A stretch of 64,000 nucleotides of DNA from positions 1 to 64,000 of the forward strand of contig NZ_JARWOJ010000330.1 of NCBI RefSeq assembly GCF_029868625.1, given 5' to 3'. A program made the translations under genes and the position numbers. This DNA is from Nocardia neocaledoniensis. Lineage in GTDB: Bacteria; Actinomycetota; Actinomycetes; Mycobacteriales; Mycobacteriaceae. Of this stretch, positions 1 through 64,000 are shown piece by piece. A model generated the notes under the pieces. That model was given only the letters and a program-made list of their open reading frames with translations, made no database searches and was not told where the DNA came from. Within the stretch, counting starts at the first letter, position 1, and the number at the start of each line of letters is the position of its first letter.

Positions 1-929
1 GGGGGGGGGGGGGCTCCCCGGGCGGCGTGGCCGGGTTTTTCCGCGGGGGCCCTGCGGGGGGGGGGTGGCCTGCCGTTTCCCGGCGGGCGGGGGGCCGGCG
101 CCGGGGTCGACGACTGGTCGGCTCGGGTGTCGCCGCGGCGACCTATCCCGCCCAGGTGTCGGCGGGCAACAGCGCGCGCGTGCGCCGCAGCGGCGACCGC
201 TACGAGGTGGACATCGATGCCATGGACATCGGCACCGGCACCTGGACCACGTTGCGCCAGATCGCCGCCGACGCGCTCGAGGCCGACTTCGACCGGATCG
301 AGCTGCGCATCGGTGATTCGCGCCTCCCCGAAGGGTCGGTCGCGGGCGGCTCCAGCGGCATGGCGTCGTGGGGATCGGCCGTGGTCGCCGCCGCGCGAGC
401 ACTGCGGGATCGCTACGGTCCCGATCCCGCCGACGGCGCCGAGATCACCGTCGAAGCGCCGAAAGACCCTCGGCGGGAAGACTTCTCGACCCACGCCTTC
501 GGCGCGCACTTCGCCGAGGTCGAGGTCGACACCGACACCGGCGAGATCCGGGTTCCGCGCGTGGTCGCGGTCTTCGCCGCGGGCCGCATCATCAATCCGC
601 GTACGGCCCGTTCGCAGTTCATCGGCGGCATCACGATGGGCATCTCGATGGCGTTGTGGGAGGAGAGCCGGTTCGACACGCGGTATGGCCAGGTCGTCAA
701 TCACGACCTGGCCGGCTATCACCTTCCTGTGCACGCCGACATCGGCGACATCGACGTGAGCTGGGTGGACGAACACGATCCGCACGTGAATCCCATGGGC
801 AGCAAGGGAATCGGCGAGATCGGCATCGTCGGCTCGGCCGCGGCGGTCGGCAACGCGGTCTATCACGCCACCGGTGTGCGCGTGCGCGACCTACCGATCC
901 AGGTCGAAGACCTGCTCGACGCGCTGTGA
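1..929 (+). CDS. Xanthine/aldehyde dehydrogenase family, molybdopterin-binding subunit (3' part)
   Basis: This is the C-terminal part of the large molybdenum-cofactor subunit of a xanthine- or aldehyde-oxidase-type hydroxylase, which oxidises N-heterocycles or aldehydes with water-derived oxygen and passes electrons to FeS and FAD subunits. Recognisable sequence starts near base 126 (GVAAATYPAQ). It continues with a glycine-rich VAGGSSG segment and the end motif GSKGIGEIG, whose Glu (near base 816) is the catalytic base of the family. The frame stays open back to base 1, but bases 1-125 are G-rich and encode only Gly/Arg-rich residues unlike the family, so the true upstream sequence is missing or corrupted. 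The substrate cannot be told from this part. Confidence 0.85.
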   Translation, partial: GGGGSPGGVAGFFRGGPAGGGWPAVSRRAGGRRRGRRLVGSGVAAATYPAQVSAGNSARVRRSGDRYEVDIDAMDIGTGTWTTLRQIAADALEADFDRIELRIGDSRLPEGSVAGGSSGMASWGSAVVAAARALRDRYGPDPADGAEITVEAPKDPRREDFSTHAFGAHFAEVEVDTDTGEIRVPRVVAVFAAGRIINPRTARSQFIGGITMGISMALWEESRFDTRYGQVVNHDLAGYHLPVHADIGDIDVSWVDEHDPHVNPMGSKGIGEIGIVGSAAAVGNAVYHATGVRVRDLPIQVEDLLDAL

Positions 930-931
930 GG

Positions 932-1327
932 TCACGGCCTGCGTCGCCGGATGGCCAGCCACACCACGACACCGGTCAGCACCGCGAGCGCGGTCACCGG
1001 TACCGCGGGTTTCCTGGCGACCTCGGCGGCTTGCCTGCCCCGCGCTGCCACCGGAGCCGGGATCGCGGACTCCAGGTTCGCGGCGGCCTGCCTGGTCTTG
1101 TCGAGCGCGTGGTCGGCCTTGTCCCGTGCCTGGTCCGCGGTGTGCAGGGCCTGGAATTTCGCGTCGGTGACCTTGTCCCTGGCCGCCTGCGTCCGCTCGT
1201 GCACGCTGGTGCGCGCACGGCCGGGAACGTCGAGTTTGCCGGTCAGTTCGGCGAGGGTCTCACCGAGTTCACGGCGCGCCTGCTCACGGTCGAGGCGCAG
1301 GATGTCCGGGTCCTGGGGCTCGCTCAT
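932..1327 (-). CDS. DUF3618 family membrane-anchored protein
   Basis: A 131-residue protein with an N-terminal acidic/arginine motif (DPDILRLDREQARRELGETL) typical of the actinobacterial DUF3618 family. A long charged helix rich in A, K, D and Q follows (about residues 40-105), then one C-terminal membrane segment (about 108-125) ending in a basic IRRRRP tail. Its ATG overlaps the stop of the upstream holin-like gene as ATGA, so the two are translationally coupled. Family members usually sit beside holin-X-type proteins and are thought to belong to the cell envelope or stress response; the molecular role is unknown. It is tail-to-tail with the dehydrogenase subunit, 2 bases away. Confidence 0.85.
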   Translation of the reverse strand: MSEPQDPDILRLDREQARRELGETLAELTGKLDVPGRARTSVHERTQAARDKVTDAKFQALHTADQARDKADHALDKTRQAAANLESAIPAPVAARGRQAAEVARKPAVPVTALAVLTGVVVWLAIRRRRP

Positions 1328-1743
1328 CGCGTGCTCCTTCCCTTGATCGTCGCGAAATCGTCCTTCACGCTCTGTGCGGTGTCGCGGGGGATCGGTGGTG
1401 CCGCATCGGTGGCCTTGCGTTTACCGAGCAGCCCGAGCCCTCCGCCCAGCAGGATCAGCACCGCGCCGACGATGAGCGCGGCCGCCCACTCCGGCAGCAA
1501 GATCGCCAACGCGAACACGGCGGCGGCGGTGAGGGCGATGCCGCCGTAGAGCGCGAGCAGCCCACCGGCGCTCGCGAGGCCGGCGCCGAAGGCCAGTCCC
1601 TGGGTGCGTTCGCGCATCTCGATGCGAGCCAGCTGGATCTCGTCGCGCACCAGCCTGCTGACCTGCTGCGACGCGTCGTCGACCAGTTCGGCCACCGATC
1701 GGGTGTGCTCGGTGGTGGGCGGTCCGGTCCGGGTCTCCGCCAT
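1324..1743 (-). CDS. Phage-holin-like / actinobacterial holin-X family membrane protein
   Basis: A protein of about 139 residues beginning MAETRTGPP. It has an N-terminal amphipathic region (VAELVDDASQQVSRLVRDEI) and two hydrophobic helices around the middle (AFGAGLASAGGLLALYGGIA and AAALIVGAVLILLGGGLGLL), matching the DUF1469/holin-X family. Despite the name, such chromosomal genes are not phage lysis genes; they are common in actinobacterial envelope or stress loci. The start at 1743 was chosen because AAGGAG lies 5 bases upstream; an in-frame ATG at 1764 also has AGAGGA in front. It is the first gene of a two-gene operon with the DUF3618 gene. Confidence 0.8.
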   Translation of the reverse strand: MAETRTGPPTTEHTRSVAELVDDASQQVSRLVRDEIQLARIEMRERTQGLAFGAGLASAGGLLALYGGIALTAAAVFALAILLPEWAAALIVGAVLILLGGGLGLLGKRKATDAAPPIPRDTAQSVKDDFATIKGRSTR

Positions 1744-1914
1744 GTCGTCATCTCCTTGCGTCATCTCGGCGTCCTCTCCGACAGCGATGCCACCTCGACG
1801 ACGGTCCAAACAAGGGCGGCGCGGTATTCACCGCTGATTGCTTTCGTCCACAACGGCTACATCCGTGACGACAGGCCCGCGCGGGCGCACGGTGGACGAG
1901 AGGCGGAACCGGCG

Positions 1915-2232
1915 ATGAACATGCGGAGGACGATGGCCGTGACAGGGGCGATAGTGGTGGCCCTCGCGGTGTCGGCGGGGTGCGACGAGGTGGAGGAGGC
2001 GGTCAACAAGGGCGGCGACACCAGCTGTAGCGAGTACACCGCGCAGGACGCGGGCGAGCGCCGCACCACGGTCACGAAGTTCCTCGAGGAGGAGCGGCGC
2101 GACAATGTCTCACTGGATCAGAACCAGATCGACCTCGCGGTGGCCGCGATCGACCTCATGTGCGGCGCACAGGCGAACCCGGACACGCCGATCCGGGAAG
2201 CGGATCTCACCGGGGTGCTGGTGCCGAAATAG
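1915..2232 (+). CDS. Small putative lipoprotein, unknown function
   Basis: A 105-residue protein with a lipoprotein signal: basic start MNMRR, hydrophobic core, and lipobox VSAGC with Cys23 as the predicted lipidated residue. The mature part is acidic, has two cysteines (near residues 37 and 82 of the precursor) that could form a disulfide, and is mostly helical. In size and cysteine pair it loosely resembles HdeA-type acid-stress chaperones, but this is only an impression. The start is the first ATG before the signal; a second ATG lies two codons on. It is divergent from the holin-like operon. An inverted repeat 45 bases downstream (2277-2308) could end transcription. Confidence 0.7.
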   Translation: MNMRRTMAVTGAIVVALAVSAGCDEVEEAVNKGGDTSCSEYTAQDAGERRTTVTKFLEEERRDNVSLDQNQIDLAVAAIDLMCGAQANPDTPIREADLTGVLVPK

Positions 2233-2572
2233 CACCCGAAGAACCCGCCGCGCTGGCCGACGCGGCGAGCGAATCGTTTGCTGCCACGGGATCACCTGTG
2301 GCAGCAAATCATCGGCAGCGCGGCGCGCGGTGCTTCCGTGGACGGCCGATCGAGCCGAATTCACGGCTCCGGGCGGATGTTTGCCGCCACACCGGGTCGT
2401 CTCGGGCAACCATTGCGGAGAGTTTGCGGATATCGAGATTTTCGGAGTGCGGGCAGATCCGGCCACCGGGCCGGTACCGAACACGAGATGAGCGGAACGA
2501 CTCGGCTCCGGCGGCGTCCCGCCCGGGGTCGTCACCGTCCGGACGGATCGATACCGAACTCGAGGATTACCC
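2233..2572. other. Intergenic region, 340 bp, no gene seen
   Basis: The frames crossing this stretch give Arg/Ser-rich translations without family resemblance or start signals, so I read it as non-coding. It holds one clear inverted repeat (2277-2308) and, at its end, the ribosome binding site of the next gene (CGAGGATTACCC before ATG 2573). Confidence 0.6.
2277..2308 (+). terminator. Perfect 11-bp inverted repeat (possible terminator)
   Basis: TTTGCTGCCAC (2277-2287) and GTGGCAGCAAA (2298-2308) are perfect reverse complements separated by 10 bases. The hairpin lies 45 bases after the stop of the small lipoprotein gene. There is no T-run, so it would be an actinobacterial-type terminator; a protein-binding site is the alternative. 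Confidence 0.5.
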
Positions 2573-2869
2573 ATGGTCAGCGACGCGCACGCCGTCATCG
2601 CCACTGATACGACCGACGCGCGTGTGGACACGCCGCTCGACGAACACGACGAACCACCACCCTGGGCCGCGCCCGCCCTCTTGCTGTCGATCCTGATGCT
2701 CGGCGCCGACCTGGTCGCCCTGATCCCCCTCGGCGAGTGGATGACCGACTACGGCATCATCCCGGTCTGCACCGTCTACCTGGTGCACGTGTTGTCCACC
2801 ATGGCACTGGCGGCCTGGACGGTGACCCGGCTGCCCGCCCGATACCTCGACATCGACGTCCACGACTGA
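2573..2869 (+). CDS. Small two-helix membrane protein, unknown
   Basis: A 98-residue protein with a hydrophilic acidic N-terminus (about 30 residues rich in D, T and P), two predicted membrane helices (about 31-52 and 61-83), and a short acidic C-terminus (DIDVHD). Both ends are probably cytoplasmic. GAGG lies about 8 bases before the ATG. I do not recognise the family. It stands alone between an intergenic hairpin and a convergent OsmC gene. Confidence 0.65.
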   Translation: MVSDAHAVIATDTTDARVDTPLDEHDEPPPWAAPALLLSILMLGADLVALIPLGEWMTDYGIIPVCTVYLVHVLSTMALAAWTVTRLPARYLDIDVHD

Positions 2870-2928
2870 GCCCGGTGGCACCGGAGGTGTGCATCGCCGG
2901 CCGCGTAGGACCGACGTGTCGGACCGGC

Positions 2929-3468
2929 CTACTCACTCTCGCGAGGGGAGAGTCGTTCGGCACGCACAACCCGGACCACCGGTGGGTGCCGCAGGCTGCG
3001 GCCGACCACGCAGTACCGCTCGGTGAGTTCGGCGAGTGTCGTCAAGGCCGCCGGGTCCACCTCGGACGAGGTGGTGACGGTGATCGTCACCGTGATGGGC
3101 GAGACGCCGATCTCGGTGTTCCGGTTGATGCCGAGGGTGCCGGTGGCGTCGAAGGAGCCGGTCGTCTCGATCTCGGCGCCGGTGATGGGCAGGGCCATGG
3201 CGGTAGCGACGCTGCGGCAGGTCACGCCCGCGCAGGCGGCCAGTGCCTCCAGCAGCATGTCGCCCGAGCAGGCATCGGAACCGTCGCCGCCGGTGGCCGG
3301 GTGCAGACCCGCGCGCACCGGCCCCGCGAACGTCCGCACCGTGCAGGTGATGCCGGGGTCGGCGAAGGAGCCGACCGCGCGCAGGGCGGTGATCGCGGCG
3401 GCCGGATCGTCCCGGTACCGCTGCTTCACCGAAGCCTGCTTGGCCTTCAACTCCGCCGCGGTGGTCAT
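2929..3468 (-). CDS. OsmC family protein
   Basis: A 179-residue OsmC/Ohr-fold protein. These proteins reduce organic hydroperoxides using two redox cysteines in a domain-swapped dimer. The segment SDACSGDMLLEALAACAGVT contains the conserved helix with a Cys after Ala-Ala, and an upstream Cys in the same helix region. The start was placed at ATG 3468 (MTTAAELKAKQ), which gives the usual length and a normal helical N-terminus; the frame is open further upstream but unlike the family. It may help in peroxide or reactive-acyl detoxification. It is convergent with the small membrane gene and divergent from the DUF4242 gene. Confidence 0.85.
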   Translation of the reverse strand: MTTAAELKAKQASVKQRYRDDPAAAITALRAVGSFADPGITCTVRTFAGPVRAGLHPATGGDGSDACSGDMLLEALAACAGVTCRSVATAMALPITGAEIETTGSFDATGTLGINRNTEIGVSPITVTITVTTSSEVDPAALTTLAELTERYCVVGRSLRHPPVVRVVRAERLSPRESE

Positions 3469-3633
3469 CTTCGCAGCGTAGGCCCCTGCGACGGTCCAGC
3501 ACAGCCCCCGGTGGACAGCGCTGACCATTGAACAGCGAGAGGCGACCTTGGTACGTTGGGATCGAGGTCGGGACCACCGTTCGGACCGGTGCACCGCATG
3601 GCCGCCGCCCGAGCACGATCAAGGGGCGTTTCG

Positions 3634-3927
3634 ATGCCGGTATTCATGGTGGAGCGGCAATTCGCCGAACAGCTCGAGGTGGCCCCGGAGACCGCCGCGG
3701 AGATCAATCGGATCAATGACGAGTTCGGCGTGCGCTGGCTCAGTTCCTTTCTGTCCCTGGACAAACGCAAGACGTTCTGCCTCTACGAGGCCGACGACGT
3801 CGAGGCGATCCGCGCCGCCGCTGTCCGGGCCGGGATCCCGGCCGACGCCATCATGGAACTGTCCGGCACGCTCTCGCCGGACGGCGCCTTCGCGCCCGTG
3901 TCGACAGCGGACGGACCGGTCGGCTAG
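3634..3927 (+). CDS. DUF4242 domain protein (nickel-binding-like)
   Basis: A 97-residue protein that is a single DUF4242 domain: an N-terminal strand (MPVFMVERQF), a central helix followed by WLSSFLSLDKRKTFCLYEA, and the DDVEAIRAAAVRAGIP helix shared by these ferredoxin-like dimeric proteins. Family members are small soluble proteins of unclear role. ATG 3634 was preferred because the domain begins there and AAGGGG lies upstream. Its TAG stop and the TAG of the opposing LuxR gene share the palindrome CTAG at 3924-3927, so the two genes overlap tail to tail by four bases. Confidence 0.8.
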   Translation: MPVFMVERQFAEQLEVAPETAAEINRINDEFGVRWLSSFLSLDKRKTFCLYEADDVEAIRAAAVRAGIPADAIMELSGTLSPDGAFAPVSTADGPVG

Positions 3928-6806
3928 AGCAGTCCGTGCTCGGTGGCGAAGATCGCGGCCCTCGTCCGATTGGGTGCCGCGGTCTTGATCAGGATGCTGC
4001 GCACATGATTGGCGGCGGTGTTGGCGCTGATGAACAGGCGCTCGCCGATCTCGCGATTCGACAGACCGTCGGCGACCAACCGGAGTACCTCCACCTCACG
4101 CTCGGTCAGCCCGTTCGGTAGGCAGGCGTGCTCGACGCGGGGCGCCGGCTCGGCGTCCAGCTCCCGCAGGATGCGGCGGTGGCCGATCCGCCGCGCCAGT
4201 GCCCGTGCCTCGCCGGCCAGATCGGCGGCGGTGGGCCCGGGCAGGGCGTCGGGGTGGCGGACTCGGTGCCGATACCACGCCGCCAAGGTCTCGGCCTGGT
4301 GGGTCACCGCGCCCATCCGCCGGTCCATCGCGAGCGCGCGCCCGAAGTGCGTGTCCGCGCTCGGCACACCGAGTACGGAGTCGAGCTCGGCGAGGTAGCG
4401 ATCCGCACTGCCGAACACCGCGACGCTCGCGCCCGCCATCAGATTGGCCCCGGCGTACCCGGCCACCAGCGGGCGCAGGGTCGCCGCCACCGCCGTGTCG
4501 TCGAGCCGGACCGCCGCCTCGGTGGCGAACGCCAGCACACCCGCCCATTGCGCGCCGAACCGGTGATCGCCGAGCCGGTCGCACAGGTGGGTCAGCAGGC
4601 GCCCGGCCGGCTGCCACATCGCCAACTCCGTGTACAGGGCGAGCAGGCCGGGCAGCCAGTGCTCGTCGAAGCTCTCCTGCCCGGTGACGAGCGAACGAAC
4701 CTGCTCCAGGCCGCCGGTGACCCGCCGGAGCATGAACTGCTGCACACCCCAGGAACCCTCGGTGGCGCCGCCGAACTCGTGGGTGAACTGGTCGTCGAGC
4801 CAGTCGCTGATCCGCTCGGCGCCCGCGAAGTCACCGACCGCGAACCGATGCGCGCAACGCGAGCAGCCGGCGACATAGCGGAAGAACGGCTGCCCTCGCG
4901 CCAGCGCCAATTCCGTCAGATCCCGCTGGGCGCTGGTCCAGGTCGGCTCGTCGCCGACCAGGTAGGCGAACACCCCACGGTGGAAGGCGGACGGGCCCCG
5001 GTAGTCGTCGTCGCCGAGGCGCGCGCCGAGTTCGTTGAGCTCGATCGCCCTGGCCAGCAGCTCGGGGGCGAGGTCGGGGCGCAGGCCCTGCCACAGCGTC
5101 GTGCACAGGGCATGCGCGAGAAGCTCGGGATCGCCGATCGCCCTGGCTCGTGTCAGTGCGTCGTCCCCGATGCGGCGAGCCCGCCGGAAGTCCCCGGTGA
5201 ACGACGCGGCTCGGCCCATGCTCGCGTGCGCGCGGATCGACAGGGGATCGTCGGGGTCCAGGGCCGCGGCGCGCGACGCTTCGCTCAGGAGAGCCAGCGA
5301 GCGTCGGCCATTCGCGGACGGCCGCCACGACGCGTTCTCGTGCCCGATCGCGGCGGCCAGCCGGACACGCGGGTCGCTGTCCGCGGCGAGGTCTTCATAG
5401 ATCCGGCGGGCGGTCGGGAAGTCGCCGCTGTGCAGGTGACAGCGCGCGGCCGCCGAGAGGAGTTCGACCCGGGTCGGTCCGTGTCCGGCGTGCGCCTGCG
5501 CGGCGCGTTCGTAGAGCACCGCCGCCTCACGATGGGCGATGCCGCGCTCGGCCTGACGGGCGGCGAGCACGAGATAGTGCACCGCCTTGTCCGCGTACCC
5601 GAGGGCGCGGGCCCGGAAGAAGTGATGAGCCAGCGTGGCCACCCGCGTAGGGTCGGCTCGCTCGACCGCCAGCGCGACCCGCGCGTGCGCGGCCGCGAGG
5701 TCGCCCGCCGACATCCGGTCGAGCACGGCCTGCCGAGCCAGCGCGTGCGCGAATCGATACTCGCCGTCCGCGGCGCCGGTGACGAGCAGTCCGGCGCGGA
5801 CGCCGAAGTCGATCCCCGCCAGCACCGTGTCCGAGCCGAGTCCGTCGGCGAAGAACTCGGGGTCGACGACGTCACCGGCGACCGCGGCCAACTCGATCAC
5901 CCGCGCGTGCTCGACCTCGAACGCCGCCAGCCGCCGGGCCAGCGCGTCCTGCACCGATCGCGGCGCGGCACCACCGGATCGCATCGCGCGCAGGCCGCCG
6001 CGGGTCGCCAGGTCGTGCCAGTACTCCCGGAGGAAGAAGGGATTGCCGCCAGTGTGATCACGCAGTACCGGAGCGGCCGACCGCGCCGCACCGGGCGGGA
6101 CCCCGGCCGCCCGGACCAGGTACTCGGCCACCTCCTCGGTGCTGAGCCCGACGAGATCGATCCGGGAGACACCGTCGAGGCGGTGCAGGTCGGCGAGAGC
6201 GAAGCTCACCGCGTCCGTGCGGTCCGGTGCGGTGGTCCGCAGGGTCGCCAGCACGAGCAGTCGTTCACCGGCCGTGGACTCGACCAGATGGGTCAGCATC
6301 GCCAGCGTCGGCTCCGAGGCCCAGTGCAGATCCTCGACGACGAGCACCAGCGCGGAACGCTCGGCGATCGCCAGCAAGACCCGCAGGAGGGCGTCGAAGA
6401 GGGCGGGCCGGGAGTCCCGGTCGTCCGGAACCGGTTGTGCCGACGGCCAATACCGCGACACGTTCGGGGTCAGCCGCAGCAGCGGCGCGGCCGCGGCGGG
6501 CGTGATCACACGCAGGACGTCCGGCGGGGTCTGCTCGATCGCCTGCTCGAGTATCGCGACGAACGGCCGGTAGGGGATGTCGAGATCCTGGCGGCACGCG
6601 CCGCCGAGGACCGTGGCGCGGTGCGCGCGCAGTGCGGCGGCCGCCTCGCTCACCAGCCGGGTCTTGCCGACGCCGGGCTCGCCGCCCACGAACACGACCT
6701 GCCGCCGATCGTCCTCGACCGCGGCCCAGACGGTCTCGAGCCGCGCGACTTCCGCGCGGCGGCCGACGAAGGTCGTGCCACTTCTCGGCGGAGCCGATTC
6801 CGTCAC
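3924..6806 (-). CDS. Large LuxR-family regulator with N-terminal ATPase (LAL/MalT type)
   Basis: A transcription activator of about 960 residues. Near the N-terminus a P-loop GGEPGVGKT (around residues 40-50) and a Walker B VLVVEDLHWA (around 155-165) form a STAND/AAA ATPase. A long helical, TPR-like region of about 600 residues follows. The last 60 residues are a GerE-type HTH (LTEREVEVLRLVADGLSNRE) that binds DNA. Such proteins are ligand- and ATP-gated activators. It is divergent from the cupin/BBE-oxidase pair, which is a plausible target. I chose GTG 6806 (VTESAPPRS); GTG 6836 would add ten residues without a ribosome site. Confidence 0.88.
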   Translation of the reverse strand: MTESAPPRSGTTFVGRRAEVARLETVWAAVEDDRRQVVFVGGEPGVGKTRLVSEAAAALRAHRATVLGGACRQDLDIPYRPFVAILEQAIEQTPPDVLRVITPAAAAPLLRLTPNVSRYWPSAQPVPDDRDSRPALFDALLRVLLAIAERSALVLVVEDLHWASEPTLAMLTHLVESTAGERLLVLATLRTTAPDRTDAVSFALADLHRLDGVSRIDLVGLSTEEVAEYLVRAAGVPPGAARSAAPVLRDHTGGNPFFLREYWHDLATRGGLRAMRSGGAAPRSVQDALARRLAAFEVEHARVIELAAVAGDVVDPEFFADGLGSDTVLAGIDFGVRAGLLVTGAADGEYRFAHALARQAVLDRMSAGDLAAAHARVALAVERADPTRVATLAHHFFRARALGYADKAVHYLVLAARQAERGIAHREAAVLYERAAQAHAGHGPTRVELLSAAARCHLHSGDFPTARRIYEDLAADSDPRVRLAAAIGHENASWRPSANGRRSLALLSEASRAAALDPDDPLSIRAHASMGRAASFTGDFRRARRIGDDALTRARAIGDPELLAHALCTTLWQGLRPDLAPELLARAIELNELGARLGDDDYRGPSAFHRGVFAYLVGDEPTWTSAQRDLTELALARGQPFFRYVAGCSRCAHRFAVGDFAGAERISDWLDDQFTHEFGGATEGSWGVQQFMLRRVTGGLEQVRSLVTGQESFDEHWLPGLLALYTELAMWQPAGRLLTHLCDRLGDHRFGAQWAGVLAFATEAAVRLDDTAVAATLRPLVAGYAGANLMAGASVAVFGSADRYLAELDSVLGVPSADTHFGRALAMDRRMGAVTHQAETLAAWYRHRVRHPDALPGPTAADLAGEARALARRIGHRRILRELDAEPAPRVEHACLPNGLTEREVEVLRLVADGLSNREIGERLFISANTAANHVRSILIKTAAPNRTRAAIFATEHGLL

Positions 6807-6947
6807 TTCTCGACCATAGCGGCATCCGGCGACCACCGGGATAGTCCGATCTGCCCCCCTGTCCTGCGCCGATTCGATCAGATCAGGTCAGGCGCGCGGC
6901 ACCGGCCCGCCGTAGCGTCACCGGTATCGCCGACCGAGGAGCACACC
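6807..6947. promoter_or_regulatory. Divergent promoter region, LuxR regulator / cupin operon
   Basis: About 140 bases separate the starts of the LuxR-type regulator (minus strand) and the cupin gene (plus strand). It includes a GATCAGATCAGGTCAGGC stretch (about 6877-6894) with a repeated GATCAG, a possible operator element. I cannot assign -35/-10 boxes with confidence. Confidence 0.4.
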
Positions 6948-7310
6948 ATGGCGACCAGGATCGAAGACCTACCCATCGAGGTCGCCCAGGGCGAGCTGGT
7001 GACCCGCTACATCGAGTGGGGCGACATGGCGCTGCGCTACGCCAGCGTGCCCGCCGAGACCGACTTCGGCCCGGTCCTGCGCGGGCTCCCCGACGACCGC
7101 TGCCCCAGCCCGCACTGGGGAATCGTGCTGGACGGGTCGTTGCGGCTCGAACACGCCGACGGCTCGGTGGAGACCGCCGCCGCAGGCGAGGTCTACCACT
7201 GGCCCCCCGGGCACACCGCCACCTCCGCCGGGGGAGCCGTCTTCCTCGAGGTCGGCCCGGTGGCGCAGATGCGGCAGTTCCACGACCACGTCCTGCGCCT
7301 CTTCGGCTGA
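6948..7310 (+). CDS. Cupin-domain protein
   Basis: A 120-residue single-domain cupin. The segment PHWGIVLDGSLRLEHADGS is cupin motif 1 and GEVYHWPPGHT is motif 2, with His residues available to bind a metal. Cupins of this size bind small molecules or act as minor enzymes; the ligand is unknown. GAGGAG precedes the ATG by 7 bases. The gene lies 38 bases upstream of the berberine-bridge-type oxidase, so the two probably form an operon driven from the region shared with the LuxR regulator. Confidence 0.8.
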   Translation: MATRIEDLPIEVAQGELVTRYIEWGDMALRYASVPAETDFGPVLRGLPDDRCPSPHWGIVLDGSLRLEHADGSVETAAAGEVYHWPPGHTATSAGGAVFLEVGPVAQMRQFHDHVLRLFG

Positions 7311-7348
7311 TCGCCGCAGCGGCTCGACCCCATCCCGGAGGAGCGGAA

Positions 7349-8725
7349 ATGAACGGCACGCCTGCACTGACCATGCTCGAAGCAGTCCGCGGCGAGGTGC
7401 GCACCGCGCAGTCGCCCGGCTACGACCAGGCCCGTTCGGTCTACAACGGGATGATCGACCGCAAACCCCTCGCGATCGTCGGCGCCGTCGATGTCGCCGA
7501 TGTGCGCACCACCGTCGGCGCCGCCCGCGAGAGCGGCCTCGACCTCGCCGTCCGCGCCGGCGCGCACAGTGTGCCGGGGTTCGGCACCGTCGACGACGGC
7601 ATCGTCCTCGACCTCGGCGCGATGAAAGGCCTCCGCATCGATCCCGAGCGGCGAATCGCCCGCGTCCAGGGCGGCTGCAACTGGGGCGACTTCGACCACG
7701 CAGCGCACACCTTCGGCCTCGCCACCACCGGCGGCATCATCTCGACCACCGGCGTGACCGGACTGACCCTCGGCGGTGGTATCGGCTACCTCGCCCGCGC
7801 CTACGGGCTCTCCATCGACAATCTCCGTTCCGCGGACGTCGTCCTGGCCGACGGCACCTTCGTGACCGCGAACGCGACCGAGCACCCCGACCTGTTCTGG
7901 GCACTGCGCGGTGGCGGCGGCAATTTCGGGGTGGTGACCGAGATGGAGTTCGACCTGCACCCGGTGGACACCGTCTACGGCGGACCGATGTTCTTCGAAC
8001 TCGACGCCGCCGAAGAGCTGCTGCGGACCTACCGCGACTGGATCGCCGCGGCGCCCCGCGCCATGGGCTCCTTCCCGGGCTTCCAGATCGCCCCACCGCT
8101 GCCGTTCATCCCCGAGGACCGGGTCGGCCGGCCCTTCCTGCTCATCGTCTCGTGCTTCGACGGCAGCGATGAGGAGGGCGAAGCGCTGCTCGCGGACCTG
8201 CGCGCGGTCGCGGCGCCGGTCGCCGAGCACGTCGGCCGGATGCCCTACCCGGCCCTGAACAGCGCGTTCGACGGGCTGCTTCCCGCCGGACTGCAGCACT
8301 ACTGGAAGGCGGCGTTCCAGCCCGAGCTCACCGACGGCGCCCTCGCCGCCCATCTCGCGTTCGGTCCCCGGGTCCCCGCCGTGGAGTCCACCATGCACCT
8401 CTACCCGATCGACGGCGCCGTGCACGACGTCGCGGTCGACGCCACCGCGTTCGCCTACCGCACCGCGAACTTCGCGCCGGTCATCGCCGGCATGTGGCCG
8501 GATCCGGCCGACAACGAAGCCAATATCGCGTGGGTGCGCGACTACTACGCGGCCCTCGAACCGCACACCGCCGACGGCGGCTACATCAATTTCATGGCCG
8601 CCGACGACCAGAGTCGCATCCGCGCCAACTACGGCCCGAACTACGACCGCCTGGCCGCGATCAAGAAGACCTACGACCCGGCCAATTTCTTCCATCTCAA
8701 CCAGAACATCGCCCCGGCCGGGTAG
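7349..8725 (+). CDS. FAD-binding oxidoreductase, berberine bridge enzyme (BBE)-like
   Basis: A 458-residue flavoprotein of the PCMH/BBE type, which uses covalently held FAD to oxidise alcohols, sugars or alkaloid-like molecules, passing electrons to O2. The FAD domain (about residues 35-210) has the RAGAHSVPG motif with the His expected to carry FAD. The second attachment site, usually a Cys in the TGVTGLTLGGG region, is a Thr here, so the flavin is probably bound once. The C-terminus has the BBE ending (NYGPNYDRLAAIKKTYDPAN, then FFHLNQNI). There is no signal peptide. GGAGGAGC precedes the ATG. It is the second gene after the cupin. Confidence 0.88.
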   Translation: MNGTPALTMLEAVRGEVRTAQSPGYDQARSVYNGMIDRKPLAIVGAVDVADVRTTVGAARESGLDLAVRAGAHSVPGFGTVDDGIVLDLGAMKGLRIDPERRIARVQGGCNWGDFDHAAHTFGLATTGGIISTTGVTGLTLGGGIGYLARAYGLSIDNLRSADVVLADGTFVTANATEHPDLFWALRGGGGNFGVVTEMEFDLHPVDTVYGGPMFFELDAAEELLRTYRDWIAAAPRAMGSFPGFQIAPPLPFIPEDRVGRPFLLIVSCFDGSDEEGEALLADLRAVAAPVAEHVGRMPYPALNSAFDGLLPAGLQHYWKAAFQPELTDGALAAHLAFGPRVPAVESTMHLYPIDGAVHDVAVDATAFAYRTANFAPVIAGMWPDPADNEANIAWVRDYYAALEPHTADGGYINFMAADDQSRIRANYGPNYDRLAAIKKTYDPANFFHLNQNIAPAG

Positions 8726-8740
8726 GGCCGTCGCGAAGGC

Positions 8741-8770
8741 CGGCACGGGCGACCGCATCGGCCCGTGCCG
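8741..8770. terminator. Perfect 10-bp hairpin between convergent genes
   Basis: CGGCACGGGC (8741-8750) and GCCCGTGCCG (8761-8770) are perfect reverse complements with a 10-base loop. They lie just after the BBE-oxidase stop and before the end of the opposing Pro/Thr-rich gene. It probably works as a terminator in both directions; no T-run is present. Confidence 0.6.
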
Positions 8771-8827
8771 ACGTGGCGCTGCTTCACCCGCGGACCGTTC
8801 GCTACCGGTCGGCAGGCGTGGCTCGGC

Positions 8828-9601
8828 TCAGCGGACCGTCGTCACCCGTGGTGAGGTCGTCGGCGAGTGCGGGATCGACGGAGTCGGCCGCACGGACCTG
8901 GTCGGGGTCGGCGGAGCTGACGTCGGCGCCGCCGTGGTCGTGGAGCGTGTCGATGTGGTCGACGGGGCCGCGGGGGAGGTGGAGACCTTCGGTGGCCGCG
9001 ATGTCGTGGCCGAGCTCGGCGGCATCATGGTCGCCGTGGTGGTGGGCCGCGGTGTGGTCGTCGGGATCGGTGCCGGAGTGGTGGTGGAGGTGACGGTGCT
9101 CGTCGGCGGGGCCGGTACCGACACGCCGACCGTGACCGAGAAACTCACGCTCGCAGACCATCCCGGCGAATTCGACGCAGGGGCAGGCGGCGTGGTCGGC
9201 GTCGTCTCCGTCGCGGCAGGTGTGCTCGAGGGCTCGTCGGCCGGTGGGGGTACGTCGGGATCGGGAGTCTTGTCGGTACCGGGGACATCATCGGGGGCGA
9301 CGGGTTGCTCTGCCGGCGTAAGTGCTTCGCCCACGGCTGGGTCCTCGCCGGGTGCCTCAGCCGGTGTGGTCGGGCCGGCCACGCCGGGATCGCTCGGGGC
9401 AGTGCAGAATTCGGTTGCCCGCGGCGGGATCCCGACGGACAACTCCGCGTCCTCGATCCGCGACGGTGTGCTCGTATCCGCACCGACCACGACCGCCACC
9501 CCGATCGCCGTGATCGCCAGGGCGGACGCGACCCCCGCGCGCGACAGCTGTCGCCGGCGACGCGAGGACGCTGATTCTTCGCGGTAGTCGACGGTGGGCA
9601 T
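8828..9601 (-). CDS. Membrane-anchored Pro/Thr/Ser-rich surface protein
   Basis: A 257-residue protein with a basic N-terminus (SSRRRRQLSRAG), one hydrophobic helix (about residues 21-40, signal anchor or uncleaved signal), and a low-complexity exterior. The first half of the exterior is Pro/Asp/Glu-rich and the second is almost only T, S, P, A and V, like mucin-type O-mannosylated actinobacterial surface proteins. No enzymatic domain is visible. AGGA precedes the ATG at 9601. The gene lies 50 bases downstream of a MarR-type regulator on the same strand and may be transcribed with it. Confidence 0.7.
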   Translation of the reverse strand: MPTVDYREESASSRRRRQLSRAGVASALAITAIGVAVVVGADTSTPSRIEDAELSVGIPPRATEFCTAPSDPGVAGPTTPAEAPGEDPAVGEALTPAEQPVAPDDVPGTDKTPDPDVPPPADEPSSTPAATETTPTTPPAPASNSPGWSASVSFSVTVGVSVPAPPTSTVTSTTTPAPIPTTTPRPTTTATMMPPSSATTSRPPKVSTSPAAPSTTSTRSTTTAAPTSAPPTPTRSVRPTPSIPHSPTTSPRVTTVR

Positions 9602-9651
9602 CCAATTCCTGCTTTCTCCCCGGAATATGGCGGCCGTCGGCCGGCCTGTTC

Positions 9652-10161
9652 TCAGGGTCTCGGATAGGGATCCACGTCGCGCAGTCGTTGCTGATGGATT
9701 CGTTGCAGTTCGCCCGCGCGGGTGAGAAAGTCCGCGATTATTTCGAGTTCGGCGGAGTCGTAATAGGTGAGCAGCATTTTGTAGCTCTCGACGATCATCG
9801 GTACGACGAGTTCCTGAATACGGTGGGCCGCGAGTTCGGTCGCCATCACGAGCACCCGACGTCGATCGGTCGGGTGCAGCGTGCGGGTGATGTAGCCCTG
9901 CCGCTCCAGCCGGTTGAGCATGACCGTGACGCCCGCCGCGGTGAGGCCGAGCCGTTCGGCCAGCGTGCCGGGCGTCGTGGCCTGCTCGTTCTCGAGCAGC
10001 ACGATCTCCAGTGCGCGTCGATCGGTCTCGTTCACGCCCAGCACCCTGATCAGTTCGCGGGACAGATCTTCGACGGTTCCGTGATAGAACTCCAGCGCTC
10101 GCTTGAGCTGCACCGAGATCCGGGCGGGTTCGCTTGTCGTCGGGCACACAGGCTTTCCCAT
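9652..10161 (-). CDS. MarR family transcriptional regulator
   Basis: A 169-residue winged-helix protein. The core HTH is TPGTLAERLGLTAAGVTVML (about residues 78-97), followed by the wing RTLHPTDRRRVLVMA, whose DRR motif is the MarR hallmark. Flanking helices would form the dimer. MarR proteins repress genes until they bind a phenolic or hydrophobic ligand. The target is not obvious; the neighbouring surface-protein gene follows after 50 bases. A short upstream segment (10,180-10,200) contains GTACGAC but I could not define an operator. Confidence 0.85.
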   Translation of the reverse strand: MGKPVCPTTSEPARISVQLKRALEFYHGTVEDLSRELIRVLGVNETDRRALEIVLLENEQATTPGTLAERLGLTAAGVTVMLNRLERQGYITRTLHPTDRRRVLVMATELAAHRIQELVVPMIVESYKMLLTYYDSAELEIIADFLTRAGELQRIHQQRLRDVDPYPRP

Positions 10162-10317
10162 CGATCACTTTGAAACCTGAAGGACATGCACTGTACGACA
10201 CGGGGTCGGCGCGCTGCCGCGCATCGGAATATTAGGGCGAACCAGCTGTGGTAGCCCAAACCTCAAGCAGGGCAACCATTGTCGAGGCAATGGTGGTACC
10301 GACGGGATGGGTGACGA

Positions 10318-10404
10318 GGGGGGGGGGGGGGGGGGGGGGGCGGCCCGGCCGCCGGCGCCCGGCGGGGGCGGCGCCCGCCGGGCCCCCCCACCCCCCCCCC
10401 CCCG
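10318..10404. repeat. Poly-G / poly-C low-complexity block with GC hairpin
   Basis: A run of over 20 G, then mixed G/C, then a run of C interrupted by an A, without clear coding potential. The two runs are complementary, so the block could fold into a long G:C hairpin. It could be a real extremely stable structure, but runs like this are also typical of sequencing or gap-filling artefacts; the first bases of the window look the same. Confidence 0.7.
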
Positions 10405-10455
10405 CCCGGATTCACCGCGGACGGCCGACGATCGCCGTGCCGCCCCACGGCGGTC

Positions 10456-11073
10456 CTAGGTGACGGTCGTCGTGGTCAGGGTCGGGGACGGGTTCGGGTA
10501 GCACGCGGTCGCGACATTGCCGACGAAGGACACGTTGGTGGTCATCGTCATGCCGGGACTGGTGTAACTCGTGCCCGCGTACTTGCTCGTGATCGGCGTT
10601 CCGGCGGCGCCCGCGGTGACATTGATCGTCACCGCGGGCGGGGTGAAGCTGGTGCCGCCGGCGATCGGACCCGGCACGGTCAGAACGACATTCCCGCCGG
10701 AGGTGGAGACGCTGCCCGCGACGGTGCCGCCGGATGCCGTCGCCGAGACCAGCGTCGAATTCGCCGGAGTCGGAATGGTCATCTTCAGGTTGCTGATGTT
10801 GTTCACGGTGAAGCCGGAGGCCGAACTGGGCACCGAGGAGGCGCCCGGGGTGATGGTGATGGCCACCGCGGAACCCGAGGCCGCCGAGCCCGGCGCGGTG
10901 CCGGTGACGGTCGTGTTCATGCTCGAGGTCTGGCCGATACCGAGGACGGTGCCCCGGCAGCTCCAGTTCACGCTGACGGGCGCGGCATTCACCGGTGCCG
11001 CCAAACAAAAGACGGTCGCGACGGCCACCGGCGCGAGAAAGCCGGCACGGAACAGGGAAGACGTCGATCTCAT
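10456..11073 (-). CDS. Secreted protein, unknown function
   Basis: A 205-residue exported protein with a Sec signal (basic MRSTSSLFRAG, hydrophobic core, cleavage near VNAAP at about residue 31). The mature part is rich in T, S, V and G with alternating beta strands and looks like one or two Ig-like sandwich domains. Two cysteines (WSCRG near the start, TACYPNP near the end) could form a disulfide. GGAG lies before the ATG. It has no membrane anchor or catalytic motif. The gene is preceded by an unusually AT-rich stretch that probably holds its promoter. Confidence 0.7.
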   Translation of the reverse strand: MRSTSSLFRAGFLAPVAVATVFCLAAPVNAAPVSVNWSCRGTVLGIGQTSSMNTTVTGTAPGSAASGSAVAITITPGASSVPSSASGFTVNNISNLKMTIPTPANSTLVSATASGGTVAGSVSTSGGNVVLTVPGPIAGGTSFTPPAVTINVTAGAAGTPITSKYAGTSYTSPGMTMTTNVSFVGNVATACYPNPSPTLTTTTVT

Positions 11074-11101
11074 GGCGATCTCCAGGAATTATCGAGCCGC
11101 G

Positions 11102-11270
11102 GTGTGACGGATTGTCGAACCGCAAAATGGGGGTGTTAAGAAAATATAGCCTGCCTGTATCTTTTCGTGGTCGGAATCGTGAATAAAAGCAGGTTGAAAA
11201 TATCACTAGTCACTATTAGTTATTCACTACGAATAGTTAATTCCGGAAAGATTTATATCGCTATTGCCGA
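11102..11270. other. AT-rich island
   Basis: This segment has many A/T runs (AAAATATAG, GAATAAAAGC, GAAAATATCACTAG, TTTATATCGC) and contrasts sharply with the GC-rich surroundings. It holds the probable promoter of the secreted-protein gene (a TATATT box reads on the minus strand at about 11,145-11,150) and runs into the last codons of the cyclase-family gene. A 6-bp inverted repeat ACTATT/AATAGT lies at 11,212-11,237. It may be transferred or decayed mobile DNA, but no element is recognisable. Confidence 0.55.
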
Positions 11271-11913
11271 TCCGGGCCACCGCCCGGACCGGGGCGCCGT
11301 CTCCACCGCGCAGTGGCAGCGGGAACAAGGACACCTCGATCGGTTCACCCGCCGCCTGGGCGGTCACGAGTTCGTCGAGTGCGGTGAGGTTCTCGGCGAT
11401 CACCGCGTGCGCACCGCACAGGATCCGGTGCGCGGGCAGGGTGAGGTCGGCGGTCTCGGACGGGTCGATGCTCGGAGCGTCGACGCCGACCGTCCGAATT
11501 CCTTTGTTCACCAGCAATTGTGCCGCATCCGGGTGCAGGTAGGGGTGGGCGGGGTAGTCCGCGGTATTCCACCGCGACGCCCACCCGGTGGCGATGAGCA
11601 CGATCGTGCCGGGCACCAGGTCGATGTCGACCAGTGCCGGCCCGATCGCGCCGCGCGCGGGCACCGATCGGGCGTCCACGATCCGCGCGCGCCCGATGAA
11701 ACGTTCGAGGGGGAGTTCGTCCACGGTCGGCAGGCTGTCGTCGAGGTGAGCCGGGGCGTCGACATGGGTCCCGGATTGTGAGCCGAGATGCAGACGCAGC
11801 ACGTTCACCCCGTCCGCCGCGACCCGCAGCGCCGGTTCAAGGAGCACGTCGGGATCACCCGGGAACACGGGCATGCCGGTGTGGATCGGCCGGGTCAGAT
11901 CGATCAGGCGCAC
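11227..11913 (-). CDS. Cyclase family protein (kynurenine formamidase-like metal hydrolase)
   Basis: A protein of about 228 residues of the cyclase/KynB family, metal-dependent hydrolases that act on formylkynurenine or other amides and esters. The key motif SGTHVDAPAHLDD (HxGTHxDxPxH type) supplies metal ligands. Further conserved elements are the start IDLTRPIHTGMPVFPGD and GVDAPSIDPS. I start at GTG 11913 because the conserved strand begins there; GTG 11991 would add 26 Ser-rich residues. The last ~13 codons (NSDINLSGINYS) lie in AT-rich DNA and may not be ancestral. No Trp-degradation genes are next to it. Confidence 0.8.
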   Translation of the reverse strand: MRLIDLTRPIHTGMPVFPGDPDVLLEPALRVAADGVNVLRLHLGSQSGTHVDAPAHLDDSLPTVDELPLERFIGRARIVDARSVPARGAIGPALVDIDLVPGTIVLIATGWASRWNTADYPAHPYLHPDAAQLLVNKGIRTVGVDAPSIDPSETADLTLPAHRILCGAHAVIAENLTALDELVTAQAAGEPIEVSLFPLPLRGGDGAPVRAVARIGNSDINLSGINYS

Positions 11914-12074
11914 GCCGTCAGAATACGAGGCCGACCGAGGGGAGTCGTTCGAGGCGGGCGTCACCGCCGCCGAGGTCGTGCCGACGCGCACTGCGCGATG
12001 TGCTCAGTGGCGAGGTCCCCTCGGCGCCGCGACAACGGCCACTCGGTCGAACCGGCGAGCGGGGCTCGCGACGA

Positions 12075-12815
12075 TCACGCACGCGGGGCGAAGAACTCGG
12101 CGCGGGCGGCATCGATGCGGGCCTGGGCTTGCGCGGCGCCTTGGAAACTGACCGCCGCCGATCCGCCACCGGCCAGGCCGAGGGCGAGGAGACCGCCGAT
12201 CACCGAGAGGAGCTTCGGCTCGGGGAGGATGCCGGTGTCGCTGGTGGGAGCCACCTCGTGGGTGGGCGCTGTCGGTCCGCCTGCGGGTGCGGTCGCCGGT
12301 GGAGCCGGTGGAGCGGCCGGTTCACCGGGAGCCGGTGATCCGGGGGAGTCGCCGGGAGCGGACCCGGCGGGTGGGGCGGAGCCGTCGCCACCGGGAGCGG
12401 CGCCGCCCGGTGCGCCGCCGGGCTCGGCGGTGCCCGGCGGGGCAGTCTCCGGCTCGGGTTCGGCGGGTGCATCCGGCGCGGGTTGCGGAGCGGGGTTCGG
12501 ATTGTTGCCCGGGTTCGGGTTGCCGTTGTTGCCTTGGTTGCCGCCGCCGTTGCCCTGGTTCCCGTTGCCGCTGCCCGGGTCCGAATTGCCGTTGTTCCCG
12601 CCGTTGCCATGGTCGCCGGGACCCGCGACGAACCTGAGGTCGCCGAAACCCGTGCGACCGGGGACCTCGGTGTGGCCCTGTGCTCCGGCGACGGCGGCTT
12701 CTTCGCTGGTGACCGCACTCGGCTCCGCGGCCGCGAGCCCGCCGAAACCGAGAAGCCCGAAGACACCCGCGGCCCCGGCGACCACGGCTGTTCGTCTCAT
12801 CCGACCGGCTGTCAC
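12075..12815 (-). CDS. Exported Asn/Gly- and Pro/Ala-rich low-complexity protein
   Basis: A 246-residue protein with a signal sequence (MRRTAVVAGAAG region, cleavage near LAAAEP), an Asn/Gly repeat-like tract (about residues 70-107), a Pro/Ala/Gly/Glu tract (about 108-185), and a hydrophobic C-terminal segment (LLSVIGGLLALGLAGG, about 204-219) followed by a short helix. It looks like a cell-wall-spanning protein held at both ends or a secreted linker protein. GTG 12815 has GGAGGG just upstream; ATG 12800 is an alternative. No family recognised. Confidence 0.65.
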   Translation of the reverse strand: MTAGRMRRTAVVAGAAGVFGLLGFGGLAAAEPSAVTSEEAAVAGAQGHTEVPGRTGFGDLRFVAGPGDHGNGGNNGNSDPGSGNGNQGNGGGNQGNNGNPNPGNNPNPAPQPAPDAPAEPEPETAPPGTAEPGGAPGGAAPGGDGSAPPAGSAPGDSPGSPAPGEPAAPPAPPATAPAGGPTAPTHEVAPTSDTGILPEPKLLSVIGGLLALGLAGGGSAAVSFQGAAQAQARIDAARAEFFAPRA

Positions 12816-12910
12816 GCGCCCTCCGTCCCGTCCTCGATAGCCCAGCTCACACCATTGCGGTCGGATCCGGCACCGCCCGCGTTACGCATCGTCGGACCGT
12901 GGCCGCGTGT

Positions 12911-13651
12911 TCAGTGGCTCAGTGCCGTCGCGGTGAGCTGACGCAGCCCGTCGGTGTCCAGGATCTCGATGCCCCCGGTGCCGGTGCTGATCAGGCCGTG
13001 TCGCTCGAACTCCGCCAGCACCTTGTGGAGTTCCGGGCGCCGGGCGCCGAGCATGGCTGCGAGCGTGCGCTGGGTCGGTGATACCGATCCGTCGACGGCT
13101 TCGTCGACCAATATCTGGGCCACCTGCACCGGCAGCGGGCTGCCGAGAATGGTGATCAGCCGATCCCGGCCCGCGGCCATCCGCTGCGCCACACTGGTGA
13201 GCCAGCGTCGCGCGATCGTGGGATGGCTGGTCAGCAGCGTGTCGAAATCGCGGGGGGACAGGAACAGGCATTCCGCGTCGGTGAGCGTGCGCGCGGTATA
13301 GGCCGGCGGTGTTTCCTGCAGCAGGGCGATATCGCCGTCCACGTCGCCGGGGCGCAGCAGCCCGACCACCGCGCGCTCCCCGTCCGACCCGACGGACAGT
13401 TCGATCGTTCCTCGCCGCACGATCCACACCCCGTTCGGCGGCGTTTCCGCCGCGAACACCGCCGATCCGGCCGGTAGCGCCTCGGGTGAGAGCCATTCGG
13501 ACAGCGCGGTGAGATCGCCGGGTTGCAGGGGCGCGGTGGCGCCGCGGCCGACGCACCGCGCGGCCCAGACCGCGTGCCGCACGCGGTCGTCGTCGAAGGA
13601 CTCCTCGCCCATCGCCTGTAGCAAGTGTGAGAACGTGCGGTGGCTGTGCAT
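12911..13651 (-). CDS. Crp/Fnr family transcriptional regulator
   Basis: A 246-residue regulator with an N-terminal cyclic-nucleotide-binding-type beta-barrel (about residues 45-150; LPAGSAVFAAETPPNGVWIV and RPGDVDGDIALLQ resemble the phosphate-binding cassette region) and a C-terminal winged helix (about 170-240; SPTQRTLAAMLGARRPELHKVL). There are no FNR-type cysteines, so it is probably not an iron-sulfur oxygen sensor. The ligand is unknown. GAGGAG precedes the ATG. The gene lies 110 bases downstream of a diguanylate cyclase on the same strand. Confidence 0.87.
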   Translation of the reverse strand: MHSHRTFSHLLQAMGEESFDDDRVRHAVWAARCVGRGATAPLQPGDLTALSEWLSPEALPAGSAVFAAETPPNGVWIVRRGTIELSVGSDGERAVVGLLRPGDVDGDIALLQETPPAYTARTLTDAECLFLSPRDFDTLLTSHPTIARRWLTSVAQRMAAGRDRLITILGSPLPVQVAQILVDEAVDGSVSPTQRTLAAMLGARRPELHKVLAEFERHGLISTGTGGIEILDTDGLRQLTATALSH

Positions 13652-13760
13652 GTCGCCTGCTCCTCGTGGTGCGCGCGATCCTGCCCTCCCGATGCCGATT
13701 ATCCTCGGTTCGGCAAGTGCCCGCCCAGGCCCGCGGGCTGATCGGCGCCGCGGCCCGGCG

Positions 13761-14864
13761 TCAGTCCGGCTCGGCCGGATGGTGATGGTCGCGCGGCGGG
13801 GTGAGCTCGTCGACCACGACCGTGTTGCCGCCGGATTGTTTGGCCCGGTACATCGCCGCGTCGGCGGATTGCAGCAGCCGGTCCGCGGCCGGACTCGGGC
13901 ATCGACGGCAGGCGGTGGCGTCGAACACCGCCACTCCCACGCTCGTGGTCACCGCCACCGGACCCTCCGACGGTTCGGCCACCACCTGGCACAGCCGTTC
14001 GGCTTCGCTGCGCGCGGCCGCCGCGGTGAGCGGGGCGGCGACCACGAACTCCTCGCCGCCCGTGCGCGCCACCACCGCCGTCGGACCGGCCGCGTCGCGC
14101 AGCCGCCGAGCGGTCCGCACCAGCACGATGTCGCCGATCCGGTGGCCCCAGGTGTCGTTGACGCTCTTGAACCGGTCGAGGTCGAAGCAGATGACGCAGA
14201 TCGCGTGCTGGCCGGCCATCAGTCGCGGCAGCTGGTTCTCGAGACCCCGCCGATTCAGCAGCTCGGTGAGCGGGTCCGACAGCGACTCGGTCCGCAACAG
14301 CCAGTAGAGGAATTGATACGCGGGCACCGCGCTGAACACGGACGCGAGCAGCAGCCCGACCGCGAAGGCCAGATGCACGTCCCCGCCGCCCGTGGCGATC
14401 CGGAACGACAGCACCAGCACCGACAGCAGCGACCACGCCGAATGCACGGCCAGCGCCCGCGCGGTGTGGAAGAAGCTCAGGTAGCTGCCGGTACCGAGGA
14501 GCAGCACGGTGCCCATCGCCCCGAACAGCCGATCCTGTAGCTGCAGGAATTCCAGGGTGAACAACACATCGGCGCAGGCGATCAGCAGCAGTGACTCCGT
14601 CTTGCCCGGCCAGGGCGCCAGCCACCAGCGCAACGCCCAGAGGGAACCCGACAGCACGCCGATCGTCGAAGCGAACCCGGGATGTCCGGGTGGTCCCACC
14701 GGCGTTCCCGCGATCACCGCACCCATCACCGCGATCACCGCGCCCGCGAGGCCGATCAGCACCTTCAGCGGTACCAACGCCGAGCGAGCCGCCAGGGTTC
14801 GAACCAGCCACCGGTAGTCCACCGGGTCGACCCACCAGGCCCGCAACGTCTTGCCGTCGTTCAT
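13761..14864 (-). CDS. Membrane-bound diguanylate cyclase (GGDEF)
   Basis: A 367-residue protein with about six predicted membrane helices in residues 27-195 and a C-terminal GGDEF domain (about 198-355) that would make cyclic di-GMP from GTP. The active-site loop is intact as GGEEF, and the nucleotide and metal residues FDLDRFKSVND and SVGVAVFD are present. The inhibitory RxxD site that normally lies five residues before GGDEF is absent (GPTA is there), so product inhibition is probably weak. GAGGA precedes the ATG. The membrane part is not a recognised sensor. Confidence 0.88.
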   Translation of the reverse strand: MNDGKTLRAWWVDPVDYRWLVRTLAARSALVPLKVLIGLAGAVIAVMGAVIAGTPVGPPGHPGFASTIGVLSGSLWALRWWLAPWPGKTESLLLIACADVLFTLEFLQLQDRLFGAMGTVLLLGTGSYLSFFHTARALAVHSAWSLLSVLVLSFRIATGGGDVHLAFAVGLLLASVFSAVPAYQFLYWLLRTESLSDPLTELLNRRGLENQLPRLMAGQHAICVICFDLDRFKSVNDTWGHRIGDIVLVRTARRLRDAAGPTAVVARTGGEEFVVAAPLTAAAARSEAERLCQVVAEPSEGPVAVTTSVGVAVFDATACRRCPSPAADRLLQSADAAMYRAKQSGGNTVVVDELTPPRDHHHPAEPD

Positions 14865-15178
14865 CGACTCATCCTCGATCCGACCTCATCACCCGCCCGT
14901 TCGTGCCGAGTCCGAGAATTCCGCGAGATCCCACCAGCTGATCGGCAGAGTGTAGGTCGCCCTCCCGGATCGGTGGGGCAGTCCAGACGCCGTGCGGTTC
15001 GGTTCAGCCGACGTTCGCGCGGACCCCGCGCGGCGGCGAAGCATCCACTGCCCGAGAAACCCTTGCGCCCAGCGCAATTCCGTGAGGAGGGCTAATCCAG
15101 GTCATTAACGCAAGTATTTCTTGCGTTAATGACCTAGAGTGGCCCTCGTCGATACGGCGTGGAGAGGCAGGGCTGGTC
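14865..15178. promoter_or_regulatory. Divergent intergenic region, 314 bp
   Basis: It lies between the diguanylate cyclase (minus) and an unrecognised gene (plus). No convincing gene is inside. The striking element is the perfect 16-bp dyad at 15,099-15,135, listed separately. The right end holds AGAGG about 13 bases before ATG 15,179. Confidence 0.5.
15099..15135. promoter_or_regulatory. Perfect 16-bp inverted repeat upstream of an orphan gene
   Basis: AGGTCATTAACGCAAG (15,099-15,114) and CTTGCGTTAATGACCT (15,120-15,135) are exact reverse complements around a 5-base loop TATTT. The element ends 43 bases before the downstream start codon. It is relatively AT-rich for this genome. It could be a regulator-binding dyad or a stem-loop in the 5' leader; both arms hold the sub-motif TTAACGCAAG or its complement. 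Confidence 0.75.
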
Positions 15179-15973
15179 ATGATCGAGGCGAACGACATCC
15201 GGGCGACGGTGGGGGAGCGCGACGTCGCGCGCGAGCAGGTGCTCGGGTGGGAATCCCGACGGGCCGATGCTGTGCTGGCCAAGTTCGCCAAACGTCTCGG
15301 GGCCTTGGGCATCGGGGAGGTGCTGCCCGGCGCCACCGCCGCCCGATTGCGAGGTGGATCGTTGGAGGAGCGGCGTGCCGCACTGGGCATCCTGCGGACA
15401 CGCCTGGGGCACGCCGGAATCTACGGCATGCTCACGCGCGAGCTGGCGGTATCGGAACGCATCACCCGCCTGGGGGTGTCCATGAGCCGGGGCCGGGTCG
15501 CGTTCGCGGTCACCCGGCTCCGTGTCCCCGGTCTGTCCGCGGACGGCTTCGCCGAGTGGTTCGGCAATCTGGTCGTCGTCGACGATCAGGACGCGATGAA
15601 TGCCGCGTGCCCGGATCACTACCTGCTCCGTGGCCTGCCGGACGGGCGGCAGGAGGTCGTCGAGACGACCGGCGGTTCCCCGGTCGCCGTACGCTTCCTC
15701 GTCGACTACACCCGCACCGATCAGGTCCGGGTGCCGGTCGATCCCGGCTATCCGATCCAGATCGCCGGCACGGCGCTGCTCGACGACGGCCTGGTCATCG
15801 GCGGAGTCCGGCACCAGTTCCGCGACCGCGACGGCGCGCTCGAAGCGTTGCTCACGGCGCAGTTCCCCGCGGCGGTGCCCGGCCGGAACATCCGCGAGCA
15901 TCAATGGCACCTGGCGTGCGAATTCAGCAACTGGATGATCGCGTCCGCGCCGTACGCCGCGAACTCCCGATGA
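15179..15973 (+). CDS. Conserved-looking protein of unknown function
   Basis: A 264-residue soluble protein I do not recognise. There is no signal peptide, membrane helix or nucleotide-binding loop. The N-terminal third is helical and charged (VGERDVAREQVLGWESRRAD); the rest alternates strands and helices with several WF/HW motifs (AEWFGNLVVVDD, REHQWHLACEFSNWM). Codon use is fully typical of the genome, so it is not a recent import. It is transcribed from behind a perfect 16-bp dyad and followed after 76 bases by a TetR-type regulator on the same strand, which may belong to the same unit. Confidence 0.75.
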   Translation: MIEANDIRATVGERDVAREQVLGWESRRADAVLAKFAKRLGALGIGEVLPGATAARLRGGSLEERRAALGILRTRLGHAGIYGMLTRELAVSERITRLGVSMSRGRVAFAVTRLRVPGLSADGFAEWFGNLVVVDDQDAMNAACPDHYLLRGLPDGRQEVVETTGGSPVAVRFLVDYTRTDQVRVPVDPGYPIQIAGTALLDDGLVIGGVRHQFRDRDGALEALLTAQFPAAVPGRNIREHQWHLACEFSNWMIASAPYAANSR

Positions 15974-16049
15974 CGGTCCCGCCGGGGTGACCCCCGCAGA
16001 CCGCGCACGCATTCTGCGTCCACCGGGTCCGTCGAGTAGAACTTGGACC

Positions 16050-16670
16050 ATGGGCCTGCGTGGACGCGAGGACGATGAGCCGATCGAAGCGTTTCCCGGG
16101 CCGCGCAAGCGGACCGGGGGACGTTCGGCGCGCGTGCGTGCGGCGGTGCTGACGGCCACCCTCGACCAGGTGACCGAGTACGGAATCGAGGGGTTGACCA
16201 TCGGTGACGTGGCAGCGCGGGCAGGCGTGGCGGAAACGACGATCTACCGGCGCTGGGGTACCCGGACCGCCCTGATCGCCGAGGCGATCACCGACCTGGC
16301 CGCGGCGGGAAACCCCGTGCCGGACACGGGCGCCCTCCGGTCGGATCTGCGCGTGCTCGCCGAGCAGGTCTCCCACTTGCTCTCGACCCCGGGGATCGCC
16401 CGGCTGCTGGGAACGACCATCGCGCTCTCGGCGGACCCGGAGGTGGACGCCGCACGGCGCCGGTTCTGGAGAGACCGGTTCGAGGTGAGTTCGCCGATCA
16501 TCACCAAAGCGATCGAACGCGGCGAACTGCCCGCTCACGCCGACCCGCGGACCGTCCTCGAAACCCTCTCCGCGCCTTTGTATTTCCGGTTGCTCGTCGG
16601 CGCGGAGCCGATCGATGACGCGTTCATCGCGCGCTGTGTCGACGACACCCTCGCCCTGCACGGGCCGTGA
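16050..16670 (+). CDS. TetR family transcriptional regulator
   Basis: A 206-residue repressor. The DNA-binding HTH is LTIGDVAARAGVAETTIYRRW (about residues 48-68), preceded by a basic extension (RKRTGGRSARVRAAVL). The C-terminal ligand domain (about 80-206) resembles the TetR_C_11-type fold (RRFWRDRFEV). ATG 16,050 was chosen since the basic N-terminus begins there; the frame extends upstream to a GTG at 15,987. It follows an unrecognised gene and is convergent with the LacI-type gene, 51 bases away. Target unknown. Confidence 0.87.
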   Translation: MGLRGREDDEPIEAFPGPRKRTGGRSARVRAAVLTATLDQVTEYGIEGLTIGDVAARAGVAETTIYRRWGTRTALIAEAITDLAAAGNPVPDTGALRSDLRVLAEQVSHLLSTPGIARLLGTTIALSADPEVDAARRRFWRDRFEVSSPIITKAIERGELPAHADPRTVLETLSAPLYFRLLVGAEPIDDAFIARCVDDTLALHGP

Positions 16671-16721
16671 TCCCCGTCGCGCCCCGGCCGGTACCGGCGG
16701 CGTGGCCACCGGACGCGGTCC

Positions 16722-17729
16722 TCAGGTGGTCCCCCGGACGACGAGTTCGACCGGTAGGCGGACGGATTCGGCCTCGCGGCCGTTGACCAGCTCGAGCAGC
16801 TGACGAACCGCGGTCGCGCCGATGTCGCGGGCGGGCGAGGCGATGGTGGTCAGCGCGACGGGCAACTGCGCGGCGACCGGGATGTCGTTGTATCCGATGA
16901 GCGCCACCTCGTCGGGGACGGCGAGTCCGAGGTCCCGGGCCACGCCGAGGACGCCGATCGCGATGGTGTCACTCACCGCGAACACCGCTCGCGGTCGATC
17001 GGGCCGGTCGAGCAGGGCGCGCGCCGCCTGGACGCCGCCGTCCACATCGAAGCTCGACGCGACGACGCGCTCCGGCGCGATCGGCACGCCCGCCGTGGTC
17101 ACCGTGTCGAGGAACCCGTGGACGCGGTCTCCGGCCGTGGTGGCGTGGGCGGGCCCGGCGATCACCGCCAGATCCGTGTAGCCGCGCGCGAGCAGGTGCC
17201 GCGCCGCCAGCGTGCCGCCGAGCCGGTCGTCGCCGACGACGAAGGGGAGACCGGCGTCGGCGTGTCGGGTGACGGTGAGGACCGGAACCCCGCCGAGCGG
17301 CAGGGCGGCGACGAACGCCCGCCCCGGCGCGTGCACACTGCTCAACAGCAGGCCGTCGACCTGCCTGCCGAGGAGCAACTCGGCCGCCCGGCGTTGCGCC
17401 TCCGGGTCGTCGGGTGGGCTCGACAACAGGACCGAGTAGCCGGCCCGGGTCGCGGCCTCCTCGATGCCCTGATAGGTCATCGCCACCACGCCGTCGATCA
17501 GGCGCGGCATCACGACACCGAGCGTCGTGGTCTTGCGCGTGCGCAGGCTCGCGGCCCAGACGTTGCGCTGATACCCCAGCTCCGCGGCCACCTCCAGCAC
17601 GCGCCGCGCCGACTCCGACCATCCGTCCACGGGTTCGTCCTGGCGCAGCACCCGCGAGGCGGTCGAGATGTGGACCCCGGCGCGCTCGGCGATCTCCTTG
17701 AGCGTCGGAGCACGAACGGGTCGGGGCAC
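16722..17729 (-). CDS. LacI family transcriptional regulator
   Basis: A 335-residue repressor. The N-terminal HTH is TLKEIAERAGVHISTASRVL (about residues 9-28) with the hinge helix after it; the rest is a periplasmic-binding-protein-like ligand domain (GVVMPRLIDGVVAM through ALIGYNDIPVAAQLP). GTG 17,729 has AAGGA 8 bases upstream and fits the family start. It is divergent from the glutaryl-CoA dehydrogenase/CoA-transferase operon, with a perfect LacI-type operator (17,794-17,809) between them, so it most probably represses that operon and itself. The inducer may be glutarate or a CoA ester; this is inference. Confidence 0.92.
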   Translation of the reverse strand: MPRPVRAPTLKEIAERAGVHISTASRVLRQDEPVDGWSESARRVLEVAAELGYQRNVWAASLRTRKTTTLGVVMPRLIDGVVAMTYQGIEEAATRAGYSVLLSSPPDDPEAQRRAAELLLGRQVDGLLLSSVHAPGRAFVAALPLGGVPVLTVTRHADAGLPFVVGDDRLGGTLAARHLLARGYTDLAVIAGPAHATTAGDRVHGFLDTVTTAGVPIAPERVVASSFDVDGGVQAARALLDRPDRPRAVFAVSDTIAIGVLGVARDLGLAVPDEVALIGYNDIPVAAQLPVALTTIASPARDIGATAVRQLLELVNGREAESVRLPVELVVRGTT

Positions 17730-17793
17730 GGTGTCGTCCTTTCGGCTTGACGCCCCGGCGGGGCGCCACCTAGCGTAGTCGACGCAATCGATA

Positions 17794-17809
17794 GTGCAAA
17801 CGTTTGCAC
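17794..17809. promoter_or_regulatory. LacI-family operator, perfect 16-bp palindrome
   Basis: GTGCAAACGTTTGCAC is a perfect palindrome with the central CG step typical of LacI/PurR/CcpA-type operators. A further half-site-like ACAAACGTT directly follows. It lies 65 bases upstream of the lacI-type GTG and 43 bases before the dehydrogenase ATG, so it could block both promoters. Confidence 0.85.
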
Positions 17810-17852
17810 AAACGTTCTCATGCTGCGCGGACTCGCGATTTCCGGAGGTACC

Positions 17853-19025
17853 ATGACTCGGCCCCAGACCCTGAGCACGCTGTTCGCGCTCGACTCCCTG
17901 CTCTCGGCGGACGAGATCGAGATCCGCGACACCGTCCGGAAATTCGCCACCACGCGACTGCGGCCGCAGGTGGCGCGGTGGTTCGACGAGGCCCGCATTC
18001 CCGTGCGTGAGCTGGCCGAGGAACTCGGCGAACTGGGTGTGCTCGGCATGCACCTCGACGGTTACGGATGCGCGGGCACCAGCGCGACCGCCTACGGCCT
18101 GGCCTGCCTCGAACTCGAGGCCGTCGATTCGGGCATTCGCAGCCTGGTCTCGGTGCAGGGATCACTGGCGATGTTCTCGATCCACCACTGGGGCAGCGAG
18201 GAACAGAAGCAGCAGTGGCTGCCGCGGATGGCCGCGGGCAAGGCGATCGGGTGTTTCGGGCTCACCGAACCCGATTTCGGGTCCAACCCGGGCGGCATGC
18301 GGACCCGTGCCAGGCGTGACGGCGGTGACTGGATCATCGACGGCACCAAGATGTGGATCACCAACGGCTCCGTCGCCGATGTCGCGGTGGTGTGGGCGCG
18401 GACCGACGAGGGCATCCGCGGTTTCGTCGTGCCCACCGACACTCCGGGATTCGCGGCGCCCGAGATCCACGGCAAACTGTCGCTGCGCGCCTCGGTGACC
18501 GCCGAACTCGTCCTCGACGGTGTCCGGCTGCCCGCCTCGGCGATGCTGCCCGAGGCCGAGGGTCTGCGCGGGCCGCTGGCCGCCCTCGGTGAAGCGCGCT
18601 TCGGCATCGTCTTCGGTGCCCTCGGTGCCGCCAGGGACTGCTTCGAGACCGCCGTGGACTACGCGCGCTCGCGCACCGTGTTCGACAAACCCCTCGCGGG
18701 CTATCAGCTCACGCAGGCCAAGCTGGCCGACATGGCGCTGGAACTGGGCAAGGGACACCTGCTGGCCTATCACCTCGGACGTCGCAAAGACCTCGGTGAG
18801 ATCACGCCCGAGCAGATCAGCACCGGCAAGCTGAACAACGTGCGCGAGGCCATCGCCATCGCGCGCGAATGCCGAACCATCCTGGGCGCCAACGGCATCA
18901 CCCTCGAATACCCGGTGCTGCGGCACGCGAACAACCTCGAATCGGTGCTCACCTACGAGGGCACGTCCGAGGTGCACCAGCTCACCATCGGCAAGGCGCT
19001 GACCGGGGAAGCGGCGTTCCGATGA
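17853..19025 (+). CDS. gcdH: Acyl-CoA dehydrogenase, glutaryl-CoA dehydrogenase-like
   Basis: A 390-residue flavoenzyme with the three-domain acyl-CoA dehydrogenase fold. FAD-binding motifs CFGLTEPDFGSNPGGM and WITNGSVADVAVVWA lie mid-protein. The C-terminal LTYEGTSEVHQLTIGKALTG carries the catalytic Glu (YEGTSE) in the context of glutaryl-CoA dehydrogenase, which oxidises and decarboxylates glutaryl-CoA to crotonyl-CoA. An Arg in the substrate pocket could not be checked. GGAGG precedes the ATG. It overlaps the next gene (ATGA), so it is coupled to a type III CoA-transferase that could supply glutaryl-CoA. Confidence 0.88.
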   Translation: MTRPQTLSTLFALDSLLSADEIEIRDTVRKFATTRLRPQVARWFDEARIPVRELAEELGELGVLGMHLDGYGCAGTSATAYGLACLELEAVDSGIRSLVSVQGSLAMFSIHHWGSEEQKQQWLPRMAAGKAIGCFGLTEPDFGSNPGGMRTRARRDGGDWIIDGTKMWITNGSVADVAVVWARTDEGIRGFVVPTDTPGFAAPEIHGKLSLRASVTAELVLDGVRLPASAMLPEAEGLRGPLAALGEARFGIVFGALGAARDCFETAVDYARSRTVFDKPLAGYQLTQAKLADMALELGKGHLLAYHLGRRKDLGEITPEQISTGKLNNVREAIAIARECRTILGANGITLEYPVLRHANNLESVLTYEGTSEVHQLTIGKALTGEAAFR

Positions 19026-20128
19026 CCGGGGCGCTCGACGGACTGCTCATCGCGGACTTCGGCCGCGTCCTGGCGGGCCCGTACGCGACGATGCTGCTGG
19101 CCGACCTCGGCGCGGAGGTGGTCAAGATCGAACGCCCCGGCACCGGCGACGACACCCGCCGCTGGGGGCCGCCGTGGGGTGCGACCGACTCCACCTATTT
19201 CGAGAGCGTCAATCGCAACAAGCGTTCCGTCGCACTGGATCTCACCGATGCCGAGGGCCTGTCCGCCGCGCGACGCCTGGTCGCGCGCGCCGATGTCGTC
19301 GTGGAGAACATACTGCCCGGCGGCATGGACAAGCTCGGTCTCGGCTACGGCCAGGTGGTGGCGGCCAACCCGGACATCGTGTACTGCTCGATCACCGGCT
19401 TCGGCCCCGACAACGACCTGCCCGGCTACGACCTGCTGATCCAAGCGGTGGGTGGCTTGATGAGCGTGACCGGGCCGGATCCGGGGACGCCGACCAAGGT
19501 CGGGGTCGCCATGGTCGATGTCGTCACCGGATTGCACGCGGCCGTCGGCATTCTCGCCGCGCTCCGGCACCGTGACCGCACCGGCGAGGGGCAGCGGGTG
19601 GAGGTGAATCTGCTCTCCTCGCTGCTGTCGGCCTTGACCAATCAGAGCGCGGCCTACGTCGGCGCCGGTGTCGTCCCCCGGGCGATGGGCAACGCGCACC
19701 CGAGCATCGCTCCCTACGAGGTGTTCGACAGCAAGGATCAGCCGCTGGTGCTCGCGGTCGGCAACGACCGCCAGTTCACCCGCCTCGTCGAAGTGCTCGG
19801 CCTGCCCGCGCTGGCCACCGACAGCCGATTCGCCACCAACACCGCCAGGGTCGCCCACCGCGACGAACTGCGGACGATCCTCGAGACCGCACTGCGCACC
19901 GACACCGCCGAGGCGTGGTGCGCCGTGCTCACCGCCGCGAAGGTGCCCTGCGGCCCGGTCAACGACCTCGCGCAGGCGGTGACCCTGGCCGAAAGCCTGG
20001 GTCTCGCACCGACTGTCACGCTCGGCGATCCCCCGCAGCCGACCGTGGCCAACCCGATCGGCCTCAGCGCGACGCCGGCCACCTACCGCATCGCACCACC
20101 CCACCTGGGTCAGCACACCCTCGGTTGA
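19022..20128 (+). CDS. Type III CoA-transferase (CaiB/BaiF family), probably glutarate-activating
   Basis: A 368-residue family III CoA-transferase. The N-terminal LIADFGRVLAGPYATMLLAD is the CoA-binding start, and Asp in the GYDLLIQAVGGLMSVTG segment is the expected catalytic residue that forms the glutamyl/aspartyl-CoA anhydride. Its ATG overlaps the dehydrogenase stop by four bases. Family members next to glutaryl-CoA dehydrogenase include succinyl-CoA:glutarate CoA-transferase, which would activate glutarate here. The pair with the LacI regulator looks like a compact glutarate catabolic operon; the acyl-CoA partner is inferred. Confidence 0.88.
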   Translation: MTGALDGLLIADFGRVLAGPYATMLLADLGAEVVKIERPGTGDDTRRWGPPWGATDSTYFESVNRNKRSVALDLTDAEGLSAARRLVARADVVVENILPGGMDKLGLGYGQVVAANPDIVYCSITGFGPDNDLPGYDLLIQAVGGLMSVTGPDPGTPTKVGVAMVDVVTGLHAAVGILAALRHRDRTGEGQRVEVNLLSSLLSALTNQSAAYVGAGVVPRAMGNAHPSIAPYEVFDSKDQPLVLAVGNDRQFTRLVEVLGLPALATDSRFATNTARVAHRDELRTILETALRTDTAEAWCAVLTAAKVPCGPVNDLAQAVTLAESLGLAPTVTLGDPPQPTVANPIGLSATPATYRIAPPHLGQHTLG

Positions 20129-20233
20129 CGCTCGTGCACGGTGGCTGCCCGCTCCGGCAGGGCTGTCCGCTACCGGTACGGTGAATCGGTGTACGGGCTT
20201 TTCCGGGTTGGGTCGCGGAGACGGAGATCAGAA

Positions 20234-20623
20234 ATGCCTACGATGACATGGCGCGTTATCGGTACATCGACGCTGATCGCGGGTGCGACGCTGTTGTCGG
20301 CGTTCGCGGCGGGCTCGGTGCGGGCGGAGCCGCAGGGCTGCACGCTGGATCGGCGGTGGGACGGTGCGTCCGCGCAGTGTGGTGGGGACGGCACCTACAT
20401 CCTGGAAGTCGACTGTTTCGGCGTGAGTGTGTCCGGTGGGCAGCCGTTCGGGCCGTACTACAAGTCGGTCACCGGGCACACCGATCCGACGATGGACCCG
20501 ATCTTCACGCACCCGCAACGCAATTGCATGAACCCGCTCACGCTGGGGCAGATCGGGATCGTGACCGATGCGCGCATCACGCTGGTGCCCACCCGGCCGG
20601 CCCCGTCGAACGCCTACGAATAG
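20234..20623 (+). CDS. Small secreted protein, unknown
   Basis: A 129-residue protein with a Sec signal peptide (TWRVIGTSTLIAGATLLSAF, cleavage near VRAEP at about residue 31). The mature part is about 97 residues with four cysteines (QGCTL, AQCGG, VDCFG, RNCMN), enough for two disulfides, and many Gly, Pro and Tyr residues. GGAG precedes the ATG. I do not recognise the family. It is convergent with a small membrane gene; a GC-rich hairpin starts right after its stop. Confidence 0.7.
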   Translation: MPTMTWRVIGTSTLIAGATLLSAFAAGSVRAEPQGCTLDRRWDGASAQCGGDGTYILEVDCFGVSVSGGQPFGPYYKSVTGHTDPTMDPIFTHPQRNCMNPLTLGQIGIVTDARITLVPTRPAPSNAYE

Positions 20624-20656
20624 CGGCGGATGCGCGACCGTGCGTCGCACCCGCCG
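20624..20656. terminator. GC-rich hairpin between convergent genes
   Basis: CGGCGGATGCG (20,624-20,634) pairs with CGCACCCGCCG (20,646-20,656) with one A:C mismatch and an 11-base loop. It starts at the base after the secreted-protein stop and precedes the end of the opposing membrane gene. No T-run; probably a bidirectional terminator. Confidence 0.55.
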
Positions 20657-20665
20657 TGACCGTGC

Positions 20666-21094
20666 TCAGGCGGCGGCGAGGAGGGCGATGCCCGCGACGA
20701 GCAGCGCGATCGCCTTCACCACCTCCAGCGCGATATAGACGTAGTGGCCGTGGGAGCGGGGCGCGTCGAGTCCGGCCAGTACCGCGTCGCTGCGGCGGGT
20801 GAGCCGCGGGCGCACCGCGATGAGCTGGACGGCCAGGGCCAGCACCGCGATCGTCGCGGCGACGGTGGCGGCGCGGCCGGGCGGGCCGAGCACGAGGGTC
20901 ACGACCACGAGCGCGGCCCAGCCGGTCTCCAGCACATTGAGGGCACGGAAGACGAGCCTGCCGATGCCGAGACCGATCGCGAGGGTGACGTTCGGCGCGC
21001 GGAATTTCAGCGGGGCTTCGAGGAACGAGATGGCCACAACCATGCCGAGCCAGACGAACACGACGGCGACGGTGACAGCCGATGCGGTACTCAT
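20666..21094 (-). CDS. Four-helix integral membrane protein, unknown
   Basis: A 142-residue protein with four predicted membrane helices (about 5-25, 37-56, 59-90 as one or two, and 118-140). A conserved-looking loop SFLEAPLKFRAPNVT follows helix 1, a feature shared by small uncharacterised actinobacterial membrane proteins. There is no transport or enzyme motif. It sits between a secreted-protein gene (convergent) and a DUF6480 gene (divergent). Confidence 0.7.
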   Translation of the reverse strand: MSTASAVTVAVVFVWLGMVVAISFLEAPLKFRAPNVTLAIGLGIGRLVFRALNVLETGWAALVVVTLVLGPPGRAATVAATIAVLALAVQLIAVRPRLTRRSDAVLAGLDAPRSHGHYVYIALEVVKAIALLVAGIALLAAA

Positions 21095-21193
21095 CCCGTG
21101 ATTGTCGCGTGATTGAGGAACCGGTGCCGGGGTAGAGCGGGGGTATGGCCGTCGTGCGCGGTCGTACCGATCGTTGCTGAGGAGGTGTGGACC

Positions 21194-21421
21194 ATGGCTT
21201 CCATGGACCCTGATCCCACGCGCATTCCCGATCTGGAGCCGGGCGGCGGGGTGCCGCCGGGGTCGACGCCCCCGGAGTCGGGGCAGACTTCCGGCCTGTC
21301 CGCGCCCGAACCACGGACCCGGCGTCGATTTCCCCCGACCGGGATCGCCGCTGTCGCGGTGACGGCGGTGATCGTGGCGGTGTTCCTCGTCGTCGCGGTG
21401 GCGCTGTTGCTCACTCTGTAG
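21194..21421 (+). CDS. DUF6480 family small membrane protein
   Basis: A 75-residue protein with the DUF6480 pattern: a Pro/Gly-rich N-terminus (DPDPTRIPDLEPGGGVPPGS, then TPPESGQTSGLS), a basic patch (RTRRRF), and one C-terminal membrane helix (about 50-72). The N-terminus is probably cytoplasmic. GAGGAGGT lies 9 bases before the ATG. The role is unknown; such tail-anchored proteins are widespread in Streptomyces and Nocardia. It is convergent with the AI-2E family gene, 8 bases away. Confidence 0.75.
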   Translation: MASMDPDPTRIPDLEPGGGVPPGSTPPESGQTSGLSAPEPRTRRRFPPTGIAAVAVTAVIVAVFLVVAVALLLTL

Positions 21422-21429
21422 CGCGTCGA

Positions 21430-22584
21430 TCAGTCGGGATTCGGGGGCTCCGGTGCGGCGGCGGGGGTGCGCTTGCGGCGCGGCGTCGTCTGCTCGATGC
21501 GCGGATCCTCCACCACCGCATAGTGTTTCAGGTACTCGGAGAGGAAGGCCTGCACGGTCGCGGTGGCCGGGATGGCGAGCAGCGCGCCGACCGGGCCCAG
21601 CAGCGCCCCGCCGGCGAGGACCGCCAGCAGGGCGATGGCGGCGTTGACGTCAACGGTGCGCGCGGTGATCCGGGGCTGCAGCAGATAGTCCTGGAACCAC
21701 TGGTAGACCACGGCGAACACGATGATCCACACCGCGTCCATCGGATCGACCGTCAGGGCGACGAACACCGGCACGATCGCGGCGATATAGGTGCCGACGG
21801 TCGGGATGAACGCGGAGATCACCCCGAACCAGACGCCGAGGGCGATCGGGTTCGGCAGGTGCAGGAGCGCGAGGAACCCCGCGTGCACGACCGCGGAGAC
21901 GATCGCCAGCAGCACCCGCGAGAACAGGTAGCCGCCGGTCTTGTCGATGGCGAGGTCCCAGGCGTGCAGGAACGTCCGCTGACGGGCGGGTGGGAGCAGC
22001 GCGCACACGGTGCGGCGGACCCTGGGGCCACCGGCGGTGAGGTAGACGCTGAACAGGGCGATGGTCAGGACCTGCGCCAGGCCGCCGAGCACCGTCGTCG
22101 ACACGCCCCAGACGTTGTCGGCGGCCGTGCGCGCGTAGTTCTCGAGCAGGTCGGACTCGCGCAGCAGTCGCTGACTCAGGTCGTGCGTCGTGAAGTGCTG
22201 GCCGAAGGTGCGATTGACCCGGTCGACGCCCTCGTTCAGCAGCCGCGGCGATTCATGGGCCAGGTTCGTGGCGGTCTCCACCAGGAGCGTCACCAGCGCG
22301 GCGAGGAAGGCCAGCACGCAGGCGAAGGTGGCCACGAACACGAGTCCGGTCGCGAGCCCGCGCGGGACACCCCGGCGCACGAGCGTCGCCACGGCGGGCT
22401 CCATCGCCAGCGAGATGAAGAAGGCGACGAACAGGATGATCAGGATGCCGGTGAGCTGGTGAAAGGCCCAGTCGGCGAACAGGAACAGCCCGAAGAACAC
22501 CAGTGCCAGCACCATCGCGCGCGGTAGCCACGTCGGCATCCTGGGGCGCGGCTGCGGAACGCTGTCCTCGGAGTCGGTATCCAC
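21430..22584 (-). CDS. AI-2E / PerM family transporter
   Basis: A 384-residue membrane protein of the AI-2E exporter family (PF01594 type). Two N-terminal helices (WLPRAMVLALVFFGLFLFAD and LTGILIILFVAFFISLAM) come first, then a soluble segment with LRESDLLENYARTAADNVWG, then five to six further helices including the conserved IALGVWFGVISAFIPTVGTY and VVYQWFQDYLLQPRI. Family members are ion-driven exporters or antiporters of varied small molecules. The start is GTG 22,584 without a clear ribosome site. Neighbouring genes give no hint of a substrate. Confidence 0.87.
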   Translation of the reverse strand: MDTDSEDSVPQPRPRMPTWLPRAMVLALVFFGLFLFADWAFHQLTGILIILFVAFFISLAMEPAVATLVRRGVPRGLATGLVFVATFACVLAFLAALVTLLVETATNLAHESPRLLNEGVDRVNRTFGQHFTTHDLSQRLLRESDLLENYARTAADNVWGVSTTVLGGLAQVLTIALFSVYLTAGGPRVRRTVCALLPPARQRTFLHAWDLAIDKTGGYLFSRVLLAIVSAVVHAGFLALLHLPNPIALGVWFGVISAFIPTVGTYIAAIVPVFVALTVDPMDAVWIIVFAVVYQWFQDYLLQPRITARTVDVNAAIALLAVLAGGALLGPVGALLAIPATATVQAFLSEYLKHYAVVEDPRIEQTTPRRKRTPAAAPEPPNPD

Positions 22585-22654
22585 GGTTCTCAGTGTCGCC
22601 CCGGAACGGCCGGTTTCCCGGCACCCACGCGGCGGGGACCCTTCGCGGTGAAGG

Positions 22655-22680
22655 TTGCAGTTTCTGAAAAATTGCAGTTT
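22655..22680. promoter_or_regulatory. Tandem 9-bp repeat, candidate TetR operator
   Basis: TTGCAGTTT occurs at 22,655-22,663 and again at 22,672-22,680, in direct orientation with a 17-base period, inside a locally AT-rich stretch. It lies 18-43 bases before the GTG of the TetR-type gene that starts the efflux operon. Autoregulation is likely in such an arrangement. Confidence 0.5.
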
Positions 22681-22697
22681 GTGTTAATTTATTGACC

Positions 22698-24927
<2,230 letters not shown>

Positions 24928-24928
<1 letters not shown>

Positions 24929-25665
24929 TGCCGGGGAGTGTCCGGGCGGCGCGGGCCGTCATTCTGGTGATGGCCGCGATCGGCATGGTCGGCACCGTCG
25001 TGTTGATCGGCATCGGGCACCCCCGCGCGGCAGGCGCGAACGCCTACGGGTATCTGTTCTTCTGGGCGCTGGCGATCACCGCCTGTTTCTTCGGTCGGCG
25101 GCGGCGTGGAGTGCGTGTCACCGCGACCGTGTTCGCCGTGCTCGAAGGAGTCGTGGCACTCGGATCCGCCGCGTTCAGCAGCGGTGGTGGGCAAGCGGAC
25201 GGCGAGGGTGGAATCGCCCTTGTGCGACTGTCACCGGGTCCCGTCGGCGTGGTCGCGGTGATCACCGTGATCGTGCTGCTCTACCAGCGATCGGCAGGTG
25301 AGTGGTTCACCGGAACCGCCGTGGCTCGGCGCCGTGTCACGGCCGGTGTGCTGATCCCGCTCGGGGTCATCGTCGCCCTCGCGCTCGGTCTCGGGGCCTG
25401 GCTGATCGTTCGCGGCGTCGTCGACGGCGACGACGAGCCCGCGGTCGGCGACTGTGTCACCACGGCGGACGAGGTGAAGATCAGCTACTCCGACGCGCGG
25501 CTGGTGAAGGTGGCCTGTTCGGACACGAACGCCCAGGCGAAGATCATCGCCCGGCTCGACGCCGGTGAGACGCTGACGTGCAGGGACTACGAGGATGGTG
25601 TCCGGCTCGACGAGTACGACGGCCTCGAGGGCGGCGTCATCCTCTGCCTGCGCCCGTTCAGCTGA
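24928..25665 (+). CDS. Polytopic membrane protein with external C-terminal domain, unknown
   Basis: A 245-residue protein with about five predicted membrane helices (7-29, 38-56, 60-82, 102-119, 137-161). A C-terminal domain of about 80 residues with three cysteines follows (VGDCVTT, KVACSDT, ETLTCRDYEDG), probably outside the membrane and disulfide-bonded; it resembles the small septum/lipoprotein-like C-terminal domains seen in actinobacterial membrane proteins. Its ATG overlaps the MFS stop by one base (TGATG) and AAGGAGG lies upstream, so it is the third gene of the efflux operon. Confidence 0.72.
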
Positions 25666-25669
25666 GGGG

Positions 25670-25942
25670 CTAGGCCGTTTTGACGGTGACCATCGTGTCG
25701 GGGCTGGGGAAGTCGAGCACGCGCAGGCGGCCGGTGACCAGGTCGACCGTGTCGGCGACCACCCGGCCCGCGCGCCGGGCATCGCCGGCGAAGCTCGTGC
25801 TGACCACGCGGTAGCTGCGCTTGGTGGTGAGCACGATGTCGCCCGGACGCAGCGACCCGGCCGGGGTCGGCGGCTCGGTCGACTGCACCGGCTGCGCCGG
25901 TCTGCGGATGAGCTCGATCAATTTCAGCAATGTTGTCTCCAC
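25670..25942 (-). CDS. Small beta-rich protein, unknown
   Basis: A 90-residue soluble protein starting with GTG 25,942. A short helix (TLLKLIELIRRP) and a Pro-rich linker lead into a beta-rich part (LRPGDIVLTTKRSYRVVSTS). No family recognised, and there is no signal or membrane segment. It ends 4 bases from the opposing efflux-operon gene. Codon use is typical, which supports its being real. Confidence 0.55.
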   Translation of the reverse strand: METTLLKLIELIRRPAQPVQSTEPPTPAGSLRPGDIVLTTKRSYRVVSTSFAGDARRAGRVVADTVDLVTGRLRVLDFPSPDTMVTVKTA

Positions 25943-26146
25943 CCTGGTGAACGTCTGTCGAGACGTCCCGCTCGCCGGATTTCGCGAACGGTGTCGAGCA
26001 CTTCTTTACCCAGCCGCGTCATGTTTCAACCCCTCGATGCGGGGCACACTGTGTCGCGGCGGCGCTGCGGATATCACTCCACGGTCCGATCACGTGTCAT
26101 ACCAAGGGATTACGAGCGACGAGATTTCCGCCGATAGCTTCGGGGA

Positions 26147-27199
26147 ATGACGACATCTGCCCTGGTCCCCGACTCTTCCGCACGGCCGCCGCGGCGCGGC
26201 GCCGACGGCGACTACGCCCGGCTGCTGCGCCGCGTGTCCGACGCCGGGCTGATGCGCCGCCGTCCCGGCTACTACGCTGTCCGCCTCGGCCTGGTCGGCG
26301 CCGCGTTCGTGGGCGGCTGGGCGGCGTTCGTGCTGGTCGGCGACTCGTGGTGGACACTGCTGGTCGCGGCGTTCCTGGCCGTGGCCTTCGCCCAGGTGGC
26401 CCTGGTGATGCACGACGTCGCGCATCGCCAGGTCTTCCGGCTGCGCAAGCCGACGGAGCTGGTGGGCCGCGTCGTCGGCAACGCGGGCATCGGCCTCGGC
26501 TACGGCTGGTGGCAGGACAAGCACACCCGCCATCACGCCAACCCCAACCACGAGGACCTCGACCCCGATGTCGCGCCCGACGTGCTGGTCTGGTCACAGC
26601 GGCAGGCACGGTCCAGCCGTGGGTTGCCGCGCCTGATCGGGCGGGCGCAGGCCTTTTTGTTCTTCCCGCTCCTGCTGCTGGAGGGTCTCAATCTGCACGT
26701 GGCGGGTGTGCGAGCGCTGCGGAATCGCTCGGTCAAGCACCGCGGGTGGGAGGGTGCGTTGTTGCTCGGGCATTTCGCCCTCTACCTGACCGCGCTGTTC
26801 CTGGTGCTCCCCGTCGACAAGGCGCTGGTGTTCTTCGCTGTCCACCAGGGCCTGTTCGGCCTGTACATGGGGTGCATCTTCGCGCCCAACCACAAGGGCA
26901 TGCCGACGCTGACCGGTGACGATCGCCCCGACTACCTGCGTCGCCAGGTGCTCACCTCCCGCAATGTGCGCGGCGGCGTGGTGACCGATCTCGCCCTGGG
27001 CGGGCTCAACTACCAGATCGAACACCATCTGTTCCCGAGCATGCCCACACCGCACCTGCGCCACGCGCAGCCGATCGTGCGCGAGTACTGCGCCGAGATC
27101 GGAGTGCCATATCACGAGACCGGCCTGGTCGCCTCGTACCGCGAGGCGCTGACGCACCTGCATCACGTCGGCGCCCCGCTGCGCGGCACCGGCGGCTGA
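26147..27199 (+). CDS. Membrane fatty-acid (acyl-lipid/acyl-CoA) desaturase
   Basis: A 350-residue di-iron membrane desaturase. The three histidine boxes are H89-DVA-H93, H126-TR-H129H130, and Q-IEHH near residue 285 in LNYQIEHHLFPSMP. The Q in the third box is typical of acyl-lipid and front-end type desaturases. Four hydrophobic segments (around 44-63, 70-88, 160-180 and 205-250) hold it in the membrane. It introduces a cis double bond using O2 and electrons from a ferredoxin or rubredoxin partner, which is not encoded nearby. It stands alone, so it is probably separately regulated for membrane fluidity. Confidence 0.9.
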   Translation: MTTSALVPDSSARPPRRGADGDYARLLRRVSDAGLMRRRPGYYAVRLGLVGAAFVGGWAAFVLVGDSWWTLLVAAFLAVAFAQVALVMHDVAHRQVFRLRKPTELVGRVVGNAGIGLGYGWWQDKHTRHHANPNHEDLDPDVAPDVLVWSQRQARSSRGLPRLIGRAQAFLFFPLLLLEGLNLHVAGVRALRNRSVKHRGWEGALLLGHFALYLTALFLVLPVDKALVFFAVHQGLFGLYMGCIFAPNHKGMPTLTGDDRPDYLRRQVLTSRNVRGGVVTDLALGGLNYQIEHHLFPSMPTPHLRHAQPIVREYCAEIGVPYHETGLVASYREALTHLHHVGAPLRGTGG

Positions 27200-27307
27200 C
27201 CACGCCGTTTATGCCCTCGCGAAACCCGCTGGTACTGGGTAGGATCGGGCTCGAGCGCAGCTACCGACGGGGGAGCGGGCGCGGTGTTCGACAATGGGGG
27301 AGCGCAC

Positions 27308-27694
27308 ATGAAGTCGAGGCTGATCGCCGCTGCCGTGGCGGTGTTCGCGGGGGCCGCCGTGCTGGCCGGGTGTTCGAGCGATGCCGATGTGGTGTCGGAG
27401 AACCTGTCCAAGGAATCGGACCAGTTCAAGATCGACCGCCGGGTCGTGTTCTTCAACGGCATCACCGACAAGTATCTGCTGTCCATCGAGGGCAAGTGTT
27501 CGATCAAGGACGCGAACAACCAGCTCGAGGTGACCTGCAAGACCGGGGACGACGAGTACAAGAAGCACTTCCTCGGACTCTCGGACAATGTGAGCTATTT
27601 CGTCGAACAGCTCGAGGCCGTCGAGGTGAGCCGCTACCACTACAAGGTGATCTTCAAGCCCGAGGCCATCATTCCCGACGTCGACCGTCCCTGA
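27308..27694 (+). CDS. Phage-type beta-sandwich lipoprotein
   Basis: A 128-residue lipoprotein: a signal with lipobox VLAGC (Cys22 lipidated), then CSSDADVVSENLSKESDQFK, VVFFNGITDKYLL, GDDEYKKHFLGLSDNVSYFV and YHYKVIFKPEAIIPDVD. This pattern closely matches lipoproteins carried by mycobacteriophages and prophages (annotated as beta-sandwich lipoprotein). Two cysteines (GKCSIKD and VTCKTG) may pair. There is no other phage gene nearby, so it looks like a retained single phage gene (moron), possibly for superinfection exclusion. GGGAG precedes the ATG. It ends in a strong hairpin. Confidence 0.8.
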   Translation: MKSRLIAAAVAVFAGAAVLAGCSSDADVVSENLSKESDQFKIDRRVVFFNGITDKYLLSIEGKCSIKDANNQLEVTCKTGDDEYKKHFLGLSDNVSYFVEQLEAVEVSRYHYKVIFKPEAIIPDVDRP

Positions 27695-27709
27695 GTTCGA
27701 CGTCGGGAA
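27672..27709 (+). terminator. Perfect 13-bp hairpin at the end of the lipoprotein gene
   Basis: TTCCCGACGTCGA (27,672-27,684) and TCGACGTCGGGAA (27,697-27,709) are exact reverse complements with a 12-base loop that contains the lipoprotein stop codon. The left arm is coding (IPDVD). It lies just before the end of the opposing FAD dehydrogenase gene, so it probably stops transcription from one or both sides. Confidence 0.75.
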
Positions 27710-27731
27710 AGCCGGCGGCGGCTCGCGGACG

Positions 27732-29402
27732 TCAGATCGTCGCCGCGGCCGTGCGCCCGGCCGCGCGGCCGGAGAAGATGCAGCCGCCGAGGAAGGTACC
27801 TTCCAGCGAGTTGTAGCCGTGGACGCCGCCGCCACCGAAGCCCGCCGCTTCACCGGCGGCGAACAGGCCGGGAATCGGCACGCCATCGGCGTCGAGGGCG
27901 CGCGAGCCCAGATCGGTCTGGATGCCGCCGAGCGACTTGCGCGTCAGCACATGGAGTTTGACGCCGATCAAGGGTCCGGCGGCGGGGTCGAGGATGCGGT
28001 GCGGCGCGGTGGTGCGCATGAGGCGGTCACCGAGGTAGCGGCGCGAGTTGTGGATCCCCTGGATCTGCGCGTCCTTGCTGTACGGGTTGTCCACCTGGAG
28101 GTCGCGCGCGCGGATCTGTTCACGGATACCCGCGGGGCTGAGCAGCGGTTGCTCGGTGAGACCGTTCATCTTCGCCACGAGGTCGTCGAGGGTGTCGGCG
28201 ACGACGAAGTCCGCGCCGTTGGCCTTGAACGCCTCGACGGGGGCGGGCGCGTGCTTGCCGAACAGCCGGTCCTTGACGAGCGCCTTGCGATTGCGGTCGG
28301 TGATGTCGGGATTCTGTTCGGAGCCGGACAGCGCGAATTCCTTGGCGACGATGCGCTGGGTGGTGATGAACCAGGAGTGGTCGTACGGCACGAGTTCCGG
28401 TGTGGTGCGCAGGTATCGGAGCGTGCCGAGCGTGTCGTAGCCGGGCAGATACGGTGCGGGCAGCCGGCGGCCCAGCGCGTCGAACCACAGCGAGGACGGG
28501 CCGGGCAGGATACGGATGGCATGGCTCGGCCAGACGGGATTCCAGTTCTGGATGCCCTCGGTGTAGTGCCACATGCGGTCGCGATTGACCAGGCGGACGC
28601 CTGCGTCGGCGGCGATGTCGAGCATGCGGCCGTCGACGTGGGCGGGCACGCCGGTGATCATCCGGGTCGGGGGAGTGCCCATGCTCGCGGGCCAGTGGCG
28701 GCGGACCAGCTCGTGGTTGCCGCCGATCCCGCCCGTGGCCAGCACGACCGCCGACGCCGAAAGGATGAACTCGCCGACGACCTCCCTGGTGGAGGGCGCG
28801 CCGCGCGCGCCGTCGTCCTCGGCCAGGACGGCACCGCGGATGCCGGTGACGGCGCCGTTGGTGAAGAGCAGTTCGTCGACCCGGTGACGGTGCCGGAAGG
28901 TGACCGACCCGCTGTCGGCGGCCCGCAATGCCGACTCGGCGAACGGGGCGACGACACCGGTTCCGGTCCCCCAGGCGATGTGGAAGCGCGGTACCGAGTT
29001 GCCGTGGCCCCCCGCGGTCAGGTCACCGCGCTCGGCCCACCCGACCGAGGGCAAGAAGCTGATGCCGAGATCGGTGAGGTAGGACCGTTTCTCGCCGGCG
29101 GCGAATTCGACGTAGGCTCGCGCCCACCGCTGGGCCCAGCTGTCCTCGTCGGCGAGGCGGTCGAATCCGGCGCTGCCCGACCAGTCGTTCCAGGCCAGCT
29201 CCACCGAGTCGTGCACGCCGAGCCGGCGCTGCTCCGGGCTGTCGACGAGGAACAGCCCGCCGAACGACCAGAACGCCTGTCCGCCGAGGTTCGCGGAGTT
29301 CTCCTGATCGACCACGATCACGCGCTTGCCCGCACGGGTGAGTTCGTGGGTCGCGACGAGTCCGGCCAGGCCGGTGCCGACCACGATCACATCGGCGTCC
29401 AT
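27732..29402 (-). CDS. FAD-binding dehydrogenase (KstD/fumarate-reductase-like, Rv0785 type)
   Basis: A 556-residue flavoprotein. The Rossmann start DADVIVVGTGLAGLVATHEL binds FAD, and the C-terminal GLFAAGEAAGFGGGGVHGYN is the second FAD loop of the succinate dehydrogenase/3-ketosteroid-dehydrogenase superfamily. It most resembles the mycobacterial Rv0785-like FAD dehydrogenases, which oxidise or reduce steroid-like or dicarboxylate substrates; the exact reaction is unknown. It lies 54 bases downstream of an alpha/beta hydrolase on the same strand. A set of 17-bp-spaced repeats (29,447-29,487) lies just before it. Confidence 0.88.
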   Translation of the reverse strand: MDADVIVVGTGLAGLVATHELTRAGKRVIVVDQENSANLGGQAFWSFGGLFLVDSPEQRRLGVHDSVELAWNDWSGSAGFDRLADEDSWAQRWARAYVEFAAGEKRSYLTDLGISFLPSVGWAERGDLTAGGHGNSVPRFHIAWGTGTGVVAPFAESALRAADSGSVTFRHRHRVDELLFTNGAVTGIRGAVLAEDDGARGAPSTREVVGEFILSASAVVLATGGIGGNHELVRRHWPASMGTPPTRMITGVPAHVDGRMLDIAADAGVRLVNRDRMWHYTEGIQNWNPVWPSHAIRILPGPSSLWFDALGRRLPAPYLPGYDTLGTLRYLRTTPELVPYDHSWFITTQRIVAKEFALSGSEQNPDITDRNRKALVKDRLFGKHAPAPVEAFKANGADFVVADTLDDLVAKMNGLTEQPLLSPAGIREQIRARDLQVDNPYSKDAQIQGIHNSRRYLGDRLMRTTAPHRILDPAAGPLIGVKLHVLTRKSLGGIQTDLGSRALDADGVPIPGLFAAGEAAGFGGGGVHGYNSLEGTFLGGCIFSGRAAGRTAAATI

Positions 29403-29446
29403 CCGCCACCTGCTTCCTGCTCGGCAGCGCGACGCTGCGAATCCTT

Positions 29447-29487
29447 ATCGGATACGTTAGCGCATCGAATACGTTGATGTATCGAAT
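29447..29487. promoter_or_regulatory. Three 17-bp-phased repeats upstream of the FAD dehydrogenase
   Basis: ATCGGATACGTT (29,447-29,458) and ATCGAATACGTT (29,464-29,475) differ by one base, and ATCGAAT (29,481-29,487) repeats the first seven. All three start exactly 17 bases apart. The block covers the last codons of the upstream hydrolase and ends 45 bases before the dehydrogenase start. It looks like a multi-site regulator target rather than coding repetition. Confidence 0.55.
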
Positions 29488-30287
29488 GAGGCGGACCGGT
29501 GCTGCCACCAGTCCGCGATGCGGTCGACCACCGGGCCGGGCGACCGAACCCACTGGATGTGATCGTTGCTCGCGCCGGGCGGGACCGCCGACCGCTCGTA
29601 GTCCCACCTGGTGACGGCGTCGGGCGCGAAGAGCCGTCGGGCGAAGGCGTCGATGCCGCGACGCGGCGCGAGCGTGTCGCCGCCGAGCGCGATGACCAGA
29701 GACGGAGCGTCGATGACGGGCTGGGTGGGGAACGGTGGCGTGTTCGTCAAGACCATCCGAGCCCATTCACGCATCATGGTGCGCGCCCCCGGCGCGCCGA
29801 AGGCGGGCTTGGGGAGGTAGCCGAACGCGGTGGTCAGGGCGGGGACGAGGGCGGCCGCTGCCGCGACGGGTAGTCCGCCGTACGGAAAGTGCCGAAAGTG
29901 GGGGAGTGATCCGCCGACGGTGACCAGCCCGTCGGCGCGCGCGGCGGTCAGCTGGCACCCGACCGCCAGCTGGGCGCCGAGGCTGTGGCCGAGAACGACC
30001 ACCGGCCGGCCGGGATCCTCGGCACGCGCCTCGGTGACCGCCGTGGCGATGGTGGCGATCTCGTCGCCGTAGGACCAGTTCACGGCCCGTGAAGCCGAGG
30101 GCTCGCCCGGTTCGAACCCGCGCCGGGGCAACACCCGCGCGGTCCATCCACCGGCCTCGAACGCCCGGGTGAGCGGTGCGTAGAACCGGGAGCCGATCGC
30201 CATCGCGGGGGAGATCAGCACGATCGGTGCGCCCCCGATGTCGTCGCGATCCGTGCCGGGCGCACCCGTTTCGCTGTCTGTTGCCAC
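29457..30287 (-). CDS. Alpha/beta hydrolase
   Basis: A 276-residue alpha/beta hydrolase-fold enzyme. The nucleophile elbow is GHSLG (VVVLGHSLGAQLAVG, near residue 105), and a catalytic His is likely at SNDHIQWV near the C-terminus. Conserved strand starts such as GGAPIVLISPAMAIGSRFY fit the serum-aminopeptidase/esterase type. Ester or thioester substrates are likely; specifics are unknown. GTG 30,287 has AAGGAG upstream; the frame is open to ATG 30,311. It lies between a TetR-type gene and the FAD dehydrogenase in one direction, so the three may be a unit. Confidence 0.83.
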   Translation of the reverse strand: MATDSETGAPGTDRDDIGGAPIVLISPAMAIGSRFYAPLTRAFEAGGWTARVLPRRGFEPGEPSASRAVNWSYGDEIATIATAVTEARAEDPGRPVVVLGHSLGAQLAVGCQLTAARADGLVTVGGSLPHFRHFPYGGLPVAAAAALVPALTTAFGYLPKPAFGAPGARTMMREWARMVLTNTPPFPTQPVIDAPSLVIALGGDTLAPRRGIDAFARRLFAPDAVTRWDYERSAVPPGASNDHIQWVRSPGPVVDRIADWWQHRSASFDTSTYSMR

Positions 30288-30391
30288 GACTCTCCTTCGA
30301 TACCGATCCACGAGGCTTCGGAGCTCAGACTAATGTAAGCAGCGGAAACATGCGTGGGCGAGGTCGGTGGCGGGGTGCTGCGTGCGATGCG

Positions 30392-30982
30392 TCATCTGCG
30401 GGTGTGCGCGGGCAGGTCGAGGATCGCCACGACCGTGGCCCGGACGCGGTCCTCGAGCCCGTCCGGCTCGTTCGCGTCGAATTTTCCGTGCAGGTACAGA
30501 AACGCGAGTCCGTGCACCATCGACCACAGCGCGGTGGCGAGGGCCTCCTCGTCGGCACCCGGAAAGGCTGTCCGCACAATGGATCTGACGTATTCGTGAA
30601 TCGCGGTGGTGGCCGCGAGTCGTTCCGGGTCGGACGGGTCGCACGGCTCCGCGAACATGGTGCGGAAGAGTCCGGGGCGGTTCAGTGCGAACCGGATGTA
30701 GGCGATGGCGACCGCCGTGAAGTCCTCGGCCGTCGTCGGTGCGGCGCAGGCCGCGGTGAGGTCGGCGGCGAGCTCGCGATAGCCGACGGCCGCCACGGCC
30801 GACAACAGGGCGTCCTTGTCCGTGAAATGCCGGTAGGGCGCCGCCGTCGACACACCGGCACGGCGGGCCGCGGCGCGCAGGGACAACTCCGTGGCGCCGT
30901 CCTCCTCGAGCAGTTCGATGGCCGCGCGGACCAGCGCGGTGGGGAGGTCACCGTGATGGTAGGGCGCGCTCGTCGTTGCCAT
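30392..30982 (-). CDS. TetR family transcriptional regulator
   Basis: A 196-residue repressor. The start YHHGDLPTALVRAAIELL is typical of a TetR subfamily with a WHG-type C-terminal domain (ALWSMVHGLAFLYLHGKF, about 155-172). The HTH is LSLRAAARRAGVSTAAPYRHF (about 33-53). It is upstream of, and co-directional with, the hydrolase and FAD dehydrogenase, so it may control them. GTAAGCAG occurs in front of this gene (31,008-31,015, complement strand) and again between it and the hydrolase (30,335-30,342) as a weak candidate operator. Confidence 0.88.
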   Translation of the reverse strand: MATTSAPYHHGDLPTALVRAAIELLEEDGATELSLRAAARRAGVSTAAPYRHFTDKDALLSAVAAVGYRELAADLTAACAAPTTAEDFTAVAIAYIRFALNRPGLFRTMFAEPCDPSDPERLAATTAIHEYVRSIVRTAFPGADEEALATALWSMVHGLAFLYLHGKFDANEPDGLEDRVRATVVAILDLPAHTRR

Positions 30983-31081
30983 CCCCTCAATCTAGCAATT
31001 GTTGGCACTGCTTACTTGCGCGTCGCGGTGACCTCCGACACGCACTGCCATCAGCGTTGTTTCCGGCGCGGCCCGCGCCGA

Positions 31082-31522
31082 TCAGTCGCCGGTTCCCGCG
31101 AACGCCGTCGCGATCGCCGCCGCCACGGCCACCACCACGCCGAGGAGCACTGTGGCGGCGCCCGCGGTGCTGAGCTCGGCCCAGGTGAGCAGCAGCATTC
31201 CGACGCCGGCCACGGTGAGGGCGGAATCCGCGAGGACTGCCAGTGTGCCGATCGAGGCGCGGCCGATGATCGGGCGTGGCTTGCTCGTCGTCGCTACGCC
31301 GAGCAGCAGGAATGCCACGCCGAGGGTCGCGACGGCGACCCGCGCCGAGCCGGTCGACGACCCGGCGATGCCCGCGAACAGCAGTGCCGCGCCCACCGCG
31401 CTCTGCCCGGCGCCTACGGCACGCAGCGTCCAGAGTGCGGCAGCGTCGCGGGTCGGGAAGTCCCCGGTCGCGGCCGGGGCCGAGACCGGGGGAGTCGTCG
31501 CGGACAGTGTTGTTGTCGACAT
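31082..31522 (-). CDS. Four-helix membrane protein, unknown
   Basis: A 146-residue protein with four predicted membrane helices (about 33-53, 61-80, 90-112, 117-140) after a Thr/Pro-rich soluble N-terminus. There are no motifs that suggest transport or catalysis. ATG 31,522 was preferred since AAGGG lies about 10 bases before it; an ATG three codons earlier is too close to that site. It follows the HSL-type esterase by 113 bases and may be expressed from its own promoter. Confidence 0.7.
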   Translation of the reverse strand: MSTTTLSATTPPVSAPAATGDFPTRDAAALWTLRAVGAGQSAVGAALLFAGIAGSSTGSARVAVATLGVAFLLLGVATTSKPRPIIGRASIGTLAVLADSALTVAGVGMLLLTWAELSTAGAATVLLGVVVAVAAAIATAFAGTGD

Positions 31523-31635
31523 GGTGCCCATCCCTTCAAAAATTGCATCGCCACGCAGAATTACTACCTACTGCAAAAATACTCGATCGGCGCAGGCGGG
31601 CAACGGGATCAGGGCGTGAACGCACTCACATCCGA

Positions 31636-32589
31636 TCAGTGCAGCGCTTCGCGCAGGGTGTCCTGGGCCAGCTTGACGGCTGCCGACGCGGCACGGGTCG
31701 AGCGCATCGAGTTGATCATCATGAAGTCGTGGATGATCCCGCCGAAGCGCACCTGCGTGACGGGAACGCCCGCGGCCCGCAGCTTGGCCGCGTACGCCTC
31801 ACCCTCGTCGCGCAGGACGTCGGCTTCGGCGGTGATCACCAAGGCGGGCGGCAGGCCGCGCAGTTGGTCGATCGAGGCGCGCAGTGGTGCGGCGTAGATC
31901 TCGGCGCGCTGCTCGTCGTTCTCGGTGTACTGGTCCCAGAACCACTTCATGCCGTCACGGGCGAGGAAATAGTGCTCGGCGAACTGGTGGTAGGACGCGG
32001 TGTCGAAATCGGCGTCGGTGACCGGATAGAGCAGCACCTGCTTGCTGATCCGCACGTCACCGCGTTCCTTGGCCATGAGGGCGAACACCGCGGACATGTT
32101 GCCGCCCACCGAGTCGCCCACCACGGCGAAACGAGAAGCGTCCAAGCCCTTTTCGGCTCCGTGCGCGACGACCCATTGCGCGGCCGCGTAGTTCTGCTCG
32201 ATCGCGGTCGGATATTTCGCCTCCGGCGACAAGCTGTATTCGGGGAACACCGCCGCCGCGCCGGCGCCGACGGCGAGTTCGCGCACGAGACGGTCGTGGG
32301 TGTGCGCGTTGCCGAAGACCCAGCCGGCGCCGTGGATGTAGAACACCACCGGCAGCGGTCCGTTCGCTCCCGCGGGCTTGACGATGCGGACCGGCACCGT
32401 GCCTGTCGGGCCGCCCTCCACGGTGATCCATTCCTCGTCGACGGCGGGCATCTCGACGGCGCCGGACTGCACCTCGTCGACGGCTTTGCGGCCCTCCGCC
32501 GGTGGGAGCTGGTACAGGAACGGCGGTGTGTCGGTCGCCTGGCAGAATTCGGCAGCCTCGGGTTCGAGCACGGGCTTCTCATCGGTCAT
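31636..32589 (-). CDS. HSL-family esterase/lipase (alpha/beta hydrolase fold-3)
   Basis: A 317-residue hormone-sensitive-lipase-type esterase. The oxyanion-hole motif is HGAGWVFGN and the nucleophile motif is GDSVGGNMSAV (GDSxGG). The acid lies in ITAEADVLRDEGEAYA and the catalytic His in IIHDFMMI. The enzyme hydrolyses short to medium acyl esters in the cytoplasm; there is no signal peptide. AAGGAG precedes ATG 32,589. It is divergent from a TetR-type gene 212 bases away, which is the probable regulator. Confidence 0.9.
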   Translation of the reverse strand: MTDEKPVLEPEAAEFCQATDTPPFLYQLPPAEGRKAVDEVQSGAVEMPAVDEEWITVEGGPTGTVPVRIVKPAGANGPLPVVFYIHGAGWVFGNAHTHDRLVRELAVGAGAAAVFPEYSLSPEAKYPTAIEQNYAAAQWVVAHGAEKGLDASRFAVVGDSVGGNMSAVFALMAKERGDVRISKQVLLYPVTDADFDTASYHQFAEHYFLARDGMKWFWDQYTENDEQRAEIYAAPLRASIDQLRGLPPALVITAEADVLRDEGEAYAAKLRAAGVPVTQVRFGGIIHDFMMINSMRSTRAASAAVKLAQDTLREALH

Positions 32590-32801
32590 CGCGGTCTCCT
32601 TCGGATATGTCGAGCTGAGATCGGCCGGCCGTCAGGCGGGCCCTTCTGTCGTGACAATCGAGACGCAGGAGCCAGGTTAACCATTTGATGTAAACACTGT
32701 CAGCACTTGGGATCGAATCGCTGCGGTGAATGTTCTGGCTGTGCGGGACGAGGTAAATATGCGCCGCAAGGCAAACGCTGGGTCGGTGGTAATCTGCGGC
32801 G

Positions 32802-33371
32802 ATGACGGTCGGCGGCCTGCGGGAGCGCAGTAAAGCGAAGCGCCGGGTGGCGATCCAGACCGCCGCCTATCGGCTGTTCGCCGAGCGGGGCTTCGACGCC
32901 ACGAGCATTGCCGAGATCGCCGAACTCGCCGAGGTCTCGCCGCGCACGGTCACCCTGTACTTCCCGACCAAGCTGGAACTCGCGCTGGCGCACTTCACCG
33001 CGCAGGTCGACGAGCTGGCTGACACGTTGCAGACCCGGCCCGACGGGCAGGGCATCCTCGACACGGTGGAGCGGTGGCTGCGGGACCGGGAGGTCACGCG
33101 GGACGGTTTCGACGAGCTGTACAACCGCATGCTGCACGCCAATCCGCAGCTGGAAGGCCTGTGTCGCGGCCGCCTCACCGACGTGATCCACGAGGGTGCG
33201 CGGCTGCTCGCCGAGGAGCAGGGCTGGGACCCCGACGACCTCGCCCCGCGCATGCTCGCGGCCACGGTCGCCAGTGTGATCAGCGAGCTCACCCACCGGT
33301 CCGAGCCGGGGGATCTGGACAGGGCCATGGCCTTCATCCGGGCCGCGGCCGCCACACTGCGACCGGCCTGA
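32802..33371 (+). CDS. TetR family transcriptional regulator
   Basis: A 189-residue repressor with the HTH SIAEIAELAEVSPRTVTLYF (about 35-54) after a basic start (LRERSKAKRRVAIQTAAYRL). The C-terminal domain has Trp and Asp residues typical of the broad MftR-type group. It is divergent from the HSL-type esterase; the shared 212-bp gap contains TGTAAACACTGTCA near 32,690-32,703 but no convincing palindrome. The probable target is the esterase. Confidence 0.88.
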   Translation: MTVGGLRERSKAKRRVAIQTAAYRLFAERGFDATSIAEIAELAEVSPRTVTLYFPTKLELALAHFTAQVDELADTLQTRPDGQGILDTVERWLRDREVTRDGFDELYNRMLHANPQLEGLCRGRLTDVIHEGARLLAEEQGWDPDDLAPRMLAATVASVISELTHRSEPGDLDRAMAFIRAAAATLRPA

Positions 33372-33392
33372 CCCGGACCGTCCCTGCTCGGC

Positions 33393-33698
33393 TCAGGTGG
33401 CCTGTGCCGTGCCCCCGAGCCTTTCGGTCAGGTGGACGGTGACCTCGTCGCCGTCGGTCTTGCCGAGGCGGCGCCGGATCGCGGCGGCGACGGGAAGCTT
33501 GTGGGTGCCGTCGCCGAGGGCCATGAACGACGAGGTGAACGGCACCCCGTCGACGGTTCCCTTCACCTTGACCAGGCCCCTGGTGCCGAAGATCCGTGCC
33601 GAGTCGGGCAGTTGCACGCACGTCCACGTGTCGCCCGCCCGTACCTTGCCGAGGACGGCGGTGAAGGTGATGTCGATCGGTCCCGGGGTGGTGGCCAT
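33393..33698 (-). CDS. DUF1905 domain protein
   Basis: A 101-residue protein made of one DUF1905 domain: beta strands [10 protein letters not shown] and [15 protein letters not shown], then [39 protein letters not shown] and DEVTVHL. The fold is a small beta barrel of unknown ligand, sometimes linked with YdeI-type proteins. AGGAG precedes the ATG. It is 25 bases downstream of a four-helix membrane gene in the same direction and divergent from a TetR-type gene beyond that, so the three look like one regulated group. Confidence 0.85.
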
Positions 33699-33723
33699 GA
33701 GAACTCCTGTCGGGGTGGGGGAT

Positions 33724-34104
33724 TCAGGCGAACAGGCCGACGACGGCCCCGCTGACGACCAGCTTGAGCACCCAGTCGGTCATGTGTACCAGCGCGGTCG
33801 GAATCGGCACGTTCTCGTGGACGACGGCGCCGGCGAGAATGGTCACCGGGATGATCGCCAGGATGATGCCGAGTAGCGTCCCGGCGCCGAGGCCCTCTCG
33901 ATCGGCGAGGGTGAGCAGGATGGCCGGCACCGCCGCCGCGAACAGGCCGCGTAGCAGCACGAACAGCATCTGCGTCGGCATGCCGATCCCGGGGCGCGGA
34001 GTGCTGGTTCGCGCCACCAGAGCGGCGACCGGGGGAGTCGCGTACAGCACCGCGCTGAGAATGAACGAGACGACCGCCGCGACGACGACACCTGCAACAA
34101 TCAT
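33724..34104 (-). CDS. Four-helix membrane protein, DUF1761-like
   Basis: A 126-residue protein with four membrane helices (about 2-24, 44-66, 72-94, 103-125). The arrangement and the first-helix pattern ([15 protein letters not shown]) resemble DUF1761 proteins, which have no assigned function. AAGGAG precedes the ATG. It is the first gene of a two-gene unit with the DUF1905 gene and is divergent from a TetR-type gene, with AGTACT repeats in the 76-bp gap. Confidence 0.7.
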
Positions 34105-34116
34105 GGCCAGCTCCTT

Positions 34117-34168
34117 GAGTACGAGTCAGTATTTAATTTAGGGAGGCGACTGAGTACTGTCAAGTACT
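34117..34168. promoter_or_regulatory. AGTACT repeats between divergent genes (candidate TetR operator)
   Basis: The palindromic hexamer AGTACT occurs at 34,153-34,158 and 34,163-34,168, exactly one helical turn apart, and GAGTAC recurs at 34,117-34,122. They fill the 76-bp gap between the DUF1761-like operon (minus) and the TetR gene (plus). An A/T-rich TATTTAATTTA lies between them and may be the promoter core. Confidence 0.6.
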
Positions 34169-34180
34169 AAAGTGGTGGGC

Positions 34181-34801
34181 ATGAGTGCTGCAGGAAGTCG
34201 TCGCGGCAGGCCGCCCGGCAAGACCGGCGCCGAATTACTGGCGGTGGCGCGGGAGGTGTTCCTGGAACGCGGGTTCGCGGGATCGACGATGGACGAGGTC
34301 GCCGCGCGGGCCGGGATCTCGAAAACCTCGCTGTATCGCGAACATCCGTCGAAGGCCGGCTTGTTCGCCGCGGTCGTCGAGCAGTGGGCGAGCGCCGGAC
34401 GCGACGCCCTGCGCCCCGCCCTCGCCGGTCTCGCGGCAGCCGAGGACGCGCGCGCGGGCCTGCTCGCGTGGGCGCGGATCGTGCGCGCCGGCGTCCTGTC
34501 CCCGACGGTGATGGAGATGCGGCGCCTGGTCACGGCGGAGGCGGCCCGGCAGCCCGAGGTCGGAGCGACGTACCTGCACAAGAGCTGGTTCAGGAACATC
34601 GGCGACCTCGCGGACGCACTCGCGGCGCTCGACGCCCGCGGCCTGTTGCGCGTCCCCGACGCGGCGATCGCCGCCGAACAGCTCACCTGGCTGGTCATCG
34701 GCGCGCCGCTGAACGCCCGGATGCTCGACGCCACCGCCGCCGTCCCGGACGCGCCGGACGCCGCGATCGACACCTTCCTCGCGGCCTTCGGTCCGCGGTG
34801 A
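34181..34801 (+). CDS. TetR family transcriptional regulator
   Basis: A 206-residue repressor. The N-terminus is basic (GSRRGRPPGKTGAELL, the AT-hook-like start common in this group) and the HTH is TMDEVAARAGISKTSLYREH (about 38-57). The C-terminal domain is of the AefR-like/TetR_C_7 kind (LHKSWFRNIGDLADALAAL). ATG 34,181 was chosen over GTG 34,172 because the basic motif follows directly. It is divergent from the DUF1761/DUF1905 pair, which it probably represses through the AGTACT repeats. Confidence 0.88.
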   Translation: MSAAGSRRGRPPGKTGAELLAVAREVFLERGFAGSTMDEVAARAGISKTSLYREHPSKAGLFAAVVEQWASAGRDALRPALAGLAAAEDARAGLLAWARIVRAGVLSPTVMEMRRLVTAEAARQPEVGATYLHKSWFRNIGDLADALAALDARGLLRVPDAAIAAEQLTWLVIGAPLNARMLDATAAVPDAPDAAIDTFLAAFGPR

Positions 34802-34884
34802 CGATGCCGACCGAAGCCGTGTTCGACCGCCGCGCGACCTGGCCCGCGCCGCGTCGGCGGCGGCGACGGCTCCGCCGCGCAGCG

Positions 34885-36252
34885 CTAATGCGGTTGGCGC
34901 AGTAGCGCTTCGACGGCGCGTTCGGCGCTCTGGACGGCGCTTTCCATCGTCGCCGACCAGCCGGTGCGGGTCCAGTCGCCCGCCAGCATGAGGTTCGGGA
35001 CCGAGGTGCGCTGGTCGGGGCGCAGGCTGTCGGTGCCGAGGACCTGGGAGAAGGTCGCCTTCGGCATCTTCACCACGTGGCCCGCCACCACCGTGGCTTC
35101 GGCGGCTTCCGGGTAGTAGCGGCGCAGCAGCTCCATCTGCTCGGTGACGATCTCCTCGTTGCTCCGATGGATCTGCTCGTAGGCGCCGCTGGTGGTCAGG
35201 CAGTACAGCCAGGTGCCGTCGGGGGTGCGGCCGTGCATGCGTTGCCGGTCGAAGACCTCGTCGATGACGCCGGTGCCGCCGATCAGCGCCTCCATGGCCG
35301 ACTTGGTCCGCAGCGGCCGGTCCAGGTAGAGGTTCGTGCTCACGATCGGGGTGACACCGAGTTTGTCGGCGGCGGCGTAGATCTCGGGGTGCTCCGGCAG
35401 GTCGTCGAGAAGACCGCCGATATTGGTGTTGGGCACCGCGCAGATCACCGCGTCGGCCGCGAGCACCGTGCCGTCGGCCAGCTGCACGCCGGTGGCCTTG
35501 CCGTCGGTGACGATGATCTTGCGGGCGACCGCGCGGAAGCGCACGTCGACCCCGTGACGTTCGAAGACCCGCTCCGCCCCGTGGACGTAGAGGGTGTCGA
35601 GATCCACGGTGGGATATCCGATGGTGACGGCCGCGCGATCCCGCACGCCGATCCGGATGCCGGTGGCCAGCACGTCGGCGAACACCTTCGCCGACTCCCG
35701 GTCGACCGGCTCCGCCGCGATCCCGAGCGCGAGCCAATCCCACAGCGCCTCACGCGCTTTCGCCGGCATGCCGACCCGCTGGAACCACTGGTCGGTGGTG
35801 AGGTCGGCGAGATCCTTCGGCTGCCACAGCGCCTGCCGGACCAGCAGCAGCGTGGCCCGCAGCGCGCGCAGCCGTTCCAGCGCGCTCGCGTCCGGGTGCG
35901 CGCCGAGCAAGGTGCGTAGCGCGCGGAAACCCTTGGTGTGCAACATGACCGCACGCCCACCGGGCCAGCGGAGACTTCCCGCTCCGGGGAACTCCACGTA
36001 CCGGCGGGTGCCGACGCTGTCCAGATACCGCCACAGGCTCCGGTAGCCGCTGGCCACGACATGCTGGCCGTTGTCCGGGATGTCGTTCACCTCGGGGACC
36101 CGCATCGCGTGCGTCCGACCGCCGAGCCGGGCGCGCCGCTCGAGCAGGGTCACCTGCTCGCCCGCCTCCGCCAGCCACACCGCGGCGGCCAAGCCCGCCA
36201 GGCCGCCCCCGATCACGACGAATCTCCGTGTATCGCTTGCCTCCACCACCAT
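34885..36252 (-). CDS. FAD-dependent desaturase, hydroxysqualene dehydroxylase/phytoene-desaturase-like
   Basis: A 455-residue flavin amine-oxidase-family enzyme. The FAD motif FVVIGGGLAGLAAAVWLAEA is followed by ERRARLGGRT, and the C-terminus has VPNLMLAGDWTRTGWSATME, the signature of squalene-associated (HpnE) and phytoene-desaturase-type enzymes. HpnE converts hydroxysqualene to squalene. No squalene synthase, HpnC/D or carotenoid genes are in the window, so the pathway is uncertain. ATG 36,252 (MVVEASD) starts just before the FAD fold. It is divergent from a zinc alcohol dehydrogenase. Confidence 0.83.
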   Translation of the reverse strand: MVVEASDTRRFVVIGGGLAGLAAAVWLAEAGEQVTLLERRARLGGRTHAMRVPEVNDIPDNGQHVVASGYRSLWRYLDSVGTRRYVEFPGAGSLRWPGGRAVMLHTKGFRALRTLLGAHPDASALERLRALRATLLLVRQALWQPKDLADLTTDQWFQRVGMPAKAREALWDWLALGIAAEPVDRESAKVFADVLATGIRIGVRDRAAVTIGYPTVDLDTLYVHGAERVFERHGVDVRFRAVARKIIVTDGKATGVQLADGTVLAADAVICAVPNTNIGGLLDDLPEHPEIYAAADKLGVTPIVSTNLYLDRPLRTKSAMEALIGGTGVIDEVFDRQRMHGRTPDGTWLYCLTTSGAYEQIHRSNEEIVTEQMELLRRYYPEAAEATVVAGHVVKMPKATFSQVLGTDSLRPDQRTSVPNLMLAGDWTRTGWSATMESAVQSAERAVEALLRQPH

Positions 36253-36335
36253 TGAGGCAATGTAAATCAAACTCTCTCTTTCTATCGAGGAACTGTCCGA
36301 TCGGTCCCTCCCGGCAGATTTTCCGGATTCTTGTA

Positions 36336-36353
36336 TGGACAGATGTCTGGACA
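36336..36353. promoter_or_regulatory. TGGACA direct repeats with overlapping dyad
   Basis: TGGACA occurs at 36,336-36,341 and 36,348-36,353, 12 bases apart, with the overlapping dyad ATGTC-TG-GACAT (36,343-36,354). It lies 49 bases before the alcohol dehydrogenase ATG and in the divergent gap to the FAD desaturase. It is a candidate regulator site; no regulator gene is adjacent. Confidence 0.4.
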
Positions 36354-36401
36354 TGGCAGATTCGGGGGTGAGAGCGTGTCGCCGAAATCGGGGAGTCGAG
36401 C

Positions 36402-37499
36402 ATGACGGCCGGACTGGAGATCATCGCCGCGGTATCGACCGGGGCCGACGCACCGCTGACCGTGCGGCGGCTGACGCTGCGCGCGCCGCGCCCGGACGAG
36501 GTGCTCGTGCGCGTACTCGCCTGCGGCATCTGCCACACCGACCTGACCGCCAGGGCCGCCGTGCCCGCGACCATGCCCATCGTACTCGGGCACGAGGGCG
36601 CGGGCGTGGTGGTGGCCGTAGGTGCCGAGGTGCACGGCGTCGGGGTCGGTGACCGGGTGCTGCTGACCTACCAGAGCTGCGGAGCCTGTCCGGAGTGCGT
36701 CCGTGGTCTGCCCGGATATTGCGCGCAGTGGGCGGTGCGCAACGCCGGACGGTTCGGCGTCGATTCGCCGCTGACCGACGCGACCGGGCCGGTGGTCGGG
36801 GCGTTCTTCGGGCAGTCGAGCTTCGCCTCCCATGTCCTGGCGACGCCACGCAACCTCGTGGTCGTCGATCCCGAGCTGGATCCGGTGCAGATCGCGGCGT
36901 TCGGTTGTGCGGTGCAGACCGGGGCCGGGGTGGTCGCCGAGGTGCTCGCCCCGGCGGAATCGTCGGTGCTGGCGATATTCGGTGTCGGCGCGGTCGGGAT
37001 GTCGGCGCTCATGGCGGCCCGGGCGCTCGGGGTCGGCACTGTCGTCGCCGTCGACCTGTCGCCGGAACGTCGCGCCCTCGCCACCGAGCTGGGTGCCGAC
37101 CTCACTCTCGACGGCGGGGCCGACGACGTCGCCGCGCGGATCGCGGCGCTGCCCGGTGGCGGCGCCACCCACGCGCTCGACACCACCGGTGCCGCGCCGG
37201 TGCTCGCGACGGCCCTCCGGTCACTGACCGCCCGTGGGGTGCTGGCGCTGGTCGGGCTCGGATCCTCGCCCGTGCCCATCGACGTCGCCGGGCTCATCGG
37301 CTGGGGGCAGACGCTGCGCGGCAGCATCGAGGGCGATGTGGACCCCCAGGTGTTCCTGCCCCGGCTGATCGGGTGGTACCGCCGGGGATTGCTGCCGATG
37401 GACAAGCTCGTGCGGGCCTATCCGGTGGAGCGGATCAATGACGCCGTGGCCGATATGGCCGCGGGAAAGGTGGTCAAGGCGGTGGTGACCTTCCCCTGA
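36402..37499 (+). CDS. Zinc-dependent alcohol dehydrogenase (aryl-alcohol type)
   Basis: A 365-residue medium-chain dehydrogenase. Catalytic zinc ligands are C44 (CGICHTD), H64 (GHEGAG) and probably the Cys in FGCAVQTGAG near residue 170. The structural zinc site is C93, C96, C99 and C107. The Rossmann motif IFGVGAVGMSALMAARALG with VAVDLS binds NAD. It is closest to aryl-alcohol dehydrogenases that oxidise benzyl-type alcohols. It is divergent from the FAD desaturase; no aromatic pathway genes are adjacent. Confidence 0.9.
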   Translation: MTAGLEIIAAVSTGADAPLTVRRLTLRAPRPDEVLVRVLACGICHTDLTARAAVPATMPIVLGHEGAGVVVAVGAEVHGVGVGDRVLLTYQSCGACPECVRGLPGYCAQWAVRNAGRFGVDSPLTDATGPVVGAFFGQSSFASHVLATPRNLVVVDPELDPVQIAAFGCAVQTGAGVVAEVLAPAESSVLAIFGVGAVGMSALMAARALGVGTVVAVDLSPERRALATELGADLTLDGGADDVAARIAALPGGGATHALDTTGAAPVLATALRSLTARGVLALVGLGSSPVPIDVAGLIGWGQTLRGSIEGDVDPQVFLPRLIGWYRRGLLPMDKLVRAYPVERINDAVADMAAGKVVKAVVTFP

Positions 37500-37587
37500 C
37501 TTCGGCCCGGGGAAGGTGGTCGGGTGCGTAAGTGAGCCGGTCGGGGGTATGCGCTGCGTACTTCTGTTGTCGATGATGGGAGGCGTC

Positions 37588-38202
37588 ATGGACGTCGACG
37601 AGAAAGTCTCGACCGGACACGGCGGACGGCTGCGGATGCCGCGCAGCCGGGGCGCGGTCGGTGGGCTCGCGGTGCTCCTGCTCGGTCTGTGGGGCGCGCT
37701 GATTCCGTTCGTCGGTCCGTACTTCGATTTCGCGTACACCCCCGACGAGCCGTGGGTCTGGTCGACGGCCCGTGGCTGGCTGCAGGTGCTGCCGGGTGTG
37801 GTGGCGATCGTCGGTGGGCTGCTCATGCTGATGAGCCGCAACCGGCTGGTCGCGAGTTTCGGTGGCTGGCTCGGCGTCGCCGCCGGCGCGTGGTTCGTCA
37901 TCGGGCCGTTCCTCGCCGCGCTGCTGCGCCTCGGCGATCTCGGCGAACCCGTCGCCACCTCGGACCTGAAGCGGGCACTGCTCCAGCTCACGTTCTTCTA
38001 CGGACTCGGCGCGCTCATCCTGTTCTTCGCGGCGACGTCGCTGGGACGGTTGTCGGTCCGCAGCGCTCGCGACATCGCCTTCGCCGAACAGGCCCGGGTC
38101 CGCGACCGTGGCACCGTGGTCGAGGAAACGGTGGCGACCGGCGACGATCGCTCCGTCACCCGTCGCATGCCACCGACCGGCGTCCGGCACCGTCCGGTCT
38201 GA
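37588..38202 (+). CDS. Four-helix membrane protein with charged C-terminal tail, unknown
   Basis: A 204-residue protein with four predicted membrane helices (about 24-44, 62-84, 88-112, 130-152) and a cytoplasmic C-terminal tail of about 50 residues rich in R, D and V. GGGAGG precedes ATG 37,588. No family recognised. It begins 89 bases after the alcohol dehydrogenase but has its own ribosome site and probably its own promoter. Confidence 0.7.
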   Translation: MDVDEKVSTGHGGRLRMPRSRGAVGGLAVLLLGLWGALIPFVGPYFDFAYTPDEPWVWSTARGWLQVLPGVVAIVGGLLMLMSRNRLVASFGGWLGVAAGAWFVIGPFLAALLRLGDLGEPVATSDLKRALLQLTFFYGLGALILFFAATSLGRLSVRSARDIAFAEQARVRDRGTVVEETVATGDDRSVTRRMPPTGVRHRPV

Positions 38203-38258
38203 GGGAACTCGGCGGGACGCTGCGGCGGCGACGCGAAGGGCTGGTCGCTCAGGGTCGG

Positions 38259-38501
38259 CTACAGCCGCGAGGTCCACTCCGTGGGCTCGAGCCCTTCGGT
38301 CCGGCGTAGCGTCTCCGCCGCGGCCTCCAGGCGCAGCAACGACTGGGGGGACAGGCCGGCGGCGCGGGCGCACAGGGCGCGCAGCGGGGTGTCGTGGAGC
38401 TGGACGACGAGGTGGGTGTCGAACACGGTCGCGTCGTCGGGGAGGTCGGAGCCGGGGGCATCGAGCTGGTGCGCGCGGGGGTGTGGGTGCGGGTTCTGCA
38501 T
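38259..38501 (-). CDS. Small hypothetical protein
   Basis: An 80-residue soluble protein: a His/Pro-rich N-terminus (MQNPHPHPRAHQL), an acidic linker, and a C-terminal helical part (ALCARAAGLSPQSLLRLEAA). AGGAG lies 8 bases before the ATG, and codon use is typical, which supports translation. Function unknown; the His-rich start could bind a metal. It is convergent with the four-helix membrane gene. Confidence 0.6.
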   Translation of the reverse strand: MQNPHPHPRAHQLDAPGSDLPDDATVFDTHLVVQLHDTPLRALCARAAGLSPQSLLRLEAAAETLRRTEGLEPTEWTSRL

Positions 38502-38718
38502 GGGACGCTCCTGTGCGGGCCTCGTGCCTCAGCCGCACTGCGTGCCGGCGAAGGTGATCGGGTGGGTACCTCGCCGATTCCCGGTTCGGCCGACGCCAAA
38601 CAGCGCGCTCCGCATGGTTTCACGAGTCCCGTCCATTCCGACAGACAGTAAAACCAGGGTATTTCACATTATCGGGCCTGGGCTAGGGTCGGCGCACTAC
38701 CCTTCACAGGAGTTCGAC
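38502..38718. promoter_or_regulatory. Intergenic region upstream of the tandem secreted-protein pair
   Basis: This 217-bp gap is divergent between the small hypothetical gene and the secreted pair. An AT-richer segment at about 38,645-38,675 (AGTAAAACCAGGGTATTTCAC, continuing CATTATC) followed by GGGCTAGGGTCGG is the probable promoter of the pair; no repeat or coding frame is convincing. Confidence 0.45.
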
Positions 38719-38982
38719 ATGAATCGTCTCTTCATCAAAACCCTTGCCGCCATGGCTCTTTCCACCGCGCTGGTGGGTGCGGCACTAGGTACCGCGCAGG
38801 GTGCTCCCGTCGCGCCGATCGAGGACTCCGGCTCCGGAGACTCCGGTTCCTCGCTGAAACCGCTGATCACCTTCCCGCTCGGCGCGCTCTACATCCTGCT
38901 CTGCGACGCGGAGCCGAACGGTCCGGTCTGCGCGCTGATCTACGAGATCGGCAGCGGCAGCAGCGAATCGGATCCGGCATGA
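38719..38982 (+). CDS. Small secreted protein, first of a tandem pair
   Basis: An 87-residue protein with a Sec signal (KTLAAMALSTALVGAALG, cleavage near AQGAP at about 29), leaving a mature protein of roughly 58 residues. The mature part starts with Ser/Gly/Asp repeats (DSGSGDSGSS) and then has PLITFPLGALYILLCDAEPN and GPVCALIYEIGSG, with two cysteines 12 residues apart. AGGAG precedes the ATG. It overlaps the next gene (ATGA), which encodes a protein of the same length and layout, so the two are paralogues made together. Confidence 0.72.
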   Translation: MNRLFIKTLAAMALSTALVGAALGTAQGAPVAPIEDSGSGDSGSSLKPLITFPLGALYILLCDAEPNGPVCALIYEIGSGSSESDPA

Positions 38983-39242
38983 GCGCGGGCACGCGGCGCC
39001 GCCTCGTCACCGCTGTCGCGGTAGTGGGCCTCGCGGCCGGAATCGGTTCGGCCCCGGCGCAGGCCGGCCCGATCACCGTGCTCCCGGTCGCCGACTCCGA
39101 CACCGGGTCGGCGTCGGGCTCCGCGCTGGTGGCCTGGCCGCTCGGCTTCCTGATGTTCGCCGCCTGCTTCGCCGACGGTGACAGCCCGGTGCACAATCCG
39201 CTCTGCCAGGCCGTCCTCGACCTGACCTCCGGCAGCACCTGA
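38979..39242 (+). CDS. Small secreted protein, second of a tandem pair
   Basis: An 87-residue protein: signal peptide RRRLVTAVAVVGLAAGIGSA (cleavage near AQAGP), then a Ser/Gly/Asp linker (DSDTGSASGS) and a hydrophobic Cys-containing end (AWPLGFLMFAACFADGDSP, then HNPLCQAVLDLTSGS). It aligns along its length with its upstream neighbour: same length, same WPLG/FPLG motif, two cysteines in similar places. The hydrophobic mature segment could insert in the outer mycomembrane or form dimers with its partner. A strong hairpin follows. Confidence 0.72.
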   Translation: MSAGTRRRLVTAVAVVGLAAGIGSAPAQAGPITVLPVADSDTGSASGSALVAWPLGFLMFAACFADGDSPVHNPLCQAVLDLTSGST

Positions 39243-39263
39243 TCCCCGGATCCGAACAGCGTG

Positions 39264-39293
39264 GCGCCGAGGGCACCGGGTGGCTCTCGGCGC
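39264..39293 (+). terminator. GC hairpin after the secreted pair
   Basis: GCGCCGAG (39,264-39,271) pairs with CTCGGCGC (39,286-39,293), and an inner CACC/GGTG can extend the stem. It lies 22 bases after the second secreted-protein stop. It has no T-run; probably a terminator of the two-gene operon. Confidence 0.55.
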
Positions 39294-39477
39294 GCGTGGG
39301 AGACGATCGTGCGCGCGTCGACCGAGTGGGTGACGTTTCGGTCCGAGGGGGCGGGTGCGGGCGGGGGTGGGGGTTTTGGTGCAGAATGCGAAGGTGAAAG
39401 TAGACCTGGAACGAGATGCGGGGTGCTGGCCGCTGTGAGATCGATGCGTGGCGCGACGCCTGTCCGCGGTTAGTTCG

Positions 39478-39939
39478 ATGTCGGATCAGGAAGCCGGGGC
39501 GGGGCCCGGCGGGAGCCGGTTCGACGCGGTCGAGCGGCTGCGCCGGAAGTGGGAAGAGTCCAAGGCCGCCGACGCGGGCGAGAGCGGCGCGTCGAACGTG
39601 GTCCGGCTGCCGAGGCTGCCGCGACGCGGCCGCACTGAGGCGAGCGAGGCCAGGCGCAGGCCGTGGTATCCGGAACCCGTGTACGATCCGGCGCCGACCA
39701 GACCGGTGACCAGGGCGGAGTTGCAGCAGGAAACCGGTGCGTGGCCGATCGACGGCTCGCCGCGCCGCGCCGCGTCGACGAGCGAGAGCACCGAGCGCGA
39801 CGCCGACGTGATCGACCTCGGCGCGTCACGCCGCCGGCGCGCAGGCGCGGACTCCGCGCCCGCAGTCACGCGGCCCCGGGTGAGCCCGCGCAGAGTCGGT
39901 CCGGGTGACCGCAAGCCGGGTGGCGACAGCGAGAGCTGA
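39478..39939 (+). CDS. Charged, probably disordered protein, unknown
   Basis: A 153-residue hydrophilic protein rich in R, E, D, P and S, with one probable helix near the start (RFDAVERLRRKWEESKAADA) and a middle motif RPWYPEPVYDPAPTRPVTRA. There is no signal peptide or membrane part. Codon use is typical. It starts at ATG 39,478 (MSDQEAG); the frame is open 10 codons further back. No family recognised. It is convergent with the GH15 gene, 5 bases away. Confidence 0.55.
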   Translation: MSDQEAGAGPGGSRFDAVERLRRKWEESKAADAGESGASNVVRLPRLPRRGRTEASEARRRPWYPEPVYDPAPTRPVTRAELQQETGAWPIDGSPRRAASTSESTERDADVIDLGASRRRRAGADSAPAVTRPRVSPRRVGPGDRKPGGDSES

Positions 39940-39944
39940 TCGCC

Positions 39945-41789
39945 TCACCGCTGGGTCGTCGGCGGCCGCGCCTCGGCCCGATCGAGTTCTTCCTCGAGTG
40001 CGAGTGCGGCGGCGATCAGGGCCAGATGCGTGAACGCCTGCGGAAAATTGCCCAGCTGCTCGCCCGACGGGCCGATCTCCTCGGCGAACAGGCCGACGTG
40101 ATTGGCGTAGGTGAGCATCTTGTCGAAGGCATAGCGCGCCTGCTGCAGCCTGCCGGTCCTGGCGAGCGCTTCGACGTAGAGGAAGCTGCACAGATTGAAG
40201 GTGCCCTCGGTGCCGCGCAGACCGTCGGGCGATGCCTCGGGGTCGTAGCGATACACCAGGCTGTCGCTGACGAGTTCGCGATCCATCGCCGCGAGCGTGC
40301 TCGTCCACATCGGGTCGGTGGGGGACAGGAAACCCATCCGGGGCATGAGCAACAGCGAGGCGTCGAGCACGTCGGTCGAGTAGTGCTGGACGAACGCCGC
40401 GCGCCGCGGATTCCATCCCCGCTCGACGATCTGCTGGAAGACGGCGTCGCGTTCGGCGGTCCAGCGGGCCACGTCGGCGGGCCTGGCCTGCGCGGTGGCC
40501 ATCCGGATGGCGCGGTCGAAGGCCACCCAGGTCATCAGCCTGCTGTAGGTGAACTCCTGCCGGCCGCCGCGGGTTTCCCAGATGCCCTCGTCCGGGCGGT
40601 CCCAGTGGTCGGCGAGCCAGTCGATGAGGCCGGTGAAGGTCCGCCACCCCGTGATGCCCGCCAGGTCGGTCGCCTGCGCCAGCGCGTCGGTCGCCTCGCC
40701 GTAGATGTCGAGCTGGATCTGGTCGGCCGCCCCGTTGCCGACCCGCACCGGCGCCGAGCCGCGGTAGCCCGTCAGGTGGGGCAGCACGATCTCCTCCAGT
40801 GTCGGGTCACCGTCGACCCGGTACATGATCTGCAGCGGCTCACCCGAGGCGGTGCCGCCCGCCTCGACCCGGTCGCGTAACCAGCGACGGAAGGCGAACG
40901 CTTCCTCGGTGAAGCCGAGATCGGTCAGGGCGCGCACCGACAGCGAGGCGTCCCGGATCCAGGTGTAGCGATAATCCCAATTGCGTTCGCCGCCGATCTG
41001 TTCGGGCAGCCCCATCGTGGCCGCGGCGATGGGCGCGCCGGTCGGGGCGTAGGTGAGCAGTTTGAGGGTGATCGCCGAACGGTTGACCATGTCGCGCCAC
41101 CGCCCGCGATAGGTCGACGAGCGCAGCCAGGTCTGCCAGAAGTGTCGGCAGTGGTCGAACTCGTCGGCGATCGCGGTCCAGCTCGGCGCCGGCGAGACCG
41201 CCGCACCGGCGGGCGCGGTGGTCAGCACGACGGCGGCGCGCTCGCCGGCGGACAGCGTGAACCGCGCGCCGACGTCCACCCCGTCGGCGTCAAGGACGAT
41301 CGGGTCGGTGGCCTGCAGGTGGAGATCGGCGACGGAGGAGCCGAACACGGCGGTGTGCTCGTCGACGGTGGTGAGGGTGTGCGTGGCACGGGCGTAGTCG
41401 AATCGGGGACGGCAGGTCAGGCTGAATGTCAGACGGCCCCGGACCACCCGGGCGACCCGGACCAGCCGATGCCGCTCGGCCGGCTCGGTGCCGGGGATCG
41501 GCGCCATGAAGTCGGCGACCTCGCCCACGCCGTCCGGCCCGGAGAACCGGGTGAGCAGCACGGCGGTGTCGGGGAGGTAGAGCTGCCGGACCGTCATCGC
41601 CTCGGCGGTGGCCTCGACCGCGAGCGAACAGTGTCCACCTTTCTCGCTGTCGAGCAGCGAACCGAACACACTCGGCGAATCGAATCGGGGAGCGCACCAC
41701 CAGTCGATCGTGCCCGCGGTCGACACGAGCGCGGCCGTCTGCAGATCACCGACGATGCCGTGGTCGTCGATCGCTGGATACGCGGACAC
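39945..41789 (-). CDS. Glycoside hydrolase family 15 protein (trehalase/glucoamylase type)
   Basis: An enzyme of about 614 residues with the N-terminal beta-sandwich and C-terminal (alpha/alpha)6 barrel of GH15. Signatures are NWDYRYTWIRDASLSVRAL (mid-protein, substrate-binding WIRD) and TEGTFNLCSFLYVEAL near the C-terminus, with a Glu expected to be catalytic. In mycobacteria and Nocardia, close relatives are trehalases that split trehalose to two glucoses in the cytoplasm; a glucoamylase-like role is the alternative. There is no signal peptide. GTG 41,789 follows GAGGAG; GTG 41,795 lies inside that site. Confidence 0.87.
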   Translation of the reverse strand: MSAYPAIDDHGIVGDLQTAALVSTAGTIDWWCAPRFDSPSVFGSLLDSEKGGHCSLAVEATAEAMTVRQLYLPDTAVLLTRFSGPDGVGEVADFMAPIPGTEPAERHRLVRVARVVRGRLTFSLTCRPRFDYARATHTLTTVDEHTAVFGSSVADLHLQATDPIVLDADGVDVGARFTLSAGERAAVVLTTAPAGAAVSPAPSWTAIADEFDHCRHFWQTWLRSSTYRGRWRDMVNRSAITLKLLTYAPTGAPIAAATMGLPEQIGGERNWDYRYTWIRDASLSVRALTDLGFTEEAFAFRRWLRDRVEAGGTASGEPLQIMYRVDGDPTLEEIVLPHLTGYRGSAPVRVGNGAADQIQLDIYGEATDALAQATDLAGITGWRTFTGLIDWLADHWDRPDEGIWETRGGRQEFTYSRLMTWVAFDRAIRMATAQARPADVARWTAERDAVFQQIVERGWNPRRAAFVQHYSTDVLDASLLLMPRMGFLSPTDPMWTSTLAAMDRELVSDSLVYRYDPEASPDGLRGTEGTFNLCSFLYVEALARTGRLQQARYAFDKMLTYANHVGLFAEEIGPSGEQLGNFPQAFTHLALIAAALALEEELDRAEARPPTTQR

Positions 41790-41999
41790 GGCCACTCCTC
41801 AGCGGACCTTGTGCGCCGGTAGCGGCGTCCAGGTGCGGTCGAGTACCGCGGCCCGCGGCGCATAGAGGCGCAGGGTGCGCGGATCGGCGGCCAAGACACT
41901 CATCGACCCCTCCATCGTCGGTAGTCCGTGCGGTCACCGCCGCCTCGGCGAAGGGGCGGTGACCGGTCAGGCCGACCTTAAGTGGCTGGGCGTGCGGAG

Positions 42000-42022
42000 A
42001 CCTCACCCGTTCAGGGTGAGGT
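42000..42022 (-). terminator. 9-bp hairpin at the end of the reductase gene
   Basis: ACCTCACCC (42,000-42,008) and GGGTGAGGT (42,014-42,022) are perfect reverse complements around a 5-base loop that includes part of the stop codon of the minus-strand reductase gene. It probably terminates the SDR-reductase operon. Confidence 0.6.
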
Positions 42023-43108
42023 TCGGGGCAACCGGGCGGGGTCCGCCAGGCCGTTGCCGGTGATCAGCGGCAGGTCGAGGGTGGTGCGGATGCCCGGCGC
42101 CGCGGCGACGACGGCGGGAATGGCGTTGACCAGGCGCATGGCGGTGCCGACGAGACTGGCGTGGTTGTGGTCGCCGTGATCGCTGAACATGGCCAGGTCG
42201 AGGGTGTAGTGCGGTTCGCCGGTGACCTCGACCCGGTAGGACCCGCCGGCGCGGGCGGGTTGTGGCCAGTCGGGAGCGAGGTCGGCGCGCAGCCGGGTGA
42301 CGTGTTCGAGGACTGTCACCGCCCGGTCGCCGACCACGCCGCGGACCTCGAACCGCAGGGCTGCCGCCGTGCCTTCGGCGATGGTGCCCGAGTCGATGTC
42401 GAAGGCCTCGGGCGCGGGCAGCCGCTCGAAATCCTGGGTGACGGCGTCGAGTTCGACGCCGAGGCCCGCGGCCAGCTGGCGCACCACGCTGCCCCAGGCC
42501 AGCGACAGCACCCCCGGCTGCAACAGCAGCGGGGTGTCGGTCATCGGGCGGCCGAAGCCCATGATGTCGAACATGACCGCGGCGTTGTCGTAGGTCGAAT
42601 AGTCGACGATCTCGAGGCAGCGCACCTGCTCGACGGCGCGACAGGTGCCGAGCAGGGCCAGCGGCAGCAGGTCGTTGGCGAAACCGGGGTCGATGCCGTT
42701 GACGAACAGCGACGAACCACCCTGTGCGGCAGCATGTTCCACCGGTTCGAGCAGCTCGGCGGGCAGGACGTCCCACGGGTGCTGCAGGAACACCGGCGCG
42801 CTGGCCACGACGTTGATCCCGGCCGAGAGCAGCATGCGCAGGTCCGCCAGCGCGTCCATCAGCCGGTTGTCGGTCATGGCCGTGTAGACCACGCAGTCGG
42901 GACGCGCGGCCAGGATCCGCGCGGTATCGGTGGTGGCGAGAACGCCGGAGGCGGTGGGTGTTCCGGCGAGTTCGGCGGCATCCCGCCCCGCCTTCTCCGG
43001 CCCCGAGACGTGCACGCCGACCAGCTCGAGTCGGGGGTCGGCCAGCACGCCCGCCAGCGCGTGCCGTCCGACATTGCCTGTGCCCCAGTGCACTACACGA
43101 TGCGTCAT
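42011..43108 (-). CDS. NAD(P)-dependent reductase/amine dehydrogenase-like (DapB-type Rossmann fold)
   Basis: A 365-residue oxidoreductase with an N-terminal dinucleotide fold VVHWGTGNVGRHALAGVLAD and a middle domain like dihydrodipicolinate reductase/2,4-diaminopentanoate dehydrogenases (NGIDPGFANDLLPLALLG). Such actinobacterial proteins act on steroid or terpenoid-type ketones or amines, but the substrate is unknown. ATG 43,108 has AGGA upstream. It begins 8 bases after the SDR gene, so they form an operon controlled with the divergent IclR-like gene. Confidence 0.83.
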   Translation of the reverse strand: MTHRVVHWGTGNVGRHALAGVLADPRLELVGVHVSGPEKAGRDAAELAGTPTASGVLATTDTARILAARPDCVVYTAMTDNRLMDALADLRMLLSAGINVVASAPVFLQHPWDVLPAELLEPVEHAAAQGGSSLFVNGIDPGFANDLLPLALLGTCRAVEQVRCLEIVDYSTYDNAAVMFDIMGFGRPMTDTPLLLQPGVLSLAWGSVVRQLAAGLGVELDAVTQDFERLPAPEAFDIDSGTIAEGTAAALRFEVRGVVGDRAVTVLEHVTRLRADLAPDWPQPARAGGSYRVEVTGEPHYTLDLAMFSDHGDHNHASLVGTAMRLVNAIPAVVAAAPGIRTTLDLPLITGNGLADPARLPRTSP

Positions 43109-43116
43109 GGTCGTCC

Positions 43117-43908
43117 TCACAGATCGGGAAGGGGGATGGTGAGATTGGGGGCGATGAGCCCGCCGTCGACCTCGAGGACCTTCCCGGTGAGGAACGAGCC
43201 CGCGGGCGAGGCGAGAAACAGCGCGGCCGCGGCGATGTCTTCGGGCCGGCCGAGGCGGCGCAGGGGAGTGGCCTGTTCCATCTGCCCGCGCATGTCGTCG
43301 TTGCCCGCCACGACGGCCAGCGCCGAGGTCAGGATCGAGCCCGGCGCGATGGCGTTGACCCGCACGCGCGGGCTCAGATCCATGGCGGCGGAACGGGTGT
43401 AGTGCGCGAGGGCGGCCTTGGCGGTGGCGTAGGCGGCGAACGCGCGGCCGGGGAGCCTGCCCATGGTCGAGGTGATGTTGACGACCGAGCCGCCGTCGGC
43501 GGTGGCGAGCATCTTCGGCACCGCGGCCCGCACCAGGGCGTGCGCCGTTCCGACGTTGAAGGCGAACGCCTCGGCGAGATCGTCGGGGGCGGTGTCGAGC
43601 AGCGGCCTCGGCAGGGCGCCGCCCACATTGTTGACGACGGTGTCGAGGCGGCCGAACCGCGTCACCGCGGCCTCGGCCAAGCCGGCGACGGCGTCGTGAT
43701 CGGCGAGGTCGGCGACGACGACGTGCGCCTGCCGTCCCGCGGCTTCGATCTGGCCGGCGACCTCGCGCAGGTCGGATTCGGTGCGCGCGGCGATCACCAC
43801 GTCGGCACCCGCCTGGGCGAAACCGAGGGCGATGGCGGCGCCGAGCCCGCGGCCCGCACCGGTGACGACGGCGACCCGGTCGTCCAGCCGGAAGTGGTCG
43901 AGAATCAT
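43117..43908 (-). CDS. Short-chain dehydrogenase/reductase (SDR)
   Basis: A 263-residue classical SDR. The cofactor motif is [22 protein letters not shown] is the NNAG-type structural motif, catalytic Ser lies in [11 protein letters not shown] and the active pair is YATAK (Y near residue 157). The C-terminal [10 protein letters not shown] is a typical ending. It interconverts a hydroxyl and keto group with NAD(H) or NADP(H). AAGGTGGG precedes ATG 43,908. It is divergent from an IclR-like regulator with two dyads in the gap, its likely control. Confidence 0.9.
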
Positions 43909-43923
43909 GATCCCACCTTGTGT

Positions 43924-43958
43924 GTCGAATATTCGACTAATCTCTGGCGAATAGTCGA
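43924..43958. promoter_or_regulatory. Two 12-bp dyads between SDR operon and IclR-like gene
   Basis: GTCGAATATTCGAC (43,924-43,937) is a perfect 14-bp palindrome. GCGAATAGTCGA (43,947-43,958) matches its core TCGAATATTCGA at 10 of 12 positions, starting 22 bases further on, two helical turns away. They lie in the 91-bp gap between the two starts and are probably the binding sites of the IclR-like regulator. Confidence 0.75.
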
Positions 43959-43999
43959 AGCAGTGTAGGGCCGGTGCCGCCGGCGAACAAGGGGTTGTC

Positions 44000-44896
44000 A
44001 TGCCGGAATCCGCGTCGCCGCCGACCCGCCGGGTCATCGAGGTGATGGAGTTGCTGACGCGCACCGAGCGCGCGCTGACCGCGTCGGAGGTCGCCGCGGC
44101 GCTCGGGCACGCCCGCGCCACCGTCACCGCGGTGCTGACCGAATTGGCCGAGGCGGGCTGGGTGCGCCGCGACCGGCAACGCCGATTCGCGCCAGGGCCC
44201 GCGCTGGCCATGCTGCGCCCGGTCACGGTCGAGGTGCCGAACGCGGCGGCCGGTGCCGCGCTGAAGGCGCTGGCGGTCGCCGCGCACTGCGGCGTGACAC
44301 TGAGCCGGATCGCCGACGGCAGGCTCATCGTGGTGGCCAAGGAGTACGCCCCCGGCGCGCGGATCCTGCCCGGACTCGCGGTGGGGCAGTCGATTCCGCT
44401 GGGCTATCCGGCCGGCGCCGCCGTGATGCCGTGGCGGGGCGAGGCCGAACGAGGCGCCTGGCTCGCGAGCGCGAACGGCCCGGCGCGCCGGGGCGCACCG
44501 GCGCTGCTGCGGTTCGTCACCACCCACGGGTGCGCGGTGTTCCGTCCCGACTCCGACGACGCCGGGCTGGTCGAGGTGCTCGCGGAGTTGCTCGGGGCGG
44601 TCGGCGCCGAGGTGGTGCAGCCGGAACTGCGCACCCGCGTCCTGCGTCAGCTGGCCCGCCTCACCGCGCGCCCCTATCGCGACGCCGATCTCGACAGCGC
44701 CGAGCTCATCCCCGTCAGCTATCTGTCCGCGCCGGTGTTCCTCGGTTCCGAAGCGCCGTACGAGGTGCAGATCGGTCCACTGCGCGCCTCGGTCAGCAAG
44801 GCCGAGCGGGCGGATTACGTCGCGGCGATCCGGACGGGCGCCGCGGCGCTGTCGGCGGCGCTGAGCGGGCCGGGGGCCGATACCGGCATTCATTGA
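44000..44896 (+). CDS. IclR-like transcriptional regulator
   Basis: A 298-residue regulator: N-terminal winged helix ([20 protein letters not shown], then [20 protein letters not shown]; about residues 11-60) and a large ligand domain (about 75-290) with [18 protein letters not shown] and [12 protein letters not shown] in the positions of the IclR effector domain. It is divergent from the SDR/reductase operon and probably autoregulated. The ligand may be the substrate of that operon. A CCGTAC-N6-GTATGT dyad just after its stop belongs to the next gene. Confidence 0.85.
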
Positions 44897-44907
44897 AGTA
44901 CAGACTC

Positions 44908-44925
44908 CCGTACTCGATGGTATGT
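44908..44925. promoter_or_regulatory. CCRTAC-N6-GTAYRG dyad, site 1 (multicopper oxidase)
   Basis: CCGTAC, six bases, GTATGT. It lies 47 bases before the multicopper oxidase start. The same pattern recurs at 46,773, 49,812 and 49,834. A further AGTAC-N8-GTACT dyad overlaps it on the left (44,897-44,914). Confidence 0.6.
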
Positions 44926-44972
44926 TCGCTCGCGCGGCGCCCGCGACGGTGCCGCGCGAGAAGGGTTCGACC

Positions 44973-46763
44973 ATGGAGCATTCGATCGAGCGCCGTCGGT
45001 TCCTGCGGGTGGCGGGCGCCGGCCTGCTCGGCGTGGTCGCGGGGGAGTCGGTGGCGGCTGCCGCGCCCACCGCCCCGCCGGGGCCCCTGCTGTTCCGTTC
45101 CCCCGTGGTCGAGCCGTTCGTCGACGAGCTGCCCCGCCTCCCCGTGCTGCGTGGTGACCGGCTCGAGCTCGTGGCCGGAACCACGACGCACCGGTTCCAT
45201 CGTGACCTGCCTGCGTCACCGTCGTTGGGCTACAACGGGATGAGCTATCTGGGCCCGACGATCGAGCACCGTGTCGGCACGCCGCTGCGGCTGCGCTTCG
45301 AGAACCGGATGAGCGTCCACCCGCTGGCCGCGGACATGGATACCAGCCTGCACGGCGTCGCCGAGAGCTTCCGCGCCGCGCCGCCCGCCTCGCTGCACCT
45401 GCACGGCGGCGTGACGCCACCCGACAGCGACGGGCATCCCGAGCGACTCGTCCATCCCGGCGGCGGTATCGAGCACCGGTTCCCGTTGACGCAGGACACG
45501 GGCCACCTCTGGTATCACGATCACGCGATGGGTATCACCCGCGTGAACGTCTACGCGGGGCTGGCCGGAACGCTGTTGCTGCGCGACGAATTCGACACCG
45601 GCGCACCCGGCAATCCGCTCGGCCTGCCCGCGGGGGAGTTCGAGATCCCGCTGGTGCTGCAGGAGAAGCTGTTCACCGCCGACGGGCGCCAGTCGGTCCG
45701 CTCGACCCCGATCGTGCCCGAAGGCCGCTGGGAGGGCGGGGCCGTGGGTGATGTCGGGGTGGTCAACGGGAAGATCTGGCCGTACCTGCCGGTGGCGCGT
45801 GGCCGGTACCGGTTCCGGGTGCTCAACGCGGCCTCGTTCAGTGTCTGGAATCTGTTCTTCGGCAATCGGATGCGGTTCTGGGTGATCGGCAACGACCACG
45901 GCCTGCTCGACGCACCGGTGGCCGTGCACGAGCTGCGGTTGGCGCCGGGGGAGCGGGTGGACCTGCTGGTGGACTTCACCGAGCTGGCGCCGGGTGAGAC
46001 CGTCGAGCTGTGCAACGACGAGGCGCCGGTGTTCCAGGCCGCCGTGCTCGGCGAGGTCGCGATGCCGCGCTTCTGCCAGTTCCGGGTGCTGGATCGGCCG
46101 GGCTTCACCGGCGCGATTCCGCGGCAGCTGCGCGGCGGCACGGGGCGACCACGGGCGTTGCCGCCCATCGAGACGCCGACGGTGATCCGCGATGTCACCG
46201 TGAGTCAGCCCTATGAGCTCCGCGTGCCGCCGGCGATCATGTCGCTCAACAATCTGCGCTTCACCAGTCCCGATATCGAAATGCCGCGACAGGGCACGGT
46301 CGAGCAGTGGAACATCATCAACATCACCCCCGACCCGCATCCGATTCACCTGCACCTGGTCACTTTTCGCATTGTCGGCCGCACGCCGCTGCGCACCGTC
46401 GACTACCAGCTCGCGCACCCGCAGCCACCGATCGGCCGGAAATGGGCGCCGTCGGCGGCGGGGTTCCTCGCGGGTCCGACCCGGCCGCCCGCCGCCTGGG
46501 AGGCGGGCAGCAAGGACATCGTGCGTGCCGACGGCGGGACCGTCACGAGCATCGTCGTTCGGTTCCCCACCGCGGCGGAGCTCGGTTTCGATCCGGACGC
46601 GCCGTTCCCTCGTCACGAGCCGGGTGAGCCGACCGGCGGCGACGGCCACGGTGGGCGGCACGGGGGTGAGCACACGGGCGAACTGCGGGGCTACGTCTGG
46701 CACTGTCACCTCCTCGATCACGAGGACCACGACATGATGCTGAAGTACCGGATCGTGCCCTGA
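44973..46763 (+). CDS. Multicopper oxidase, Tat-exported (CotA/phenoxazinone-synthase-like)
   Basis: A 596-residue laccase-type oxidase. The start has a twin-arginine signal (ERRRFLRVAGAGLLGVVAGE), so it is exported folded. Copper ligands are visible: HLHGG (H142, H144), WYHDH (H182, H184), HPIHLH, and WHCHLLDHEDHDM near the C-terminus, the last matching HCHxxxHxxxxM with Met as axial type 1 ligand. It oxidises phenols, bilirubin-like or metal substrates and reduces O2 to water. A His/Gly-rich loop (GDGHGGRHGGEHTGE) precedes the last motif. It has its own dyad operator and precedes the MpaB operon. Confidence 0.93.
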   Translation: MEHSIERRRFLRVAGAGLLGVVAGESVAAAAPTAPPGPLLFRSPVVEPFVDELPRLPVLRGDRLELVAGTTTHRFHRDLPASPSLGYNGMSYLGPTIEHRVGTPLRLRFENRMSVHPLAADMDTSLHGVAESFRAAPPASLHLHGGVTPPDSDGHPERLVHPGGGIEHRFPLTQDTGHLWYHDHAMGITRVNVYAGLAGTLLLRDEFDTGAPGNPLGLPAGEFEIPLVLQEKLFTADGRQSVRSTPIVPEGRWEGGAVGDVGVVNGKIWPYLPVARGRYRFRVLNAASFSVWNLFFGNRMRFWVIGNDHGLLDAPVAVHELRLAPGERVDLLVDFTELAPGETVELCNDEAPVFQAAVLGEVAMPRFCQFRVLDRPGFTGAIPRQLRGGTGRPRALPPIETPTVIRDVTVSQPYELRVPPAIMSLNNLRFTSPDIEMPRQGTVEQWNIINITPDPHPIHLHLVTFRIVGRTPLRTVDYQLAHPQPPIGRKWAPSAAGFLAGPTRPPAAWEAGSKDIVRADGGTVTSIVVRFPTAAELGFDPDAPFPRHEPGEPTGGDGHGGRHGGEHTGELRGYVWHCHLLDHEDHDMMLKYRIVP

Positions 46764-46772
46764 CGGCGAATT

Positions 46773-46790
46773 CCATACTTTCAGGTACGG
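46773..46790. promoter_or_regulatory. CCRTAC-N6-GTAYRG dyad, site 2 (MpaB operon)
   Basis: CCATAC, six bases, GTACGG, the best match to the shared pattern. It begins 10 bases after the multicopper oxidase stop and ends 59 bases before the oxygenase start. A complementary AGTATGG (46,807-46,813) also pairs with CCATACT (46,773-46,779). Confidence 0.65.
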
Positions 46791-46849
46791 GAAAAATGTG
46801 CTTCATAGTATGGTCTACCTGACACGCAGCGACCGCCAGGAGGTCATCG

Positions 46850-48088
46850 GTGAAGTGCCCCACCGCCTTTCGCTATTGGGAAGCGCGCAGCACGCCGACC
46901 GTGCGCCGGGTCGAACGCCTCTTCACGAGGGTGACCGGGCAGCGGTTGTTTCCCACCGACGAGCAGGCCACCGCGCTGTGCGCGGACCTGTTCACCGGTG
47001 ACCCGGTGGCCGAACGCTTCGTCGCCGAGGTGATGCACGGCGAGATCGGGCCGAAAGCCGGACGCCGGATGCTGGAGACCGCGCTGGCCGAGGGCATCGA
47101 CACGGTCCCCGACGCACCGGCATCGATGCGCGCCTTGTTCGCCGAGTTCGAGACCGTGCCCGACTGGGTCGTGCCCGAGCTCGTCGAACAGGGCGCGGCG
47201 ATCTGGCGGCGCTGGGGGACCATGCTGTTCAGCTTCGCCGGCGCCGAGACACTCGAGATGTACACCGAGGCCGCGGTCGCGACCCCGCTGTCGCTGGCGG
47301 GCGGCTACGCGGGTGACAGCGCGCTGCGCCGGTTCCTCGAGACCACCCGATTCTGGATGGATGTCTCGGCCGAAGGCGCGCTGCTCACCCCGGGTTCGGC
47401 CGGGCGGGCGACCGCGCTGAAGGTGCGGGTCATGCATGTCTCGGTGCGGGCCAAGGTCGCCGAACACCCCGAATGGGATATCGAGCGATGGGGTCTGCCG
47501 ATCAGCCAGACCTACCAGATGCTCACCCTGCTCGCCGGAAGCGTGACGCCCGGCCTCGGCCTGTGGGCGCTGGGCTACCAGACGACGCCGTCGGAAATCC
47601 GTGCGCTGCTGCACTTCCAGAAGTACATGGGCCATCTGCTCGGCGTGCGGCTGCGTTGGTATCCGGAGACGGTCGGCGACGGGCTGCGGGTCCTGGCGAT
47701 GACGATCGCGTCGCGCTCCTACGACTCCGGTGAGCACGGCCGCGAACTGATCGAGTCCTATCCCGCGGCCTTCGCGCCGCGCGACGGACACCGCGGCCTG
47801 ACCCGGCTGCGCGACATGTACAACTACCGCATCAATTCCGTGTACTCGGCGATGTACATGGCACCGGGCACCCGCCGCCGGTACACCATGCCGCCCGCGT
47901 TCCCGTGGATCCTCGTCCCGATCCTGCGCTTTCCCCTCATCACGGTGCTGGAGATCGCGCGCCGGGTCTGTCCGCCCTTCGCGCGGGCGCACGAGAAGCT
48001 CATGCTCGCCCACCGCGAGAACTGGTATCGCGCCCAGATGCGAGGTCGCGAAGCGGCCTTCGACGCCAGCGGCGCCCTGCGCCGATGA
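46850..48088 (+). CDS. MpaB/Lcp-like heme oxygenase (DUF2236 family)
   Basis: A 412-residue protein of the oxygenase MpaB (DUF2236) family, which includes the latex-clearing protein Lcp, a heme b dioxygenase that cleaves polyisoprene, and the fungal MpaB that cleaves a farnesyl chain. The key motif R193-x2-H196-x3-R200 (KVRVMHVSVRAK) gives the predicted heme ligand His with its Arg neighbours. Unlike exported Lcp it has no Tat signal, so it may act on an intracellular isoprenoid or lipid. GTG 46,850 has AGGAGG 8 bases upstream. Its stop overlaps the next gene (ATGA). Confidence 0.87.
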   Translation: MKCPTAFRYWEARSTPTVRRVERLFTRVTGQRLFPTDEQATALCADLFTGDPVAERFVAEVMHGEIGPKAGRRMLETALAEGIDTVPDAPASMRALFAEFETVPDWVVPELVEQGAAIWRRWGTMLFSFAGAETLEMYTEAAVATPLSLAGGYAGDSALRRFLETTRFWMDVSAEGALLTPGSAGRATALKVRVMHVSVRAKVAEHPEWDIERWGLPISQTYQMLTLLAGSVTPGLGLWALGYQTTPSEIRALLHFQKYMGHLLGVRLRWYPETVGDGLRVLAMTIASRSYDSGEHGRELIESYPAAFAPRDGHRGLTRLRDMYNYRINSVYSAMYMAPGTRRRYTMPPAFPWILVPILRFPLITVLEIARRVCPPFARAHEKLMLAHRENWYRAQMRGREAAFDASGALRR

Positions 48089-49161
48089 ACCGACCGAAAG
48101 CAGCCATGACAGAAATCGTCGAAGTATGGAACGGACCCGGCCGTCGCGACGCGGTCCTCACCGAGGTCCAGCCGCACCACAACGGATTCCATCCCGCCGC
48201 GAGCAAGCTCGCCTTCGAACACTGGTACTTCGACGCCCATCTCGACACCGGCCACGTGGTGATCGGCTTCCTGATCCGGCGCAGGCCGGAGGACCTGCCG
48301 TGGTCGCGGCCCTGGGTGGAGATGATCGTCTACGCCCCCGACGGCACCCGGCGCCAGGTGTCGCGGCGCTACCCGCACTCGGCCACCGCGTTCTCGCCCG
48401 ACGCCTGCGACGTCCGCATCGGAGCGAACACCGCGCGCACCGAGCACACCGACGGCCTGCCGACCCACCATCTGCGGATGCGGGAGGACGGGGTCGCGTT
48501 CGACCTGCGATTCCACAACGAGGTCCCCGGCTGGATGCCCGGCAAGGGCGAAACCCGTTTCGGCACCGCGGATTCCTTCGGCTGGATGGTCGGTGCGCCG
48601 CGAGCCGTGGTGCGCGGGTCGATCGAACTCGACGGTGTGCGGCACGAGGTCACCGGGCGTGGGTATCACGACCACAACTGGGGCGTCGGCGACATGAAGA
48701 AGATCATCGAGCGCTGGCACTGGGGCAGGCTGTACGTCGAGGACTACTCCCTGCTGTACGCCTCGGTGCTCACCCAGCAGCGCGCGGGTGGTCACGAGAT
48801 CAGCCCGCTCATGCTCGCGCACGACACCGAGATCGTGTTGTCCACCGGCGAGACCGAGCTCACCGAGGGGCCCGCGCGCTTCGACGCGACCGCGGGCCGC
48901 ACCTACCCCGAGTGGATCGAGCTGCGTGTCCCCGGCGAACTGGAACTGCGACTGGAGGTTTCGCGGGTCATCCACGCCCACGATCTGCTCGACGATCTGC
49001 CCGTGGTGCGGGCCAGGCCGATCAAACCGCTGGTGCGCCGGCTGGTCGGGCATCCCGGCTACTTCCGCTTCGAATCCGCCTTCGAATTGACCGTGCGCAC
49101 CGGCGCAGGCGCCGAGACGCGGTCGGGCACGACGCTGCACGAACTCGTCGCGTTGACCTGA
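48085..49161 (+). CDS. CrtC/AttH lipocalin-like protein
   Basis: A 358-residue protein with the twin lipocalin-like fold of carotenoid 1,2-hydratase (CrtC) and AttH proteins. Matching segments are KLAFEHWYFDAHLDTGHVVI, RGYHDHNWGVGDMKKIIERW and HWGRLYVEDYSLLYASV. Such barrels bind or hydrate hydrophobic polyenes or steroid-like molecules. The start overlaps the oxygenase stop by four bases; ATG 48,106 is an alternative. Coupled synthesis suggests that it handles the substrate or product of the MpaB-like oxygenase. Confidence 0.83.
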   Translation: MNRPKAAMTEIVEVWNGPGRRDAVLTEVQPHHNGFHPAASKLAFEHWYFDAHLDTGHVVIGFLIRRRPEDLPWSRPWVEMIVYAPDGTRRQVSRRYPHSATAFSPDACDVRIGANTARTEHTDGLPTHHLRMREDGVAFDLRFHNEVPGWMPGKGETRFGTADSFGWMVGAPRAVVRGSIELDGVRHEVTGRGYHDHNWGVGDMKKIIERWHWGRLYVEDYSLLYASVLTQQRAGGHEISPLMLAHDTEIVLSTGETELTEGPARFDATAGRTYPEWIELRVPGELELRLEVSRVIHAHDLLDDLPVVRARPIKPLVRRLVGHPGYFRFESAFELTVRTGAGAETRSGTTLHELVALT

Positions 49162-49168
49162 GGGCGGT

Positions 49169-49786
49169 TCATCCGGGTGGCTGCTCGCTGGTGATGAATC
49201 GGAAGAACTCGCGGCGCTGCTCCTCGGTCGGCACCGGCAGGTTCTGATTGCCGTGCACGAAACCGATTCCGGCGAAGCACATCACGCCGGCGCGCAGCTC
49301 CGCCTGGTCCGCGGAGAACCCCATGTCGACCAGCGTGCCCGCGAGGGTATGGAAGATGCGCTGGTCCAGTGCCCTCACCGCCTCGGCGACCTTGGCGTTG
49401 GTGCGCGCCCAGTCGCGCACCGCGAGCTCGACCTGCCACACCCGCTCCCCGGTGAGCAACTCACCCATCCTGGCCAGCCGTTCCTGCGGGGGCAGGTCGT
49501 CGAGATCCTGGAAGCCGCGGGCCGCGTCGTTGTGATCAGCGCACCAGAACTGCGCGGTGGTCTCCAGCAGCTGGTCGATGCCGTCGAAGTGCCAGTAGAA
49601 GCTGCCCTTGGTGACGCCGAGTTCCTCGCACACCTTGGCGATGGTGATCGCGGCGACGCCCTCGCGCAGCAGTATCCTCAGTGCGGCGGCGGTCCAGTCC
49701 TCGACACCGAGCCTGCGTGCCGCTCCCCGCGCCGACGCCGCTTTGCGTTTGGACACCGGCGCCGGCGGCCGCGAATTCTCGGTCAT
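49169..49786 (-). CDS. TetR family regulator, likely controller of the oxidase/oxygenase regulon
   Basis: A 205-residue repressor: HTH ITIAKVCEELGVTKGSFYWHF (about 48-68) and a C-terminal ligand domain. The FYWHF variant is typical of the group. ATG 49,786 begins the normal basic N-terminus; the frame runs further upstream without family match. It is convergent with the lipocalin gene (7 bases apart) and divergent from the LLM gene. The gap upstream carries two copies of the dyad also found before the multicopper oxidase and the oxygenase operon, so it probably controls all of them and itself. Confidence 0.88.
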   Translation of the reverse strand: MTENSRPPAPVSKRKAASARGAARRLGVEDWTAAALRILLREGVAAITIAKVCEELGVTKGSFYWHFDGIDQLLETTAQFWCADHNDAARGFQDLDDLPPQERLARMGELLTGERVWQVELAVRDWARTNAKVAEAVRALDQRIFHTLAGTLVDMGFSADQAELRAGVMCFAGIGFVHGNQNLPVPTEEQRREFFRFITSEQPPG

Positions 49787-49811
49787 GCCCTCTTCCTTCC
49801 GGCCACGCCGA

Positions 49812-49829
49812 CCGTACTCGGCCGTACAG
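49812..49829. promoter_or_regulatory. CCRTAC-N6-GTAYRG dyad, site 3
   Basis: CCGTAC, six bases, GTACAG, 26 bases upstream of the TetR start (minus strand). It is one of two copies in the 110-bp gap between the TetR regulator and the LLM oxidoreductase; a dyad here fits autorepression. Confidence 0.6.
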
Positions 49830-49833
49830 TCGA

Positions 49834-49851
49834 ACCTACCAAAGGGTATGG
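49834..49851. promoter_or_regulatory. CCRTAC-N6-GTAYRG dyad, site 4
   Basis: ACCTAC, six bases, GTATGG. The right arm is perfect and the left arm keeps the TAC core. It starts 22 bases after site 3, two helical turns away, and ends 45 bases before the LLM oxidoreductase start. Confidence 0.5.
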
Positions 49852-49896
49852 GACCGTCGCGGAATAAGTGGCTCGGTGGCCCGAGTTGCCCCCGGC

Positions 49897-50733
49897 ATGA
49901 CCAGAGATGATCTCGGAACATTCGGTGTGTGGCGCCATTTCCAGGGGTTCACGCCCGAAGCGGCTCGCGAGCTCGAAGAGCTCGGATACAGCGCGCTGTG
50001 GCTCGGCGGGTCGCCACCGGCGGACCTGCGGACGGCCGAAACCCTGGTGGCGGCGACCGAGTCGCTGACCATCGGGACCAGCATCGTGAACATCTGGACC
50101 GCGCCCGCCGACGTCGTCGCCGCATCGTTCCACCGGATCGACCAGCGGTTCCCCGGCCGCTTCCTGCTCGGTATCGGGGTGGGTCATCGCGAGGCGAACG
50201 GACCGGGCGCGGTGAAACCCTACGACGCGCTGGTGGCGTATCTGGACGACCTCGACGCGGCGGGAGTGCCGAAGGAGCGCAGGGCGCTCGCGGCCCTGGG
50301 ACCGCGGGTGCTGGAACTCGCCCGTGACCGCACCGCGGGCGCGCTGCCCTACCTCGCCCCGCCGGAGCACACCGCGATCGCCCGCACGTCCCTCGGCGCG
50401 GACGCGCTGCTGGTCGCCGAACAGAAGGTCGTCGTCGACGACGATCCCGAGCGCGCGCGTGAGATCGCCAGGTACATGGTGCCCATGTACCTGGGACTGG
50501 TGAACTACGTCAGCAATCTGCGCCGGTTGGGATTCTCCGAGGAGGACCTCACCGCGCCGGGTAGCGACCGGCTGATCGACATCCTCGCGATCCACGGCAC
50601 GCCCGCCGCGATCGCCGCCGGCTTGGTGGCGCACGTGGACGCCGGCGCCGACCACGTCGCGATCCAGGCGCTGAACCAGGACTACCTCGCGGCACTGCGC
50701 GCGCTGGCGCCGGAGCTGCCGTTCGCGCGGTGA
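49897..50733 (+). CDS. LLM class F420-dependent oxidoreductase
   Basis: A 278-residue luciferase-like (beta/alpha)8 protein of the F420-type group seen in mycobacteria and Nocardia. Characteristic segments are GVWRHFQGFTPEAARELEEL, GYSALWLGGSP, TIGTSIVNIWTAPADVVAAS and GRFLLGIGVGHREANGPGAV. Such enzymes use deazaflavin F420 (or FMN) to reduce or oxidise lipids, aldehydes or cofactor-linked alcohols. ATG 49,897 fits the family N-terminus. It is divergent from the TetR gene and lies beside a double operator, so it is probably part of the same regulon as the oxygenase cluster. Confidence 0.87.
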   Translation: MTRDDLGTFGVWRHFQGFTPEAARELEELGYSALWLGGSPPADLRTAETLVAATESLTIGTSIVNIWTAPADVVAASFHRIDQRFPGRFLLGIGVGHREANGPGAVKPYDALVAYLDDLDAAGVPKERRALAALGPRVLELARDRTAGALPYLAPPEHTAIARTSLGADALLVAEQKVVVDDDPERAREIARYMVPMYLGLVNYVSNLRRLGFSEEDLTAPGSDRLIDILAIHGTPAAIAAGLVAHVDAGADHVAIQALNQDYLAALRALAPELPFAR

Positions 50734-50743
50734 GGCGAGGGGG

Positions 50744-51022
50744 TCACTGGCTCGGTTCCGGCAGTCGGCAGTCGGAGACCTTCGGGTTGACGCCAAGATA
50801 GTTCAGTGGCCCCGCCACGACGGTCAGCGCGATCGTGCCCCAGGCCCCGCACTCGACCGGCGGCGTCGTGAAATGGTCTCGCTGGTGTGCCGCGAGCAAC
50901 CCGGCACCCAGCCAGACCAGCATGAGCAGCGAGAGCACCCGTTTGGTGGCTTGGTGCGGGGGCTGAGCGTGAACTACTTCGCGGATCTCACGAGAACGTC
51001 TCCGTCGGTCGCGCATCGTCAT
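50744..51022 (-). CDS. Small one-helix membrane protein, unknown
   Basis: A 92-residue protein: a very basic N-terminus (RDRRRRSREIREV), one clear membrane helix (about 29-45, LSLLMLVWLGAGLLAAH), then a second weakly hydrophobic stretch (WGTIALTVVAGPLNYLG) with two cysteines (VECGAWG and VSDCRLP) that may pair outside the membrane. ATG 51,022 has AAGGA upstream; the frame is open further. No family recognised. It is convergent with the LLM gene. Confidence 0.62.
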   Translation of the reverse strand: MTMRDRRRRSREIREVVHAQPPHQATKRVLSLLMLVWLGAGLLAAHQRDHFTTPPVECGAWGTIALTVVAGPLNYLGVNPKVSDCRLPEPSQ

Positions 51023-51149
51023 CGCATCCTTCCCGTGTGCGATCATCACGCTCATACCTGGGTGAACTACGCCGACTTCGTGGATACCTCTGACCGTGCG
51101 CGGTCTGTCCATCCACTGTGCGGCCCCGCGCGCACGCCGTCAACTCGCT

Positions 51150-51518
51150 TCAGCTCTCGGCCGAGACCACGCAGAACTCGTTGCCGTGCGGATCCCGCAG
51201 CACCGTCCAGGTGAAGCCCGGCAACGCGTGCTCACCGACCACCTCGGCGCCGAGTGCGGTCAACCGGGTTACCTCCGCGTCCCGCGTCGCGGTCTGGAAG
51301 TCGATGTGTACCCGATTCTTCGTCGTCTTGAACTCGGGAACCCGCTGGAACGCGAGATAGCGACCCTCCCCGATTCCCACCCCCGGTGGCGCGATCATCA
51401 CATAGTCCCCGGTATCGGCCAGGGTGACGTACCCGAGCGCCGCTCGCCAGAACCCGGCCAGCTCGGCGGGATCATTGCTGTCGATGGTCACGCCCGCGAA
51501 AGCGATGGTCTCGGCCAT
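51150..51518 (-). CDS. VOC (glyoxalase-like) family protein
   Basis: A 122-residue protein with one vicinal-oxygen-chelate domain made of two beta-alpha-beta-beta-beta halves: AFAGVTIDSNDPAELAGFWR at the start, then RVHIDFQT and WTVLRDPHGNEFCVV. Family members form metal-binding dimers that act as dioxygenases, isomerases or antibiotic-binding proteins. The DPxGNEF ending is conserved. The role is not predictable. It stands between two small membrane-type proteins. Confidence 0.87.
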   Translation of the reverse strand: MAETIAFAGVTIDSNDPAELAGFWRAALGYVTLADTGDYVMIAPPGVGIGEGRYLAFQRVPEFKTTKNRVHIDFQTATRDAEVTRLTALGAEVVGEHALPGFTWTVLRDPHGNEFCVVSAES

Positions 51519-51641
51519 CCTCGTGACGGTAGACCACGGCTATGGCAAATGACGGCCCGCCGCGCTGCCGCGTCGCTGGTCCGTTCGAACGTATGGTGGC
51601 CGGGGCCAGCTCGGGCCGGGCAGTCCGACCGTCTTGCTGAG

Positions 51642-51863
51642 CTACTGCCGATGAGCGTGCTCCGATTCGGCTACCACAAGGTGCGCACCCCGGCCCAGAT
51701 CCCGTCGGCCGGATCGGAAGAGTTCTGAAACGGCCTGGATCACCGCGGGCCGATAGCTGGGAGGAACACCGCGCAGCGCGATCGCGCAGACCAAGATGCG
51801 CGACGATGTGGCCGAAACTGCCACAATGGCAGTCGAGATCGCCACGACATCACCGGTATCCAA
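51642..51863 (-). CDS. Small protein coupled to the XRE regulator
   Basis: A 73-residue protein starting with TTG directly after the TAA stop of the XRE-DUF5753 gene. AAGGGG lies about 11 bases before the start, inside the end of the regulator gene, so translation is probably coupled. One hydrophobic segment (AISTAIVAVSATSSRILVCA, about residues 8-27) suggests a membrane anchor or buried helix, followed by RGVPPSYRPAVIQAVSELFR. No family recognised. It takes the place usually held by a DUF397 gene, so it may be a partner of the regulator. Confidence 0.55.
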   Translation of the reverse strand: MDTGDVVAISTAIVAVSATSSRILVCAIALRGVPPSYRPAVIQAVSELFRSGRRDLGRGAHLVVAESEHAHRQ

Positions 51864-52787
51864 TTAGCATTTCACCCCTTCTGTGAGATGTCGTATCCGC
51901 GCGATCGTGTCTGCCGCGTCGGGAGGTCGTGATGCGAAAACCGCTAGCAGATCGGCTATTTGCAGATATCGGTTGATGTCTCCGATGTCCTCGAGGTACA
52001 GCGTGCTGGTCGGCTGCGATACGCAAACGATGTCGGGCAGATGACCGTCGACGAAACGCAGGTAGACAAACGCGCCGCCTGCCCGTGTCGGCCCGAAAGA
52101 CTCATCGCTGACGATCTGGACCGTGACCCTCGGCCGCTGACTCATCCTTGCGAGATGGTCGAGTTGTTCGCGCCAGATCGTGCCCCCGCCGATCTGGCGT
52201 CGCAGCGCGGCTTCTTCGATCAGTACCCAAAGTTGTGGCGGGTCGAGAGAATCGAGTATCTGCTGCCGCTTCAATCGGACAGCCAACAGTCGGTCGATCT
52301 CGTCGTTGGGCCGCCCAGGATTGCTCAGTTGTAGTGCGGACCTGGCATATTCAGGTGTCTGCAGCAGTTCTGGGACCACCGCCGGGTCGTAGCACCGAAT
52401 CAACTGAGCTGCGGGCTCCAGGTTGAGAAGTTCGAACCCCTTGGGGAGCGAGTCGCTGTCGCGATGCCACCAACCGGGACGGCTGCCGAGTTCGACCAAC
52501 GAGAGATACTTGTCGTGCTCGCTCGCGTTATTGACGCCATAGAACCTCAGAAGTTCGACAACGCCGCTCCGGTCGAGCCGCACCATACCTGACTCGATCC
52601 GACTGATCTTCGATCCTGACGCCCAGATCTTCTCGCCGACCTCCTGCTGGGTCAGTCCAACGTCCTTGCGGAGTTGCTGAAGCCTCAGTCCGAGCATCCG
52701 ACGTAGAACTGTGGGGACGTCTCCGATGCGCTTGTCGGCCTGAGCTTCCCGTTGTGGATCGCCTTCGAGGTTGCGGTATGTGTGCAC
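51864..52787 (-). CDS. XRE family regulator with DUF5753 (Scr1-type antitoxin-like)
   Basis: A regulator of about 307 residues. The N-terminal HTH_XRE is LGLRLQQLRKDVGLTQQEVG and WASGSKISRIESGMV; the rest is DUF5753 (PEYARSALQLSNPG through FVYLRFVDGHLPDIVCV), the arrangement of many Streptomyces and Nocardia regulators that control DUF397 partners. The start is uncertain: GTG 52,787 (VHTYRNLEGD) is taken, and TTG 52,859 is possible; neither has a strong ribosome site. No DUF397 gene is adjacent; instead a small coupled protein follows. Confidence 0.85.
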   Translation of the reverse strand: MHTYRNLEGDPQREAQADKRIGDVPTVLRRMLGLRLQQLRKDVGLTQQEVGEKIWASGSKISRIESGMVRLDRSGVVELLRFYGVNNASEHDKYLSLVELGSRPGWWHRDSDSLPKGFELLNLEPAAQLIRCYDPAVVPELLQTPEYARSALQLSNPGRPNDEIDRLLAVRLKRQQILDSLDPPQLWVLIEEAALRRQIGGGTIWREQLDHLARMSQRPRVTVQIVSDESFGPTRAGGAFVYLRFVDGHLPDIVCVSQPTSTLYLEDIGDINRYLQIADLLAVFASRPPDAADTIARIRHLTEGVKC

Positions 52788-53079
52788 AGGTCGAGTCTGG
52801 CACCACAGTGACGGAATGTGCGTGCAGATGTACTTGCAAATGCGCGCACGAGTTCGCAACTTCGCAGCGCGGGTGAGGGATTCGTGCGAGCTGGTCCGAC
52901 GACCTCATCGACGGGTTTGCTCACGCGGCAGCCGCGCTGTCATGCCGCTGGCAACGGCGCCGCGCTCGAGACGACGGCCTGATCAGCGCGCTGGTGGCGC
53001 CGCCAGGATGCACTCTCAACGGTCGAGATCGCGAATTTCTGCATCCGTTCCCCCCGGTCTGCGCGATCGGCCGGCGCGG
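52788..53079. promoter_or_regulatory. Intergenic region upstream of the XRE regulator, 292 bp
   Basis: No convincing gene. The side next to the regulator has repeated TGTGTGCACA and TGTGCGTGCA-like elements (52,783-52,826) that could be its operator. The far side reads into the end of the histidine kinase gene. Confidence 0.4.
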
Positions 53080-54156
53080 TCAGCGACGGAGTGTCACTGT
53101 CGCGCGGAGGCCGCCCTCGGGGCGTGGCGTGAGGAGGAGGGTGCCGCCGTGTGCCCGGACGATGCTGTCGACGATCGCCAGGCCGAGGCCGACGCCTGCG
53201 TCGTGGGTCCGCACGCGCGTCGCGCCGCGCTGGAACGGCTCGACCAGGGTCGACACCATCGGCGCCGGCAGCATGGCGCCGGTGTTCTCGACGGTGAGTA
53301 CCGCGGTGTCCGCGTCGATGCCGGTCGTGATCCACACGCTGCCCCGGCCCGCGAGATTGTGCACGATCGCGTTGTGCACGAGGTTCGTGGTCATCTGCAA
53401 CAGCAGCGCGGGCGAGCCGAGCGCCCGGGCCTGCGGACCGGCGATCTCGACGGTGACGCCGTGGCGTTCGGCCAGCGGGAGCAGGGTTTCGGCGGCTTCC
53501 TCGGCCAGCAGCGACAGGTCGACGGGTTCGCGCGCGAAAGACCGCTGGTCGGCGCGGCTGAGGATGAGCAGGGCTTCGGTGAGGTCGATCGCGCGGGTGT
53601 TGACGGCGGCGAGCCGGTCCAGCAGCCGGGTGATGTCGCGGTCGGGATCGTTGCGGGCCACGTCGAGCAGGGTGCGGGTGATCGCCAGCGGGGTGCGCAG
53701 CTCGTGCGAGGCGTTGGCGGCGAAGCGCTGTTCCTCGGCGACATGGGCTTGCAGCCGGGCCAGCATGTCGTCGAAGGCGTCGGCGAGTTCGCGGAATTCG
53801 TCGCCGCGCCCGGGAAGCCGGATCCGGTGCGTGAGCGACCCCGTCGCGGCCAGCCTGGTCGCGGCGGTGATCTGGGCCAGCGGGCGCAGCATCCAGCCGG
53901 CGAGGAACCAGCCGCCGACCAGCCCGACCATCAGCAGACCGGCCAGCACGGCGGCCACGAACGGGACGAAGGTCTGGATCAGGCGGGTGCGGTCGATCTC
54001 GAGCGAGCCGGTCGTGTAGATGACGCCGATGCGGGGCAGCAGCACGACATAGAAGACGAAGACGGCCGCGATCAGCATGGCCCCGACCACCATGATCACG
54101 GCGGCATAGCTGAGCGCGAGCTTGAGCCGGACACTCGGACCGGGGGCCCTACGCAT
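53080..54156 (-). CDS. Sensor histidine kinase (HAMP, HisKA, HATPase)
   Basis: A 358-residue membrane kinase. Two membrane helices (about 14-40 and 66-90) flank a short external loop of about 25 residues, so it may sense membrane or envelope stress. A HAMP region follows (about 90-140), then the HisKA helix with the phosphorylated His151 in FAANASHELRTPLA and the ATP-binding N-box NLVHNAIVHN and G-box GVGLGLAIV. Its start overlaps the response regulator stop by 8 bases. It probably works with that regulator on the divergent VanY-like gene. Confidence 0.9.
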   Translation of the reverse strand: MRRAPGPSVRLKLALSYAAVIMVVGAMLIAAVFVFYVVLLPRIGVIYTTGSLEIDRTRLIQTFVPFVAAVLAGLLMVGLVGGWFLAGWMLRPLAQITAATRLAATGSLTHRIRLPGRGDEFRELADAFDDMLARLQAHVAEEQRFAANASHELRTPLAITRTLLDVARNDPDRDITRLLDRLAAVNTRAIDLTEALLILSRADQRSFAREPVDLSLLAEEAAETLLPLAERHGVTVEIAGPQARALGSPALLLQMTTNLVHNAIVHNLAGRGSVWITTGIDADTAVLTVENTGAMLPAPMVSTLVEPFQRGATRVRTHDAGVGLGLAIVDSIVRAHGGTLLLTPRPEGGLRATVTLRR

Positions 54157-54826
54157 GCTCGCCGTCCGGCGCGGTGATGCGGTAGCCCACGCCGGGCACC
54201 GTCGCGATGATCCACGGCTGTCCGAGCCGCTTGCGCAGCGCGGAGACGGTGATGCGGACCGCGTTGGTGAACGGGTCGGCGTTCTCGTCCCAGGCCCGCT
54301 CGAGCAGTTCCTCGGCGCTGACCACGCCCCCTTCGGCAGCCACGAGCACCTCGAGCACCGCGAACTGCTTGCGCGTCAGCGCGATGTAGCGACCGTCGCG
54401 GTAGACCTCGCGGCGGAACGCGTCGACTTTCAGGCCGGCGATCTCCCGCACCGGCGGCCGGTGGTGGCCGCGCCGCCGGTCCAGGGCGCGCAGCCGCAGG
54501 ACGAGCTCGCGCAGGTCGAAGGGTTTGGTGAGATAGTCGTCGGCGCCGAGCGCGAAGCCGGACTCCTTGTCGTCGAGCCGGGCGGCGGCGGTGAGCATCA
54601 GGATCGCCGTGCCGCCGCCCGCAGCGACGATGCGCTCGGCCACCTCGTCACCGGACGGGCCGGGGATGTCGCGGTCGAGGACCGCGATGTCGTAGCTGTT
54701 GACGCCGAGCAGTTCCAGCGCCGTGTCACCGTCGCCGGCGATATCGGCGGCGATCGCCTCCAGGCGCAGGCCATCACGGATGGCCTCGGCCATCAGGGGT
54801 TCGTCCTCGACGATCAGTACGCGCAT
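54149..54826 (-). CDS. OmpR-family response regulator
   Basis: A 225-residue regulator. The receiver domain has E8, D9, phospho-acceptor D51 in IAVLDRDIPG, and the Lys in DDYLTKPFDLREL. The C-terminal winged helix (about 125-222) ends in VGYRITAPD. The gene is first in a two-gene operon with the kinase and is divergent from the VanY-like peptidase; the 89-bp gap carries GCGTAT-N10-ATACGC (54,862-54,883), a plausible binding site for this regulator. Confidence 0.92.
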   Translation of the reverse strand: MRVLIVEDEPLMAEAIRDGLRLEAIAADIAGDGDTALELLGVNSYDIAVLDRDIPGPSGDEVAERIVAAGGGTAILMLTAAARLDDKESGFALGADDYLTKPFDLRELVLRLRALDRRRGHHRPPVREIAGLKVDAFRREVYRDGRYIALTRKQFAVLEVLVAAEGGVVSAEELLERAWDENADPFTNAVRITVSALRKRLGQPWIIATVPGVGYRITAPDGEHA

Positions 54827-54861
54827 AGCATCTCGATTCTTCCCGTCCGGACATATCGCCG

Positions 54862-54883
54862 GCGTATCGAAAACCGCATACGC
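54862..54883. promoter_or_regulatory. 6-bp dyad between the two-component system and VanY-like gene
   Basis: GCGTAT (54,862-54,867) and ATACGC (54,878-54,883), perfect inverted repeats 10 bases apart, 32 bases before the VanY-like start and 35 bases before the response regulator start. Candidate site for autoregulation and activation of the divergent genes. Confidence 0.45.
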
Positions 54884-54915
54884 CCCGGCAACGGCACAGT
54901 GCCTTGACTGAGCGT

Positions 54916-55512
54916 ATGAATACCAGCCGACCAGCACGAACCGTGCGTACCCGTCGCCGATCGTCCAGTCTGACCGCCGCCGTGCTCGTCAGCGCCGCGG
55001 CGGTCGGCGTCCTCGTCCTCCAGTCGCAGGCACCGCTGTCCTTCTCGACCGCCCGCTCGCTCGGTGAGCTCGTCGACCGCACGCCGCCCGGCACGACGGT
55101 CTACGACGATGTACCCGCCGTCACCAATCTCGACCCCGACCTCCGCGCCGCACTGCGCCGCGCGGCCCGCGACGCCGCTTCCGAGGGGGTGGAATTCGTC
55201 GTCAACAGCGGCTGGCGGTCGGCGAGTCATCAGGAGCGGCTGCTGCGCGAGGCGGTCGAGCAGTACGGCTCCTACGCGGAAGCGGCGCGCTGGGTGGCCA
55301 CGCCCACCACATCGGCGCATGTATCGGGCGAGGCGGTCGACATCGGGCCGACGGCGGCCGCGGAATGGCTGTCGGCATACGGCGCGGCCTACGGCCTGTG
55401 CCAGATCTACGCCAACGAACCCTGGCACTTCGAGCTGCGCCCCGATGCCGCCGAGCAGGGATGCCCGCCGCTCTACGCCGATCCCACGCAGGACCCGAGG
55501 ATGCGGCAGTGA
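54916..55512 (+). CDS. M15 D,D-carboxypeptidase, VanY-like, membrane-anchored
   Basis: A 198-residue zinc peptidase that trims the terminal D-Ala from peptidoglycan stem peptides outside the membrane. An N-terminal signal anchor (about 20-37) follows a basic start. Zinc and active-site residues are clear: H135 and D142 in SAHVSGEAVDIG, catalytic E168 and ligand H171 in NEPWHFEL, and the SGWRS loop. ATG 54,916 was chosen over TTG 54,904. It is divergent from a two-component system and overlaps the DoxX-like gene (GTGA), an arrangement like VanRS-VanY resistance or wall-stress units. Confidence 0.88.
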   Translation: MNTSRPARTVRTRRRSSSLTAAVLVSAAAVGVLVLQSQAPLSFSTARSLGELVDRTPPGTTVYDDVPAVTNLDPDLRAALRRAARDAASEGVEFVVNSGWRSASHQERLLREAVEQYGSYAEAARWVATPTTSAHVSGEAVDIGPTAAAEWLSAYGAAYGLCQIYANEPWHFELRPDAAEQGCPPLYADPTQDPRMRQ

Positions 55513-56831
55513 TCGGCACGGTCCGGGCGCCGGCCCCGGTCGTCGCCGCGCCGGACTGGTCGTCGCCGGCCCGGATCGCGTTCCGGTTCTGCGTCGTCTA
55601 CTGCTCCCTCTACTGCCTGCTCGTCACCTACATCCCGTTCGCGCTGCTCGGACTGCTCGGCCGCTGGGTCCGCCGGTATCCGGGGCCGTGGAACACCCCG
55701 TTCACCGACCCCGTCACCGGGTGGGTGGGCCGCACGGTCTTCGGGGTCGACGCGGTGCTGCGCACCGACTCCGGCGCGGGCGATCAACAGGCCATGTGGG
55801 TGCTGGCGTTCTGCCTGCTCGTCGTCGCCGGTGTCGCCACGGCTGCCTGGACGGCGGTGGACCGTCGCACCGCCTACCCTCGGCTGTGGGCCTGGTTCAC
55901 GCTGGTGCTGCGGCTGTGCCTGGGCGCGATGATGCTGAGTTTCGGCTTCGCGAAGCTGTTCCCCACCCAGATGCCGCCGCCGAGCCTGGCCCAGCTGCTC
56001 CAGCCCTACGGAGACCTGAGCCCCGCCTCGGTGCTGTGGTTGCAGGTCGGCAGTTCGCCCGTCTACGAAATGGCGCTCGGCGCGGTGGAAGTCGTGGCCG
56101 GACTGCTGCTGTTCGTGCCACGGACCGCGGTCCTCGGGGCGGTGCTGAGCTGCGCGAGCATGGCCCAGGTCCTGCTGCTGAACATGACCTTCGACATCCC
56201 GGAGAAGCTGCTGGCCGGGCACCTGCTGCTGTTCAGCCTGATCCTGCTCGCCCCGTACCTGCGACGGCTGGTCGAGGTGTTCGTGCTCGAGCGCGCGTGC
56301 GCACCGCTGACCGCCCCCGCTCTGTTCACCGCCGAACGGAAGAACCGGATCGCGGCATGGCTCCAGCTCGCCCTCGGGCTGTGGGTCGCCCTCGGTTGCG
56401 GCTACGACCGCGGGGTGGTGTGGCAGGAGCAATACAGTGCCCACAGCCCGAAATCGGAGCTGTACGGAATCTGGGACGTCGTGGAGTTCACCAGTGGTGG
56501 CCAGCCTCGCCCGCCACTGACCACCGACGAGAACCGCTGGCAGCGAGTGGTCTTCGATCGCCCCGGCACCGCGACCTATCAGCGAATGAACGGGGAACTG
56601 GTCCAGGTGGGCGCCGAATTCCGGTCGACCCGTCAGCTCGAACTCACCACGGCCGACGCGCGACCGTTGGCCACCCTGTCTCCTGAACAACCCGCCGCCG
56701 ACCGGCTCCTGCTGCGTGGAACACTGAACGGCGACCAGGTGGTGATCACCCTGCAGCGCCGGGATCTCGACAGCTTCACCCTGCGTAACCGGGGGTTCCA
56801 CTGGGTACAGGATTATCCGTACTTCCGCTGA
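55509..56831 (+). CDS. DoxX-like membrane protein with C-terminal soluble domain
   Basis: A 440-residue protein. The first 300 residues hold about eight membrane helices; SFGFAKLFPTQMPPPSLAQL and MALGAVEVVAGLLLFVPRTA are DoxX-type signatures of the quinone/redox-linked DoxX/DsbD-like group. The last ~120 residues are hydrophilic (SELYGIWDVVEFTSGGQPRP onward), beta-rich and probably a small ligand-binding domain. GTG 55,509 overlaps the VanY-like stop, so it is coupled to it. The role may be in envelope redox balance; unproven. Confidence 0.78.
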   Translation: MIGTVRAPAPVVAAPDWSSPARIAFRFCVVYCSLYCLLVTYIPFALLGLLGRWVRRYPGPWNTPFTDPVTGWVGRTVFGVDAVLRTDSGAGDQQAMWVLAFCLLVVAGVATAAWTAVDRRTAYPRLWAWFTLVLRLCLGAMMLSFGFAKLFPTQMPPPSLAQLLQPYGDLSPASVLWLQVGSSPVYEMALGAVEVVAGLLLFVPRTAVLGAVLSCASMAQVLLLNMTFDIPEKLLAGHLLLFSLILLAPYLRRLVEVFVLERACAPLTAPALFTAERKNRIAAWLQLALGLWVALGCGYDRGVVWQEQYSAHSPKSELYGIWDVVEFTSGGQPRPPLTTDENRWQRVVFDRPGTATYQRMNGELVQVGAEFRSTRQLELTTADARPLATLSPEQPAADRLLLRGTLNGDQVVITLQRRDLDSFTLRNRGFHWVQDYPYFR

Positions 56832-56970
56832 AAGAAGGAGTTTTCTCCGTCGTTATCCCCGGCGGTACCGGAACGAATCTTGTACTGTCACAACCGATCA
56901 GATGAACCGCTGCTGGTGGATGCTGTTCCGGGGCGGTGATGCTGTCCCCACCCGTGAAGGAGCGAGCACC

Positions 56971-57768
56971 ATGGCAGACGTGCAAACACCGATGATCCGC
57001 ACCGACATCCCGCACTCGGCGCGCATCTGGAACTACTGGATGGGCGGGAAGGACCACTACGAGATCGACAAGGTCGCCGGGGACGCCGGCCTGGCCGTCG
57101 ATCCCGAGATCTCCACCATGGCCGTGCAGTCGCGGCAGTTCCTCATCCGCGCGGTCGGCTACCTCTCGCGCGAGCACGGCATCCGGCAGTTCCTCGACAT
57201 CGGTACCGGCCTGCCCACCATGCAGAACACCCACGAGGTCGCCCAGAGCGTCAACCCCGACGCGCGGGTGGTGTACGTGGACAACGATCCGCTGGTGCTC
57301 ACCCACGCCCGCGCCCTGCTCACCAGCACCACCCCCGAGGGCGTCACCACCTACATCGACTCCGATTTCCACGATCCCGAACAGATCGTGGCCGACGCCC
57401 GCAACGTGCTGAACTTCAACGAGCCGATCGCGGTGATGTTCATGGGTGTTCTCGGGCACGCCCGCACCTACGACGACCTGCTGCGCATCGTCCGGACCGT
57501 GGTCGGCGCGGTGCCCTCGGGCAGCTACCTGATCATGTGGGACGGCACCGACGACAGCCAGGCCTACGTCACGCTGTGCGAGAACTACACCGGCACCGGC
57601 GGCACCCCCTACATTCCGCGGCCGCAGGCCCAGATCCGCGCGGTCTTCGACGGGCTGGAGCTGGTGGAGCCCGGCTTCACCTCGATCACCCAGTGGCGCG
57701 CGGAGGCGACCGAAGTCGGTTCGGTGCAACCGATCTCGGCCTACGGCGCCGTGGGCCGCAAGCCCTGA
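56971..57768 (+). CDS. DUF574 SAM-dependent methyltransferase
   Basis: A 265-residue methyltransferase of the DUF574 family common in Streptomyces, Mycobacterium and Nocardia. The signature PHSARIWNYWMGGKDHYEID opens the protein and the SAM-binding motif is FLDIGTGLPTMQNTHEVAQ, with VVYVDNDPLVLTHARALL as the acidic motif II. The substrate is unknown; such genes are highly multiplied in actinomycetes and often linked to regulators rather than pathways. AAGGAG lies 9 bases before ATG 56,971. It is monocistronic, convergent with the MFS gene. Confidence 0.9.
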   Translation: MADVQTPMIRTDIPHSARIWNYWMGGKDHYEIDKVAGDAGLAVDPEISTMAVQSRQFLIRAVGYLSREHGIRQFLDIGTGLPTMQNTHEVAQSVNPDARVVYVDNDPLVLTHARALLTSTTPEGVTTYIDSDFHDPEQIVADARNVLNFNEPIAVMFMGVLGHARTYDDLLRIVRTVVGAVPSGSYLIMWDGTDDSQAYVTLCENYTGTGGTPYIPRPQAQIRAVFDGLELVEPGFTSITQWRAEATEVGSVQPISAYGAVGRKP

Positions 57769-57789
57769 TCGCACGGTCCGAAAGGCGTG

Positions 57790-59211
57790 TCACCGCACGG
57801 GTATCCGACGTTCGGTGACATCGCCTCGAGCCTCGGGCTCGCTGACCACCGCGACCGGTACCAGCACCACGCCGCATCCGGCCACGACCAGCCACCCGGG
57901 CAACGCGGCCGTCACGAAACCGGCGGCGGTGGCGTCGGCGACGAGGCCCGCCGCCAGCGCGACACCGAACGCGGTGCCGAGTTGGCGTGCGGTGGAGGCG
58001 GTTCCCGCGGCGACACCCGCGCGTTCCGGTGGCAGGCCGCTCACCGCGGTCTGGGTGATCGGCGCGTTGGCGAAACCCACCCCGATGCCGATCAGCGCCA
58101 ACGCGGTCAGCAGCAAGGCCAGGTTCATCCCGGCGGTGAGGCAGGCGAGCAGCGCACCGCCGAGCGTCAGGCACCCACCCGCCAGCAACAGCGGGACGCG
58201 CGGCCCCGCCCTGCCGACGAGATAGCCGGAGACGGGCGCGCAGACGGTGGCGCCCACGGCCATCGGCAGGGTCGCGGCCCCCGCGGCGACAGCGGACCAA
58301 CCCGTCACCCGTTGCAGAAACAGCGTGGTCATCAGCAAGGTCATGCTGAAGGCGACGAAGACGGCGACCGCGCCCACAACGGCCCCGGCGACATGGGGGA
58401 CCAGGAACAGCCGAGGCTCGATCAACGGCTCGTCGCGCCGTGTCTCCACCCGAACGAGCGCCGCCGTCAGCCCGGCCACCGCCACGTAGCCGAGGATCGT
58501 GCTCGGCGCGGTCCAGCCCACCCGCGGCCCCTCGATCAGCACCGTCACCGCGATCCACAGCAGCGCCACCAACAGCAGCTGGCCCGGCACGTCGAGCCTG
58601 CGCGTCCGCGCGCCCCGCGATTCCGGGACGAAGGCGCGCACGAGCAGAATCGCCACCAGCACCAGCGGCACATTGATCCAGAACACCGCACGCCAGTCGA
58701 ACAGCGCGATCAGCGCGCCGCCGCTCACCGGTCCCGCCGCCATGCTGAGCCCGAACATCGCGCCCCAGACACCGATGGCCTGGGCGCGTTCCCTCGGGTC
58801 CGGCATGGCGCTGACCACGATGGCCAACGCGACGGGCGTCATCATCGACGCGCCGACCCCCTGCCCGATCCGCGCGGCGACGAGAAACGGCAGGGACGGT
58901 GCCGCGGCGCAGGCCAGTGACGAGACCGCGAAAACCACGAGCCCCGTACGGAATACCCGCCGTCGGCCGAACCGGTCGGCCACCGCCCCGGCGGTGATCA
59001 GCAGGCCCGCGAAGGTCACCGTGTACGCGTCGACCACCCAGGCCAGACGGTCGACGCTCGTGCCGAGACCGTGGCCGATCTCGCTCAGGCCCGCCGTCAC
59101 GATCGTCGTATCCAATCCCACCAGGAACAGCGCCGAGGCGCAGATCGCCAGCACTGTCCATCGCCTGCGCGGGGACAGCGCGGGCGCCTCGGAGGTGATC
59201 GTCTCGGTCAC
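57790..59211 (-). CDS. MFS transporter, DHA2 family
   Basis: A 473-residue exporter with about 14 membrane helices. Motif D1 in helix 1 is LDTTIVTAGLSEIGHGLG, motif A is VADRFGRRRVF, and motif C is GAMFGLSMAAGPVSGGALI. GTG 59,211 (VTETITSEAP) was taken; the frame is open to 59,313 without family match. It is divergent from an XRE-cupin regulator, which is its probable control gene, and a TTTGC-N7-GCAAA dyad lies between them. Likely exports a drug or a small toxic metabolite. Confidence 0.9.
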   Translation of the reverse strand: MTETITSEAPALSPRRRWTVLAICASALFLVGLDTTIVTAGLSEIGHGLGTSVDRLAWVVDAYTVTFAGLLITAGAVADRFGRRRVFRTGLVVFAVSSLACAAAPSLPFLVAARIGQGVGASMMTPVALAIVVSAMPDPRERAQAIGVWGAMFGLSMAAGPVSGGALIALFDWRAVFWINVPLVLVAILLVRAFVPESRGARTRRLDVPGQLLLVALLWIAVTVLIEGPRVGWTAPSTILGYVAVAGLTAALVRVETRRDEPLIEPRLFLVPHVAGAVVGAVAVFVAFSMTLLMTTLFLQRVTGWSAVAAGAATLPMAVGATVCAPVSGYLVGRAGPRVPLLLAGGCLTLGGALLACLTAGMNLALLLTALALIGIGVGFANAPITQTAVSGLPPERAGVAAGTASTARQLGTAFGVALAAGLVADATAAGFVTAALPGWLVVAGCGVVLVPVAVVSEPEARGDVTERRIPVR

Positions 59212-59293
59212 ACCACACCAGCCTTTCCGTTCGTCCGGCCGTGCGCCGGATGCGGTCGATGGTGCTCGGCATCGGTTCGGTGACCCCAGCGAC

Positions 59294-59310
59294 TTTGCGG
59301 AATCTGCAAA
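59294..59310. promoter_or_regulatory. TTTGC-N7-GCAAA dyad upstream of the XRE-cupin gene
   Basis: TTTGC (59,294-59,298) and GCAAA (59,306-59,310) form an inverted repeat that ends 9 bases before the regulator start and lies about 83 bases upstream of the MFS gene. Candidate autoregulatory operator. Confidence 0.45.
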
Positions 59311-59319
59311 CATGGACCG

Positions 59320-59895
59320 ATGGACATCGAGACGGCCGTGACCCTGGCCGCGATCGGCCCCCGGCTCCGCGCGCTACGCCGGGAGCGCGGGCTCTCGCTG
59401 ACCGTCGTCGCCGCGGGCGCCGGACTGTCGGTGAGCACACTGTCGCGGTTGGAGACCGGTCATCGTCAACCGACGCTCGACCTGCTCCTGCCGCTGGCCC
59501 GCGTCTACCGGGTGTCGCTGGACCGGCTGGTCGACGCGCCTGCCACCGGCGACCCGCGCATGCACCTGCGACCACACCGCCGCGCCAACGGTGGCGTCGT
59601 CGTCCCGCTGACCGGCTACCCGGGGCGCGTCCAGGTCTTCAAACATGTACTCGGACCGCGCGAACCGCGGCTGGTCTCGCACAGCGGACACGCCTGGCTC
59701 TATGTTCTCGCGGGCACGCTGCGGCTGCTCCTCGGCGACGACGAGCACCTGCTCGCGCCCGGCGAGACCGCGGAGTTCGACCCCACCGTCCCGCACTGGT
59801 TCGGCCCCGTCGACGACACCCCCGTGGAGATCCTGCACCTGTTCGGCCCACACGGCGACAAGGCCGTGCCGCGAGTGACCCCGGCCGGGGAGTGA
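59320..59895 (+). CDS. XRE-family regulator with cupin domain
   Basis: A 191-residue regulator. N-terminal HTH_XRE: LRALRRERGLSLTVVAAGAG, then LSVSTLSRLETGHRQPT (about 15-60). C-terminal cupin (about 110-185): LVSHSGHAWLYVLAGTLRLL and APGETAEFDPTVPHWFGPV, which would sense a small ligand. Such proteins are repressors or activators of a neighbouring transporter or enzyme. It is divergent from the MFS gene and followed after 6 bases by the sigma factor gene in the same direction. Confidence 0.9.
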   Translation: MDIETAVTLAAIGPRLRALRRERGLSLTVVAAGAGLSVSTLSRLETGHRQPTLDLLLPLARVYRVSLDRLVDAPATGDPRMHLRPHRRANGGVVVPLTGYPGRVQVFKHVLGPREPRLVSHSGHAWLYVLAGTLRLLLGDDEHLLAPGETAEFDPTVPHWFGPVDDTPVEILHLFGPHGDKAVPRVTPAGE

Positions 59896-59901
59896 CGCAC
59901 G

Positions 59902-61146
59902 GTGCACCATGAACCCGTGGACGACGTGGCCGCACTTCTCGACCGGATCTGGCGCACCGACGCGATCGGCATGCTCGGTGCGCTGAGCCGCCGGCTCGGC
60001 GACTTCGATCTCGCCGAGGAGGCGCTCTCCGACGCGCTGGCCGTGGCGCTCGAGCGCTGGCCCGTCGACGGAGTGCCGGACAGTCCCGCGGGCTGGCTGG
60101 TCACCACCGGGTGGCGCAAGGCGCTGGACCGGGAGCGGCGCGCGACGGTCGGCCGGGCGAAGCTGGCCAGGGTCGCCGCGGAACCAGTGCCGGAACCGGG
60201 CGCGGACGACCGGCTGGCCATGATCTTCGCGTGCTGTCACCCGGAGCTGCCCGAACAGTCCAGGGTCGCGCTCACGCTCTACGCCGCGGGCGGACTCACC
60301 ACCGCCGAGATCGCCGCCGCCTTCCTGGTTCCGCTACCGACCATGGCGCAGCGGCTGACCAGGGCCAAGCGGCAATGGCGTGATCGTGGCATCGGATTCG
60401 AACCGCCGCCGCCGACGGAATACGCCGAGCGGCTGCCGGCCGTGCTCGCGGTGATCTATCTGGTCTTCAACGAGGGATATCTCTCCAGTGGGCGGTCGGC
60501 GCAGCGTCGGGAGCTGACGGGCGAAAGCGTCGAACTGGCGCGACAACTCGCGGCATTGCTGCCCGCCGAACCGGAGGTGGCGGGCCTCACCGCGTTGCTC
60601 GAGTTGCACCACGCCCGCGCCGCGACGCGCTTCGATTCGCTCGGCCGCATCGTGCTGCTCGAGCGGCAGGACCGACGGCAGTGGAACACCGGTGAGATCG
60701 AGCGCGCGGTGCTGCGGCTGCGCGCGGCCGTGCGGCAGGGGCGGCCGGGGCCGTACCAGACGCAGGCCGGGATCGCCGCCCTCCACGCGCTGGCCCCCAG
60801 CTACGCGCAGACCCCGTGGACCGAGGTCCGCGCGCTCTACGACCGGCTGTCCGCGCTGGATCCGTCGCCGGTGGTGCTGCTGAACCGCGCGGTCGCGACC
60901 CGTTTCGTCCTGGGCCCCGCCCCCGCGCTGGACGAGGTCGAGGTCCTCGGCGAACGGCTGCGTGACTACCACCTCTGGCATGCGACGCGGGCCGACCTGC
61001 TGGCCGCCCTGGACCGTCGGTCCGAGGCGGTGGCGGCCGCCGAGCGCGCACTGGAGCTGGCGACGAATCCCGCCGAGCGCGAACTGATGTCGCGCCGCGT
61101 GGGGGAGCTCAGGCGCCGAGGCCGACCTCGGCGCCCCGGCGCCTAG
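59902..61146 (+). CDS. ECF RNA polymerase sigma factor, ECF42/DUF6596 type
   Basis: A 414-residue sigma factor. Regions 2 and 4 (about 10-85 and 105-160; LTTAEIAAAFLVPLPTMAQR is the region 4 HTH) are followed by a C-terminal extension of about 240 residues with the LAVIYLVFNEGYLSSG motif of DUF6596 and TPR-like helices. ECF42 sigmas have no anti-sigma and are linked to DGPF/YciI proteins; here such a gene follows in opposite orientation. GTG 59,902 has GGGGAG 9 bases upstream. Stops of the two genes share CTAG at 61,143-61,146. Confidence 0.88.
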   Translation: MHHEPVDDVAALLDRIWRTDAIGMLGALSRRLGDFDLAEEALSDALAVALERWPVDGVPDSPAGWLVTTGWRKALDRERRATVGRAKLARVAAEPVPEPGADDRLAMIFACCHPELPEQSRVALTLYAAGGLTTAEIAAAFLVPLPTMAQRLTRAKRQWRDRGIGFEPPPPTEYAERLPAVLAVIYLVFNEGYLSSGRSAQRRELTGESVELARQLAALLPAEPEVAGLTALLELHHARAATRFDSLGRIVLLERQDRRQWNTGEIERAVLRLRAAVRQGRPGPYQTQAGIAALHALAPSYAQTPWTEVRALYDRLSALDPSPVVLLNRAVATRFVLGPAPALDEVEVLGERLRDYHLWHATRADLLAALDRRSEAVAAAERALELATNPAERELMSRRVGELRRRGRPRRPGA

Positions 61147-61502
61147 TCGCGCGTCAGCAGCGGACGGACCTCGACCGCGCTCACCCCCGGCGCGAGCGGC
61201 CAGGTCGACGCGATCCGCACCGCCTCGTCCAGATCGTCGCAGTCGAGCACGATGACCGACCCGATGACCTCCTTGACCTCCAGGTAGGGCCCGTCGGTGA
61301 TCACCGGTTCGCCGTTCGCCCCGGCGCGCACCGTCTTCGCGGTGTCCCTCGGCTGCAGCTCGATGCCGCCCTCGGCCACCTTGCCGGTCGGCTGCCACCG
61401 CTCGAACCAGCCGTAGACCTCGGTCATCACGCGCTCTTCGGCGGCGGGGGACAAGGCGGCCCACTCGCGGTCGTCGCCACAGATCAACATCGCGTACTTC
61501 AT
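61143..61502 (-). CDS. YciI/DGPF family protein
   Basis: A 119-residue protein of the YciI-related DGPF family: KYAMLICGDDREWAALSPAA, the key loop DGPYLEVKEVIGSVIVLDCD (DGPF variant with Tyr), and VEVRPLLTR. These are small ferredoxin-like-fold proteins, usually encoded next to ECF42 sigma factors and in their regulons. ATG 61,502 has GAGGAG 5 bases upstream. It overlaps the sigma gene tail to tail by four bases, the reverse of the usual side-by-side layout. Confidence 0.9.
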   Translation of the reverse strand: MKYAMLICGDDREWAALSPAAEERVMTEVYGWFERWQPTGKVAEGGIELQPRDTAKTVRAGANGEPVITDGPYLEVKEVIGSVIVLDCDDLDEAVRIASTWPLAPGVSAVEVRPLLTRD

Positions 61503-61671
61503 GATCACTCCTCGAAGGGGAAGGGTTCTGTCCTACACATGACGAACGGGCGTGGTCGTTTCTCGACAGCTCCCGTCATCCTCGCCGACCCGAACCGGCG
61601 CTGTCGGTGGACACGGCTAGGCTCGACGGAAACGCGCGGCCCGCGCGACCAATGCTCAGGGGGAACCCGCC

Positions 61672-61872
61672 GTGACCGCTCCACACCCGCATGCCGCCGA
61701 CCAGCCGGAGCCGGCCTTCCGGCGCGCCGAGCCCCCCGCCGTCCCCACCCCGGTCTTCAGTGCCGACCGCCCCAGCGAGATCACACCGACGTTCGCGGAC
61801 ACCGGCACCGCCACCGCGCTACCGACCTTCCTGGCACCGGTCGAGCGCCCCGGTCGCGACGAGTACGCCTAG
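61672..61872 (+). CDS. Small Pro/Ala/Thr-rich protein, unknown
   Basis: A 66-residue protein starting at GTG 61,672 with AGGGGG upstream. It is hydrophilic and rich in P, A and T, without signal or membrane segment; the end is VERPGRDEYA. Nearly all codons end in G or C, whereas the overlapping frame gives Arg/Pro runs, so this frame is probably the real one. No family recognised; it could be a disordered or precursor-type peptide. Confidence 0.5.
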   Translation: MTAPHPHAADQPEPAFRRAEPPAVPTPVFSADRPSEITPTFADTGTATALPTFLAPVERPGRDEYA

Positions 61873-61955
61873 CAGCCGACGACATTCGCCACATCGCTCG
61901 ATCGGTCACCGTGCCGGGGCTCGGCAGTGACCGCCTCCCAGGGAACCACGTGCGC

Positions 61956-62975
61956 ATGCTCGATGAGATCGACTGGGGTTCGCTCACCCACGCCTACGGT
62001 TGCGCGGCCGACACTCCCGCCCACCTGGCGGCCCTCACCTCGGCGGACCCGGTATCCCGGCAGGCCGCGCTCGACCACCTCGAGGTGGCGGTGCTGCACC
62101 AGGGATTTCCGTCGTCGGCCACCGCACCGGCGACGCACGTCATCGCGCGACTGCTCGAACGCGCTGACGTCGCCCCTGATGTCCGTCTCGCGCTCGTCGA
62201 GTTTCTCGGCTGGGTCGCCGACGCGACCGTGATCGCCATGCGGGAGGACCATGTCGACGACCTCGTCGTCGCGCTGCAGCGGGCAGTCGTGGAGTCCTAC
62301 CCCGTGGCGACCGGCTTCCTCGACCACGCCGACGGGCACCTGCGCGAGCAGGCCGTCCACGCGGCGGTGGCGCAGGTCAAGACACCGGCACTGGCCGAGC
62401 ACCGGCCTGCCCTCGCCGCGCGCCTGCATGCCCGGGCGAAGGCCGACACGGCCGAACGCGCATGGTGGGTGCGGCGTCTCAGCGATCTCGACGCCGCCGA
62501 GCAGTACCTCGCCGACCCCGACCTCGCGGTCCGGGCCTGCGCGGCCCTGGCGGCAGGCCTCGCGGACGACGCGAGGGCCACCGAAGTCATCGTCGACGCG
62601 CTGAGCCACGCGGCCGAGCACGGTCTCGCCGAGCGTGCGCCCTATCGCCTCGACGAACTGATCGGCGCCGCCGTCGGCCGGGTGGACTTCGACCGCATCG
62701 CCGCATCGGCATCGGCGATCATCCGCGACGCGGACTGGACCGGCTTCGGTAGCACGTGGGGACCCTTGCTGCTGGCCGCCTTCGACCCGCCCTACGACAA
62801 CCGTCACGGCCTGTCGCCAACGCGCCGTGACATCCTCGCCGCAGCGGTCGCCAACCCGCGTATCTGGAACCCACGAAACGGCAGCTGCTCCTTGGTGTTC
62901 CGGCGCAGCGGCCTTCCGCTCGACCGGGAATCCTGCGCTCGGATCGTGGCAGCGCCCGGGTATCCCGGACGCTAG
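61956..62975 (+). CDS. HEAT-repeat-like helical protein
   Basis: A 339-residue soluble protein built of helical repeats in the style of HEAT/armadillo or PBS lyase proteins: DWGSLTHAYGCAADTPAHLA, SRQAALDHLEVAVLHQG, VAPDVRLALVEFLGW, LREQAVHAAVAQVK and further repeats to about residue 260. Such proteins mostly act as scaffolds for protein binding. ATG 61,956 was chosen; GTG 61,950 with AGGGAACC upstream is equally possible. It lies between a tiny gene and a LacI-type gene (convergent); no partner is evident. Confidence 0.72.
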   Translation: MLDEIDWGSLTHAYGCAADTPAHLAALTSADPVSRQAALDHLEVAVLHQGFPSSATAPATHVIARLLERADVAPDVRLALVEFLGWVADATVIAMREDHVDDLVVALQRAVVESYPVATGFLDHADGHLREQAVHAAVAQVKTPALAEHRPALAARLHARAKADTAERAWWVRRLSDLDAAEQYLADPDLAVRACAALAAGLADDARATEVIVDALSHAAEHGLAERAPYRLDELIGAAVGRVDFDRIAASASAIIRDADWTGFGSTWGPLLLAAFDPPYDNRHGLSPTRRDILAAAVANPRIWNPRNGSCSLVFRRSGLPLDRESCARIVAAPGYPGR

Positions 62976-62994
62976 AGGGCGGGAACGAGGCTGG

Positions 62995-64000
62995 TCACCG
63001 CGGCGTGGGAGCAGGTGATGTCACGGGGTCGATGTGGTTCCCGCAGCCGCAGGATTCGCCGGGGTGGAGGGTGATGGGGAGGGGAGCGGGGACGACAGAG
63101 TCCGGGGTCGTGCTCAGCAGGCGGTCGAGGGCGTGGCGGGTGATCATGTCGATCGGCTGCTGGATCGAGGTCAGGGTGATCTGGCCGAAGTGCTGGGCGG
63201 GGCTGGTGTCGAAGCCGACGACCCGGACCCGGCGCGGGATGTCGAGCCCGGCGTCGGTGATCGCGCGAAGAGTAGCGGCCGCTTGGGCATTGGTGCCCAC
63301 GACCATGCCGTCGGGTGGGCCGGACCGAGCGCGAAGGTATTCGCGCACCGCGCGGTAGGCGCCTTCGCCGGTCAGGTCCGTGCGGATGACGGCGGCATCG
63401 GCGCCGGCGACGGCGGCGAACCCGCGGTAGCGCTGGTCGACCGTTTCCCGGTCGCCGTAGCGGACGTCCTCGGCGGTGAAGCCACCGACGAAGACGATGT
63501 CGCGGCACGCGTGGGTGTCGAGGAGGTGCCGTGCGGCGAGCGCGCCCGCGGCGACATGATCGGCCCCGACGACCGGCGAATCGACGGGACTTCTGGTGTT
63601 GTGCACCCACACCACCGGCATCCGTGCCCGCGCGCAGACCGCGCCCGTCGCCACGGGATCGACGGCGCCGACCACGATCAGCCCGTCGATACCGACATCG
63701 GTGAAGGCGGTGGCGAATTCGAGTTCGCGCTCGGGGTCGTAGCCGCTGTTGCCGATCATGGTGAGGTGGTCGCGCGCCCGCGCTTCGATCTCGGTGCGCC
63801 CGACCAGTGCCGCGTAGAGCGGAATCGTCAGATCGGGGACGAGCAGCCCGATCTGACGCCAGCGCCGCGGCCGCCGCAGCGCGCGGGCCAGCCGATCCGG
63901 GCGATAGCGCAATTCGTCGGCGGCCGCCAACACCTTGGCGCGCAGCGCGTCCGACACCGGACGTGGACCGTCGTTGAGCACATAGCTGACAACGGCGGTG
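62995..64000 (-). CDS. LacI family transcriptional regulator (5' part beyond the window)
   Basis: A LacI-type repressor cut by the window end: the reading frame is open past base 64,000 and the residues there (TAVVSYVLNDGPRPVSDALR) are the end of the HTH and the hinge. What is seen is the full ligand domain (about 310 residues: IGLLVPDLTIPLYAALVGRT, GFDTSPAQHFGQITLTSIQQ). An unusual Cys-rich end (GESCGCGNH) closes the protein. It is convergent with the HEAT-repeat gene. Target and ligand unknown. Confidence 0.9.
   Translation of the reverse strand, partial: TAVVSYVLNDGPRPVSDALRAKVLAAADELRYRPDRLARALRRPRRWRQIGLLVPDLTIPLYAALVGRTEIEARARDHLTMIGNSGYDPERELEFATAFTDVGIDGLIVVGAVDPVATGAVCARARMPVVWVHNTRSPVDSPVVGADHVAAGALAARHLLDTHACRDIVFVGGFTAEDVRYGDRETVDQRYRGFAAVAGADAAVIRTDLTGEGAYRAVREYLRARSGPPDGMVVGTNAQAAATLRAITDAGLDIPRRVRVVGFDTSPAQHFGQITLTSIQQPIDMITRHALDRLLSTTPDSVVPAPLPITLHPGESCGCGNHIDPVTSPAPTPR

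Follow-up and report, generated by a model that had tools for sequence, protein, structure and literature searches.

A TetR-linked dyad set over multicopper oxidase, MpaB-type oxygenase and CrtC-like genes in Nocardia and related genera, and a putative route for prenylated hydroquinones

KstR and KstR2 are TetR-type regulators whose regulons, with the Mce4 importer, serve actinobacterial cholesterol catabolism, and sterols are thus a known case of a TetR regulon that includes an Mce importer. To our knowledge, many Mce systems and MpaB-type oxygenases are without an assigned substrate. The locus described here lies in a stretch of 64,000 nucleotides of Nocardia neocaledoniensis DNA (the window) and combines a TetR-family regulator with a multicopper oxidase (MCO), an MpaB/Lcp-type haem oxygenase and a CrtC-like lipocalin. 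By taking into account the genes found with it in relatives, we consider it slightly more probable than the contrary that it represents a TetR-repressed regulon for the uptake and oxidative breakdown of a hydrophobic hydroquinone or phenol bearing a prenyl chain. Among the open-access papers listed by the literature searches, none describes this cluster or a bacterial pathway for these lipids.

Tandem dyads and the TetR regulator

The preliminary description of this DNA had the same 18-bp pattern, CCRTAC-N6-GTAYRG, at four places of the window and noticed it nowhere else there. The exact form is indeed confined to places of that set, namely 46773 and 49812 (0.02 occurrences expected from shuffled sequences), but 44908 and 49834 carry one and two mismatches, respectively, so that the four copies are not identical, and two imperfect partner sites, at 44886 and 46796, had been missed. 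When up to two mismatches are allowed, the window contains 16 matches against 16.2 by chance, and imperfect sites alone thus have no weight. The six dyads form three tandem pairs with offsets of 22, 23 and 22 bp, found 5' of the MCO gene, 5' of the MpaB-CrtC genes and in the gap between tetR and the LLM oxidoreductase gene. The first pair consists of dyads A1 (44886-44903, two mismatches) and A2 (44908-44925, one mismatch, 47 bp 5' of the chosen MCO start), the right half of A1, GTACAG, lying 17 bp 5' of a -10-like TATGTT. In the second, B1 (46773-46790) is exact and B2 (46796-46813) has two mismatches, its right half with the next base reading TATGGT, a -10-like hexamer. In the third, C1 (49812-49829, exact) lies 25 bp 5' of the tetR start, with a -10-like TACGGT on the minus strand, and C2 (49834-49851, two mismatches) lies 45 bp 5' of the LLM start. 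No strand is assigned to the dyads.

The paired search of the window's own genome, with up to three mismatches, offsets of 22 and 23 bp and the reversed pattern as control, returned only the three pairs of the window and a copy on contig C384; the reversed paired pattern gave no match in this genome. The C384 copy was rejected as a fourth genomic pair because the last 138 bases of this misassembled contig end are the reverse complement of window positions 46733-46870 and stand behind a G/C run, as expected of an assembly artefact. The single dyad was also rejected as a genome-wide marker: its exact form is not rare, 20 genomes giving 77 matches to it and 71 to the reversed pattern.

Tandem pairs were found at 49 of the 57 Nocardia loci with an orthologous MpaB and at none of the 12 loci with MpaB relatives of about 50%, while 119 permuted half-sites used as control gave a mean of 0.07 loci and a maximum of 7, the latter from a near-copy of the motif. 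The value of 49 was counted with the strictly palindromic CCRTAC-N6-GTAYGG and is therefore below that obtained with CCRTAC-N6-GTAYRG (53 of 60 tabulated loci). One locus, with an MpaB at 33% (L119), was left out of both the 57 and the 12, and the named Nocardia loci outside the counts largely repeat genomes already included. In other genera a dyad precedes the MCO, hydrolase or MpaB gene at 37 of 43 loci, but the arrangement differs, pairs at 21-23 bp being present in only three of the 43. This comparison of upstream regions in orthologous clusters supports the earlier proposal of one TetR-linked set of dyads over MCO, MpaB and CrtC, a set that is conserved in related genomes, and the predicted regulon is well supported.

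Dyads were also seen away from the locus. Those without an assigned role are one in genome G110 (near 2,942 kb), one on contig C3 of G543, two exact dyads with a spacing of 25 bp on C46 of the L212 genome, and a dyad that is identical in two Nocardia (near 5,824 kb in G110, near 4,958 kb in G038) and lies between unrelated-looking genes. Two three-mismatch pairs occur on G152 C1 and in G051 near 7,169 kb.

The proposed dyad binder is the TetR-family regulator encoded at 49169-49786 on the minus strand (PF00440, 42.5 bits, cut-off 24), whose recognition helix, LGVTKGSFYWHF, is conserved in 67 aligned sequences. In related genomes the palindromes are conserved, in both halves, at the target promoters and at tetR itself (five TetR-side pairs in other loci), and in three genomes off-locus pairs lie 5' of other TetR genes whose products have an almost identical recognition helix. 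A -10-like TAnnnT is present at 53 of 58 downstream sites of the pairs, and GTACCG, GTACGG or GTACTG stands 17-18 bp 5' of the -10-like hexamer at 54 of 58. On the best reading, the TetR repressor would be seated on the -35 and -10 elements of its target promoters.

Enzymes encoded in the window

The genes named in the preliminary description are all present. The Tat-type MCO, of the CotA laccase or PhsA kind (44973-46763, plus strand), is over cut-off for PF07731, PF07732 and PF00394, scores 224 bits against NF045554 (under its 950 cut-off) and has CotA-type proteins as best PDB matches. The start given here follows from an RRRFL motif identified by eye, and the open reading frame could begin at 44922; the His copper motifs HLHGG, WYHDHAMG, HPIHLHL and HCHLLDHEDHDMM were likewise read by eye.

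The MpaB/Lcp-type haem oxygenase (46850-48088, plus strand; PF09995, 52.4 bits, cut-off 23) conserves the equivalents of LcpK30 R164, T168, H198, R195 and R202. Among 30 sequences its H196, the proximal haem His, and R161 are invariant and T165 nearly so, and an invariant Glu fills the column of the LcpK30 distal haem ligand, K167, a Lys only 59% conserved among Lcps (PMC5522427, in part). No Tat motif or hydrophobic signal was seen at the N-terminus by eye alone.

The start of the CrtC/AttH-type double lipocalin gene (48085-49161, plus strand; PF07143, 28.3 bits, cut-off 22.5) overlaps the stop of the MpaB gene (ATGA). In fold its predicted model (pLDDT 92) is best matched by pericyclases, and kievitone hydratase (Z 23.4, rmsd 4.0, 289 aligned) and 25-phosphosteroid lyase are also matched; besides pericyclases, the model resembles enzymes that hydrate or eliminate at carbons of prenyl or steroid side chains. 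Its score for carotenoid 1,2-hydratase CrtC proper is below cut-off (NF045922, 24.4 bits, cut-off 400). Tocopherol cyclase is not named in the fold-match (VIA) list of this protein, which excludes nothing.

The F420-type LLM oxidoreductase (49897-50733, plus strand; TIGR03620, 353 bits, cut-off 219.8) had been listed as a member behind the dyad. This was abandoned, its orthologue being found only at L030 and L080 (2 of 57 Nocardia loci) and at none of 45 other-genus loci. The SDR, 2,4-diaminopentanoate-dehydrogenase-like and IclR genes at 42011-44896 were likewise set aside as members: the three orthologues all adjoin the locus only in the close relatives L030, L031 and L080. No dyad with up to two mismatches lies between the SDR and IclR genes.

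Full clusters in relatives and the proposed route

The full order is TetR, then MCO(-yrbE-mce), then hydrolase-MpaB-CrtC-homogentisate dioxygenase-aldehyde dehydrogenase-CoA transferase. A dyad is followed by a same-strand MCO-yrbE-mce run at two Rhodococcus loci (L267, L279) and one Nocardia locus (L299), and by yrbE-mce in a Nocardioides (L271). Counted as lower bounds, from a limited stretch per locus, MCO is present at 19 of 57 Nocardia and 18 of 45 other loci, the homogentisate dioxygenase (HGD) at 9 and 23, and Mce at 5 and 16.

The cluster dioxygenase scores 637 bits against TIGR01015 (cut-off 510.75), and the aldehyde dehydrogenase is nearest to StyD, being phenylacetaldehyde-dehydrogenase-like (607 bits, under the 800 cut-off); the two stay together in several genera. 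A role of the dioxygenase as tyrosine-pathway HGD was rejected on linkage to fumarylacetoacetase (FAH): of the 12 FAH genes that pass the cut-off in 18 genomes, all lie next to an HGD relative that is low-scoring and distinct from the cluster dioxygenase, and none next to the latter; six of the ten genomes with the cluster dioxygenase over cut-off have no FAH over cut-off. A second TIGR01015 dioxygenase was observed outside the cluster in G545.

With the added dioxygenase, dehydrogenase, CoA transferase and hydrolase, a hydroquinone that bears a prenyl chain is indicated more than a plain isoprenoid or carotenoid. Of the hydrophobic-lipid pathway first suggested, the general idea gains from the Mce genes behind the dyad, the Lcp residues of MpaB and the CrtC-like fold, but rubber or a carotenoid as the specific substrate is not supported. 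Judging by gene content, tocochromanols, prenylquinones or similar prenylated hydroquinones would be the likely substrates. The TetR, on tandem dyads with half-site CCRTAC over -35 and -10, would keep the promoters off until a hydrophobic inducer comes. In its full form the regulon would be an import-and-degrade module of an exported laccase-like MCO, an Mce importer and a catabolic operon, in which the MCO may oxidise the phenol or hydroquinone head, the CrtC-like lipocalin add water to the prenyl chain or remove it, and MpaB cut the ring-proximal C=C to an arylacetaldehyde and a ketone; the aldehyde dehydrogenase would then convert the arylacetaldehyde to a homogentisate-type acid, the ring of which would be opened by the homogentisate 1,2-dioxygenase.

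It is possible, though rather doubtful, that the full regulon is a dedicated aerobic actinobacterial system for the import and mineralisation of prenylated hydroquinone lipids (tocopherols, plastoquinone, phylloquinone or ubiquinone), in which MCO and the CrtC-like protein would turn head group and chain into a ring-proximal alkene, MpaB cut it to an arylacetaldehyde in an ozonolysis-like step, and the alkylated ring then be opened through the aldehyde dehydrogenase and a homogentisate dioxygenase of a special kind. If so, the route would in effect run back along the way in which vitamin E and plastoquinone are made from homogentisate, with Mce as a vitamin or quinone importer. In the window's genome neither a relative of the hydrolase (at 1e-30) nor an HGD that passes the TIGR01015 cut-off was found, and the full route is therefore not runnable there; on the best reading the set in the window is a reduced one (MCO, MpaB-CrtC, TetR), which would only start it.

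The predicted regulon links Mce systems and MpaB-type oxygenases under one kind of operator in Nocardia, Rhodococcus, Gordonia, Williamsia, Dietzia, Nocardioides, Aeromicrobium and Amycolatopsis. The substrate class that follows from it is open to feeding tests. Rubber would then no longer be the only catabolic setting of MpaB/Lcp oxygenases, and hydrophobic aromatic lipids could be sensed with an inducible system.

Alternative readings and comparison with known systems

Because the pair coincides with the -35 and -10 positions, the needs of the promoter might be enough to keep the offset at 22 bp, and some off-locus dyads are without an assigned TetR; the dyads might thus belong to another regulator or be mere promoter elements, with the TetR as a bystander. 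The conservation of both palindrome halves, the dyads 5' of tetR and of unlinked TetR paralogues that differ little in the recognition helix, and the different place of the dyad relative to the genes in other genera make this very improbable. The Mce association, which recalls the Mce4 cholesterol system, and 25-phosphosteroid lyase as a fold relative of the CrtC-like protein would suit a regulon for degradation of sterols or other lipids with the dioxygenase as a borrowed spare part. However, several genera have retained the dioxygenase together with the dehydrogenase, and no steroid-ring gene was recognised among 45 of 137 ORF clusters, a weak check made by eye on short N-termini; such a regulon seems quite unlikely.

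That the regulon serves plain isoprenoids (rubber oligomers, carotenoids or terpenes), as initially thought, with the aromatic genes incidental, is consistent with the LcpK30-like fold and active-site residues of MpaB, with the attack of a Gordonia MpaB-family protein on nitrile rubber (PMC12724181, in part) and with the origin of the CrtC name in a carotenoid hydratase. We find it improbable, given the ring-cleaving dioxygenase and phenylacetaldehyde-dehydrogenase-like enzyme in the operon of some Nocardia and of other genera, the 24 bits of the CrtC-like protein against a 400-bit carotenoid 1,2-hydratase cut-off, and an MpaB without a secretion motif, as judged by eye. Detoxification or recycling of prenylated phenols (plant or fungal defence chemicals) or of the cell's own damaged quinones, with carbon use secondary, would make partial conversion useful by itself and the reduced form common, as it is in Nocardia, where few loci have the HGD; moreover, kievitone hydratase is tied to fungal defence against a prenylated plant compound (PMC5805349, in part). 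The importer, ring cleavage and CoA transferase of the full form look like carbon use instead, and we regard detoxification as rather unlikely. Against the preferred reading, breakdown of a prenyl-bearing hydroquinone or phenol, stand the minority of Nocardia loci with MCO, HGD or Mce, the pericyclases as best fold matches of the CrtC-like protein, the genome of the window with neither hydrolase relative nor HGD over cut-off, the single dyads that match no more often than the reversed control by a clear margin, the off-locus dyads without an assigned role, the different arrangement in other genera and the second TIGR01015 dioxygenase of G545.

Among known proteins, LcpK30 (5o1l/5o1m; PMC5522427, in part) is like the MpaB of the locus in fold and in the five residues listed above, but the latter has Glu for K167, 19-20% identity and no secretion motif seen by eye. 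The MpaB of mycophenolic acid biosynthesis belongs to the same haem oxygenase family and, although it serves biosynthesis, reportedly cleaves a prenylated phthalide in its prenyl chain, a step that resembles the one put forward for the locus; Nro1, a bacterial MpaB oxygenase reported to have 323 residues, is shorter and acts on synthetic rubber (PMC12724181, in part, for both). Kievitone hydratase (7a0q, 7a0t; PMC5805349, in part) has the CrtC/AttH double-barrel fold in common with the CrtC-like protein and works on the prenyl chain of a phenol, but is fungal and only 16-18% identical. The cluster dioxygenase passes TIGR01015 and aligns at full length with the P. putida homogentisate 1,2-dioxygenase (3zds), with PP[HY]FHRN and SLH[NT]x[WF]xxHGPD where the latter has PPWFHRN and SLHGVMSAHGPD; it differs from the tyrosine-pathway enzyme in not being beside FAH in the genomes searched. 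At the level of the whole regulon, the likeness to KstR and KstR2 lies in a TetR repressor, palindromic operators and an Mce importer with catabolic operons, whereas the operator is another one and the enzymes are others, here MCO, MpaB, a CrtC-like protein, HGD and an aldehyde dehydrogenase.

Paired dyads in the window and in related genomes

The exact dyad CCRTAC-N6-GTAYRG is found in the window at 46773 and 49812 (0.02 matches expected), and each of the three places marked by dyads reads as a tandem pair, namely 44886 and 44908 before the multicopper oxidase (MCO) gene (offset 22 bp), 46773 and 46796 before MpaB-CrtC (23 bp), and 49812 and 49834 between tetR and the gene of the F420-type LLM oxidoreductase (22 bp). 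The preliminary description had placed one pattern at four positions; 46773 and 49812 are indeed exact, 44908 and 49834 carry one and two mismatches, respectively, and the partner sites 44886 and 46796 had been overlooked. With up to two mismatches, 16 dyad matches are present in the window versus 16.2 by chance, and an exact dyad taken alone does not stand out genome-wide (77 matches versus 71 for the reversed control in 20 genomes). The paired pattern (up to three mismatches, offsets 22 or 23), searched over 7.24 Mb and 432 contigs of the window's own genome (G000), returned only the three pairs and, on contig C384, a further copy of the pair at 46773 and 46796; its reversed control returned none. 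That copy (C384:19978-20115, equal to L003:1421-1558) was rejected as an extra site and attributed to misassembly, because the contig terminates, behind a G/C homopolymer run, in 138 bases that repeat window 46733-46870 in reverse complement.

The genus was assigned as Nocardia from named loci, among which that of Nocardia neocaledoniensis is closest (CrtC 92%). MpaB is matched at 1e-60 in 91 of 150 Nocardia genomes, the own genome included. Of 60 Nocardia stretches taken, 57 carry MpaB with at least 70% identity, and dyads lie mainly 5' of MCO, MpaB or tetR. When the upstream regions of orthologous clusters were compared, as the preliminary description had proposed, the dyads proved to be kept: the pattern forms 63 tandem pairs in 53 of 60 loci (offset 22 bp in 49, 23 bp in 13, 21 bp in one), and the strictly palindromic form, CCRTAC-N6-GTAYGG, is paired in 49 of the 57, while 119 permuted half-sites gave a mean of 0.07 loci and a maximum of 7 (CCATRC, a near-copy of the motif). 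The 12 loci with approximately 50% MpaB relatives contain no tandem pair. These relatives (L117, L118, L132-L141, from Nocardia and sister genera) have other surroundings, without TetR or CrtC.

For other genera, genome contigs were searched by profile with a CrtC alignment. Among the best 80 of 90 loci, 43 are non-Nocardia, and 37 of them have a dyad (at most one mismatch) under 1100 bp upstream of MCO, hydrolase or MpaB; three stretches (L183, L192, L217) contain none of these genes, and three (L190, L215, L216) contain at least one without a dyad. In this set the dyads are single, or overlap with a 5-bp shift, and pairs at 21-23 bp occur in 3 of 43 loci.

Promoter geometry and the candidate regulator

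Fifty-eight distinct operon-side pairs were compared. In 53 of them the downstream dyad's right half-site, taken together with the base that follows it, gives a TAnnnT hexamer (TATGGT in 37). At the upstream dyad the right half-site is GTACCG, GTACGG or GTACTG in 54, and the spacing from it to the hexamer is 17 bp at the 22-bp offset and 18 bp at 23. By this geometry, the two dyads of a pair would coincide with the −35 and −10 elements, so that TetR (49169-49786, minus strand) may repress by occluding them, and the promoter constraint could help keep the offset.

The TetR recognition helix is kept across 67 aligned sequences. Away from the locus, three genomes (G110, approx. 227 kb, offset 24; G168, approx. 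5,578 kb; G169, approx. 6,926 kb) have dyad pairs at the 5' ends of additional TetR genes whose products have nearly the same helix, LG[AT]TKGS[FA]YWHF, which lends the TetR-dyad match support from outside the locus. Against it are further off-locus dyads with no assigned role, such as two exact dyads spaced 25 bp apart in the L212 genome. An identical exact dyad with the same flanking genes lies far from the locus in two Nocardia genomes (L274:4526-4543 and L275:4130-4147), and G152 and G051 have one off-locus 3-mismatch pair each. Perhaps a small TetR family uses one common operator. The TetR genes with this near-identical helix and such a pair before them are at L272:5323-5939, L300:3951-4568 and L301:4124-4756.

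Full and reduced gene complements

ORF clustering and tblastn maps gave a full order of TetR, then MCO, hydrolase, MpaB, CrtC, homogentisate dioxygenase (HGD), aldehyde dehydrogenase (ALDH) and CoA transferase, with CrtC last in some loci (e.g. L181, L184, L197). Mce genes often adjoin the locus. Some genomes have them preceded by a dyad, as in the same-strand MCO-yrbE-mce runs of Rhodococcus (L267, sp. IEGM 1381; L279) and one Nocardia (L299), and in the yrbE-mce genes of Nocardioides marmorisolisilvae (L271); each run would form one transcript. On the limited stretches used, where all counts are lower bounds, the 57 Nocardia loci include at least 45 CrtC, 50 TetR, 19 MCO, 8 hydrolase, 9 HGD, 9 ALDH, 1 CoA transferase, 5 Mce and 2 LLM, and 45 loci of other genera at least 41 MpaB, 44 CrtC, 18 MCO, 24 hydrolase, 23 HGD, 26 ALDH, 18 CoA transferase, 27 TetR and 16 Mce. 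The LLM gene (49897-50733; TIGR03620, 353 bits), previously counted in the regulon, is absent from all 45 of the latter stretches and no longer appears to belong to it.

The window genome is a reduced version, since it has no hydrolase relative at 1e-30 and no HGD above the TIGR01015 cut-off. Stepwise operon loss seems common in Nocardia, because gene remnants persist in some loci. Hydrolase, HGD or ALDH remnants are seen at L047 (short HGD and ALDH pieces), L091 (partial hydrolase and ALDH) and L035. Upstream, SDR and 2,4-diaminopentanoate-dehydrogenase-like genes, divergent from an IclR regulator, make a small separate unit (42011-44896) that adjoins the locus in close relatives only.

Enzymes, proposed pathway and known systems

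The MCO (44973-46763; PF07731, PF07732, PF00394) has CotA laccases as closest solved structures. The MpaB/Lcp catalytic domain (46850-48088; PF09995, 52 bits) matches LcpK30 by profile at E 2e-11, and its model (pLDDT 86) matches only 5o1l/5o1m below E 0.001. LcpK30 residues R164, T168, H198, R195 and R202, reported as active-site, haem-ligand or stabilising residues (PMC5522427), are matched in MpaB, whereas K167 is replaced by glutamate. The CrtC lipocalin (48085-49161; PF07143, 28 bits; model pLDDT 92) resembles fungal pericyclases (Z 27.5, rmsd 3.0, 298 aligned), kievitone hydratase (Z 23.4, rmsd 4.0, 289 aligned), 25-phosphosteroid lyase (Z 20.9, rmsd 3.9, 276 aligned) and NE1406. Kievitone hydratase is reported to hydrate a phenol at its prenyl chain (PMC5805349), and the MpaB of mycophenolic acid biosynthesis is reported to cleave a prenylated phthalide at the terminal unit of its prenyl chain (PMC12724181).

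The cluster dioxygenase exceeds the TIGR01015 cut-off (510.75 bits) and aligns over its full length to Pseudomonas putida HGD. Ten genomes have a match over the cut-off, six of them without a passing fumarylacetoacetase (FAH); the cluster gene of G539 is broken over two frames and scores below it, and G545 has a second match outside the cluster. FAH passes in 12 of 18 genomes, always adjoining a different, low-scoring HGD relative, and the cluster dioxygenases found by motif share PP[HY]FHRN and SLH[NT]x[WF]xxHGPD, regions in which the P. putida enzyme differs; thus, this dioxygenase probably cleaves another hydroquinone acid. The FAH-linked relative (C431:30285-31438 in the window genome, and 11 others) scores 49-65 bits, so that TIGR01015 would miss this divergent form in these actinobacteria.

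The preliminary description had proposed a pathway for an isoprenoid, carotenoid or other hydrophobic lipid. A prenyl-bearing lipid is retained, with a prenylated hydroquinone preferred over rubber or a carotenoid, mainly because a route through an arylacetaldehyde and a homogentisate-type acid to ring opening fits the genes: MpaB would cut the ring-adjacent alkene to an arylacetaldehyde, a phenylacetaldehyde-dehydrogenase-like enzyme would convert it to the acid, and the dioxygenase would open the ring.

No account of this cluster, or of a bacterial pathway for prenylated-hydroquinone lipids, was found among the open-access papers searched, mostly at the level of the opening parts of abstracts. 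Catabolic regulons combining a TetR regulator with Mce genes are already known, as for KstR/Mce4.
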